Positions 1 through 38,583 of a DNA stretch of 38,583 bases are shown here, one piece after another; position 1 is the first letter of the stretch; the number at the start of each line of letters is the position of its first letter. The stretch lies in the NCBI GenBank assembly GCA_900314765.1, contig OMWN01000073.1, positions 1 through 38,583 on the forward strand, in the 5' to 3' direction. The translations under genes were made by a program, and so were the position numbers. This stretch comes from an uncultured Selenomonadales bacterium (GTDB lineage: Bacteria; Bacillota; Negativicutes; Selenomonadales; Selenomonadaceae). The notes beneath the pieces were generated by a model. That model was not told the origin of the DNA, made no database searches, and saw nothing but the letters and a program-made list of their open reading frames with translations.

Positions 1-86
1 GTTCCCATTCCGAACACAGAAGTTAAGCACCCGCACGTCGAAAGTACTTGGCTGGAGACGGCCTGGGAGGATAGAGCGCCGCTGGT
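1..86 (+). rRNA. rrf: 5S ribosomal RNA, 3' part (5' end outside window)
   Basis: The window opens inside a 5S rRNA. The segment beginning GTTCCCATTCCGAACACAGA and continuing AAGTTAAGCACC is the conserved loop B/C region. The later GGGAGGATAGAGCGCC is the usual 3' domain. About 30 bases of the 5' end are missing. The 3' end is placed just before the A-rich start of the terminator and is uncertain by a few bases. This is probably the end of an rRNA operon lying to the left. Confidence 0.9.
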
Positions 87-92
87 TGAATG

Positions 93-126
93 AAAAAGCC
101 TCAAGCGAATGCTTGAGGCTTTTTTC
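93..126 (+). terminator. Rho-independent terminator of the rRNA operon
   Basis: A perfect 14-bp stem (AAAAAGCCTCAAGC with GCTTGAGGCTTTTT) closes a GAAT loop and runs into a T tract. It follows the 5S rRNA directly. The A-run on the left arm means it could also stop transcripts arriving on the minus strand from the MFS gene. Confidence 0.93.
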
Positions 127-275
127 GTGTGTCAAGTTTTGATTGTTGCTCGTTGCTTGATGCAATGACAGCGTTTGTGCTTTAGCGTTTACGCCACATC
201 ATGCGCATACGGAGACAAGAGCTTTGCTGCCGAAATGCTTGCAACTTTTTTTTCTCCACTCCTCAAGTTGTATCA

Positions 276-1424
276 TCACGCCATTTTTTTCATTACAATC
301 CATTCAATCACGAGCTGCAACGCTACGAGGGCGGAGAGCATCATGAACGATATATAGAGGCTCGTGGCGTGGGCGATGAAGCCGATCGTGGCAGGCCCCA
401 TGAGTATGCCGAGATAGCCGAGCGTCGAGACGGCAGGTACGGCCATTGAGACAGGCATGACGTTCTGGCGGCCGAGCATGCTGAAAAATACGGGCACGAC
501 ATTTGCCATGCCGACGCCAATCAAGAAAAATCCAACGTAGAGCGGCATCATGTCCTCCGCGAATATGATGAGCATGAAGCCGATGAGCGCGAGCGTCGTG
601 CCGCCGATGATGACGCGGCGCTGGCCGAGCCTTTCTATGATTTTGTCGCCGACGAGACGCATGAGCAACATCGCGAGTGAGAATATTGTGAAGCCGCTGC
701 CCGCGAGGCTCATCGGCAGGTCGCGCGTCGTCGTGAGAAATACGCCGCTCCAGTCCATGATGGCGCCTTCGACGAGAAATGACACGAGCGCGATGATGCC
801 GATGAATGTGACGATGCCGCGCGGAATGGCGATGAGCGAGCCACCTGAGGCGCCGCCGTACGGCAGGAGATTGCGCCAGAATACGGCGGTGAGCGCTATC
901 ATGATGGCCGTTGCGATGAATGTCGAGATCACGGGCGTGAGCTCGAATGTGCCCGTCCACAGCCCGAACAGTCCCGCGCCTGCGAATCCGCCGACGCTCC
1001 AAAGCGCGTGCATGCTGCTCATGAGGCGTCGCCCTGCGGCTTTTTCGAGGATGACGGCCTCGATATTGACGACGACGTCTATGCAGCCCATGATGGCGCC
1101 GAACATCAGCAGCGCGGGCACGGCGAGCGTGAACGATGGCAAATTCGCGAGGGTGAGCAGGAGAAGCGCGTACGCGGCGCCCGCAAATGCGAGCACACGC
1201 CGACAGCCAAAACGCATGGCGGCGGCGCCCGAAAGCGGCATCGTGAGAAGCGAGCCTATGCCTATGCAGAGGAGCAGCATGCCGAGCACGTCCTCGCCGA
1301 TGGCAAGCCGCACTTTCAATATCGGCACGAGCGGCGCCCACGACGCCGCGCCAAATCCGCCGACGAAATACAACGCCATCGTCGCGTGTTTTGTTTTGTC
1401 AATGTTTATGTTTTTTAGGTTCAT
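276..1424 (-). CDS. MFS transporter (FucP/YbjJ-like)
   Basis: This is a 382-residue integral inner-membrane protein with about 12 hydrophobic segments, the normal size for a major facilitator superfamily carrier. The N-terminal segment GGFGAASWAPLVPILK and the loop RFGCRRVL after the second helix fit the YbjJ/fucose-permease-like branch of sugar or drug carriers. A second basic loop (ERLGQRRVI) lies between the two six-helix halves. The ATG is preceded by AAAGGAAC about 10 bases upstream on the minus strand. It is monocistronic as far as can be seen. The substrate cannot be told from sequence. Confidence 0.85.
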   Translation of the reverse strand: MNLKNINIDKTKHATMALYFVGGFGAASWAPLVPILKVRLAIGEDVLGMLLLCIGIGSLLTMPLSGAAAMRFGCRRVLAFAGAAYALLLLTLANLPSFTLAVPALLMFGAIMGCIDVVVNIEAVILEKAAGRRLMSSMHALWSVGGFAGAGLFGLWTGTFELTPVISTFIATAIMIALTAVFWRNLLPYGGASGGSLIAIPRGIVTFIGIIALVSFLVEGAIMDWSGVFLTTTRDLPMSLAGSGFTIFSLAMLLMRLVGDKIIERLGQRRVIIGGTTLALIGFMLIIFAEDMMPLYVGFFLIGVGMANVVPVFFSMLGRQNVMPVSMAVPAVSTLGYLGILMGPATIGFIAHATSLYISFMMLSALVALQLVIEWIVMKKMA

Positions 1425-1525
1425 TGGATTTGCTGTTCCTTTCGATAATAAAACTTATGAAGAGTTGCCGAAGATTGCCAATGTTGCAAAAAAGAATTTT
1501 ATATATTGAAGCAAAATTACCAAAT

Positions 1526-1633
1526 AATGAAAGCGTAAAACATTTCATTCTATCGTCTCGTTTTAGGTTTTAAAGCCTTTCACTCTATGCCTCCTACTCT
1601 GGGGGAGGTGGCCCCGCAGGAGCCGGAGCGGGT
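1526..1633 (-). repeat. Family 1 repeat, truncated copy F
   Basis: This is the left-end half of the family 1 element in reverse orientation. The stretch with ATGAAAGCGTAAAACATTTC and the end CTCTGGGGGAGGTGGCCCC align with the corresponding half of copy E at 30550-30747. The other end is missing and the surviving terminus has drifted (GGAGCGGGT for GGAGAGGGT), so it is a decayed copy. With the terminator at 1665-1717 it accounts for most of the 365-bp gap between the MFS and glycosyltransferase genes. Confidence 0.8.
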
Positions 1634-1664
1634 CGTGAAAAATTCCTTTGAAGTTACACAATAA

Positions 1665-1717
1665 TCAAAAAGCCGGGCAAGATAGTGACCGTCTCAGATC
1701 ACTGCCTTGTCCGGCTT
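1665..1717 (-). terminator. Terminator of the glycosyltransferase operon
   Basis: A long hairpin, AAGCCGG...CAAG...AGTGA pairing with TCACT...CTTG...CCGGCTT, lies about 70 bases beyond the stop of the minus-strand glycosyltransferase. Read on the minus strand the stem ends in a run of T, as expected of a Rho-independent terminator. Confidence 0.85.
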
Positions 1718-1789
1718 GTCATTTCTCTGGTGAATGATTTGCCCTCCAGCACAGGGTATCTTATCATATTTTGCCGCTCTAATCAACTG

Positions 1790-3610
1790 CTATTCAAACA
1801 TCGCCGCGTACTCTGAGGTCATGTCGGCGGGGACGAGCTTTGACACGCGCTCGAGTGATGCGCGGCGTCGCGTGAGGAAGCTTCGCACGCCCATGTCGTA
1901 GGCGTCGCGGCTAAGCCACTCAGCGTCGCGGTTCGCCATCAAAAGGTAGCCCCATTCGAGCTCCGTAGTGATGAATTCATCGGCGGGGCGTTTTTTTGCT
2001 TCATCCAAAATTTCAAGGAAGCGGTGTCCTTTATGGTAGACGGTCGCCATGAGCGCTATCTGCTGGCTCTCATGCGTGAAAATGTCGACCCACAGCGAAA
2101 ATATCAGCGGACGCCCCGCAATGAAGTCCGCCTCGAGCCAGCCGCGCGCCGTCATCACGCTCATGCGAAACAGCGCAGACGACAGCGTGAAGTCGGGCCA
2201 CAGCCCCGTGGCGAGGAGCTCGCGCGCCATATCTACACCGCGAAAATAGTCGGCAGGGTGCGTCGTCTCGACATCAAGCGCGCCGGGGAACAGGCGCTTC
2301 GGGTATGTGATGCCCGTCATATCGAGCTTTGCGAGCGCGACATTGCACCACTCGTGGCACGAGAGCGTGAGCGTCATGTCGGCGAGCTTTTCGGGCGCGA
2401 GCACGATGCCCGGCTCCACCCACTGCACGAATTCACCGACAGCGACACTTTCGAGCGATGAAAATATATTTTCGCTCAAAATATCGAATGTGATTGCATC
2501 GCCGAATTTTCCGTTTTCAAATGATTCTTGCCTAACGTGATTGATTAAATCACTTAGCTTGTCGTCGTGAGAATTGTCGAATGCGAGCACGACAATCTGA
2601 CTTGGCAGATATGTCTGTCTCAACACAGACGCGAGCGATGCGCTGAATGACGTCAGATTGCCATCGTAAATCACGAGCACCGTGATGTTCGGGTGCTCTT
2701 TCGAGAGGCGCTCCCTCGCGCACGTGGCCGCAATCGACTCCGCCATCATCAGTGCATTTTTCACGGGATTCACGTCGCCCGTCGTGTACCGCAGCACACA
2801 TTCGCCCGCGTATCGCTCGAGGTCGCTTTGCACGAGCTCAGCGCTATCGTCGTCGTATTGAGGCGCTATGCCGTCCAGAAAATCGTAAAAGCGCTGATGA
2901 TAGTCCTGCGAATAGAAGCTGTATGGCGAATAGCGCACCATGTTCGATAGCCACATGCAGAGGTTTTTCGATGACTGCTGTGCCTCGCTGCGCCGTGGGA
3001 AATGCGCACTGTGGATGCCGTCGAGGCGCAGCATCACATTGTCGCCCACTTCGCCCGTGTCATTCGTCGCATCGCTCGATATGGCGCTGTGATTGCCCTG
3101 CTGTATGATGAGGTGCTGGCGCGTCGCGGCGCCTGCGCCCACAATGATTTTCGGAAGGTGCTTTGGCTCTTTGTGCCTCATTGCGGGGCGCGCCAATACG
3201 AATTTGTCCTTGTCAGTCTCGGGCGATACGAGCGCGTAGTCCACCCACGGGATGAAATACACATTGTCGCTCGAAATGATGCCGAGCGTCTCGCGCACGC
3301 TCCTGTCCGTCGTCGATACGATGAATTCGTCGGCGTCGAGCGGCACGATGACGTCGGCGCCGTACACGCTGATGGCGCGTCGCATGAGGCGCGTCACGAC
3401 TTCCGATTGGTCGTGCCCCTCGCCGTCGTAGACTGTTGTCTCGACACTCATGCCCTCGTCGGCCAATTTCCGCAGTATCGCCCGCGTCTCGTCCGTGCTG
3501 TGGTGGTCGGCCACGATGAGCGCGTCCGCGAACGTGAGCGCATGGCGCGCGAAGCTCTCGATGATGTCGGCCTCGTTCTTCACCATCGCGACGGCTACGA
3601 TTTTATTCAT
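1790..3610 (-). CDS. Two-domain family 2-like glycosyltransferase
   Basis: This 606-residue cytoplasmic protein begins with a GT-A fold of the Glyco_tranf_2_4 kind: VAVAMVKNEADIIESF, then DHHSTDETRAIL, then the metal/nucleotide-binding DADEF near residue 95. A second GT-A-like start lies near residue 305 (VLVIYDGNLTSFSASLASVL, then LAFDNSHDD). The protein therefore appears to be a tandem fusion, with the second unit less canonical. No membrane segment is visible. Its start overlaps the end of the upstream membrane-protein gene by 8 bases and has no good ribosome site of its own, so translational coupling is likely. It probably glycosylates a surface polysaccharide or protein; acceptor and donor are unknown. 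Confidence 0.8.
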   Translation of the reverse strand: MNKIVAVAMVKNEADIIESFARHALTFADALIVADHHSTDETRAILRKLADEGMSVETTVYDGEGHDQSEVVTRLMRRAISVYGADVIVPLDADEFIVSTTDRSVRETLGIISSDNVYFIPWVDYALVSPETDKDKFVLARPAMRHKEPKHLPKIIVGAGAATRQHLIIQQGNHSAISSDATNDTGEVGDNVMLRLDGIHSAHFPRRSEAQQSSKNLCMWLSNMVRYSPYSFYSQDYHQRFYDFLDGIAPQYDDDSAELVQSDLERYAGECVLRYTTGDVNPVKNALMMAESIAATCARERLSKEHPNITVLVIYDGNLTSFSASLASVLRQTYLPSQIVVLAFDNSHDDKLSDLINHVRQESFENGKFGDAITFDILSENIFSSLESVAVGEFVQWVEPGIVLAPEKLADMTLTLSCHEWCNVALAKLDMTGITYPKRLFPGALDVETTHPADYFRGVDMARELLATGLWPDFTLSSALFRMSVMTARGWLEADFIAGRPLIFSLWVDIFTHESQQIALMATVYHKGHRFLEILDEAKKRPADEFITTELEWGYLLMANRDAEWLSRDAYDMGVRSFLTRRRASLERVSKLVPADMTSEYAAMFE

Positions 3611-3881
3611 GGAGGCCGCCCACGGCGAACGCCATCATGGCCGATGCCGATGATGATGAGGAGGCCGGCACGTCGTCAGTCGCCGGCGGCGGTGCGAAAA
3701 GACTCTCCTCGCTGTAGGAGATGAGCGCCGTGAGGCCGAGCATGAACACAATGAGGAAAATCGTCGTGCAAATGACGCTTATGAAGGAGCTCACGGCCTC
3801 AGCGCATTTGTGAATATAGTACTCGTCCGTGTCAATCTCGCGTTGTTCGAGACCGTCGAAAAAATTATTAAGAAATTTCAT
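3603..3881 (-). CDS. Small single-span membrane protein
   Basis: This 92-residue protein belongs to no family I recognise. A charged N-terminus (about residues 1-30) is followed by one hydrophobic segment at about 36-58 (CTTIFLIVFMLGLTALI) and a Ser/Ala/Pro-rich tail. The start has GAGGTG 8 bases upstream. The stop lies inside the start region of the glycosyltransferase (8-base overlap). The coupling suggests it is a membrane partner or anchor for that enzyme, which has no membrane segment itself. This role is inference. The gene looks real because of its ribosome site, its TM pattern and the coupling. Confidence 0.65.
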   Translation of the reverse strand: MKFLNNFFDGLEQREIDTDEYYIHKCAEAVSSFISVICTTIFLIVFMLGLTALISYSEESLFAPPPATDDVPASSSSSASAMMAFAVGGLHE

Positions 3882-4012
3882 TCAATAGCACCTCGGCTTT
3901 CCAGCGTTGTCATTAGTATGTGAGCGGCGAACGCGATGTTCGCCTAGCAATTTACGGAAAATCTACCCATCTTTTATATTCGATATAAGTGCCGCAAAAT
4001 CCTCTTTTAGAA

Positions 4013-4041
4013 TTGAATTAATGAGGAAAATATTGTACATT
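4013..4041 (+). promoter_or_regulatory. Possible sigma-70 promoter of rsmG
   Basis: TTGAAT and TACATT are separated by 17 bp and lie about 40 bases before the rsmG start, in AT-rich DNA. The match to consensus is moderate. Confidence 0.4.
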
Positions 4042-4083
4042 ATATGAAGAAATGACACGAAAAGAAAGGGGAGACTCGCGAGC

Positions 4084-4800
4084 ATGACGTTTATTGACGA
4101 TCTCAAAGACTGTGCGGATAAATTTAATATTACGATAACTGATGATGAATTGGCGAAATTTGACAAATATTTTAGGCTGCTCATCGAGTGGAACGAGAAA
4201 ATAAATCTTACGGCCATCACCGAGCCTCACGAGGTGGCGGTGAAGCACATGATAGATTCACTCTCGTGCCACGATGAGAAAATTTTCGCCGAAAATGCCC
4301 ATATCATCGATGTTGGCACGGGCGCAGGATTTCCCGGCATACCGCTCAAAATTTATCGACCAGACCTCAAAGTGACCTTGCTCGACTCGCTTCAAAAGCG
4401 TATTAAATTTCTTGATGAAGTTATCATCACGTTAGGGCTGAAAGACATCACATGTGTTCACGCGCGCGCAGAGGAGGGCGCACGTCAAAAACAGCATCGC
4501 GAGAAATACGATGTCGCTGTATCGCGCGCGGTGGCGAGACTTTCCGTGCTCGCCGAATACACACTGCCTTATGTGAAGGTCGGCGGCTGCCTCGTCGCGC
4601 TCAAAGGTGCGAAATTCGCAGAAGAAGCGGACGAGGCAAAGCGCGCCGTCGCGATGCTTGGTGGCGAGATAGAGGATGTGCGGCCCATTCATCTGCCGAC
4701 GCTCGACGACAAACGCGCCATAATCATCGTGCGCAAGACAAAGCCCACGCCAAAAACGTACCCACGCAAAGCAGGCACACCAGAGCGGAAGCCGCTATAA
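4084..4800 (+). CDS. rsmG: 16S rRNA (guanine527-N7)-methyltransferase RsmG
   Basis: RsmG (GidB) uses S-adenosylmethionine to methylate N7 of G527 in 16S rRNA of the small ribosomal subunit. The 238-residue protein has the family length. Its motifs are LLIEWNEKINLTAI near residue 40, HMIDSL near 60, the SAM-binding loop IDVGTGAGFPGIPLKI near 78, and SRAVA near 140. The ATG at 4084 follows AAAGGGGAG at a suitable distance. In many bacteria the gene lies near the origin with gidA and parAB. None of those is here, so it stands alone between the glycosyltransferase pair and a family 1 repeat. Confidence 0.97.
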   Translation: MTFIDDLKDCADKFNITITDDELAKFDKYFRLLIEWNEKINLTAITEPHEVAVKHMIDSLSCHDEKIFAENAHIIDVGTGAGFPGIPLKIYRPDLKVTLLDSLQKRIKFLDEVIITLGLKDITCVHARAEEGARQKQHREKYDVAVSRAVARLSVLAEYTLPYVKVGGCLVALKGAKFAEEADEAKRAVAMLGGEIEDVRPIHLPTLDDKRAIIIVRKTKPTPKTYPRKAGTPERKPL

Positions 4801-4802
4801 AA

Positions 4803-5093
4803 CCCTCTCCGCCCCCTGCGGGGGCACCTCCCCCAGAGTGGGAGGCATAGCGAAAGCGGTCCTTTACGATATAATTGATAGTGGACGATACTCCTATACT
4901 TTAAAATTGGACATTGCAGAGCCTTTGTTTTACAAAATTATAAAAGGCGAGCGTCTTTTTTTCGCTTGGGAGGGAGGGCATGCGTTGTCACGTTTTAATT
5001 GAAATCGATTCAGCTAATGTAAATAATTTCAGCATTTGTAACGTCAGCCTCCCCAATGGGGGAGGTGCCGAGCGAATGCGAGGCGGAGAGGGT
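4803..5093 (+). repeat. Family 1 repeat, copy A (MITE-like)
   Basis: This complete 291-bp copy starts two bases after the rsmG stop codon. The left end reads CCCTCTCCGCCCCCTGCGGG and continues GGGCACCTCCCCC. The right end reads GGGGGAGGTGCCGAGCGAAT and continues GCGAGGCGGAGAGGGT. The outer CCCTCTCCGCC, the inner GCACCTCCCCC and GGGAGGC are inverted at the other end. The core GCGAAAGCGGT...ACGATATAATTGA is shared with copies B and D, and the right inner part (ATTCAGCTAATGTAAATAAT) with C and D. No open frame of interest is inside. The remaining 120 bases to the next gene are AT-rich leader. Confidence 0.9.
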
Positions 5094-5213
5094 CGTGTCA
5101 CCTCAGATATACAGAGCCTTTTGTAAGAAATAAAAAACTTCTATAACATTTGTGCAGGATTTATTTCTTATAGAGAGAATATGTCTTATCTATACAGTAT
5201 TTTTTGAAGGAGC

Positions 5214-5708
5214 ATGATGAGAAACAAAGCGCCATTCGCCGCGCTTTTTCTTGCGCTCGCAATCATCGCGCAGAGCGCGCGGCTCATTTTCCCATTCATC
5301 CCGGGGCCCGTCAATCAGTTCGTGATAGGCACCGTCGTCAACATGGTCTGCGTCATGGCGATGGTCGTGACGCAGAGCGCGTGGACAGCGGCTATCGGCG
5401 TCGTGCTGCCGTGCGCGGCGTTTGTCACAGGCGCGCTCCCCATAGCGCCGATGGCCTTAGTCGTGGGACTCGGCAACGTGATATATATGCTCATATCGTA
5501 CAGGCTGTGGCCGCGCGCGTGGGTGTACGCGGCGCCGCTCATCAAAGCCGCTGTGCTCTATGCGGGCACGCGCCTCGTCATATCGATACTCGATTTGCCA
5601 GAGCCTGTGGCGAGCGCCCTCTCGCTCATGATGAGCTGGCCGCAGGTTGTGACAGGCGCGGCGGGGATTTTCTTTGCGGGTAAGTTATTGAAGAGGATTA
5701 AGGTGTGA
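5214..5708 (+). CDS. Small membrane protein, ECF transporter S-component-like
   Basis: This 164-residue, very hydrophobic protein has about five predicted spans. Features are LFLALAIIAQSARLIFPFIPG at the N-terminus, GTVVNMVCVMAM, ALPIAPMALVVGLGNVIYML, and a final hydrophobic stretch before LLKRIKV. Size and the FP.IPGP / P..P...G.GN pattern resemble substrate-capture (S) subunits of energy-coupling-factor vitamin or metal importers. No A or T subunit is nearby, so it would use shared ones. The start is either of two adjacent ATGs (5214 or 5217); GAAGGAG spacing favours 5217. It lies between family 1 copies A and B, upstream of the TonB receptor, which suggests a common small substrate such as a metal, corrinoid or haem. 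That link is inference. Confidence 0.6.
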   Translation: MMRNKAPFAALFLALAIIAQSARLIFPFIPGPVNQFVIGTVVNMVCVMAMVVTQSAWTAAIGVVLPCAAFVTGALPIAPMALVVGLGNVIYMLISYRLWPRAWVYAAPLIKAAVLYAGTRLVISILDLPEPVASALSLMMSWPQVVTGAAGIFFAGKLLKRIKV

Positions 5709-5749
5709 GGGGAAGTCACCCCACCACCGCGCAAGCGGAATAAGCCTGA

Positions 5750-6022
5750 CCCTCTCCGCCTCGCATTCGCTCGGCACCTCCCCCAAAGTGGGAGGCTGGC
5801 TTCACAGAGTCTGAGATTATTTAGGTTAGGCAAAATCGACTAGTTGCTCTATCTGCAAAGTGAATGGTTGACGTTCATTTTTTACCATATCGTGAAATAG
5901 AGGCTCTGATTGCCTACCATTGAAGTGAAGGACTATAGTTCACTTTCAATTATATCGTTGAGCACCGCTTTCGCTATGCCTCCCACTCTGGGGGAGGTGC
6001 CCCCGTAGGGGGCGGAGAGGGT
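5750..6022 (-). repeat. Family 1 repeat, copy B (MITE-like)
   Basis: This complete 273-bp copy is in the opposite orientation to copy A. The CGCCTCGCATTCGCTCGG end comes first and the CCCCCGTAGGGGGCGG end last. Its reverse complement matches copy A closely from the left end through GGCATAGCGAAAGCGGT and ACGATATAATTGA. It fills most of the 429-bp gap between the ECF-like gene and the TonB receptor. The remaining 115 bases are AT-rich and should hold the receptor promoter, but no clear -10/-35 pair or Fur box could be assigned. Confidence 0.9.
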
Positions 6023-6137
6023 CGCCAGAGTGGATTAGTAAACTCACATTGAATTTTTATAAATTTCATACAACATCAAAAATGAGGAACAGGGAATGGA
6101 CTCTTTCATCCCTTTTTCTCATGGAAGGGGACAAGAA

Positions 6138-8156
6138 ATGACAAAGAAAAGGCTGGCTGCGGCCATCATGACGGCGCTGACGCTTGCGGTGTCGTCGCCG
6201 CTCGCGTTCGCGGCGGAGGCGGACACTGTGCCCGTGGATGGGGACGGCGCCGAGCCGATGGACACATACGCCATCGAGGACACCGTCGTCACGGCGACGC
6301 GCGTGCCCGTCACGCGCAAGGAGGTCTCGTCATCCGTCGAGGTCATCACGCGCGCCGAGATAGAGGAGCAGGGCGCGGACAACCTCGCCGACGCGCTCCG
6401 CTACGCCACGGGCGTGCAGATCACGCACCTCTCGTCGGGCGCAGGTCGCGGCCACAAAGCAGCGTCCATTCGCGGCTTCGACTCGAGATTTTCCACAATA
6501 CTCGTCGACGGCAAGCGTGTCGCCTCCGAGATAGACCAGAACTACGAGCTCGACCGCATCCCGATTGACAACATCGACCACATAGAGATCGTGCGCGGCC
6601 CATCGAGCTCCGTCCACGGCACGGAGGCGATGGCGGGCGTCATCAACATCATCACGAAGAAAAGCGAAAAGCCGACCGTCTCGCTCTCGGGCGACCTCTC
6701 GTTCTGGTCGCACCCCGGCGAGAATGGGCCGAAGCGCTACGGATTCTTCGTCGACTCTGGCCACATCGGCAAATTCTCGGCGCGGCTGTCGGGCTTCGAG
6801 CGCAAATCGACGACGGCATTTTTCAAAGACGACGGCTCGACGTATGAGCCGTACGGCTCGTGGAAAAATTTCCAAGGCACGCTCGAATATCGCCCGTCAT
6901 CGCACGAGACGATTGAGTTCACGCACAGCGACACGAAAGAGGACACGCGCGAATTTTTCTACCCGAACGCCGCGAAGAATCCGCTGGTTTTCGCCGAGGG
7001 CTACGCCGAGGGCTACGACAGGATTCAGCGCCATGAAAATTCTATTTCATACGAAAACAAGGGCGACGACGGCACGGGTCTTTTCCTCAGATATTACCGC
7101 ACGGTTATGGACAAGGAACGCGACAATATCAACACAAAGAACGGCATGCCTGTCGGCAATCCGAAACTCGACAAATTTGGCTGGGTGCGCGCGAAACGTA
7201 CCATCAATGCGTTCGAAGGTCACTACACGTGGAAAGCGGGCAGCAGCCACACGCTGACATTCGGCGGCGAGTACAGGCCCGAGACATTCCGCGGCACGGC
7301 TGTCAGAAGGAATGGCGGCGACTTCTCAGTCACTGGTCCGATGGGGCAGGTACAGCGCGGCTCGACGTATCATTTCTACTACTCGGCGCTCTACGCAGAG
7401 GACGAGTGGAAAATCGACGACCGCTGGCTCGCGTTCCTCTCGCTCCGCTACGACGGCAACAACCAGTTCGACGACAACGTGAGCCCGAAGCTCGGCCTCA
7501 CGTACGCATTCGACGACGACATGCGGCTGAAATTCAACGTCGCGAAGACGTTCCGCACGCCGACGCCGAACCAGCTCTACCAGTGGAACACGGACAACAT
7601 GGGCAACCCCGACCTCGACAAAGAGGAGGCGTTCTCATACGACATTTCGCTCGAAAAAGAGTGGAAAGGCAAAAGCGCGAAGCTCACGTTCTTCGACAAT
7701 CGCGTGAAAAATCTCATTGACCTGCAGTATGATGCGACGCGCAAATGGTATCAATATCAGAACATCGACAAAGCCGTCATCCGCGGCCTCGAGGCCGAAT
7801 ACACGGCGGAGATAGCGCCGCGCCTCGACTGGCACACATCGTGGACGTATCTCGACGCGAAAGACATGACGACGCACACGAGCCTCACGAACCGCGCGCG
7901 CAACATGATGACGAGCGGCCTCACGTGGCGCGCGAAGTCCGGCCTCACCGTCGATCTCGCGGCGCAGCTATACGACCACTACCGCTCAGACCCGGGCGGG
8001 GAAAAGAGCTTCGCGCTCTGGAACCTCACCGTCTCGCAGAACCTCGGCGAAGGCTTCACACTGCGCCTCGCCGCTGAAAACCTCCTCAACAAGCGCGACC
8101 AAGACATGACCCTCCCCGGCACACTGCTCAAAGCAACGTTGCAATATCAGTTTTAA
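6138..8156 (+). CDS. TonB-dependent outer-membrane receptor
   Basis: This outer-membrane gated pore takes up a scarce ligand (ferric siderophore, haem or cobalamin) using TonB energy. From 6138 it is 672 residues, a normal size. It has a signal peptide (KKRLAAAIMTALTLAVSS..AFA), a TonB-box-like DTVVTATR, and a plug domain with VEVITRAEIEEQGADNLADA, IRGFDSRFSTILVDGKRV, and IEIVRGPSSSVHGTEAMAGV then INIITKK. A 22-strand-type barrel follows, ending LKATLQYQF with the terminal Phe typical of barrels. The plug resembles the CirA/FepA/BtuB group. An in-frame ATG at 6096 would add 14 residues before the signal peptide. GGAAGGGG 6 bases before 6138 and the signal peptide favour 6138. TonB/ExbBD are not in the window. 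The gene is bracketed by repeats B and C. Confidence 0.95.
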   Translation: MTKKRLAAAIMTALTLAVSSPLAFAAEADTVPVDGDGAEPMDTYAIEDTVVTATRVPVTRKEVSSSVEVITRAEIEEQGADNLADALRYATGVQITHLSSGAGRGHKAASIRGFDSRFSTILVDGKRVASEIDQNYELDRIPIDNIDHIEIVRGPSSSVHGTEAMAGVINIITKKSEKPTVSLSGDLSFWSHPGENGPKRYGFFVDSGHIGKFSARLSGFERKSTTAFFKDDGSTYEPYGSWKNFQGTLEYRPSSHETIEFTHSDTKEDTREFFYPNAAKNPLVFAEGYAEGYDRIQRHENSISYENKGDDGTGLFLRYYRTVMDKERDNINTKNGMPVGNPKLDKFGWVRAKRTINAFEGHYTWKAGSSHTLTFGGEYRPETFRGTAVRRNGGDFSVTGPMGQVQRGSTYHFYYSALYAEDEWKIDDRWLAFLSLRYDGNNQFDDNVSPKLGLTYAFDDDMRLKFNVAKTFRTPTPNQLYQWNTDNMGNPDLDKEEAFSYDISLEKEWKGKSAKLTFFDNRVKNLIDLQYDATRKWYQYQNIDKAVIRGLEAEYTAEIAPRLDWHTSWTYLDAKDMTTHTSLTNRARNMMTSGLTWRAKSGLTVDLAAQLYDHYRSDPGGEKSFALWNLTVSQNLGEGFTLRLAAENLLNKRDQDMTLPGTLLKATLQYQF

Positions 8157-8169
8157 ATGAAATAAAAAG

Positions 8170-8210
8170 TGGCACAGCAATATCCGATGAAGATATGCTG
8201 TGCCATTTTT
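8170..8210 (+). terminator. Terminator of the TonB receptor gene
   Basis: TGGCACAGCA pairs perfectly with TGCTGTGCCA (8196-8205) and is followed by a run of T. It begins 14 bases after the receptor stop. Confidence 0.92.
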
Positions 8211-8265
8211 ATGTGGATGTTTGGTGAAGGTTTGCGCCTTGTAGCTAAATGTGGTAACAGCGCGA

Positions 8266-8523
8266 CCCTCTCCGCCCCCTGCGGGGGCACCTCCCCCAGA
8301 GTGGGAGGCATAGAATGAGAGGCTTAAAGCTAAAACTTTACGAATGAATAGAAAGTTTTACGCTTTCATTAGGCGATTGTTTAGCTATGATGATTAATCG
8401 GCTAGAATAAAGGCTTAATGCTTTCACGTTTACGTCGATTCAGTTAGTGTAAATAATCACAGACTTTGTGAAGGTAGCCTCCCCAGTGGGGGAGGTGCCG
8501 AGCGAATGCGAGGCGGAGAGGGT
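8266..8523 (+). repeat. Family 1 repeat, copy C (MITE-like)
   Basis: This complete 258-bp copy has the same orientation as A. Both ends match A closely, including CCCCCAGAGTGGGAGGCATAG and GTGCCGAGCGAATGCGAGGC. Its core belongs to the second subfamily (GAATGAGAGGCTTAAAGCTA ... ACGCTTTCATTAGGCGATT), shared with E and F. With the two flanking terminators it accounts for the 486-bp non-coding gap 8157-8642. Immediately outside it, the words GCTTATGCCGCTTGCA recur next to copy D. Confidence 0.9.
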
Positions 8524-8580
8524 TTGGCTTATGCCGCTTGCAACTTCAATGTCGCGCTCCACAACTTTTACGCGCACACA

Positions 8581-8623
8581 AAAAACCCTGCATCGAAGCA
8601 ATCTCCTCGGTGCAGTTTTTTTT
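8581..8623. terminator. Bidirectional terminator between repeat C and the glutaredoxin gene
   Basis: CTGCATCGA (8588-8596) pairs with TCGGTGCAG (8607-8615), with one G-U pair. An A run stands on the left and a run of eight T on the right, so it can act on either strand. It sits 20 bases past the stop of the minus-strand glutaredoxin-like gene. Confidence 0.85.
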
Positions 8624-8642
8624 ATCTTCGCTCTTCTCCCCC

Positions 8643-8915
8643 TCACATCGCCTTTTTTAGCGTCTTTTCCACCATTTCGCGGATGTAGTCGGGCTTGTCG
8701 CCGGGGTGCGCCTCGTACGTTTTCTCGCCGTCAACGAAAAACGACGGGCAATAGTAGTAGTCGTGCCCCTTCACGCGCTCGGGGCTCTCGTTCTCGTCTA
8801 TCCACTCGACGTCGCAGCCCGCATACTGCGGCTGCTCCTTTAGCTCCGCGTACGCCGCCTTCGCCGCGCGGCAGTACGGGCACCCCTGCAGCACAAATGC
8901 TTCGATTTTCTTCAT
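8643..8915 (-). CDS. Glutaredoxin-like thiol-disulfide protein
   Basis: This 90-residue cytoplasmic protein of the thioredoxin fold has the classical glutaredoxin active site CPYC at residues 12-15 (FVLQGCPYCRAAKAAY). The cis-Pro region is CPSFFVDG near residue 57, and an acidic helix ends it. It should reduce disulfides or ribonucleotide reductase, or help handle thiols. The start has AAGGAG 10 bases upstream. It lies 68 bases after the last gene of the restriction-like operon on the same strand with no terminator between them, so read-through is possible, but the ribosome site shows independent translation. No functional link to restriction is evident. Confidence 0.87.
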   Translation of the reverse strand: MKKIEAFVLQGCPYCRAAKAAYAELKEQPQYAGCDVEWIDENESPERVKGHDYYYCPSFFVDGEKTYEAHPGDKPDYIREMVEKTLKKAM

Positions 8916-8983
8916 GTTCGCTTGCTCCTTTCATTCACGCCCGCGCGTCGAGCTCTTACGCCCGCGCCGAGCTTTCCTTCCCA

Positions 8984-11900
8984 TTATGCTCGCTTGCCAA
9001 ATCTCTTCTCCACGAGCTCCTGCAGCTTTCCTTCCTTCACGTACGGCATGACATCCTCGTTGACGAAATTGTCGTGCGATATGCGTGCCGCCTTTTTGTC
9101 AAATCCGAAGATGTACGCCATCGCGATGTCGTAGATGATGCTGCTCGGCGCAAATCCGTAGACCTGATGCTCGAGGATATGCTTCAGCCGCGCCTCGCCG
9201 TCGGGGTACGCGCGCTTCATACCCTTGCTCTTGTAGAGGCGCTTCACGATCTCCGTGATGTAGAGCCCCGACTTCATATAAAAATCGACAAACGTCCGCT
9301 CTGGGTCGTTGAAAATGCCGGGGTTCTCACGCTCGAGCGCATCGACCATGTCACGGACGACGCTCTTCGGCGTGAATATCTGATTCGTCTGCTGCGGTGG
9401 GATATAGTCGAAAATATCTTCATCCTTCGCCTCATCGAAATAATCCGCGAGCTTTTCCTTGCGGTCGAGAAATTCCTTTATTGCCTCATCGAATACTACC
9501 TCATTAAAAACATGACCCTCGTAATGCTTTTTCTCGCCCGTCTCCTTATCTACGTAGTCGCAGCCATCGCGGAACTTTCGGAACGTTTCCTCCGTGATGC
9601 TCGTGACCTCGAGGAACACATCATCCGGCGTGTAGTCGTCGAAATTGCTGAGCCGCAAATCCGCGCCGCCGCCGTGCGCCATCTCGCTGTACGCCATGAT
9701 GAAGCTCGGTATCGTGCGCGCAAATCCCCGTAGATGCGCGCGCATGTCGTCCTCGACGCCCTTCTTCTTCTCGTTCTCCCTGCGCTTCTCGAGCTCTGCC
9801 GTGACCTTCTGCGTGATTTCCTCCGTCTTCTTCTCCACCGTCGCCTTGAGGTCCTTCGTATATTCATCCGTCAGATGCTTCAGCTTCTTGTCGAAATCAT
9901 TATTAATCTTCTTCGTTTCCTTCTCGCTCTTTGCCTCCTTCAGCTGCTCCTCATGCTCCACCATCGCAATCTTCTGCTGCTTTGCGTGCTCATCGGCCAG
10001 CCGCTCGAGGTCCGCGCTCATTTCCCTCTGCGCGCTCTTCTTCAGCTGCTCCGTCCGCGCATTCGTCAGATTATACTCATCCTTCGCCTTCGTCTCTATC
10101 TTCGGCGCGAGCTCAGCCGCCGCAGCCTCCGCCACCTTCTGTGCGAGGTCGCGCGTCTTCGCCGTCACCTCCGCGGGCGTGTCGTAGCGCATCGGCTTCC
10201 CGTCGTCGGGCAGCGAGCTGTCAATCACATCCGCGACCGCCGCGCCCACATCTTCATATATCTTCTCGCCGAACAAATCCCGCGTCTTGCTGATGACGAT
10301 CTCGCCCGGTATCTCCACATCGCCATGCTCATCGACGCTCACATCGTCCGCATGCGCCATCTCGCCATTCGTGCGCGCGCCGCCCTCATCCGCAGGCGTT
10401 ATCTTCTCCAGCATCTCACGTAGCTCCGGCGGCGCCGAGAAAATATTCCCGATATTCTGGAACAGGAAATTGCTCATAAATCCGCGATGAACCACCTCGC
10501 GCGCCATGATCGAGCGCGGTATCGTCATCACCTTCTCCGCGTCGAGCTCCACCATGCGCCCCTCGTCATCCTCAGAAATGACTGGGTAAAAGTTCAGTAG
10601 CCGTCTGATGCGCTCCTCCCGCTCCGCCGACGTGCCGCCGCCGTTCGCCGTGTCCGTGTTGAGATTATTCGCGAACTCATCATAAATAATGAGCGTCCGC
10701 TCCGGTGCGAAATCAAACACATACGCATTCTCCTTCGCGAATAGCTTCCCGCCCTCCTCATACGCGTACGGATTCTGCGCGCGGAAAGCCGCCTGCATGT
10801 ACTCCGCTGGGCTCTTCATATTCGACAGCATCAGCACCGCCGTCCACGGCTTCACCGTCACGCCCGTCGTCAGCTGCCCGACAGACAGCGTTATCGTCCG
10901 CTCGTGCTCCTTTATCGCGCGCATCACCTTGTCATAGCTTCGCTGATTGGCCGTGTCGTCGTCCTCGTCCGTTCTGCCGTCGCCCGCCGCGACCACCACC
11001 TCATACTCGCCGAATACCGGGTGCTCCCGTAGCATCCGCGCCATCGCCTTCGCACTGTCCACGCGGCTCAGCAGCCAAAACGTATGCTTCAGCTCATGCC
11101 GTAGCTCCGGCGTGCTGAAAGGGAACTTCTCATTCGTCGTCAGCGCGTCGAGAAACTTCCGCACATCAGCCTCATGCACGAACCGCCCCTTGCTGTCCGT
11201 GCTGAAAAACTCATTCAAATCAAAAGCATACTCCGCATGCTCCCCCTCCGAGAGATCGAGCCCCTTTCTGACCTTGCCCTCTATCATGCTCGACAGCTGA
11301 TACGTGAACATATTGAGCCGCGGCAGGCGCGCGTACGGATTCGTCCCCGCGTCATCGTCCCAATTCGCCTTCGCCTCCTGCTCATCCTCGTACGACCAAT
11401 TAAAAATCTGCTCGCTCGAAAACTTATTCGACGCAATCGCCTTGAACGGCGTCCCCGACAAATGAAGCGTGAATCGCCTCTCTATGCTCCTAAATGCGCT
11501 GTCCGTCTTCATCGTGTCGACGCCCTCATGCGCCTCATCGATGACGAGCAGGTCCCACTTCGTATCCTTTATCCATTTCAGCTTATTGAAATCCCCGCCG
11601 AAATACACAGACCCCTTGAGCCCCTGCAGACTCTCGAAAGCAATCTGTCCCGCCGTCTCCGTCTCATCGTCGCTGAGGTCCTCGATGCTCTTGAGATAAT
11701 CATCGCGCGACATCACAGGCTGACCCCGAAGCGCGTCCGTCTCGCTCACGAACTTGTACCCCGTCTGCCAGCCAATGAACCGCGCGTAGTCCTGATACCA
11801 CGAATTCGCGATGCTCGGGCGGTTCGTTACGATGAGCACCTTCACCGCGCCCATCCGCCGCACGAGGTCATACGTCGAGAGCGTCTTGCCAAATCGCGGC

Positions 11901-12397
11901 TTCGCGTTCCAGAGAAATGAGCGGGCACCGTCGTCCATATCGTCAGCGTGGCGCTTGAAATAATCCGCCGTCATATCCACCGCGCGCCGCTGCTCCTCGC
12001 GCAACACATACTGCGAATGCTCCGCCTCATCGCCCTCGGCTGCATAGTCGCGGTCGCGAAAATCCCTGAAATACGCCTTTGACCGCGCGCCGTCTATATG
12101 AAACCACTCCGTCCCCGGCTTTCGCTCCACGCCCCTGTGCGTCGTCATATAGTCGTGGAAATCGTGATCCGTGAAATACTCGCCCGATCCGTCGGAGTAG
12201 CGCGCCTCATACTTCCACTCGATATGATATTCGACGTCAGCCGTGTGCGTCTGTTGCTCGATGCGGTCCTTCACCGTCTGCTTCTCCGTGTAGCCAATCT
12301 TCGTCCAGCCGTCATGCGCCGCCACCTGCGGCGTCGTATACGCGTAAATCATCGGGACGATGTGCGAAAATGGAGCAATCTGCGTGTAGTCAGCCAT
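8984..12397 (-). CDS. Restriction-type helicase with GIY-YIG-like N-terminus and degenerate methyltransferase C-terminus
   Basis: This 1137-residue multidomain protein is the likely DNA translocase/cleavage subunit. Residues 17-101 resemble the T5orf172/GIY-YIG nuclease fold: YAYTTP, then WTKIGYTEKQTVKDRIEQQ, then RGVERKPGTEWFHID. An SF2 helicase follows, with Walker A NAKPRFGKT at 164-172, DEAH at 287-290, SGTP at 314-317, TTGVTV (motif V) and QAAFRAQNP (motif VI). A long charged coiled coil occupies about 790-905. The C-terminus resembles the first half of a gamma-class N6-methyltransferase: QIFTPKSVV (motif X) near 1006, VDFYMKSGLY in the motif I position near 1039, and VYGFAPSSIIYDIA. It stops before any NPPY motif. 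The start is one base after the gene 2 stop. The order nuclease-helicase-coupler-methyltransferase resembles Type ISP enzymes cut short. Helicase assignment is firm; nuclease activity is inference. Confidence 0.87.
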   Translation of the reverse strand: MADYTQIAPFSHIVPMIYAYTTPQVAAHDGWTKIGYTEKQTVKDRIEQQTHTADVEYHIEWKYEARYSDGSGEYFTDHDFHDYMTTHRGVERKPGTEWFHIDGARSKAYFRDFRDRDYAAEGDEAEHSQYVLREEQRRAVDMTADYFKRHADDMDDGARSFLWNAKPRFGKTLSTYDLVRRMGAVKVLIVTNRPSIANSWYQDYARFIGWQTGYKFVSETDALRGQPVMSRDDYLKSIEDLSDDETETAGQIAFESLQGLKGSVYFGGDFNKLKWIKDTKWDLLVIDEAHEGVDTMKTDSAFRSIERRFTLHLSGTPFKAIASNKFSSEQIFNWSYEDEQEAKANWDDDAGTNPYARLPRLNMFTYQLSSMIEGKVRKGLDLSEGEHAEYAFDLNEFFSTDSKGRFVHEADVRKFLDALTTNEKFPFSTPELRHELKHTFWLLSRVDSAKAMARMLREHPVFGEYEVVVAAGDGRTDEDDDTANQRSYDKVMRAIKEHERTITLSVGQLTTGVTVKPWTAVLMLSNMKSPAEYMQAAFRAQNPYAYEEGGKLFAKENAYVFDFAPERTLIIYDEFANNLNTDTANGGGTSAEREERIRRLLNFYPVISEDDEGRMVELDAEKVMTIPRSIMAREVVHRGFMSNFLFQNIGNIFSAPPELREMLEKITPADEGGARTNGEMAHADDVSVDEHGDVEIPGEIVISKTRDLFGEKIYEDVGAAVADVIDSSLPDDGKPMRYDTPAEVTAKTRDLAQKVAEAAAAELAPKIETKAKDEYNLTNARTEQLKKSAQREMSADLERLADEHAKQQKIAMVEHEEQLKEAKSEKETKKINNDFDKKLKHLTDEYTKDLKATVEKKTEEITQKVTAELEKRRENEKKKGVEDDMRAHLRGFARTIPSFIMAYSEMAHGGGADLRLSNFDDYTPDDVFLEVTSITEETFRKFRDGCDYVDKETGEKKHYEGHVFNEVVFDEAIKEFLDRKEKLADYFDEAKDEDIFDYIPPQQTNQIFTPKSVVRDMVDALERENPGIFNDPERTFVDFYMKSGLYITEIVKRLYKSKGMKRAYPDGEARLKHILEHQVYGFAPSSIIYDIAMAYIFGFDKKAARISHDNFVNEDVMPYVKEGKLQELVEKRFGKRA

Positions 12398-12398
12398 C

Positions 12399-13463
12399 TC
12401 AGTCCATCTCCTTCACATGCGTCTCGATGAAATCAATCTCCTTGTCGTCAAGCCCGTATTTTTTATACAGCTGCAAATCAATCTCATGAACAGACTTCGA
12501 CCAATCAATATCAGAATCAGAAGTGAAATCTTGCAGGGGAACTTTATCCCATGTATCACGAGAATTAATCTGTGTTACTTTTAATGCGCCAAGCAATACT
12601 CTAGCAAATTTTCCTTTGATATATTTCAGCAATGCCTGAGCTTCATTCTCGGCTTCAACAGGACCGACGACGATAAATGTGTCTGTCGCAATATCAAAAG
12701 GCTCGCCAATCTCTGGCTTGCTAATCAGTCTGGCTGGCTTTTCTCCAAGCATTCCGGAGGCTCCGTTCGCCTTCGGTAAAAATACTTTCCACTTACCAAT
12801 AAAGTTATCTTCACGCCCACGAACGTATTTTCGAAGAATCCATCGATGGACTCGTTCGTTTCCGTAGCGTCCCAATGCACGAACATAATCATTTTTGTTA
12901 ACGGGTTCATTTTCAAAGAAAATATCCGTTAATGAAGTAAATGCATTCGACGATATATCGTTTTGGTGTCCCTTGCTCAATTTTTCTTTTGCATCCGTGT
13001 GCTCAGCGTGTAATTGGTTTGTAAACAAATACGGTGTGCGTCCGGAGATTATCGAGCTAATAGCAGAAAAGTTTTTGTGTTGCTTCACTTTGTCGCAAAT
13101 ATCTCTGAGTTCATTCCAAGCTATAAACGTATTTATCGGTCCATAATTTTTTTCGCTGTTTCTACAAGTAACTGCGACGCCACCTGTAAACGTTATATTG
13201 GGGAACACTTTTGCCGCGTCAGGTTCATACATTATTACTTTCATATGTTCATCTGAAAGCATTTTTTTATTCCATTGCTTTGGTGTACCACCACCATTAA
13301 ACAAAAAACGAGCAGGGGTGATAAGTTCTACAATGTTGCCAACTTCATAGGCGGCATCCATAAAGAGATGATAAATCGGCTTGTCGCTAGTGCTTTGCCC
13401 CGGCGCCTCATCTTGATACGGCGGATTTCCGATTACCACATCAAACTTGAACTTCTTTCCCAT
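12399..13463 (-). CDS. Adenine methyltransferase catalytic half with specificity region (NPPY subunit)
   Basis: This protein has 354 residues from the ATG at 13463. It opens with FKFDVVIGNPPYQDE, the motif IV (NPPY, residues 13-16) of Eco57I-like N6-adenine methyltransferases. Later methyltransferase motifs follow (VELITPARFLFNGGG, IMYEPDAAKVFPN, TGGVAVTCR). A target-recognition-type C-terminal half (about 150-354) includes RALGRYGNERVHRWILRKYV and FIVVGPVEAENEAQALL. It has no motif X or I, so it cannot bind SAM alone. ATG 13463 is preferred over GTG 13472: GAGGAG lies 11 bases before the ATG but only 2 before the GTG, and the ATG is 2 bases after the gene 1 stop. The coding DNA is clearly more AT-rich than either neighbour, suggesting replacement of the specificity module. 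Confidence 0.85.
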   Translation of the reverse strand: MGKKFKFDVVIGNPPYQDEAPGQSTSDKPIYHLFMDAAYEVGNIVELITPARFLFNGGGTPKQWNKKMLSDEHMKVIMYEPDAAKVFPNITFTGGVAVTCRNSEKNYGPINTFIAWNELRDICDKVKQHKNFSAISSIISGRTPYLFTNQLHAEHTDAKEKLSKGHQNDISSNAFTSLTDIFFENEPVNKNDYVRALGRYGNERVHRWILRKYVRGREDNFIGKWKVFLPKANGASGMLGEKPARLISKPEIGEPFDIATDTFIVVGPVEAENEAQALLKYIKGKFARVLLGALKVTQINSRDTWDKVPLQDFTSDSDIDWSKSVHEIDLQLYKKYGLDDKEIDFIETHVKEMD

Positions 13464-13465
13464 CG

Positions 13466-14296
13466 TCAGCACAGCTCCTCTCTGTACACCTGCATGATGT
13501 CAACTTCCTTGTACTGCCTTCTGCGCGGTCTGTCGGCGGGCGGCTCCTTTGCGATGAGCTCGCCGTTCCTGTCATAGTCCGTGAAAAGATTGAACTCCCG
13601 CGACGGCGGCTCCACCACATACTCCTCATCAAAAAGATTGCCCTCGCGCTCATCATCGAAAAGCGTCTCATAGCGAAACACCACGCGCTCGACCTTCCTT
13701 TTGCGGCGCGCGCTCTGCCGCCACTCGCTGAGCTCTATCGGGCGGCCATCGCTCGTCGTGTGCGTGAGCGTGTTGCCCTGCACCACATTCGCGCGGATCA
13801 CCGTGCGCGCCGACGCCAGCAGCTCCTCGTCCCGCTCCATGATGTCGCGCCCCGTCTTCTGCGCGTAGTTCCGTATGAATACGTCGCACATATTGCGACG
13901 CGCCGCCACAACATTATCCTCGAGCAGCTCGATGCCGTAGATGCTCATCAGTGCCCAGAGCGTCTGATACTTCCAGTTCGCCCCGCGCGTGTGCTGCGTG
14001 TCGGCGTTGATATGCTCCAGCTTCTGCCGGAGGATTTCCGTGAGGAAAGCACCCTCGCCCGCGGCGGGCTCGAGGAACGTCGTGTGCACATCGCGCAGCT
14101 TCTCCTGTATCGGAGGATTAGACAGCATCAGCCGCACCATCCACAGCGGCGTGAATACCTCCCCATGCTTCTGCACACGCTCCCGCGACTTTATCAGCCG
14201 CGCCTCCGCCTCCATCTCCTCACGGCTCGCCGCGATGAGCCTCAGCTCACTGTTTACGTGATTCACTTTTTCCTCATTCGTATTAGCTTGCTCCAT
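13466..14296 (-). CDS. Adenine methyltransferase SAM-binding half
   Basis: This is the first gene of the operon, 276 residues from ATG 14296, where CGGAGA stands 5 bases upstream; ATGs at 14335 and 14341 lack a ribosome site. It carries motif X (GEVFTPLWMV, residues 45-54) and motif I (FLEPAAGEGAFL, 74-85). YGIEL near 120 fits motif II, and there is a helical stretch AARRNMCDVFI. A basic/acidic tail follows (ARRKRKVERVVFR, then EREGNLFDEE). No NPPY is present in the expected place. The catalytic motif begins the next gene, which starts immediately after this stop. Genes 1 and 2 together therefore contain the parts of one gamma-class N6-adenine DNA methyltransferase. An ancient frameshift split or a genuine two-subunit enzyme are both possible; the ribosome site and coupling favour the latter. 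Confidence 0.82.
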   Translation of the reverse strand: MEQANTNEEKVNHVNSELRLIAASREEMEAEARLIKSRERVQKHGEVFTPLWMVRLMLSNPPIQEKLRDVHTTFLEPAAGEGAFLTEILRQKLEHINADTQHTRGANWKYQTLWALMSIYGIELLEDNVVAARRNMCDVFIRNYAQKTGRDIMERDEELLASARTVIRANVVQGNTLTHTTSDGRPIELSEWRQSARRKRKVERVVFRYETLFDDEREGNLFDEEYVVEPPSREFNLFTDYDRNGELIAKEPPADRPRRRQYKEVDIMQVYREELC

Positions 14297-14417
14297 ATAT
14301 TCTCCGATTAGTTGATGAATGTGCGTCACACTCATTAGCATGACGCCGCTATTACTACTAAAATATTCGCCAACAAAAATAAAAATCCTTCAAAAAATAG
14401 CAAATACGCAAAATAAA

Positions 14418-14443
14418 AAAGGATGCCATCACTGACATCCTTT
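14418..14443. other. Hairpin upstream of the restriction-like operon
   Basis: AAAGGATG pairs with CATCCTTT around a 10-base loop, with A-rich DNA to the left and TTTATT to the right. It could stop transcripts in either direction, but no gene ends nearby. It lies about 120 bases before the first start of the minus-strand operon, so it may be an insulator or a leader structure. Confidence 0.35.
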
Positions 14444-14473
14444 ATTAATGCGCTCAATAATGAACATTGCTGA

Positions 14474-14749
14474 CCCTCTCCGGCCCCTGCGGGGCCACCT
14501 CCCCCCAGAGTGGGAGGCGACGCGAAAGCGATGCTTAACGATATGACGGAGAGTGAACGACAGTCCTTAACTTTACACGAGAGCAAGCTACGCAATTTCA
14601 ATTTGCAATGAAAATGTGAAGTTATGCTTTCTCTAATGAATCGATTTGGCTAGAGTAAATAATTTTAGCGTCTGTAACGCCAGCCTCCCCAATGGGGGGC
14701 AAACATGCCAGTGGCATGTTTGCGCGAGCGAATGCGAGGCGGAGAGGGT
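14474..14749 (+). repeat. Family 1 repeat, copy D (MITE-like)
   Basis: This complete 276-bp copy has the same orientation as A and C. Its core (GCGAAAGCGATGCTTAACGA) is of the A/B type. Its right inner part (TGGCTAGAGTAAATAATTTT) matches A and C. The right end is unusual: a palindrome, GCAAACATGCC pairing with GGCATGTTTGC (14699-14723), replaces the normal AGGTGCC. With the promoter and leader to its right and the hairpin to its left it accounts for most of the 842-bp gap between the restriction-like operon and the sulfur operon. Confidence 0.9.
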
Positions 14750-14890
14750 TGGCGCAACATTTGAGTGGCGCTTATGCCGCTTGCAGCGTCGGGTCGTTCT
14801 TCCTCCAAAAAAATTCTCATCACCTTACACATTCACCCAACTTCCCGCGTGAATTTTTGAAAAATGTTTCAGAAATCACGCTTTTTTTGC

Positions 14891-14919
14891 TTGACAATAT
14901 CCTACTAAACATATATACT
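14891..14919 (+). promoter_or_regulatory. Strong sigma-70 promoter of the sulfur operon
   Basis: A consensus TTGACA at 14891-14896 and TATACT at 14914-14919 are separated by exactly 17 bp in AT-rich DNA. Transcription should begin near 14926, giving a leader of about 210 bases before the substrate-binding protein gene. Confidence 0.8.
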
Positions 14920-14925
14920 TTACGA

Positions 14926-15138
14926 CAACGGATAAAACATACAAAATTAGTATGAATTGTAAGAAATAAAAGAGAAATAAAAGCAAAGGGATGAATTTCG
15001 ATGAAGAGCGTTTATGTCTGGTGTCACGATCGAATGTGTTGAGGAAAAATTTTGCATGATGCATTTCATGGGCTTCGATGTGAAGCGGTAATCATCATTC
15101 GATTTGAAAATCGGGAAAAATGTTTGGAGGAATTCAAG
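14926..15138 (+). promoter_or_regulatory. Long 5' leader of the sulfur operon, unassigned
   Basis: This leader of about 210 nt contains small hairpins such as GCTTC-GATGT-GAAGC and CGATTT-GA-AAATCG shortly before the ribosome site TTTGGAGG. I could not match it to the S-box (SAM) riboswitch core, a T-box or any other class I know, and no terminator-antiterminator pair is obvious. An in-frame ATG at 15052 would extend the lipoprotein N-terminally, but that extension lacks a ribosome site and would bury the signal peptide. Confidence 0.4.
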
Positions 15139-16272
15139 ATGAGTTCATATAAAAATTTCGTCAGAAAATATAAGAAGTCCATCGGGGCGGCGGCTGTCGC
15201 GCTGACGCTCCTTTTGTCGGCGGGCTGCGGCGGCGGTGGTCAGAAGGCCGCAGACGGCAGCGATCCGCTCGATGTCACGATCAATACGAACCGCGTGAGC
15301 AGCGCGCTCACGGTGCTCGGCGAGAACGCGGGCTACTACAAGGACGAGGGCATCGACGTGAAGCTCCACGTGATGAATGTGGCGTATGCCGACATCCTCT
15401 CGGCGCTCACGAGTGGCAAGGTGGAAGCGACGACAGGCGGCGTTGGCTCGACGGCGCCGCTGCGCATGATCGAGAACGGCGCGGATTTCGTCATCATCGG
15501 CGGTCAGATGAGCGAGGGCGCGGACATCGTGACGCTGCCGGAGCGTGCGGACGAGTGGAAGCCAGAAAATCTCACGCCGGAGAAGCTCGCGGGCAAGAAA
15601 ATCGGCGTTGTCCGTACGGCGTCGGGCGACATCGCGCTTCGCGGCGCACTCTCGAAGAAGGGCGTTGACCTCTCGACGATACAGTTCGTCGAACTCGGCA
15701 ATGAGCCGGCCATCATTGAGGCAATAAAGAAGGGCGAGCTCGATGCGGGCAACGTGCAGGCGAACCTTCGCGACACGGCGCATCAGGCGGGACTCGTCTC
15801 GGCGCTTCACATCGACGACGTCGCGCCGGACTTCATCTGCTGCCGCATCATCACGACGCCGGAAAATCTCAAGGCACGCCGCGCGGATTTCGTGAAGTTC
15901 CTGCGCGCGCAGCTAAAAGCGTATCGCCTCATTCACACGGACGAGGGCAAGGCGCTGCCGCTCATCAATCAATCAATCGAGGTTGACCCGGCCGTGCTGA
16001 AGAGCCAAGTATTCGAGGACAAGCATCTCGGCCTCGTGCCGGACCCGGCGAAGCTCCGCGTCGAGGATTTCTACGACAGCATGAAGCGCGTCGGCTACAT
16101 CGAGGGCAAGGTCAACATCGATGACCACATCGACGCGACGCTCTATCAGGAGGCACTCGCATCGCTTCTCAAAGAGGAGCCGAATGACCCGATATGGAAT
16201 CAGCTCAAAGCCGACTATATAAGAAACGATGGCCCGTGGCCAGACGATAAAAACGGGGGTGACGGAAAATGA
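15139..16272 (+). CDS. ABC transporter substrate-binding lipoprotein (SsuA/TauA/NMT1-like)
   Basis: This 377-residue lipoprotein captures the ligand outside the inner membrane for the ABC importer encoded downstream. It has a signal peptide with basic KYKKS, a hydrophobic core [10 protein letters not shown] and lipobox LSAGC (Cys near residue 29), followed by a Gly-rich linker. The mature part has the SsuA/TauA/NMT1 pattern: [59 protein letters not shown] and [19 protein letters not shown]. The start at 15139 has GGAGG 7-8 bases upstream. Its stop overlaps the ATPase start (ATGA). With MccA/MccB downstream the likely ligand is an organic sulfur compound such as a sulfonate. Nitrate or thiamine-precursor ligands occur in the same family and cannot be excluded. 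Confidence 0.9.
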
Positions 16273-17099
16273 TAAACTTCAATGATAAAATCGTATTTGA
16301 CAATGTGACGCTGCGCTACGAGGACAGCGTTCACGAGACAAGCTACGAGGCGCTTTCGGGCATGAGCTTTTCCGTCGCCGAGGGCGAATTCGTGAGCCTC
16401 ATCGGCTCGTCGGGCTGCGGCAAGAGCTCGACGCTCTCCATCCTCGCGGGGCTTCACGAGCCGACGACGGGGAGCCTCATCATTGACGGCAAGGAGAGCC
16501 ACGGCACGGGAAAAAATCGCGGCGTCGTTTTCCAGCATTATTCGTTGTTCCCGTGGATGACGGCTGAGGCCAATATCGCATTCGCCGTTCGCCAGGCATT
16601 TCCCGAGACGCCGGAGAAAGAGGCGAGGGCCATCGCCCGCGATTATCTCGAAAAAGTCGGGCTCAAGGGCGTCGAGGCGAAGTACCCGCACGAGCTCTCG
16701 GGCGGCCAGCAGCAGCGCACAGCCATAGCGCGGACGCTCGCCATGAAGCCGGAGATTATGCTTCTCGATGAGCCGTTCGGCGCAGTCGACGCGAGGAACC
16801 GCCTTGTGTTGCAGGATTTGTTGCTCGACGTGCTCGAGAAGGAAGACACGAAGAAGACCATCATATTCGTGACGCACGACATAGATGAAGCGATACTTTT
16901 GTCAGACCGTGTGCTGTTCGTGAGCGGAAAGCGCGTGTCGGCGGAGTTCGATGTGCCGTTCAGCCGTCCACGCGACCGCCGCGAGGTATTTTCCTCGACG
17001 GAGTACGTGAGACTTCGGCAGATGCTCATGAATTCTTTCTATGACACGGCAGAGGAAAATGAAGAGGAAGAGTATGAGGCTCGGGAGGCAGCAATATGA
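16269..17099 (+). CDS. ABC transporter ATP-binding protein (SsuB/TauB-like)
   Basis: This 276-residue cytoplasmic ATPase powers the importer. Walker A is GSSGCGKSS near residue 48, the Q-loop is [13 protein letters not shown], the signature is [20 protein letters not shown], Walker B is [12 protein letters not shown], and the switch His is in [10 protein letters not shown]. The sequence matches the nitrate/sulfonate/taurine (SsuB/TauB) type. It overlaps its neighbours by 4 bases on both sides (ATGA), so the three transporter genes are translationally coupled. An acidic tail (EENEEEEYE) follows the conserved domain. Confidence 0.94.
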
Positions 17100-17956
17100 A
17101 ATCGTCACAGGCAATCGGCTATGGCCCGCTTTCAGCGGCGAGCTTTGTAAAGGATATAATCAGAAATTTATTTGGCGCGACAAGCGCGTATAAGAAAATC
17201 GGCTCATGGTGGCGGTCAACGCGCCAGCCGCGCGACATCACGGTCATACTCGTGGCAATACTCGCCGTATGGGAGCTCGCGACGGTGGGGCTCGCGAAGT
17301 CGGCGCGCATCCTCTACCCAGCGCCGTCGGACGTCATCGCGATATTCCTGTCCGATTGGCAGAAAATCGTGACGGGCATCGGCTCATCGATGTATCTTCT
17401 CGGCATTGGCTTCTTGCTCGCGCTCGTTTTGGGCGTCGTGCTCGGGCTCATCACGGGCAGCGTGCCGCGCCTCTATAACGCGTTCCTGCCGATTGCGAAG
17501 GTCGTGAGCCCGATACCGCCGATTATATACACGCCGTACGCGGTTGCGGTGCTGCCGAGCTTCACCGTCGCGTCGATTTTCGTCATATTCTCGAGCATTT
17601 TCTGGCAGATATATATCGAGGTCGCGATCTCGGTCGCAAATATTGACAAGAAGCTCCTCGACTCAGCGAGGACGCTCAATCTCTCGTCGATTTCGATGCT
17701 CACTCACGTGCTCTGGCCGTACTGCCTGCCGAAAATCATGAACACGCTGCCGCTCTCCGTGGCGAATGCTTTCATGGTCCTCACGGCGGCTGAGATGATT
17801 GGCGCGACGAGTGGCGTCGGCTACTACGTGCGCTACTACGCGGACTTCGCGGACTACACGCGCGTCATCGCCGGCATATTCGTCATCGGCATTGTCGTCT
17901 CGGTCATCAATGTGATGATTGGCCGCATAAAGAGGCACGTCGTAAAGTGGCAGTAA
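17096..17956 (+). CDS. ABC transporter permease (SsuC/TauC-like)
   Basis: This 286-residue inner-membrane permease has about six spans. An N-terminal amphipathic region is followed by [19 protein letters not shown], then the binding-protein-dependent transport domain. The coupling (EAA) loop is [20 protein letters not shown] then YCLPKIM. The [20 protein letters not shown] segment near the end is typical of sulfonate/taurine/nitrate permeases. It follows the ATPase with a 4-base overlap and completes the importer. Confidence 0.93.
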
Positions 17957-18006
17957 TGTGTGAGAGTAAAAACAGATAATAGACATTTGATATGGGATGA
18001 ATAGAT

Positions 18007-18804
18007 ATGAATGAGAATTCAGCACTGAAAGCAAAGCTGAAAAGACACGCGAAGACGTGGGGCGCCAATCTTTTCGGCGTCGCGGGCGTCGACAGGTGGG
18101 AAAAGGACCCGCACCAACCCGCCGAGTATTGGCCGCAGAATATATGGCCGTGGGCGAAAAGCGTCATTTCCATCGGCGTGCAGATTTTCCCGTCGGTCAT
18201 CGAGACGACGCCGTCCGTCGTCTACTCCGAACTCTACAACACGACGAACAGGATGCTCGATGAAATCGCGTACCGCGTCGCGAACGAGCTCAACAGGGCA
18301 GGGCACAGGGCGCACTTTTTCCCGCGCGATTGCTACGGCGACATCTCCGTGCTCGTGAAAAAGCCGGAGGCAGCGTTCTCGCAAGTGCTCGCGGGACTCT
18401 ATGCGGGGCTCGGCACGATAGGCATGAACCACACGCTCATCACGAAGGAATACGGGCCGCGCGTGCGCCTCGTTTCGGTCATCACCGACGCGGAGCTGCC
18501 GGCGGACAGGCTCGTCAAAGGCGACCTCTGTATTCACTGTGGCGCGTGTGTCAGGCGATGTCCGATGCACGCATTCACGCAGCCCGCGAAGACAGCAGCG
18601 GTGCAAATCGCCAAGATGGACAAATACAAATGCGCGGAGCATCACGCGGAGCTCAAGCAGAACTTCGTATATCCGTGCGGCGAGTGCATAGCCGTCTGCC
18701 CCGTCGGCGAAGATAAAAAACTCTACGGCGCAAAATCCGTCACACAGGACGGCATCGCCCACGTAAGAAATTTCGGCTCCAAATACGCAGTAAAAGATTT
18801 GTGA
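18007..18804 (+). CDS. QueG-like 4Fe-4S oxidoreductase, short form
   Basis: This 265-residue protein resembles the catalytic part of epoxyqueuosine reductase (QueG) and related corrinoid-dependent Fe-S enzymes. The N-terminal part has AKTWGANLFGVAGVDRW and WPWAKSVISIGVQIF. AGLGTIGMNHTLITKEYGPRV is the conserved central motif. Two clusters follow, CIHCGACVRRCP and, further on, CAEHH...YPCGECIAVCPVG. QueG proper is about 380 residues with a C-terminal HEAT-like part; that part is absent here. It lies in a sulfur-import and cysteine-synthesis operon, 50 bases after the permease. It may be a reductase acting on the imported compound rather than on tRNA; that is inference. Confidence 0.8.
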   Translation: MNENSALKAKLKRHAKTWGANLFGVAGVDRWEKDPHQPAEYWPQNIWPWAKSVISIGVQIFPSVIETTPSVVYSELYNTTNRMLDEIAYRVANELNRAGHRAHFFPRDCYGDISVLVKKPEAAFSQVLAGLYAGLGTIGMNHTLITKEYGPRVRLVSVITDAELPADRLVKGDLCIHCGACVRRCPMHAFTQPAKTAAVQIAKMDKYKCAEHHAELKQNFVYPCGECIAVCPVGEDKKLYGAKSVTQDGIAHVRNFGSKYAVKDL

Positions 18805-18830
18805 TTTGATTTTTGAAGGGAAATGATTAT

Positions 18831-19979
18831 ATGCCAAATATAGACTCAATGGTCATACATGGCGGCATTGATGGGGACAAATTCACGGGCGCGGTGAACG
18901 TGCCCATATATCAGACATCGACATTCAGGCAGAAGGGTCTCGGCGACAACTACGGCTGGGAATATGCGCGCACGGGCAACCCGACGCGCGCGGCGCTCGA
19001 GAAACTCATCGCCGACCTCGAGGGCGGCACGGCGGGCTTCGCGTTCGGCTCGGGCATGGCTGCCATCTCGACGGTGCTGAGCCTTTTCAAATCGGGCGAC
19101 AAAGTGCTCATTTCGAGCAACGTCTACGGCGGCACATATCGCGTGCTCGACAAGGTGTTCGCGCATTTCGGCATCACGTATGAGATTGTCGATACGACGG
19201 ACGCAAAGAAATTCGAGAGCGCCATTGATGAGAGCACGGTGGCGGTGCTCCTCGAGTCGCCTGCAAACCCGTTGCTCACGATCACGGACATTCACGCGAT
19301 TGCGAAAATCGCGAAAAAGCACAACATCCTCACGATTGTCGATAACACGTTCATGACGCCGTATCTACAGCGCCCGCTCGAGCTCGGCGCTGACATCGTC
19401 GTGCACAGCGCGACGAAGTACCTCGGCGGCCACAGCGACGTCGTCGCGGGTCTTGCCATCGTCAAGGATGATGAGCTCGCTGAGCGCCTCGCATTTCTCC
19501 AGAATTCGACGGGCGGCGTGCTCGGGCCATTCGACTCATTCCTGCTCATTCGCGGCATCAAGACACTCGCCGTTCGCCTCGACAGGCACACGGACAACGC
19601 GCTCAAGATTGCGAAGCACCTCAAAAAGCGCGGCGACGTGTCGAAAGTCTATTACCCAGGACTCAAGTCCGACCCTGGCTACGAGATTAACAAGAAGCAG
19701 GCGAAAAACGGTGGCGCGATGATTTCGTTCGAGCTCACGAAGGGCCACGACATCGACAAATTTTTCCGCAGCCTCAAAATGGTTGCGCTCGCGGAGAGCC
19801 TCGGCGGCGTCGAGAGCCTCGTCTGTCACCCCGCGTCCATGACGCATGCGTCCATTCCGAAGGACGTGCGCGACAAAATCGGCATCACTGACACGCTCAT
19901 TCGCCTGTCGGTCGGCATAGAGAACGCGGATGACCTCATAGACGACATCGACAATGCTATAGAGAAAAGCGAGGAATGA
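18831..19979 (+). CDS. mccB: Cystathionine gamma-lyase / homocysteine gamma-lyase, MccB-like
   Basis: This 382-residue PLP enzyme belongs to the Cys/Met metabolism family. It would cleave cystathionine to cysteine, 2-oxobutyrate and ammonia in reverse transsulfuration. Diagnostic parts are YARTGNPTRAALE near residue 45, FGSGMAAIS, VDNTFMTPYLQRPLELGADI, the PLP-lysine segment HSATKYLGGHSD near 195, and ESLGGVESLVCHPASMTHAS. The preferred start is ATG 18831 with GAAGGG about 10 bases upstream; the frame is open to a TTG at 18813. It is followed 3 bases later by the mccA-like gene. The pairing and length fit MccB of Bacillus. Cystathionine beta-lyase (MetC) is the main alternative because the family is poorly separated by motifs. 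Confidence 0.87.
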   Translation: MPNIDSMVIHGGIDGDKFTGAVNVPIYQTSTFRQKGLGDNYGWEYARTGNPTRAALEKLIADLEGGTAGFAFGSGMAAISTVLSLFKSGDKVLISSNVYGGTYRVLDKVFAHFGITYEIVDTTDAKKFESAIDESTVAVLLESPANPLLTITDIHAIAKIAKKHNILTIVDNTFMTPYLQRPLELGADIVVHSATKYLGGHSDVVAGLAIVKDDELAERLAFLQNSTGGVLGPFDSFLLIRGIKTLAVRLDRHTDNALKIAKHLKKRGDVSKVYYPGLKSDPGYEINKKQAKNGGAMISFELTKGHDIDKFFRSLKMVALAESLGGVESLVCHPASMTHASIPKDVRDKIGITDTLIRLSVGIENADDLIDDIDNAIEKSEE

Positions 19980-19982
19980 AAA

Positions 19983-20894
19983 ATGAAATATTATGACTCA
20001 ATGCATGACCTCATCGGAAATACGCCAATCGTAAAGCTCAATCACCTCGGACTGCCTGAGGGCGTCAATATATTCGCGAAGCTCGAGCTCATGAACCCGG
20101 GCGGCAGCGTCAAGGACCGTGTCGGCAAATCGATGGTCGAGGACGCGGAGAAGCGCGGTGTGCTGAAGAAGGGCGGCACCATCATAGAGGCGACGGCGGG
20201 CAACACGGGCCTCGGCATTGCGTTCGCGGCGCTCGGGCGCGGCTATCGCGTCATATTCTGCGTGCCGGAGAAGTTTTCACAGGAGAAGCAGATGCTCATG
20301 CGCGCGCTCGGCGCGGAAATCGTGCACACGTCGCTCGGGGGCGGCATGCTCGGCGCAGAGGCGAAGGCGAAGGAAATGCTCAAGGAGATACCGGGCTCGG
20401 TGATGCTCGGGCAGTTTCACAATCCCGCCAATCCGCAGGCGCACTACGAGACGACGGGGCCAGAGATTTACCGCGACCTCGACGGCAAAATCGACGCGTT
20501 CATCATGGGCGCGGGCACGGGCGGCACGTACAGCGGCACGATGCGCTACCTCAAAGAGCGCGACAAAAACATTCGCGGCATACTCGCTGACCCGATTGGC
20601 TCAACCATCGGCGGCGGTGAGCACGCGCCATACGAGATAGAGGGCATCGGCAACGACTTCATCGCCGACACGATGGACATGAGCCTCGTCGACGAAGTCA
20701 TAAAAGTCAGCGATGACGAGGCATTCACCGCGAGCCGCGACCTCGCAAGACTCGAAGGCATATTCGCGGGCTCATCCTCCGGCGCGTCCCTCGCGGCCGC
20801 GCGCACGTACACCAAAAACGGTGGCAAAGGCAACATCGTCATTCTCCTCCCCGACCGTGGCGACAGATACTTGAGCAAGCATCTCTATGGGTGA
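19983..20894 (+). CDS. mccA: O-acetylserine-dependent cystathionine beta-synthase, MccA-like
   Basis: This 303-residue PLP enzyme of the cysteine synthase family has its PLP lysine in NPGGSVKDRVGKSM near residue 43. The substrate loop EATAGNTGLGIAFAAL and the segment FCVPEKFSQEKQMLMRALGA match the MccA/cystathionine beta-synthase-like branch. Ordinary CysK usually has EPTSGNTG and MS.ERR at these places. GAGTGGTYSGTMRYL is the phosphate-binding turn and GSSSGAS the C-terminal PLP contact. With MccB it would convert homocysteine via cystathionine to cysteine. It is the last gene of the operon and ends at a strong terminator. Confidence 0.88.
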   Translation: MKYYDSMHDLIGNTPIVKLNHLGLPEGVNIFAKLELMNPGGSVKDRVGKSMVEDAEKRGVLKKGGTIIEATAGNTGLGIAFAALGRGYRVIFCVPEKFSQEKQMLMRALGAEIVHTSLGGGMLGAEAKAKEMLKEIPGSVMLGQFHNPANPQAHYETTGPEIYRDLDGKIDAFIMGAGTGGTYSGTMRYLKERDKNIRGILADPIGSTIGGGEHAPYEIEGIGNDFIADTMDMSLVDEVIKVSDDEAFTASRDLARLEGIFAGSSSGASLAAARTYTKNGGKGNIVILLPDRGDRYLSKHLYG

Positions 20895-20921
20895 GAGAAA
20901 ATCAAATAGGGAAAAATAGGC

Positions 20922-20962
20922 AACAAAAAAACTGCTCCGTTGGGGGGCAGTTTTTTTGTTGG
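20922..20962 (+). terminator. Terminator of the sulfur operon
   Basis: A perfect 15-bp stem (CAACAAAAAAACTGC with GCAGTTTTTTTGTTG) starts 28 bases after the mccA stop, with the T run inside the right arm. Confidence 0.93.
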
Positions 20963-20984
20963 GATGCGAGGCGGAGAGGGTCGC
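20963..20984 (+). repeat. Family 1 repeat, terminal fragment G
   Basis: ATGCGAGGCGGAGAGGGTCG directly after the terminator is identical to the outer right end of copies A and C. Nothing else of the element is present. It is either a relic end or a remnant of recombination at this point. Confidence 0.6.
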
Positions 20985-21021
20985 GCATGTGGTCGCTTAC
21001 ATGTTTGCGGTTAAGTGAAAT

Positions 21022-21070
21022 CAAAAATAAGCGGAGGAATATCCAAACAGGACATTTCTTCGCTTTTGTT
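21022..21070 (-). terminator. Hairpin after the toxin gene, first copy of a duplicated sequence
   Basis: AAGCGGAGGAA and TTTCTTCGCTT pair around a loop containing TATCCAAACAGGACA. It lies 15 bases past the YafQ stop on the minus strand and probably ends the toxin-antitoxin transcript. The identical loop AATATCCAAACAGGACATTT recurs in the same orientation at 21779-21798. Confidence 0.75.
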
Positions 21071-21084
21071 ATGGGGTTGCTTAC

Positions 21085-21360
21085 TTATTGGAATAAATCA
21101 CTATGCGTTCCCGTGCGTTGCGCAACGAGAGTCAGTATATCTTTCTGCACGCGATAGATGAACAGCCAATCCGGCTGAATATGGCATTCGCGGAAATCTT
21201 TTTGATCGCCAGTCAGCTGATGATCATGGTATTTCGGCGGCAGAACATGTTCCTTCACGAGCTCGTCCAACACATCTTTCAATTCTTGCAGCGGCCATCC
21301 ACGTTTCTTGATGCGCTTGAAATCTTTTTTGAACTGGTGGGAATACTGGATTTTAAGCAT
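21085..21360 (-). CDS. yafQ: YafQ-family mRNA interferase toxin
   Basis: This 91-residue RelE-superfamily toxin cleaves mRNA in the ribosome A site. It begins YSHQFKKDFKRIKKRGW and carries the YafQ-specific HQLTGDQKDFRECHIQPDWL then FIYR in the centre. The C-terminal RTGTHSDLF contains the catalytic His. It overlaps the antitoxin gene by 8 bases, so the antitoxin is made first. All key residues are intact, so it should be active. Confidence 0.95.
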   Translation of the reverse strand: MLKIQYSHQFKKDFKRIKKRGWPLQELKDVLDELVKEHVLPPKYHDHQLTGDQKDFRECHIQPDWLFIYRVQKDILTLVAQRTGTHSDLFQ

Positions 21361-21622
21361 TCAAGTCCTCCCACATTTCATCGACCGTGTCAAACGTGCG
21401 ACTGAGGTTCTTGCCTGCAAGCGTGTCCTGCATCGCCTTGCGCGTTTCCTCGTTCGGCGTGCTGCCCGCGACGATTCCGAATGGAATCCTGCCTTGGTTC
21501 ACCACCTGCCGGCAGAACATCGTGATGGCGGACGACATTGTCAGTCCCATGCTCTTGAACGTATCCTCAGCAGATTGCTTCAAATCTGCATCCATACGCA
21601 CTTGTACGTTTGCTGTTGCCAT
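21353..21622 (-). CDS. dinJ: DinJ/RelB-family antitoxin
   Basis: This 89-residue antitoxin and autorepressor has an N-terminal ribbon-helix-helix segment, ANVQVRMDADLKQSAEDTFK then SMGLTMSSAITMFCRQVV, which should form the DNA-binding dimer. The C-terminal part (KNLSRTFDTVDEMWEDLNA) would wrap the toxin. GAGGTG precedes the ATG by 7 bases. It is the first gene of the two-gene operon and its product should repress the promoter at 21645-21673. Confidence 0.95.
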   Translation of the reverse strand: MATANVQVRMDADLKQSAEDTFKSMGLTMSSAITMFCRQVVNQGRIPFGIVAGSTPNEETRKAMQDTLAGKNLSRTFDTVDEMWEDLNA

Positions 21623-21644
21623 GCAATCACCTCATTTTTCATTT

Positions 21645-21673
21645 ATTGTACCTTCTTTTGCATGACAAATCAA
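21645..21673 (-). promoter_or_regulatory. Promoter of the dinJ-yafQ operon
   Basis: On the minus strand TTGATT (21673-21668) and TACAAT (21650-21645) are 17 bp apart, and the start codon is about 22 bases beyond the -10. DinJ-type antitoxins usually bind at such a site. A short inverted pair TTTG..CAAA overlaps the spacer. Confidence 0.6.
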
Positions 21674-21760
21674 TCAAATTTTTGCGTCCGACTTTATTCT
21701 TCTACCACAAACTCATCCTATCATAAAATTTTCGCCGCGCATCAGATGTGGCACGAAATG

Positions 21761-21819
21761 CAGAATCAAAAAGCGAAGGAATATCCAAACAGGACATTTC
21801 CTTCGCTTTTTTGATTCTG
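21761..21819 (-). terminator. Long hairpin after the amidase gene, second copy of a duplicated sequence
   Basis: CAGAATCAAAAAGCGAAGGAA and TTTCCTTCGCTTTTTTGATTCTG pair almost perfectly around CCAAACAGG. On the minus strand it lies about 65 bases past the amidase stop and before the antitoxin promoter. The inner 40 bases repeat the hairpin at 21022-21070 in direct orientation. Confidence 0.8.
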
Positions 21820-21882
21820 TTGGTTATATTTTCATCAAGAGAACGCTGATTAGCTGATTGATTGAAGCAGGAGTATTTTCCC

Positions 21883-22677
21883 TCAGTACAAATCTTCGCG
21901 TCTGTCGGCGAAGACGTCGATTTTGCTTTTTATTGCCTCGCGCATGGCGAGGTCGAAGTCGGCGGAGATGATGGTCTCGTCGAGTTTTGATTCGTCCATG
22001 ATTTTGCCCCACGGGTCGAGGAGCATGGAGTGACCCGCGAGCGGCACGCCCGTCGCGAATGTGCCGCTGCCGTTGGCCGCCGCGATGAATATCTCGTTTT
22101 CGATGGCACGCGCCTCGAGTAGTGTGCGCCAGTGGGCGAGTCGCTCCGTCGGCCACGCGGCCGGCACGAAAAGGACGGAGATGTCGCTTAGGGCGAGCTT
22201 TCGGATGAGCTCGGGGAACCTAAGGTCGTAGCAGATGATGACGCCGCATTTCGCGCCGTCGAGCGTGAATATCGAGAGGTGGTCGCCGCGCTTGAATGCT
22301 TTGCCCTCTTTCGCGGGCGAGAAGAGATGCGTCTTGTCGTAGTTCGCGATGAGCTCGCCTTTCCTGTTCATCACGAGGCATTCGTTTCTGATGTCGTGGC
22401 CTGTCTTTATGACGCACGAGCCGCCGACGATGTTGACGCTGTATTTCGCGGCGAGCGTCGAGAGTATCTCGCGCGTCGCGCTGCCGCCCTTGTCGGCGTA
22501 GTCATCGAGCGGCTTTGGGTAAAATCCGACGTCCCATAGCTCTGACAGGAGTATCACGTCGGGGCGGCTGTTTTCTCCGACGCCGCGCATGGCTTCCTCC
22601 ATCATTCTTTTGAGTCTCGAATAATTGCGATTGCGGTCGCCGATCGTGACATGCATTTGAAGTATAGAAACGCGCAT
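21883..22677 (-). CDS. Carbon-nitrogen hydrolase, MtnU/omega-amidase-like
   Basis: This 264-residue cytoplasmic enzyme is of the nitrilase superfamily. The catalytic triad is visible: Glu in LLSELWDVGF near residue 46, Lys in NYDKTHLFSP near 115, and Cys in GVIICYDLRFPELIRKLA near 149. WPTERLAHWRTLLEARAIEN and GHSMLLDPWGKI place it with MtnU/YafV omega-amidases, which hydrolyse 2-oxoglutaramate or the 2-oxo acid amide of the methionine salvage pathway. The ATG has AGGTG about 9 bases upstream. It is 52 bases downstream of the ChbG-like gene on the same strand. No other methionine salvage genes are present, though a link to the neighbouring sulfur operon is plausible. Confidence 0.88.
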   Translation of the reverse strand: MRVSILQMHVTIGDRNRNYSRLKRMMEEAMRGVGENSRPDVILLSELWDVGFYPKPLDDYADKGGSATREILSTLAAKYSVNIVGGSCVIKTGHDIRNECLVMNRKGELIANYDKTHLFSPAKEGKAFKRGDHLSIFTLDGAKCGVIICYDLRFPELIRKLALSDISVLFVPAAWPTERLAHWRTLLEARAIENEIFIAAANGSGTFATGVPLAGHSMLLDPWGKIMDESKLDETIISADFDLAMREAIKSKIDVFADRREDLY

Positions 22678-22729
22678 TGAATCACACCTCGTTGATAGTT
22701 GTTAATGTATTTCGTGAAATGATGATGCT

Positions 22730-23569
22730 TTATAGTGCACCAAAATTAGCAAGCTCTATGCCGCGCACTTTTATGGTGGCAAGGACGCGCGGCGATGTGA
22801 TGGCGCGGAGCTCTTTTTCAAAGTCGTGGTCCCAGTCCGACGCTTTTTGAAGGACGCCATTGTCGGTGCCGGGGTGCACCATGACTTCTGTCGTGCCGCC
22901 GTCGAGATTTTCCGCCACGTAGAGCATGTAGTCTTCGCTGACGGCCTCGCCCGCGACGATGCCGCGAAAATGTTCGGGCGTTTTGATGTTGCGCCGTTTC
23001 GCGCGAAAGCGTGCCACCTCGGCGAGCATTAGGAGCCCCGTGCGGCCGATGAGCTGGCCGAGGCTGTGTGTCGTGCTGCCGAGCAGCACGGGCGCGCTCG
23101 GCACGCGCATGGCCGTGAGATGTGCGTCACGCGCGAGGTCGAGCACGGTGCCGAGTATGCCCGGCAGCACGTGCATGTGCTGATGGCTGTCGAAATGTGT
23201 GAGCGTGATGGCGCTCTGCGCCTTCCGTATCTGCGCCGCGAGCTCACGGCGGACGTCGTCGAGCGATATGGCACAGCGTAAATATTTCTTCATGAATGTG
23301 CCGTAGTCGTCCTCGAGCATGCCGTCCGCCTTCACGAGCGTCGGTATCTCGTCGGGCGGCAGCACGGGGCGGCCACGCACGAGCGTTAAGTGAATGCCGA
23401 TGCCGAGCGCGCTGTGCTCGTGCGCTGTCCGTATGGCGTCGTCGAATGCGTCGCCGCCAGCCATGAGTGTCGTCGAGCGCAGAGCGCCGTGCTCGACGGC
23501 TTCGGCGACGGCGCGGTTCACGAGCACGTGCGAGCCAAAATCGTCAGCGTTTATGATGAGTCGTTTCAA
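22730..23569 (-). CDS. ChbG/HpnK (YdjC) family carbohydrate deacetylase
   Basis: This 279-residue metal-dependent deacetylase removes acetyl groups from N-acetylated sugars such as chito-oligosaccharides. The metal-binding motifs are intact: LIINADDFG at the N-terminus, HEHSALGIGIHLTL near residue 58, and THFDSHQHMHVLPGI near 130. The start is TTG at 23569 with AGGGGAA 7 bases upstream. It lies downstream of a GH18-like lipoprotein and a polysaccharide synthase group on the same strand. It may recycle GlcNAc oligomers released from that polymer; that role is inference. Confidence 0.87.
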   Translation of the reverse strand: MKRLIINADDFGSHVLVNRAVAEAVEHGALRSTTLMAGGDAFDDAIRTAHEHSALGIGIHLTLVRGRPVLPPDEIPTLVKADGMLEDDYGTFMKKYLRCAISLDDVRRELAAQIRKAQSAITLTHFDSHQHMHVLPGILGTVLDLARDAHLTAMRVPSAPVLLGSTTHSLGQLIGRTGLLMLAEVARFRAKRRNIKTPEHFRGIVAGEAVSEDYMLYVAENLDGGTTEVMVHPGTDNGVLQKASDWDHDFEKELRAITSPRVLATIKVRGIELANFGAL

Positions 23570-23593
23570 TCGTATTTCCCCTATAATATTTTA

Positions 23594-23736
23594 GGAAACA
23601 ATGATTATTTCAGCAGTCGTTTTGACGAATTTTTTCCGTATATCTTCGTCGATGAGCACCACTGCGCTTCTTTGCGTCTTTCTGATATACGAAAAATCTC
23701 TCGTCAATGCTCATGCTTCGGTTAATCAGCGTTTCC
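23594..23736. repeat. Family 2 palindromic repeat, long copy
   Basis: This near-palindrome of 143 bp starts GGAAACAATGATTATTT and ends GGTTAATCAGCGTTTCC. Inner arms are TTGACGAATTTTTTCCGTAT and ATACGAAAAATCTCTCGTCA. It ends one base before the stop codon of the minus-strand GH18 gene. The same element, diverged, lies at 36671-36823. On the minus strand it could fold into a long stem and end or stabilise the GH18 transcript. Confidence 0.8.
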
Positions 23737-23737
23737 T

Positions 23738-24787
23738 TTATTTTATTTTGTCAATGTCGATGTTGCCGCCGAGGCGCCACAGGCTGATATTCGTGATGCC
23801 GGCGCGCGACGCGGCTGTTATCCACGCGCGTATCGTCTCGTCGTCGGCGTACCAGCACTCTATGTCCTTGCCGTCATATTTCCCCGTGAAGTGAAGCACC
23901 GCGCTCTCGGGGTCGCGCTCCTCTTTTGTGCTCATGGCGTCACGCAGGGCGACGGCTTCCTTTTGCGTGATGTATTTCGCGCGGCCTTTTTTGAGGCCGA
24001 AAAGCCCGTAGTCTTCCCAGACACAGCCGCCGAGCGACAGCGCCACAGATTTTTTCCCGTCGGGCAGCGCCGCCATTTTCGCGATGGTCTTCTCGATGAA
24101 TGGGCCGTCCGCCTTTGGCCCAGGGCCAGAGTGCGTGCCTTTGAGATTATAGAGCATCACGACGTACTCGGGGCCTTTCGCGAATCCCGCGTCAAACCGC
24201 GCTGATGGCTCGAGCACGATGCGGAGCTTCAGGTGATTTTTGATGGCCGCCGTTGAGAGGCGATACGTGAAGTCGAGGAACGATTTCGCCACGGCATCGT
24301 CACGCCAGACATTTTCGTAGTCGAGCTCGATGCCGCCGCATTTCATTTTCTGCGCGAGCGCAATCATCGAGGCTATTTCCGCGTCCATTGACGCGCCATT
24401 CTTGAAAATCGTGCTCAGCAGGGCGGTGTCCTTCGTTTTCGTGACGTCCTTGTCGATGACGTCGTTGACGAATGTGAGATACGTCGTCGCCTCGCTGTTT
24501 TTGTGCTTGTTGGATGTGGCGATGATGCTCTCGAGCTCTTTCGGCACGACGTGATGGCCGTTCGCGTCGTAGTAGACCTCGAACGCCGAGAGCCCCACGA
24601 GTTTATCATCGATGGACTTGTATTCCTTGAGGCCGTTTGGCGCATCCCAATACGTCACCCACGCTGAGAGCGCGACTTTGTCATGCGGCCCCGACGTGAG
24701 CGGCGCGCCCGACGCGCAGCCGATCGCCAAAATCGACGTGGCGGCGAGCAGGAGCGATGTCGCGATGTATTTGCGGATTTTTCTCAA
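23738..24787 (-). CDS. GH18-like glycosidase lipoprotein
   Basis: This 349-residue exported lipoprotein has signal peptide KYIATSLLLAATSILAIGC, with Cys24 as lipid anchor. The mature part is a TIM-barrel of the glycoside hydrolase 18 type. The active-site strand reads GGIELDYENV (residues 151-160), with Asp156 and the presumed catalytic Glu158. Flanking segments are VALSAWVTYWDAPNGLKEY at the start and LRIVLEPSARFD, KKSVALSLGGCVWEDYGL and ISLWRLGG later. It resembles YaaH-like and PgaB-type GH domains acting on beta-linked GlcNAc chains. The start is TTG at 24787 with AGGGTG 9 bases upstream. The position after a synthase and deacetylase-fold gene fits trimming of an exported aminoglycan. The substrate is inference. 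Confidence 0.8.
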   Translation of the reverse strand: MRKIRKYIATSLLLAATSILAIGCASGAPLTSGPHDKVALSAWVTYWDAPNGLKEYKSIDDKLVGLSAFEVYYDANGHHVVPKELESIIATSNKHKNSEATTYLTFVNDVIDKDVTKTKDTALLSTIFKNGASMDAEIASMIALAQKMKCGGIELDYENVWRDDAVAKSFLDFTYRLSTAAIKNHLKLRIVLEPSARFDAGFAKGPEYVVMLYNLKGTHSGPGPKADGPFIEKTIAKMAALPDGKKSVALSLGGCVWEDYGLFGLKKGRAKYITQKEAVALRDAMSTKEERDPESAVLHFTGKYDGKDIECWYADDETIRAWITAASRAGITNISLWRLGGNIDIDKIK

Positions 24788-24815
24788 ATTATATCACCCT
24801 TGCGAGCATAGAATA

Positions 24816-24861
24816 AAGGAAACGCTGATTAATTGTTGAATGAGACAATCGGCGTTTCCTT
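24816..24861 (-). terminator. Family 2 hairpin, probable terminator
   Basis: AAGGAAACGC pairs perfectly with GCGTTTCCTT, with inner TGATT...CAATC pairing. It lies 64 bases beyond the stop of the deacetylase-fold gene and 29 bases before the GH18 start on the minus strand. The arm GGAAACGCTGATTAAT is the shared sequence of family 2. It probably separates the synthase operon from the GH18 gene, though read-through is possible because the T run is short. Confidence 0.7.
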
Positions 24862-24924
24862 AAACTATATCACAATCGTATTCATTTATCATTAGGGAAA
24901 TGATAATTTATGTGGGCGTGTTCT

Positions 24925-27570
24925 TTAAATCCTGTAGAGGAAGACGTTGAGAATGCTCTCCCATACGTCGATGGCACGCTGCTTGTATTTCGGCCAGCCC
25001 TCAAGCTCCATCGAGAACAGCTTCGTGTCGTCCGTGGCGGAGCTGATGATGAGGTGGTCGAACACGCCGTCGTAGACGTCGTCGTTGAGGTTTCGCTGGC
25101 TCCACGCCTCGCCGCGCCAATCGGCGCAGAGCATGAACGCACCGCCAGTCGTGTCGTTGATCGCGAGGTCGCTCACGGCCTCGGCGTCGTCGACCGTCAC
25201 GTTGATTTTGTCGCCGCTCATCGTCACGTGTATGACGTGGTCGGCGCGCCTGTGAAAGCTCTGCACGCTCTCGAATGGCTCGGCGCCGTCGCTGACCTTC
25301 GCCGCGGGCTCGGCCTTGCGCTTTTCCGCGCGGGCCATGTATTCTTTCGCGGCCTCGGGCGATGGGGCATAGCGCGCAAATGCTTGATTTTCCGTGACCT
25401 CGGCGTCGCGGCGCACTTCCTCGACGGACTTTATTTCTTCGCCGAGGATGACGGGGAGCTTTTCGCGGTATAGCTCGCGCGCCGCGCCATTCGCTTTTTC
25501 CTTTATTATGAGCTGATCGTTTATGAGGCTCACGGCCACATAGCGCGACAGGTCATCGTCCGCGCGCATGAATATCGTCTGCGCGCCGAACGCGTTGCCG
25601 AGCATTTCGACGCTGACGCTGATGTCTTTGTAGGCGTCGCTGTCGCTGCCGTTGAGCTTCGCGAGCGCGAGGCTCTCCGGGTCCGTCGTGAGCGTGAGAC
25701 ATTCTTTGTCTATCTCGGCGGCTCCGCTCATGAGCGTCCAGTCGTCCCAGCGGCGCTTGTCGCCTTTTTCAAACGTGATGGGCTGATTGATGTCGTGCTT
25801 TATGCGCATCAATAGATGATTGACAGGCCAATACGGCTGCGGCTGCATGCGCGTGAGGTCGTAGATGCTCGATTCCTCGTTGTTGAATGAGTAGCCTTCG
25901 CGGTTGAAATTCATTGCGAACAGCTCGCGTATCCACTTTTCGTTTATCTCGCTCGTGTCATTCGTGTTGCCGAATTTGCCAGTGTTCGCATGCATGAGCA
26001 CGTGCGCGGACGGCACATAGCCGATGCTCTCGTCGTAGAGGTCGCGCAGACGCTCGTAGTCGTAGTCTAGGCGTGCCTTCATGTGGCGATAGCTCTCGCG
26101 CGGCACGCCGTGCTCGTCGCGCAGATAATCCATGAGGTAGTGGTTGTAGCGGCGGCCGAGGTATGGGCGCACCATCGCAAATCTGAGCGGGTCAATTTCA
26201 CCGATGTAGTTATCGTAACGGTCGAATACGTTTATGTATTCGAGGCGATAGCCGTTCGTGCCCATTTCCCAATAACTAGTGTCAAGGAGCTCGCGCAGTT
26301 CTTTCGGCTGGAGAAATTTCGGGTTGTCCACGCCGAAATTCTCGGGGTACGTCATCATCGTGGCCTTGTAGTTGAGCTGTTCGAGTATCTTCTGCGCAAA
26401 TATGCCCGTGTCGCGGCGGCCATCCTCGAACATCAGATAAAGTGCGCGCTTTGGCAGCGGCTTGCCCTCCGTGTAGTATTTTTCAATATCCTGTTGAGTT
26501 ATCGTAACGTAGCCTTGATTTTTGAGCGCATCAAGATGCTCATATAGTCTGTCGCGGCCAATGAGCGTCGATGTGTCGCCGATGCGGTCCACGCCGAAAT
26601 ACGATATGGCGATGAAGCCCGTGTCAGTCGATGTGGAGGCTGCGTCATCGGGGAATGGCTCATAGTCTGTGAGCGTGAAGAATGCGTTGATGATGATGAA
26701 GACGAGACAACCGAGCACGCAGAACTCGAACAGCGTGCGTATGACTTTGTGGTGCTTCTTTTTGCGTGTGAAATCATCGTCGCCGAGCGCCGCGACTTTT
26801 TCTTGTAAATCTTTCGGGTCTTCGGAGAGCGGTATCTCGCTGTGCGCGTGCTCATCGACTTTCGTGCTCGGCGGTGGCTCGGGATTGAATGCAGACTGTT
26901 CAGCGTCGGTGTTATGCTCAGTCGTTGTGTCCGATTGTTCTTGCTCGGCGTGAGTTTCAGCGGCTGCACTTGTTTGCTCACTCTCGACGTGAGTTTCAGC
27001 GGTTACATCTGATTTTTTATTCTCATCATGATGCTCGGGTTTTTCGCTCGCATCTTTGTCATCGTCGCGCACGGGCGGATTAATAGCCGTGCTTTTTTCT
27101 TCAATGGAAGCGTTTACAACAACGTCATGCTTTATTTCTTCTGCGAGCGGTTTAACGCTGTTGTCAGTTTCCTTAGATTCATTGTCTTGTGTCGCCGTCA
27201 TAGGTGCGTTCTCAGCGGCAGGCTCTTGCGCTTCTGCCGCCGTTTCATTTTCCTGTGCAACGTCCTGCTCTGGGCGTGTTTCCGTCAGTGATGCCTCGAT
27301 TTCGTTGCGTTCTGCGCGCGATTCTTCCAGTGGCGCCTCGACTTCGCCCTGCTCAGCTTGCGCGCTTGCTTCCGCTTCGTCGCTCTTAGCCATGCCAGCC
27401 GCGCGCTCTTTTATTTCGTTTTCTTTCGCGGCGAGCTTCTTTTCTTCTTCTTCGAGCTCTATTTCACGCAGGCGCAGAGCGCGCTCGCGCAGTTCGAGCT
27501 CCTTGAGTTTCAGCGCTTCTTCCTTGGCCTTCACAGCGCTTTCGAGCTTTTCGAGTTCTGTCTCTGTCAT
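24925..27570 (-). CDS. Membrane-anchored polysaccharide-deacetylase-fold protein with coiled coil
   Basis: This is an 881-residue protein. Residues 1-60 are a highly charged coiled coil, about 65-265 a low-complexity Glu/Ala/Thr-rich region, and 279-300 one membrane span (LFEFCVLGCLVFIIINAFF). A NodB/PgaB-like domain follows (RDRLYEHLDALKNQGYVTIT, then LYLMFEDGRRDTGIFAQKIL). The C-terminal part (about 620-881) looks like a beta-sandwich/LamG-type fold. Motif 1 is FEDG, with Glu for the catalytic Asp of FDDG. Where active enzymes have H-[ST]-x-x-H the sequence is GTNGYRLEY, so both zinc His residues appear absent. It may bind or guide polymer rather than deacetylate it. ATG 27570 overlaps the glycosyltransferase stop (TGATG); an in-frame GTG is one codon earlier. 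The cytoplasmic coiled coil may contact the synthase. Confidence 0.78.
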   Translation of the reverse strand: MTETELEKLESAVKAKEEALKLKELELRERALRLREIELEEEEKKLAAKENEIKERAAGMAKSDEAEASAQAEQGEVEAPLEESRAERNEIEASLTETRPEQDVAQENETAAEAQEPAAENAPMTATQDNESKETDNSVKPLAEEIKHDVVVNASIEEKSTAINPPVRDDDKDASEKPEHHDENKKSDVTAETHVESEQTSAAAETHAEQEQSDTTTEHNTDAEQSAFNPEPPPSTKVDEHAHSEIPLSEDPKDLQEKVAALGDDDFTRKKKHHKVIRTLFEFCVLGCLVFIIINAFFTLTDYEPFPDDAASTSTDTGFIAISYFGVDRIGDTSTLIGRDRLYEHLDALKNQGYVTITQQDIEKYYTEGKPLPKRALYLMFEDGRRDTGIFAQKILEQLNYKATMMTYPENFGVDNPKFLQPKELRELLDTSYWEMGTNGYRLEYINVFDRYDNYIGEIDPLRFAMVRPYLGRRYNHYLMDYLRDEHGVPRESYRHMKARLDYDYERLRDLYDESIGYVPSAHVLMHANTGKFGNTNDTSEINEKWIRELFAMNFNREGYSFNNEESSIYDLTRMQPQPYWPVNHLLMRIKHDINQPITFEKGDKRRWDDWTLMSGAAEIDKECLTLTTDPESLALAKLNGSDSDAYKDISVSVEMLGNAFGAQTIFMRADDDLSRYVAVSLINDQLIIKEKANGAARELYREKLPVILGEEIKSVEEVRRDAEVTENQAFARYAPSPEAAKEYMARAEKRKAEPAAKVSDGAEPFESVQSFHRRADHVIHVTMSGDKINVTVDDAEAVSDLAINDTTGGAFMLCADWRGEAWSQRNLNDDVYDGVFDHLIISSATDDTKLFSMELEGWPKYKQRAIDVWESILNVFLYRI

Positions 27571-29462
27571 CACGCGCTCGCCCCCTTGTTAGCTTGGGAT
27601 GCGTTGCGCATTTTCTTTTTTTGCTCTTTTTCGGCGGCTTTCGCCTTCCGCTTTTCCATTTCGGCGATGTCGGCAGGCGTCAACCGCGTGCCCCATGTCG
27701 ATTTCCAGAACGTGAACCAGGCGACAGGCATCTGCCAGAGCAGCACGGCCTCATAGTACAGGCAGAACCATACGCCGTAGAGCCACGTAGTCGAGCGGCG
27801 CATGAAAAGCTGTGCCATGCTCATGAGGAACGACATCAGAAGAATGCCGATAATGAATGTTGTAGGAAATACACGGTGCATTATCGGAACATAAACGAGA
27901 TTATAAAGCACGATGATAGGCGCGGCGATTGGCACGACGAGACCCATGTAGAAGCCGAGCGACATGAACGGCTCCTTTTTCCACATGTAGCCGGCGCCGA
28001 TGATGGACTCGCGGAGCCATGAGCGTTTCCATCGCATCTGCTGGCGCAGGAACATCTTGTACGTGTTCGGCACGATTGTCATGCATATCGCGGAGTCTTG
28101 GTACGTCGTCCTGTTGTGGCGCAAGATGAAATTCGTCATGGAGCGGTCGTCGCCGAACGTGGCCTTCTGCCCGAGGAAACGCTGGTTGAGCCACTGCGGC
28201 GAATATTTCAGCACGAGATCTTTGCGGTAGCAGGAGAGTGGGCCGCTCAGGCACGTCGCGGCGTCGAATACGCCCTCGGCGGCTTTCATGATGCGGAACG
28301 CGATGTAGTAGCGCACGGACTGCATCTTTGTCAGCGTGTTCGTGTACGTGTTGGCGACGTCGGTGCGCCCCGACACGCCGCCCATTTCTTTGTCCTTGAA
28401 TGGTTGGACGATGTTCCTCACGGCAAATGGGTCGAGGAAGCTGTCGGAGTCGACGAACACGAGCAGTTCATGTTTCGCGAGCCTTGCGCCGACGGCCATA
28501 GCGTCGCGCTTGCCCATGTTGCGCGGCTGGCGATAGTACGACAGGCGCTCGGCGACGTGGTACGATTGACCGCCTGCGTCGGCGGCCTTGAGTTTTTCGA
28601 TGATTTCCTTTATTTTTTCGAGCGAGTGGTCATTCGAGCAATCGTCCACGACGATGACCTGCAATTTGTCGACAGGGTAGTCTTGATTCATGCAGCTTCT
28701 GATTGTTCGCTGTATCCAGTTCTCTTCATTAAAACATGGAATAATTATCGTAACACCTGGCGTAAAGTCGGGGTCAATGGGAACGGGGCGATAAAATGTC
28801 GCGAAGACATAGCGCGTCAAAAGGAACGTCGCGGCGATGATGCTGTAGAGGTAGAGCCAACGATTGAATTTGAAATAGATGACGGACTCGGCGCGCATGA
28901 GCACAATGACGAACGTGATAATCGCGAGGAAAAACGCCGCGACGGCGAGCATGTAGCTTTGGCGTTTCTTCTGCACGTACTCAGCGAGCGAGCGGTCGAA
29001 CTGCATGCCGGCACAGACCTCGGCGTCTTTCCCCTCGCCACGATGAAAGAGTCTCACGGAGTGGGCGGGGAGTTTGTCGACGCTCATCTCATAGCCTTCG
29101 GGCATGGAGCCCGCGGTGATCTCGAATTTCAGTATGACTTGCTTTTCTTTGTTCACGGCCTCAGCGTCTGCGGCGTTCTCAAATTTTATGAGCATGCCCG
29201 TCGTCGATATGTCGATGGCTTTCGCCTTCACGCGTTTAGCACCGAACTTCACCGTGACGTCGTAGTCGACAAGGAAACGCTGCCCTTTTTTGTTGTCGGC
29301 CTCGTATGCGGCATAGCTGAATTCAGCGTCGTTTCTCGAGGCTTTTGGGTCAACTGCCATGCGCCTGTCTTGATTTGAGCGGACGCCCGACGCGTCGGGT
29401 ACAAAAGAAAGGAGACGACGATCAGGCTTTTGCTCGTAGAGTATATCTTTGACTTCAGCCAT
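27570..29462 (-). CDS. PilZ-domain fused processive glycosyltransferase (PgaC/BcsA-like)
   Basis: This 630-residue inner-membrane synthase has an N-terminal PilZ-like domain at about 55-150 with QRFLVDYDVTVKF and DISTTGMLIKFE (the D-x-S-x-x-G motif). The usual RxxxR appears as KKGQR, so c-di-GMP binding is possible but uncertain. Two membrane spans follow (MLAVAAFFLAIITFVIVLM; YLYSIIAATFLLTRYVF). The GT2 domain has VTIIIPCFNEENWIQRTI, VVDDCSND, VDSDSFLD, FGDDRSMTN and the processive QQMRWKRSW motif, then three or four C-terminal spans. This is the layout of hyaluronan, PNAG and cellulose synthases. ATG 29462 has AAGGAG 9 bases upstream; a TTG at 29483 would overlap that site. It probably makes and exports a beta-linked polysaccharide under second-messenger control. 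Confidence 0.88.
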   Translation of the reverse strand: MAEVKDILYEQKPDRRLLSFVPDASGVRSNQDRRMAVDPKASRNDAEFSYAAYEADNKKGQRFLVDYDVTVKFGAKRVKAKAIDISTTGMLIKFENAADAEAVNKEKQVILKFEITAGSMPEGYEMSVDKLPAHSVRLFHRGEGKDAEVCAGMQFDRSLAEYVQKKRQSYMLAVAAFFLAIITFVIVLMRAESVIYFKFNRWLYLYSIIAATFLLTRYVFATFYRPVPIDPDFTPGVTIIIPCFNEENWIQRTIRSCMNQDYPVDKLQVIVVDDCSNDHSLEKIKEIIEKLKAADAGGQSYHVAERLSYYRQPRNMGKRDAMAVGARLAKHELLVFVDSDSFLDPFAVRNIVQPFKDKEMGGVSGRTDVANTYTNTLTKMQSVRYYIAFRIMKAAEGVFDAATCLSGPLSCYRKDLVLKYSPQWLNQRFLGQKATFGDDRSMTNFILRHNRTTYQDSAICMTIVPNTYKMFLRQQMRWKRSWLRESIIGAGYMWKKEPFMSLGFYMGLVVPIAAPIIVLYNLVYVPIMHRVFPTTFIIGILLMSFLMSMAQLFMRRSTTWLYGVWFCLYYEAVLLWQMPVAWFTFWKSTWGTRLTPADIAEMEKRKAKAAEKEQKKKMRNASQANKGASA

Positions 29463-29488
29463 GATTGTCACATCTCCTTTCAAAAATT

Positions 29489-30472
29489 TTATTGTACAAC
29501 TATGTTATTGTTATTATTTCCTGTTGGTGTCACTGTAGCCGCACCCGCTGGCACATAGCGAATTTTGCGGAACTGCTGGACGGACACCACGGCGACTTGC
29601 TTGCTGTCGAGCGCAGTCAGCAGCCAATCGAGTTCGTCGGCAAGGTCTGGCTTTTCTTCGCGTGGCGCTTTTTCGTAGTCGTCCTTTATCGTCGGTTTCT
29701 TGTCGAATGCCGGCTCTTTTATTTCCTCATTTTGCGGTGCGTAGGCCAGTGGCTCGACGGGGTGGCCGATGGGGATGGCGATGATGGAGCCGTTGGGGAT
29801 AGTTGCGGCGTATCGATTGGCCTCGTAGACGGAGTGGATGTTCCCAGGCTGAAATCTCACACTTTCCTTCACGGCAAACGGTATGCCCGCCGCGCGCGTG
29901 ACGCGCAGTATGTCATCGCCAAATATCGTGAGCGGCGCGCGAAAGACCTTCGGCGAGAACGATGTCTCCATCGTCACGATTTTTTGCGTGCGGCAGAGCT
30001 CGCGCATGAGGCTGCCTTTGTCGACCGTCTCCGCATGGGCGAGCCCAGTGAACGTGTAGTTGCCGACCTCTTGGTTGGCCTTGCGTATCGCGAGCAACGT
30101 CTCTGGTTGATCCGCCGCATTCTCGCCCTCGACGAAGAATGTCGCTTCCGCGTTGTGCTTTTTGAGCACGTCGAGCAGCCTCAGCGTCAGCGGCCTGTCG
30201 GGCAGCCCATCGAATACGATGGCGACTCTTTTCGTGCCGTCCGTGAGCGTCGTGATGACCTCGGACGGCTCGGGCGGAGGCGTGCTGTTCAGTTTTTCCA
30301 TTGCGGCCGCTGTCTCCTCCTCAGCCTTGTAGCTCTCCGAGAGATCCGTCACGCCGGGGATGGTCTTGCCGATGTTCGCCTGATCCATGAGGCGGCCGCG
30401 TATGTAGATGCCGCCGCCGATGATGATGGCGAGCACGAGCACGACGATGACAGCGATTTTTTTGTAGCTCAT
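29489..30472 (-). CDS. Membrane-anchored NodB-fold protein, probably inactive deacetylase
   Basis: This 327-residue protein has one N-terminal span (residues 5-22, IAVIVVLVLAIIIGGGIYI) and an exported NodB-like domain (about 80-235): RVAIVFDGLPDRPLTLRLLD then VLKKHNAEATFFVEGENA. The fold is clear, but motif 1 is FDGLP (87-91) instead of FDDGP and motif 2 is GNYTFTG (137-143) instead of GNHTxxH, so the zinc ligands are missing. RAP at 178-180 is kept. The C-terminus is Asn-rich. It is the first gene of the operon with the synthase, 26 bases upstream of it, and has AAAGGTAC before the ATG. It may be a binding or assembly factor for the polysaccharide. Confidence 0.78.
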   Translation of the reverse strand: MSYKKIAVIVVLVLAIIIGGGIYIRGRLMDQANIGKTIPGVTDLSESYKAEEETAAAMEKLNSTPPPEPSEVITTLTDGTKRVAIVFDGLPDRPLTLRLLDVLKKHNAEATFFVEGENAADQPETLLAIRKANQEVGNYTFTGLAHAETVDKGSLMRELCRTQKIVTMETSFSPKVFRAPLTIFGDDILRVTRAAGIPFAVKESVRFQPGNIHSVYEANRYAATIPNGSIIAIPIGHPVEPLAYAPQNEEIKEPAFDKKPTIKDDYEKAPREEKPDLADELDWLLTALDSKQVAVVSVQQFRKIRYVPAGAATVTPTGNNNNNIVVQ

Positions 30473-30549
30473 TTATTGTACCTTTAGAAAAATATATATT
30501 TTTATAGAATTTGTATTTGATTTTGTTGACTGTTGCATAGGCCGAATGA

Positions 30550-30747
30550 CCCTCTCCGCCTCGCATTCGCTCGGCACCTCCCCCAGCGGGGGAGGCTAGC
30601 TTTACAGATTCTGAGATTATCTCAATCAGCTAGATAATCGTATTATGAAAGCGTAAGGCACTTCATTCTTTTCTTAAGCTTTTAGCTTCAGGCTCTCATT
30701 CTTCGCCTCCCACTTTGGGGGAGGTGCCCCGTAGGGGCGGAGAGGGT
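30550..30747 (-). repeat. Family 1 repeat, copy E (MITE-like)
   Basis: This complete 198-bp copy, the shortest, is in reverse orientation. CGCCTCGCATTCGCTCGGCA comes first, and GGGGGAGGTGCCCCGTAGGG with GCGGAGAGGGT last. Its reverse complement shares GAATGAGAGCCTGAAGCTAA and TACGCTTTCATAATACGATT with copy C. It fills most of the 298-bp gap between the polysaccharide operon start and the dehydrogenase stop. A promoter for the polysaccharide operon must lie in the remaining 77 AT-rich bases. Confidence 0.9.
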
Positions 30748-30770
30748 CCTCAAAAGCCCATGTATTACTG

Positions 30771-32093
30771 TTACAAACTCCAATAAATATATCCTGCCGA
30801 TTCTGCTGCGCGGCGGTCGTACATGCTTTTGACATCAATCAAGGCGGCGCGGTTATTCTTTCTCGCGCGCTCGCTGAAAAGTTTTGCAATATCATTTTCG
30901 CGGAGCTCGCGGAACGCCCTGTGCGCGACGAGGAAAACGAGGCAGTCAGCGTCATGCACGTCGCTCATCGGCACGAGCGGGAAGCCGTACGCTGAGAGAA
31001 ATTCATCGGGATCAGCCGTCGGGTCGACCGCTATGGGCTCTATGCCAAAGCCCTCTAATGCCTTATACACGTCGACGGCGCGCGAGTTTCTGATGTCGGG
31101 CGTGTCCTCTTTGAACGTCATGCCGAGCAGATAAATTTTCGCCTTCGAGACATCGATTTTCGCGCGGATGAGCGTCTTGATTGTCTCGTTCGCGACGAAT
31201 TCCGACATGAAGTTATTGACGCGGCGCCCCGCCGATATGATTTGCGAGTGATAGCCGAGCATTTCCGCCTCATATATGAAATAGTACGGGTCAACGCCGA
31301 TGCAGTGACCGCCGACGAGGCCCGGGCGGAAACCGAGCGCATTCCATTTCGTGTTCATGGCCTTGAGGACGTCGTTTGTGTCGATGTTCATGCGATGGAA
31401 AACGACGGCGAGCTCGTTCATGAACGCGATGTTGATGTCGCGCTGCGCATTCTCGACGAGCTTGGCCGCCTCGGCGACACGGATGCTCGGCGCGCGATAC
31501 GTCTTGTAGATGACGGTGTCGTAGACGTCGGCGATGTCCGCGAGCGCGTCATCGTCCATGCCCGACACGATTTTGACGATGTTCTTGAGGCGGTGCACCT
31601 TGTCGCCGGGGTTGATGCGCTCGGGCGAGTAGCCGACTTTGAAATCCGTGCCGCATTTGAGGCCACTTTTCTCCTCGAGGATGGGCACGCAGATTTCCTC
31701 AGTAACACCGGGGTAGACGGTGGACTCGTAGACGACGATGCTGCCGCGCTTCAGGTGCTCGCCCGCCGTGGCTGTCGCGCCGATGACGGGGCCGAGGTCG
31801 GGCGTCTTGTCGTCCTTTATCGGCGTCGGCACCGCGATGATGACGAACCGCGCCTCCTCGAGGCGCCGCGCGTCGTCCGTGAACTTAATCGGCGCGTCCT
31901 TCAAAGCCTCGTCGCCGAGCTCGTCCGTCGGGTCGTGACCCTCAAGGTATTCTGCGATTTTATGACTGTTGTTGTCGTAGCCGATGCAGTCGAATTTCTC
32001 GGCAAATGCCGCGGCGAGCGGGAGTCCCACGTAGCCGAGCCCGACGACGGCGAGCTTCACTTTTTTCTCCTTGAGATTTTTTAGCATGTTCAT
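30771..32093 (-). CDS. UDP-N-acetylhexosamine dehydrogenase (TviB/WbpA-like)
   Basis: This 440-residue NAD-dependent enzyme oxidises a UDP-N-acetyl sugar to the uronic acid for surface polysaccharide. It has Rossmann motif LAVVGLGYVGLPLAAAFAEK, then FVIIAVPTPI, VVYESTVYPGVTEEICVPIL, VGYSPERINPGDKVH, the conserved Lys/Asn segment AAKLVENAQRDINIAFMNEL, and the catalytic Cys region LVGGHCIGVDPYYF. GMTFKEDTPDIRNSRAVDV is in the C-terminal domain. FERINPGDK-type and VDPYYF motifs place it with TviB/WbpA (UDP-GlcNAc or UDP-GalNAc) rather than Ugd. The exact substrate is not fixed by sequence. It lies downstream of the porin gene, separated by family 2 hairpins. Confidence 0.92.
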   Translation of the reverse strand: MNMLKNLKEKKVKLAVVGLGYVGLPLAAAFAEKFDCIGYDNNSHKIAEYLEGHDPTDELGDEALKDAPIKFTDDARRLEEARFVIIAVPTPIKDDKTPDLGPVIGATATAGEHLKRGSIVVYESTVYPGVTEEICVPILEEKSGLKCGTDFKVGYSPERINPGDKVHRLKNIVKIVSGMDDDALADIADVYDTVIYKTYRAPSIRVAEAAKLVENAQRDINIAFMNELAVVFHRMNIDTNDVLKAMNTKWNALGFRPGLVGGHCIGVDPYYFIYEAEMLGYHSQIISAGRRVNNFMSEFVANETIKTLIRAKIDVSKAKIYLLGMTFKEDTPDIRNSRAVDVYKALEGFGIEPIAVDPTADPDEFLSAYGFPLVPMSDVHDADCLVFLVAHRAFRELRENDIAKLFSERARKNNRAALIDVKSMYDRRAAESAGYIYWSL

Positions 32094-32125
32094 GATGCGT
32101 TGCCTCTTTTATTATGGAAATGCGG

Positions 32126-32205
32126 ATTATTTTCATCAATGCGCTAAATTAATCGGCGTTTCTTTGAGGAACTGCCGATTAATCGAAGTGATAATCCATG
32201 TTTCC
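32126..32205. repeat. Family 2 palindromic repeats, two hairpins in tandem
   Basis: The first hairpin pairs GGAAATGCGGATTATTTT with AAATTAATCGGCGTTTC. The second pairs GGAACTGCCGATTAATC with GATAATCCATGTTTCC and ends at the porin stop codon. Both carry the family 2 arm. They lie immediately downstream of the minus-strand porin gene and probably act as its terminator or 3' stabiliser. Confidence 0.7.
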
Positions 32206-34002
32206 TTACGGTTCGTGATATGTGCTGAAGAAATACGTGAGCGCGCCCCATATCGTGCTGCTCCGCTTGTCGGTCCAGAGGTCGGTGATGTTGTAGTACT
32301 CGAGACTGAAAACGAGGTCCGGCTTTATCGTGTACTCATAGCCGAGGCCGAAGCCTTTGAATCCGCCGCGTGTCGGCATGCCGTACGGCGTCGCGTCGAA
32401 ATTCATGTAGTCGGCCATGCCGTTCATCGTGTGCTGCACGTACGTCGAGCTCGGCTGGCGGTAGTATTTGAGCCAATACGACGACGAGCCGGGGCGCCAC
32501 GTGTTGTGCATGCCGTGCGCGATGGTCGCGACGAAGCCGTTGCCGCTCTTTGCGGCGCTGTCGTGGCCTCTGAGGAACATGAGTCCGAGGTCGAAATCGC
32601 CGATAGGCTTCCTGTAGTTCAGCATCCATATATTTCTCGATGTGTTGTGGAGCGGGCTGAAATGGAAATAGCCGATGTCGTAGCCGCCGCGCTCGTTGTC
32701 GTACGACGCGACGAGGTTCCAGACGTGGTGGGCGTTGTCGATTTTGCCGAGCTCGAACTGGTAGCGCACGGGACTGCCCGTCCACATTCTGACGCCGCGA
32801 AATGCGGAGTCATATATATTGCCCTCGGCCATCATGGAGCCAAATCGTCCTACGTCCATGCCGACGGCGCCGACATTGCCCTCGAGGTAGTAGCGGTCGA
32901 GAATGACATCCCCGTCATCACTGCCGCCATCGCCGTCTATTGTCTTCGACCACTCGACCATGCCTTTTGCGTGCCAGTTGCCGTCGATGTTGTAGTCCGG
33001 ATAGAGGCGCACGCGAGCCCTCGCGCGGTTGTCGTCTATGCCCTCTTCGCCGTTATGGACGCCGTCGTCGAGGCGCACTTCGCCGTCGAGCTTAAATCTC
33101 GGGTCCATCGACGGCTTTATCGGGAGATTCGTCGCGGCGATGCTGCGCGCGTTCTCGTCATCGAGATAGCCAATGTTTTCGAGCTCCGTGATGTACTCCG
33201 CGCGGAGCCGCGCCGCCGCATCGAGCGACTCGTTGCTCGGGACGTATGTGCTGCTCGTGTCATACTCCGATGTGCCAGACGCGCTCGTCGATGTGCTGCG
33301 CGCGTGCGTGTTGCCGCCGTAGCCGTCATAGCCGCCATAGGCTCTTGCGCCGCCGACCGTCGGGGCGTCGCCCGCTATTTGCGAGAGCAGCATCGCCTGA
33401 TGCTCCTTCAGCCTGTTGAGCATCGCCTCACGGCGAATCACATTCGATTTTGCCTGAGCGTAGTCCCTTGCCGCTTTTTCGAGCGCGGCCATGTCGCTGT
33501 CAGATTTTTTCTTCAGCGGCTCCATGACCTCGAGTCTGTTCTGCCCGTTTATCGATTCGCGCACGAGCGCCTCAGTGCTGCTTTGTGAGCGCCTCTTCGC
33601 GTCCTCGATTTGCTCATTGGCGTAGTCGAGTTGCTGCTTCGCGAATTTCAGCTGCGTCTCGTCCATCGTGATGAGGCATGTGACGCGCGCGTATTCATCG
33701 ACGATGGTTGACGACTTGCTGCTCTCGAGCTGCGGCAGGCCCGACGCTATGAGACGCGCTATTTGGGCTCTGTCGAGCTCATATATGTTGTCGGGGACCG
33801 TGAGATAGCCGTTGGCGGCGAGCTCATCGATGGCGTCGTACGTCCACATCGGCACATCGCCCGACGATGTGGCTGCCGCCGCATGGGCGATAGTTGGCGC
33901 GTAAAATGTGTATGCCGCAACAGGCATAAAAGGCGCAGTGAGGATTGCGGCGGCCATGACGGCACGCCGCTTAAGGCTCGAATGATGAATGTTCATGCTC
34001 AC
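32206..34002 (-). CDS. Outer-membrane SLH-coiled coil-porin-like protein (OmpM-type)
   Basis: This 598-residue exported protein has a signal peptide (KRRAVMAAAILTAPFMPVAA...AHA). A single SLH-like segment follows at about 49-87 (DVPMWTYDAIDELAANGYLT ... ELDRAQIARLI), then a coiled coil at about 100-205, a Gly/Ser/Thr/Tyr-rich linker at 215-255, and a beta-rich region to the end (DGEVRLDDGVHN, RARARVRLYPDYN, YYLEGNVGAVGMDVGRFGSM, LEYYNITDLWT). This matches Negativicutes OmpM-type proteins, where SLH holds the peptidoglycan and the barrel sits in the outer membrane. The barrel starts with the porin-like KLDGEVR. Start is GTG 34002 (AAGGGG 7 bases upstream) or ATG 33996. The barrel ends FFSTYHEP rather than with a terminal aromatic. 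Confidence 0.8.
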   Translation of the reverse strand: MSMNIHHSSLKRRAVMAAAILTAPFMPVAAYTFYAPTIAHAAAATSSGDVPMWTYDAIDELAANGYLTVPDNIYELDRAQIARLIASGLPQLESSKSSTIVDEYARVTCLITMDETQLKFAKQQLDYANEQIEDAKRRSQSSTEALVRESINGQNRLEVMEPLKKKSDSDMAALEKAARDYAQAKSNVIRREAMLNRLKEHQAMLLSQIAGDAPTVGGARAYGGYDGYGGNTHARSTSTSASGTSEYDTSSTYVPSNESLDAAARLRAEYITELENIGYLDDENARSIAATNLPIKPSMDPRFKLDGEVRLDDGVHNGEEGIDDNRARARVRLYPDYNIDGNWHAKGMVEWSKTIDGDGGSDDGDVILDRYYLEGNVGAVGMDVGRFGSMMAEGNIYDSAFRGVRMWTGSPVRYQFELGKIDNAHHVWNLVASYDNERGGYDIGYFHFSPLHNTSRNIWMLNYRKPIGDFDLGLMFLRGHDSAAKSGNGFVATIAHGMHNTWRPGSSSYWLKYYRQPSSTYVQHTMNGMADYMNFDATPYGMPTRGGFKGFGLGYEYTIKPDLVFSLEYYNITDLWTDKRSSTIWGALTYFFSTYHEP

Positions 34003-34062
34003 AATATCGCCCCTTGACGTTTAGTTCAAATTCTAAAATAGCAGAGTTTCTATAAATTTATC

Positions 34063-35034
34063 TCAATATTTTCTGTTGCATTCCCAGTTCCACGCGTCGC
34101 GCAGAATCGTTTTGACATCGCTGTGCTTCGGCGTCCAGCCGAGGAGTTCCTTCGCTTTTTTGTTTGAGGCGATGAGCTCTGCAGGGTCGCCCGCGCGGCG
34201 CGGCGCCACGTCGTACGGCACATTTTCGCCCGTCACGAGCTCTGCCTCTTTTATGAGCTCGAGCACGCTCATGCCGTCACTCGAGCCGAGGTTGAATGCC
34301 TCGCTCTTGTCGTGCTCCATGATGTATTTGAGGCCGAGATAGTGCGCCTCGGCGAGATCATCGACGTGGATATAGTCTCTGATGCAGCTGCCGTCGCGCG
34401 TGTCGTAGTCCGTGCCGAATACCTTCATCGGCTTTTTCGTGCGCGTGGCGCGCAGCACGAGCGGTATGAGGTGGCTCTCGGGGCTATGCGCCTCGCCGAT
34501 GAGCGCGTCCTCTGAGTCGCCCGCCGCATTGAAATAGCGTAGCGGGCACGAGCATAGGCCGTAAGCCCTGCCGTAGTCCGCGAGCATCATCTCGCCGATG
34601 AGCTTCGTCTTGCCGTACGGATTTATCGGATTTTTCGCGTGCTCCTCATCGATGGGCACGTAGCTTGGCTCACCGAATATCGCGGCCGACGACGAGAACA
34701 CGAAATACTTCACACCGTGACGCACAGCCGCATCGAGCAGCGTCTTCATCTTCATGACGTTGTTCTCGTAATATTTTGCGGGGTCGGTGACAGACTCTCC
34801 GACGCTGATGAAGCCCGCGAAATCGATGATGGCGTCGCATTTCTCCGACGCGAGCAGCATGTCGAGCAGTTTCTCGTCGCCAATGTCGCCCTTCACAAGC
34901 GTGCCCCACTTCACGGCCTCGGCGTGGCCGTTCGAGAGATTGTCGAGCACGATGGTATCCGCGCCCATTTTCGCGAAATATCTATTCGTGTGGCTGCCGA
35001 TATACCCAGCGCCACCCGTGATGAGTACCTTCAT
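34063..35034 (-). CDS. galE: UDP-glucose 4-epimerase
   Basis: This 323-residue NAD-dependent short-chain dehydrogenase interconverts UDP-glucose and UDP-galactose (possibly the N-acetyl forms). It has the NAD-binding MKVLITGGAGYIGSHTNRYF, DNLSNGHAEAV, the Ser region VFSSSAAIFGEP, and the catalytic YxxxK in NPYGKTKLIGEMM. RYFNAAGDSEDALIGEAHSP, the nucleotide loop GTDYDTRDGSCIRDYIHVDD and NLGSSDGMSVLELI follow. It is an intact, normal-length GalE. GGGGGAAAG precedes the ATG. It supplies sugars for surface polysaccharide and shares its upstream region with the divergent MATE gene. Confidence 0.95.
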   Translation of the reverse strand: MKVLITGGAGYIGSHTNRYFAKMGADTIVLDNLSNGHAEAVKWGTLVKGDIGDEKLLDMLLASEKCDAIIDFAGFISVGESVTDPAKYYENNVMKMKTLLDAAVRHGVKYFVFSSSAAIFGEPSYVPIDEEHAKNPINPYGKTKLIGEMMLADYGRAYGLCSCPLRYFNAAGDSEDALIGEAHSPESHLIPLVLRATRTKKPMKVFGTDYDTRDGSCIRDYIHVDDLAEAHYLGLKYIMEHDKSEAFNLGSSDGMSVLELIKEAELVTGENVPYDVAPRRAGDPAELIASNKKAKELLGWTPKHSDVKTILRDAWNWECNRKY

Positions 35035-35065
35035 TTTCTTTCCCCCATTAATAATGAGTTAATTT

Positions 35066-35074
35066 ATTATATCA
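35066..35074 (-). promoter_or_regulatory. Extended -10 promoter of galE
   Basis: On the minus strand TG-A-TATAAT, a perfect extended -10, lies about 32 bases before the galE start. No good -35 is seen, as is usual for this promoter type. Confidence 0.6.
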
Positions 35075-35247
35075 CGTATGCGGCTATAACACCATGAGAA
35101 AAGCCAATAGATAAAAAACCATGAAGAAAGTCCCATGCAAAAACTTTGTTCGGCTGTTGAAATTGTATGGAAGCAAATTTTAAATTGAAAATAAAATGGT
35201 GAGCTAATCATCACGCGATTGCGTGGCGCGACGGAAAAATTATTTTC

Positions 35248-35276
35248 TTTTCAATTACAGAAATTTGCTCTATGAT
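35248..35276 (+). promoter_or_regulatory. Sigma-70 promoter of the MATE gene
   Basis: TTTTCA and TATGAT are separated by 17 bp, about 42 bases before the TTG start. Just upstream an inverted repeat CACGC-GATT-GCGTG (35213-35226) could be an operator. Confidence 0.5.
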
Positions 35277-35317
35277 ATACTAGTACTATCATAATCGTGA
35301 TACATGGGGGTGAGTGT

Positions 35318-36670
35318 TTGAAGGCGAAGGAAATTGATATGCTGCATGGGTCGCTCTGGGACAAGATATTGATTTTCGCTTTCCCGCTCGCCCTCACGGT
35401 GTTTTTCCAGCAGCTTTACAATACAGCGGACACGGCCATCGTCGGGCGGTTCGTCTCGTCGAGCGCGATGGCGGCCGTCGGCACGAATGTCCCCATCGTC
35501 GCGATATGCGTCAATCTTTTTTTCGGCGTGTCGCTCGGCGCGAATGTCATGATTGCGCGCTACATCGGCAGCGGTGATGAGAATAAGGCGCGCCAATCTG
35601 TGCACTCAGCCGTGCTGCTCGCGCTCATGGTCGGATGTTCGCTGCTCGTCATCGGTCAGCTCGCCTCGGGCTGGATTATGTCCGTGCTCGACGTGCCCGA
35701 CGAGATTCGCATAATGGCGGAGACGTATCTCCGCGTCTACCTCATCGGCATGCCGATGCTCGCGCTGTATAATGTCGAGTCCGCGATATTCAGGAGCCGC
35801 GGCGACACATCGACGCCGCTCATGGCGCTGTTCGTCGCGAGCGCGCTGAACTGCGTGCTCGACTTCGTCGCGGCGGGCGTGATGGGCTTTGGCATAGCGG
35901 GTGTCGCAATGGCAACGGTCATCGCTCAGTCTGTCTCAGCTATCATTCTTTTCGTCGCGCTTCGTAGGACGAGCGGCGTCGTGAGGCTTTCGATGCACGA
36001 GCTTCATTTCAATGTCACGCGCGTCGGTGAAATCCTCGAGGTCGGCATCCCTGCCGCGATACAGGCCGTCGTGTTCTCACTGTCGAACGTCGTCATTCAG
36101 TCGGCCATCAACAGCCTCGGCACGGACGTCATGGCCGCATCGAGCGCGGCGTTTACGCTCGAAATCAACATATATTGCATCATCGCGTCGTTCTCGCAGG
36201 CGGCGACGACATTTGTGAGCCAGAACTACGGCGCGGGCAATATGAGCCGCTGTCGCCGTGCGACGGTGCTGAGCTTTTTCATCGGCAATGGCATCATGCT
36301 CATGGCATCGGCGTTTGTCTACATTTTCGGCGAGTCGCTCATGAGCCTGTTCGACAGCGACCCAGAGGTCATTCGCCTCGGCATGATTCGCATTTTCTAC
36401 GTCGTGTGCTTCGAGTCGCTGAACGGCGTCATGGACATCCTGTCGGGCGCGCTCAGGGGCTACGGCTATTCACTGCCGCCGGCACTCCTCGCGCTCATCG
36501 GTATCTGCGGCGTGAGGCTCGCGTGGGTCTGGCTCGTTTTCCCGTTCCGCCGCGCGTTCGACACGCTCATGATGTGCTACCCGATAAGCTGGGCCGTGGC
36601 CTGCGTGCTCATCGCCATCGCCTACGTTCATTACACGAAGAAAATAAAGCCTATGCGTGTGCTCAATTAG
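35318..36670 (+). CDS. MATE family multidrug/metabolite efflux transporter
   Basis: This 450-residue inner-membrane antiporter with about 12 spans expels drugs or metabolites using Na+ or H+. The N-terminus KAKEIDMLHGSLWDKILIFA then FPLALTVFFQQLYNTADTAI is the standard MATE opening. AIFRSRGDTSTPLM ends the first half, and the second half repeats the pattern (VGIPAAIQAVVFSLSNVVIQ). FVSQNYGAGNMSRC is another family motif. The start is TTG at 35318, because family members begin at this point and GGGGGTGAG stands upstream; GTG 35297 is an alternative without a ribosome site. It is transcribed divergently from galE and ends directly at a family 2 repeat. Confidence 0.93.
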   Translation: MKAKEIDMLHGSLWDKILIFAFPLALTVFFQQLYNTADTAIVGRFVSSSAMAAVGTNVPIVAICVNLFFGVSLGANVMIARYIGSGDENKARQSVHSAVLLALMVGCSLLVIGQLASGWIMSVLDVPDEIRIMAETYLRVYLIGMPMLALYNVESAIFRSRGDTSTPLMALFVASALNCVLDFVAAGVMGFGIAGVAMATVIAQSVSAIILFVALRRTSGVVRLSMHELHFNVTRVGEILEVGIPAAIQAVVFSLSNVVIQSAINSLGTDVMAASSAAFTLEINIYCIIASFSQAATTFVSQNYGAGNMSRCRRATVLSFFIGNGIMLMASAFVYIFGESLMSLFDSDPEVIRLGMIRIFYVVCFESLNGVMDILSGALRGYGYSLPPALLALIGICGVRLAWVWLVFPFRRAFDTLMMCYPISWAVACVLIAIAYVHYTKKIKPMRVLN

Positions 36671-36823
36671 AGAAACGCAGTGATTCATCGCTCGTCTTGA
36701 CGGATTTTTCCCGCCTAGTGTCGTCGATGCTCATCAGCGAAGCATCACTTCGTTTCTTCATATCTTATTGATATGCGAAAAATCTCTCGTCAATATTCAT
36801 GCTGCAATTAATCAGCATTTTCT
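36671..36823. repeat. Family 2 palindromic repeat, long copy
   Basis: This 153-bp near-palindrome starts one base after the MATE stop codon: AGAAACGCAGTGATT at one end and AATTAATCAGCATTTTCT at the other. It aligns with the copy at 23594-23736, sharing GCGAAAAATCTCTCGTCAAT / ACGAAAAATCTCTCGTCAAT and the TTGACG...TTTTTC arm. No other terminator is visible for the MATE gene. Confidence 0.78.
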
Positions 36824-36851
36824 GAAATAACATCCGAAAGGAGCAAGTGAA

Positions 36852-38078
36852 ATGTCCGTTCATGTCATCAACGAGGCCAGGCGCTGCCTGCAATGCAAAA
36901 AGCCGCTCTGCCGCATCGAGGGCTGTCCCGCACAGACGAATATCCCCGAGATGATTCACCTTTTTCTCACGGGCAGAATCAATGAGGCGGGCGCAATGCT
37001 TTTCGAGAATAATCCGATGAGCGTCGTCTGCTCGCTCGTCTGCGACCACGAGGCGCAGTGCGAGGGCCACTGCATACAGGGAAGGCGCGGCGCGCCCGTG
37101 CAGATTTCGTCGATTGAGTCATACATATCGGACACGTATCTTGACAAGGCGCATCTCACCATCGACCTGCCGCGCGGCAAGCGTGTCGCCGTCGTTGGCT
37201 CCGGGCCTGCGGGTCTCACCGTCGCCGTGAAGCTCCGTCAGCGCGGCTACGATGTGACGATATTCGAGCGCATGAGCTATATCGGCGGCATGATGCGCTA
37301 CGGCATACCGGATTTTCGTCTGCCGAAGAGCATACTCGACCGCTACGTCAAAAAGCTCGTCATGCTCGGCATCCACATAAGGCCGAACACGACGATAGGC
37401 GGCGCTTTGACGCTCGACACGTTGCTCTCTGACGGCTACGAAGCCATATTCGTCGGCACGGGCGTCTGGCGTCCGCGTCGCCTCGGCATACACGGCGAGA
37501 GCCTCGGCAACTGCCTTTTTGCCGTCGATTATCTCAAAAGCCCCGACTCCTGCCACCTCGGCGAGCGCGTCGCCGTCATCGGCGCCGGTAACTCCGCGAT
37601 GGACGTCGCGCGCACGGCGATACGGCGCGGAAGTCGTTTCGTCACGGTGTATTGCAGAGATCCGAAAGTCACGGCGAGCCAGCGCGAATTTGAGTACGCC
37701 GAGGCGGACGGCGTCGATTTCGTCTACAATCAAGAAGTGGACGAGATCAGCCCGCAGGGACCGATGCTCAGAGAAGTGCACAGGGCGGAGGACGGCACGG
37801 CGGCGAGCATAGACGAGCCAAAGCTCCACCGCGCTGACAGCACCATCATCGCCGTGAGCCAAGTCGCGAAAGACAAAATCTATCGCGGCACCACAGGCAT
37901 AGCCGTCAACAAAAACGGTCTGCTTGAAGTCAACGCAGACGGATCCACCACGCGCGAAGGCATATTCGCGGGCGGCGATGTCGTCCTCGGCGCCAAAAAC
38001 GTCATCCAAGCCGTCAAAAACGCCAAACACGTCGCCGACTCCATCGACAGGTATTTGATGGACAAGGATAGAGATTGA
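36852..38078 (+). CDS. GltD-like NAD(P)H-dependent flavin/Fe-S oxidoreductase
   Basis: This 408-residue protein is related to the small subunit of glutamate synthase and to NfnL/sulfide dehydrogenase subunits. An N-terminal Cys-rich domain has CLQCKKPLCRIEGCP and CSLVCDHEAQCEGHC for Fe-S clusters. The FAD motif is VAVVGSGPAGLTVAVKLRQRG near residue 110, followed by MMRYGIPDFRLPKSIL. The NAD(P)H motif is VAVIGAGNSAMDVARTAIRRG near 240, and the FAD-binding C-terminus is EGIFAGGDVVLGAKNVIQAV. It is somewhat shorter than typical GltD (about 470). No large glutamate synthase subunit is adjacent, so it may act alone or with an unlinked partner. AAAGGAG precedes the ATG. Confidence 0.87.
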   Translation: MSVHVINEARRCLQCKKPLCRIEGCPAQTNIPEMIHLFLTGRINEAGAMLFENNPMSVVCSLVCDHEAQCEGHCIQGRRGAPVQISSIESYISDTYLDKAHLTIDLPRGKRVAVVGSGPAGLTVAVKLRQRGYDVTIFERMSYIGGMMRYGIPDFRLPKSILDRYVKKLVMLGIHIRPNTTIGGALTLDTLLSDGYEAIFVGTGVWRPRRLGIHGESLGNCLFAVDYLKSPDSCHLGERVAVIGAGNSAMDVARTAIRRGSRFVTVYCRDPKVTASQREFEYAEADGVDFVYNQEVDEISPQGPMLREVHRAEDGTAASIDEPKLHRADSTIIAVSQVAKDKIYRGTTGIAVNKNGLLEVNADGSTTREGIFAGGDVVLGAKNVIQAVKNAKHVADSIDRYLMDKDRD

Positions 38079-38118
38079 GGGCATACGCGCAACTCACGTG
38101 TAAGGAATGTAATTGTTT

Positions 38119-38144
38119 CATTTTAAGCTATAGAGCTTAAAATG
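38119..38144. other. Perfect inverted repeat at the boundary of the integrase remnant
   Basis: CATTTTAAGCT and AGCTTAAAATG form an 11-bp stem with a 4-base loop, 41 bases after the oxidoreductase stop. There is no T run, so a standard terminator is unlikely on the plus strand. It marks the point where base composition changes to the AT-richer integrase fragment. Confidence 0.5.
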
Positions 38145-38567
38145 AGAGCGTCGTTAAGACATGGTTGCAGGAACTTACAGAATAATGAGCAGGTTGTGGA
38201 GGGTTACTCTGGCTTCCTATACCTGGACAAGGCTGGACTTCCACTTGTGGCCATGCACTGGCAGCACCGGATGAATCATATGGTAAAACGGTACAATGAT
38301 ATATATAAGGAGCAGATGCCAAACATCACACCGCATGTATGCAGGCATACATATTGCAGCAACATGGCCAAATCGGGAATGAACCCAAAGACTCTGCAGT
38401 ATCTCATGGGGCATTCGGATATAGGCATCACCTTGAACACCTATACCCACCTGGGATTACAGGATGCAAAAGATGAGATGGAACGATTGAAGGATGCTCA
38501 GAAGGAATTGGATAAGGACAAAGTTAAAGAACTTCCAGCTACCAAAACAAAGTTCAGAATTGTATAA
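38142..38567 (+). pseudogene. Tyrosine recombinase (Tn916-type integrase), C-terminal fragment
   Basis: The C-terminal catalytic part of a phage/conjugative-transposon integrase is clear: YSGFLYLDKAGLPLVAMHWQ, then ITPHVCRHTYCSNMAKSGMN (HxxR), YLMGHSDIGITLNTYTHLGL (second His box and the catalytic Tyr), and a charged tail. The arm-binding and core-binding domains and the first catalytic Arg are missing. A stop lies in frame upstream at 38124-38126, so this is a remnant of about 141 codons or fewer; homology seems to begin near 38170. Codon use and AT content differ from the neighbouring genes, indicating transfer. It is inactive as it stands. Confidence 0.85.
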
Positions 38568-38583
38568 GGAAAAAATACTCAAC

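What the first reader, a model, noticed from the sequence alone, without database searches (positions are those of the whole stretch)
8984..14296. Three-gene restriction-like operon with one adenine methyltransferase split over two genes and a second half-methyltransferase on the helicase
Seen: gene 1 has motif X (GEVFTP) and motif I (LEPAAGEGAF) but no NPPY. Gene 2 starts at FDVVIGNPPYQ with no motif X or I. Gene 3 is GIY-YIG-like, SF2 helicase and coiled coil, and ends in its own motif X (QIFTP) and a motif I-like VDFYMKSGLY, again without NPPY. The genes are 1-2 bases apart. Known: Type ISP enzymes have nuclease-helicase-coupler-methyltransferase-TRD in one chain. Inference: gene 2 is a shared catalytic/specificity subunit that pairs with gene 1 for modification and with gene 3 for restriction, so that one exchangeable gene sets the specificity of both activities.
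Basis: partly seen in the sequence, partly recalled or inferred. Interest (0 to 1): 0.78.

Follow-up and report, generated by a model that had tools for sequence, protein, structure and literature searches.

The report
Two half-methyltransferases sharing one partner
This is a bacterial DNA-defence operon in which one small protein, carrying the catalytic and probably the DNA-reading half of a DNA-marking enzyme, appears to be shared by an intact partner that would mark the cell's own DNA and a disabled look-alike joined to a DNA motor and nuclease that would attack unmarked DNA, so swapping one gene would retarget both.

Summary
Gene 1 carries adenine-methyltransferase motifs X, I, II and III only. 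Gene 2 starts at motif IV (NPPY) and carries the presumed target-recognition region. Gene 3 is a GIY-YIG-like nuclease plus SF2 translocase with a second motif X/I/II half and no NPPY.

The split is not a local frameshift. Across 91 non-redundant relatives the same four modules (translocase HEL, half N3, half N1, half C) occur split, as N1-C fusions, as N3-C fusions, and as one HEL-N3-N1-C chain. Usually there is one C per N1+N3 pair, so the C-half has been fused to each N-half in different lineages.

N3 is consistently altered at the SAM site: the motif I glycine is Lys in 70/70, and the motif II acid is Ala in 68/69. N1 keeps Gly and Glu/Asp in 68/68. Solitary N1-C methyltransferases exist; I found no solitary N3.

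Gene 2 is exchanged alone between near-identical systems (HEL 94%, N3 99%, N1 99%, C 29% identity). AlphaFold2 folds an N3-C relative confidently as one methyltransferase (pTM 0.82).

No published description was found in the open-access library. No binding or methylation data exist.

The parts
13466..14296 (-). Gene 1 (N1): N-terminal half of a gamma-type adenine methyltransferase (motifs X, I, II, III); longest ORF extends to 14341
   Evidence: start at 14296 preferred because of CGGAG 7 nt upstream
14147..14164 (-). Gene 1 motif X, GEVFTP
14045..14074 (-). Gene 1 motif I, LEPAAGEGAF (first Gly invariant, 68/68 in N1 relatives)
13925..13939 (-). Gene 1 motif II, YGIEL (acid kept in 68/68)
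12399..13463 (-). Gene 2 (C): C-terminal half with motif IV onward and the presumed target-recognition region; alternative GTG start at 13472
13416..13427 (-). Gene 2 motif IV, NPPY (NPP in 71/71 relatives)
12759..13151 (-). Gene 2 variable middle, presumed target recognition domain (median identity 35% in pairs whose partners are about 77% identical)
8984..12397 (-). Gene 3 (HEL-N3): nuclease-translocase with a C-terminal pseudo-methyltransferase half
12101..12346 (-). Gene 3 GIY-YIG-like (T5orf172-type) nuclease domain, residues 18-99
10718..12010 (-). Gene 3 SF2 translocase core, residues 130-560 (RFGKT, DExH, SGTP, QAAFRxQ)
9758..10165 (-). Gene 3 charged, probably coiled-coil stretch (residues about 745-880)
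   Evidence: sequence; weak coiled-coil type matches
8987..9430 (-). Gene 3 N3 half (residues about 990-1137)
9368..9385 (-). N3 motif X, NQIFTP
9260..9289 (-). N3 altered motif I, VDFYMKSGLY (Lys in place of the first Gly of GxG, 70/70)
9146..9160 (-). N3 altered motif II, YGFAP (acid replaced by Ala, 68/69)
14418..14443 (-). Terminator-like hairpin just upstream of the operon, suggesting the operon has its own start
   Evidence: consensus match only

Best explanation
A restriction-modification system built from one shared half-enzyme. Gene 2 (C) supplies the catalytic NPPY loop and the target-recognition region but has no SAM-binding half. Paired with gene 1 (N1, normal SAM-binding motifs) it forms a complete adenine methyltransferase that marks the host site. 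Paired with the C-terminal N3 half of gene 3 it forms a methyltransferase-shaped reader whose SAM site is conserved but altered (Gly to Lys in motif I, acid to Ala in motif II). Because both complexes take specificity from gene 2, exchanging gene 2 alone changes both activities consistently. Shown by sequence: the anatomy, the fusions, the N3 alterations, the exchange of C. Supported by a model of a relative: N3 plus C makes one fold. Inferred: binding of each half to gene 2 in this strain, m6A chemistry, inability of N3-C to methylate, and nuclease action.
For: Fusions both ways: N1-C with HEL-N3 lacking C (17 loci), N1 with HEL-N3-C (8), HEL-N3-N1-C in one chain (6, two of them cut), N1|N3-C|HEL (6). 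13 changes of fusion state on the HEL tree; well-supported branches force at least 7 for N1-C and 3 for N3-C. 61% identical C-halves are fused to N1 in L038 and to the N3 position in L116, although HEL is only 41% and N1 32% identical. N1 lies within 8 kb on the same strand of 67 of 74 HEL hits in 189 genomes. N3 motif I Lys 70/70 and motif II Ala 68/69, against Gly 68/68 and Glu/Asp 68/68 in N1; distant N3 types keep K[ST]G; control Eco57I-type enzymes with a clear motif I have Gly. Solitary N1-C enzymes without HEL or N3. C alone exchanged with boundaries near the gene ends. AF2 of N3-C: pLDDT 86.8, pTM 0.82, nearest folds CamA, BrxX, Type ISP.
Against: No complex could be predicted or tested. 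The N1-C model was poor (pTM 0.56), so N1-C pairing rests on sequence order and natural fusion. In HEL-N3-C and HEL-N3-N1-C chains the C-half is tethered, so using the other N-half needs displacement or pairing between molecules. A few loci have extra C copies (L093, L100, L107). Loss of SAM binding by N3 is inferred from residues only. No recognition site or methylation is known.
Confidence: 0.58

Rival explanations
1. One asymmetric holoenzyme: an N1-C unit and an N3-C unit sit together in the same complex, one recognising DNA and the other methylating, as reported for the two Mod subunits of EcoP15I; restriction and modification are states of that one complex.
For: Single chains HEL-N3-N1-C (L084, L109, L111, L112) and HEL-N3-C plus N1 keep everything in fixed ratio. 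EcoP15I has such a division of labour (PMC4490356). Tethered fusions make free exchange harder.
Against: Split operons and solitary N1-C enzymes show that N1-C can exist without N3. There is normally one C per two N-halves, which would need two copies of C in the complex.
Confidence: 0.2
2. N3 is only a docking or regulatory domain: N1-C is the sole methyltransferase and specificity unit, and HEL-N3 binds it from outside, as Res binds Mod in Type III systems.
For: N1-C fused or split occurs with HEL-N3 lacking C in most loci. N3 has an altered SAM site.
Against: N3 is fused directly to C in at least three lineages, in one of them without the helicase, in the correct motif order, and the fusion folds as one methyltransferase.
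Confidence: 0.15
3. N3-C is itself an active methyltransferase with an unusual SAM site and N1 is a regulator or helper.
For: N3 is strongly conserved; many residues are invariant in 20 relatives.
Against: Both key SAM-binding positions are changed, whereas N1 keeps them. Solitary N1-C exists and solitary N3-C was not found.
Confidence: 0.05
4. The gene 1/gene 2 boundary is a strain-specific break of a normally fused gene, so the system is decaying.
For: Fused N1-C relatives are common.
Against: The same split occurs in Selenomonadaceae, Lactobacillus relatives and others, and N1 can lie on the far side of HEL-N3 from C (19 loci). In the window the starts have ribosome-binding sites and all expected motifs are intact.
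Confidence: 0.02

Closest known systems
Type ISP enzymes (LlaBIII, LlaGI)
   Same: Nuclease, SF2 motor, gamma-type adenine methyltransferase and recognition domain acting together; the N3-C model matches their methyltransferase
   Different: ISP enzymes are one chain with an Mrr-family nuclease and one methyltransferase (PMC4666363). Here the nuclease is GIY-YIG-like, there are two N-halves for one C-half, and the window system is three chains.
Type III systems (EcoP15I Mod2Res1)
   Same: Separate modification and nuclease-motor genes sharing one specificity component; possible division of labour between methyltransferase units
   Different: Type III Mod is a complete methyltransferase and Res carries no methyltransferase half (general knowledge; PMC4490356). 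Here the motor subunit carries a pseudo-half that seems to need C.
Type I systems (HsdR, HsdM, HsdS)
   Same: One exchangeable specificity gene serves both restriction and modification
   Different: HsdS is a pure recognition subunit and HsdM a complete methyltransferase. Here the shared gene also carries the catalytic NPPY loop, so the methyltransferase fold itself is divided.
PADLOC models PDLC03626 (Type IIG) and PDLC03375 (Type II methyltransferase)
   Same: PDLC03626 matches HEL-N3-C chains (7e-125) and PDLC03375 matches C; members are already in databases
   Different: The models file the pieces as ordinary Type IIG or Type II enzymes; neither records the partner N1 half nor the altered N3 half
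BREX PglX/BrxX and CamA
   Same: Nearest solved folds of the N3-C model (E 2e-18 for CamA, 4e-14 for PglX)
   Different: Single complete methyltransferases, not divided and not fused to a nuclease-motor

Membership tests
Type ISP | All functions in one polypeptide | tested here: not met
   Three chains in the window; one-chain relatives L084, L109, L111, L112 exist
Type ISP | Mrr-family (PD-(D/E)XK) N-terminal nuclease | tested here: not met
   T5orf172/GIY-YIG-like residues conserved instead; definition from PMC4666363
Type ISP | One complete methyltransferase with intact motifs attached to the motor | tested here: not met
   Motor carries a half without NPPY and with an altered motif I
Type ISP | Translocation-coupled cleavage | not testable with these tools
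   needs biochemistry
Type III | Complete Mod methyltransferase encoded separately from Res | tested here: not met
   Methyltransferase split between genes 1 and 2 in the window; met only in N1-C relatives
Type III | Res with SF2 motor and nuclease | tested here: inconclusive
   SF2 motor met, ResIII 2.2e-10, but nuclease is N-terminal GIY-YIG-like
Type I | Separate HsdS recognition subunit and a complete HsdM | tested here: not met
   Gene 2 carries NPPY and one variable region; gene 1 lacks NPPY
Type IIG | Endonuclease, methyltransferase and recognition in one chain, no ATP motor | tested here: not met
   ATP-motor motifs conserved; three chains
Eco57I-type (gamma-class) adenine methyltransferase, genes 1 plus 2 together | Motif order X-I-II-III-IV-recognition with NPPY | tested here: met
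   Motifs in both genes; natural N1-C fusions in this order; Pfam Eco57I on gene 2
Eco57I-type (gamma-class) adenine methyltransferase, genes 1 plus 2 together | N6-adenine methylation activity | not testable with these tools
   needs long-read methylation data or assay

The most novel reading that the evidence does not exclude
A class of restriction-modification systems in which one catalytic-plus-specificity half-enzyme is partitioned between a functional SAM-binding half and a conserved pseudo-SAM-binding half, so that the same polypeptide is a methyltransferase in one complex and a non-methylating reader for a nuclease-motor in the other, with the amount of the shared half setting the balance of modification and restriction.
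Probability: 0.45. Interest if true: 0.85.

Novelty: new variant of a known kind. Interest (0 to 1): 0.74.

Why it matters
Restriction-modification systems must keep the sites they cut and the sites they protect identical when specificity changes. Here a single gene that completes both enzymes would do this inside the methyltransferase fold itself, a division I found described nowhere in the papers searched. The conserved Lys in place of the SAM-contacting glycine marks a widespread pseudo-methyltransferase half. It occurs in Bacillota, Actinomycetota, Pseudomonadota, Bacteroidales, Anaerolineaceae, a Treponema plasmid and phage contigs, and it is a simple search signature. Database models currently file the pieces as unrelated Type II or IIG enzymes, so systems may be miscounted and N1 genes look like broken methyltransferases. 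The recombined C genes also show nature exchanging specificity in one step, which is of use for engineering.

Tried and rejected
Frameshift or decay: rejected, because the split recurs in unrelated genera and the window's inner genes have normal starts.

Simple Type ISP membership: rejected on three tested features.

Second complete methyltransferase on gene 3: rejected, no NPPY.

phmmer of genes 2 and 3 and a profile of N3-C against PDB sequences gave nothing. The N1 profile gave only weak matches to Type I M subunits and one other adenine methyltransferase.

The AF2 model of an N1-C fusion (L037) came out poor, probably because the few fused rows and the separate N1 and C rows aligned badly. 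I do not use it.

Literature searches for split or half methyltransferases, pseudo-methyltransferases, and Eco57I plus helicase or GIY-YIG gave no description.

I looked for solitary HEL-N3 or N3-C without N1. The seven HEL hits without an adjacent N1 mostly lie near contig ends or have N1 on another contig of the same genome; L104 stays unresolved.

The regex control for motif I also produced spurious matches in some enzymes; only those with a clear motif I were counted.

Full report
What is there. Three genes lie head to tail on the minus strand. Gene 1 (13466-14296, or to 14341) has methyltransferase motifs X, I, II and III and nothing beyond. Gene 2 (12399-13463) starts a few residues before NPPY; its Pfam Eco57I match begins in the middle of the profile. 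Gene 3 (8984-12397) has a GIY-YIG-like N-terminus, an SF2 motor, a charged coiled-coil-like stretch, and a second methyltransferase N-half ending before NPPY. Gaps are 2 and 1 nt, with GAGGAG and GAAGGAG before the inner starts.

Relatives. Searches in 189 genomes of the family, in the genome collection, in 398 genomes of the phylum, in plasmids, in phage records and in viral contigs gave loci L002-L161. I built profiles for the motor (HEL), the gene 3 half (N3), the gene 1 half (N1) and gene 2 (C), and annotated every reading frame. In 91 non-redundant loci the modules occur as N1|HEL-N3|C (19), N1-C|HEL-N3 (17), N1|C|HEL-N3 (13, the window's type), N1|HEL-N3-C (8), HEL-N3-N1-C in one chain (6, of which two are cut by contig ends), HEL-N3|N1-C (2), N1|N3-C|HEL (6), N1|HEL-C with a divergent N3 (3), and a few truncated, broken or duplicated forms. 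83 of 91 have N1 and C beside the motor. Of the other 8, all but one (L104) appear cut by contig ends. Usually there is one C for one N1 and one N3; L093, L100 and L107 carry extra C copies, 75-88% identical in the conserved repeats.

Fusions in both directions. On a tree of 84 motor sequences the fusion state changes at least 13 times. Well-supported branches alone force at least 7 changes for N1-C and 3 for N3-C (quick method, several long branches, root not inferred). C-halves 61% identical to each other are fused to N1 in L038 and to the N3 position in L116, while the motors are 41% and the N1 halves 32% identical. Natural fusion of C to each of two different N-halves is the strongest sequence evidence that C pairs with both.

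The two N-halves are not equal. In N3 the motif I glycine is lysine in 70 of 70 sequences (pattern D-x-Y-x-K-S-G, Tyr in 69 of 70), and the motif II acid, which in ordinary enzymes contacts the SAM ribose (general knowledge), is alanine in 68 of 69. In N1 the glycine is kept in 68 of 68 and the acid in 68 of 68. Distant N3 halves read DP[AG]CK[ST]GVF with GIAITEL (or AIAITEL) at motif II. The third type reads NSKTGLYP followed by V[IC][AC]KTP. Ordinary Eco57I-family enzymes with a clear motif I in the same family of genomes have glycine. N1 and N3 are still recognisable as relatives around motifs X and I (hhalign probability 76%, E 2.4e-5).

Partner dependence. In the 189 family genomes, 67 of 74 motor hits have N1 within 8 kb on the same strand. 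Most of the rest lie near contig ends or have N1 on another contig. Solitary N1-C methyltransferases without motor or N3 nearby occur (L192-L196, L198, L200). I found no solitary N3-C. This asymmetry fits N1-C as the modifying enzyme.

Specificity exchange. Among 251 pairs of close systems (including some duplicate loci), median identities are motor 72%, N3 77%, N1 77%, C 52%, and the middle of C 35%. L033 and L035 have motor 94%, N3 99%, N1 99%, but C 29%. DNA identity drops near the start of gene 2 and recovers in gene 3, and three other pairs show a similar drop over C. Gene 2 is therefore exchanged alone while both partners stay.

Structure. AlphaFold2 of a natural N3-C fusion (L072) gives pLDDT 86.8 and pTM 0.82. 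Its nearest solved folds are CamA, BREX PglX/BrxX and Type ISP enzymes, so N3 plus C makes one complete methyltransferase-shaped unit. The N1-C model failed (pTM 0.56) and is not used. The motor and nuclease residues are conserved throughout.

Mechanism. Best reading: gene 1 with gene 2 methylates; gene 3 with gene 2 reads the same site without methylating and drives restriction. The main open point is whether the two pairings are separate complexes or one asymmetric complex, as in EcoP15I where one Mod recognises and the other methylates (PMC4490356). Tethered forms such as HEL-N3-N1-C make the second possibility real. Binding, chemistry and target site are untested.

Known or new. PADLOC already holds models covering C and HEL-N3-C chains as Type II and Type IIG, so members are known as sequences. 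I found no paper describing the shared half or the altered N3 half in the open-access library searched; subscription papers and REBASE notes could not be searched. I call it a new variant of restriction-modification.

Noticed in passing
L192-L196, L198, L200: Solitary complete N1-C methyltransferases without the motor gene nearby in one genus of the window's family, in some genomes more than one.
   Followed up: partly
L107:3829-5241 and 9864-10901; L093; L100: Second copies of the C gene (or N1-C) on the other side of the motor gene, with conserved ends; might be a store for recombination of specificity.
   Followed up: partly
L118 (Bifidobacterium longum plasmid) and L115 (Enterococcus faecalis V583 pTEF3): Copies of the system interrupted or reduced beside IS256 and IS1216 elements; the pTEF3 remnant keeps N3-C but has lost the motor.
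   Followed up: no
L122, L146-L149: The N1|N3-C|HEL form sits on a Caudoviricetes genome and on IMG/VR viral contigs, so phages may carry the system.
   Followed up: partly
window 24925-27573 and 32206-34002: Long minus-strand ORFs (882 and 598 aa) near a glycosyltransferase with no Pfam match.
   Followed up: no
window 1-87: 5S rRNA gene cut by the start of the contig.
   Followed up: no
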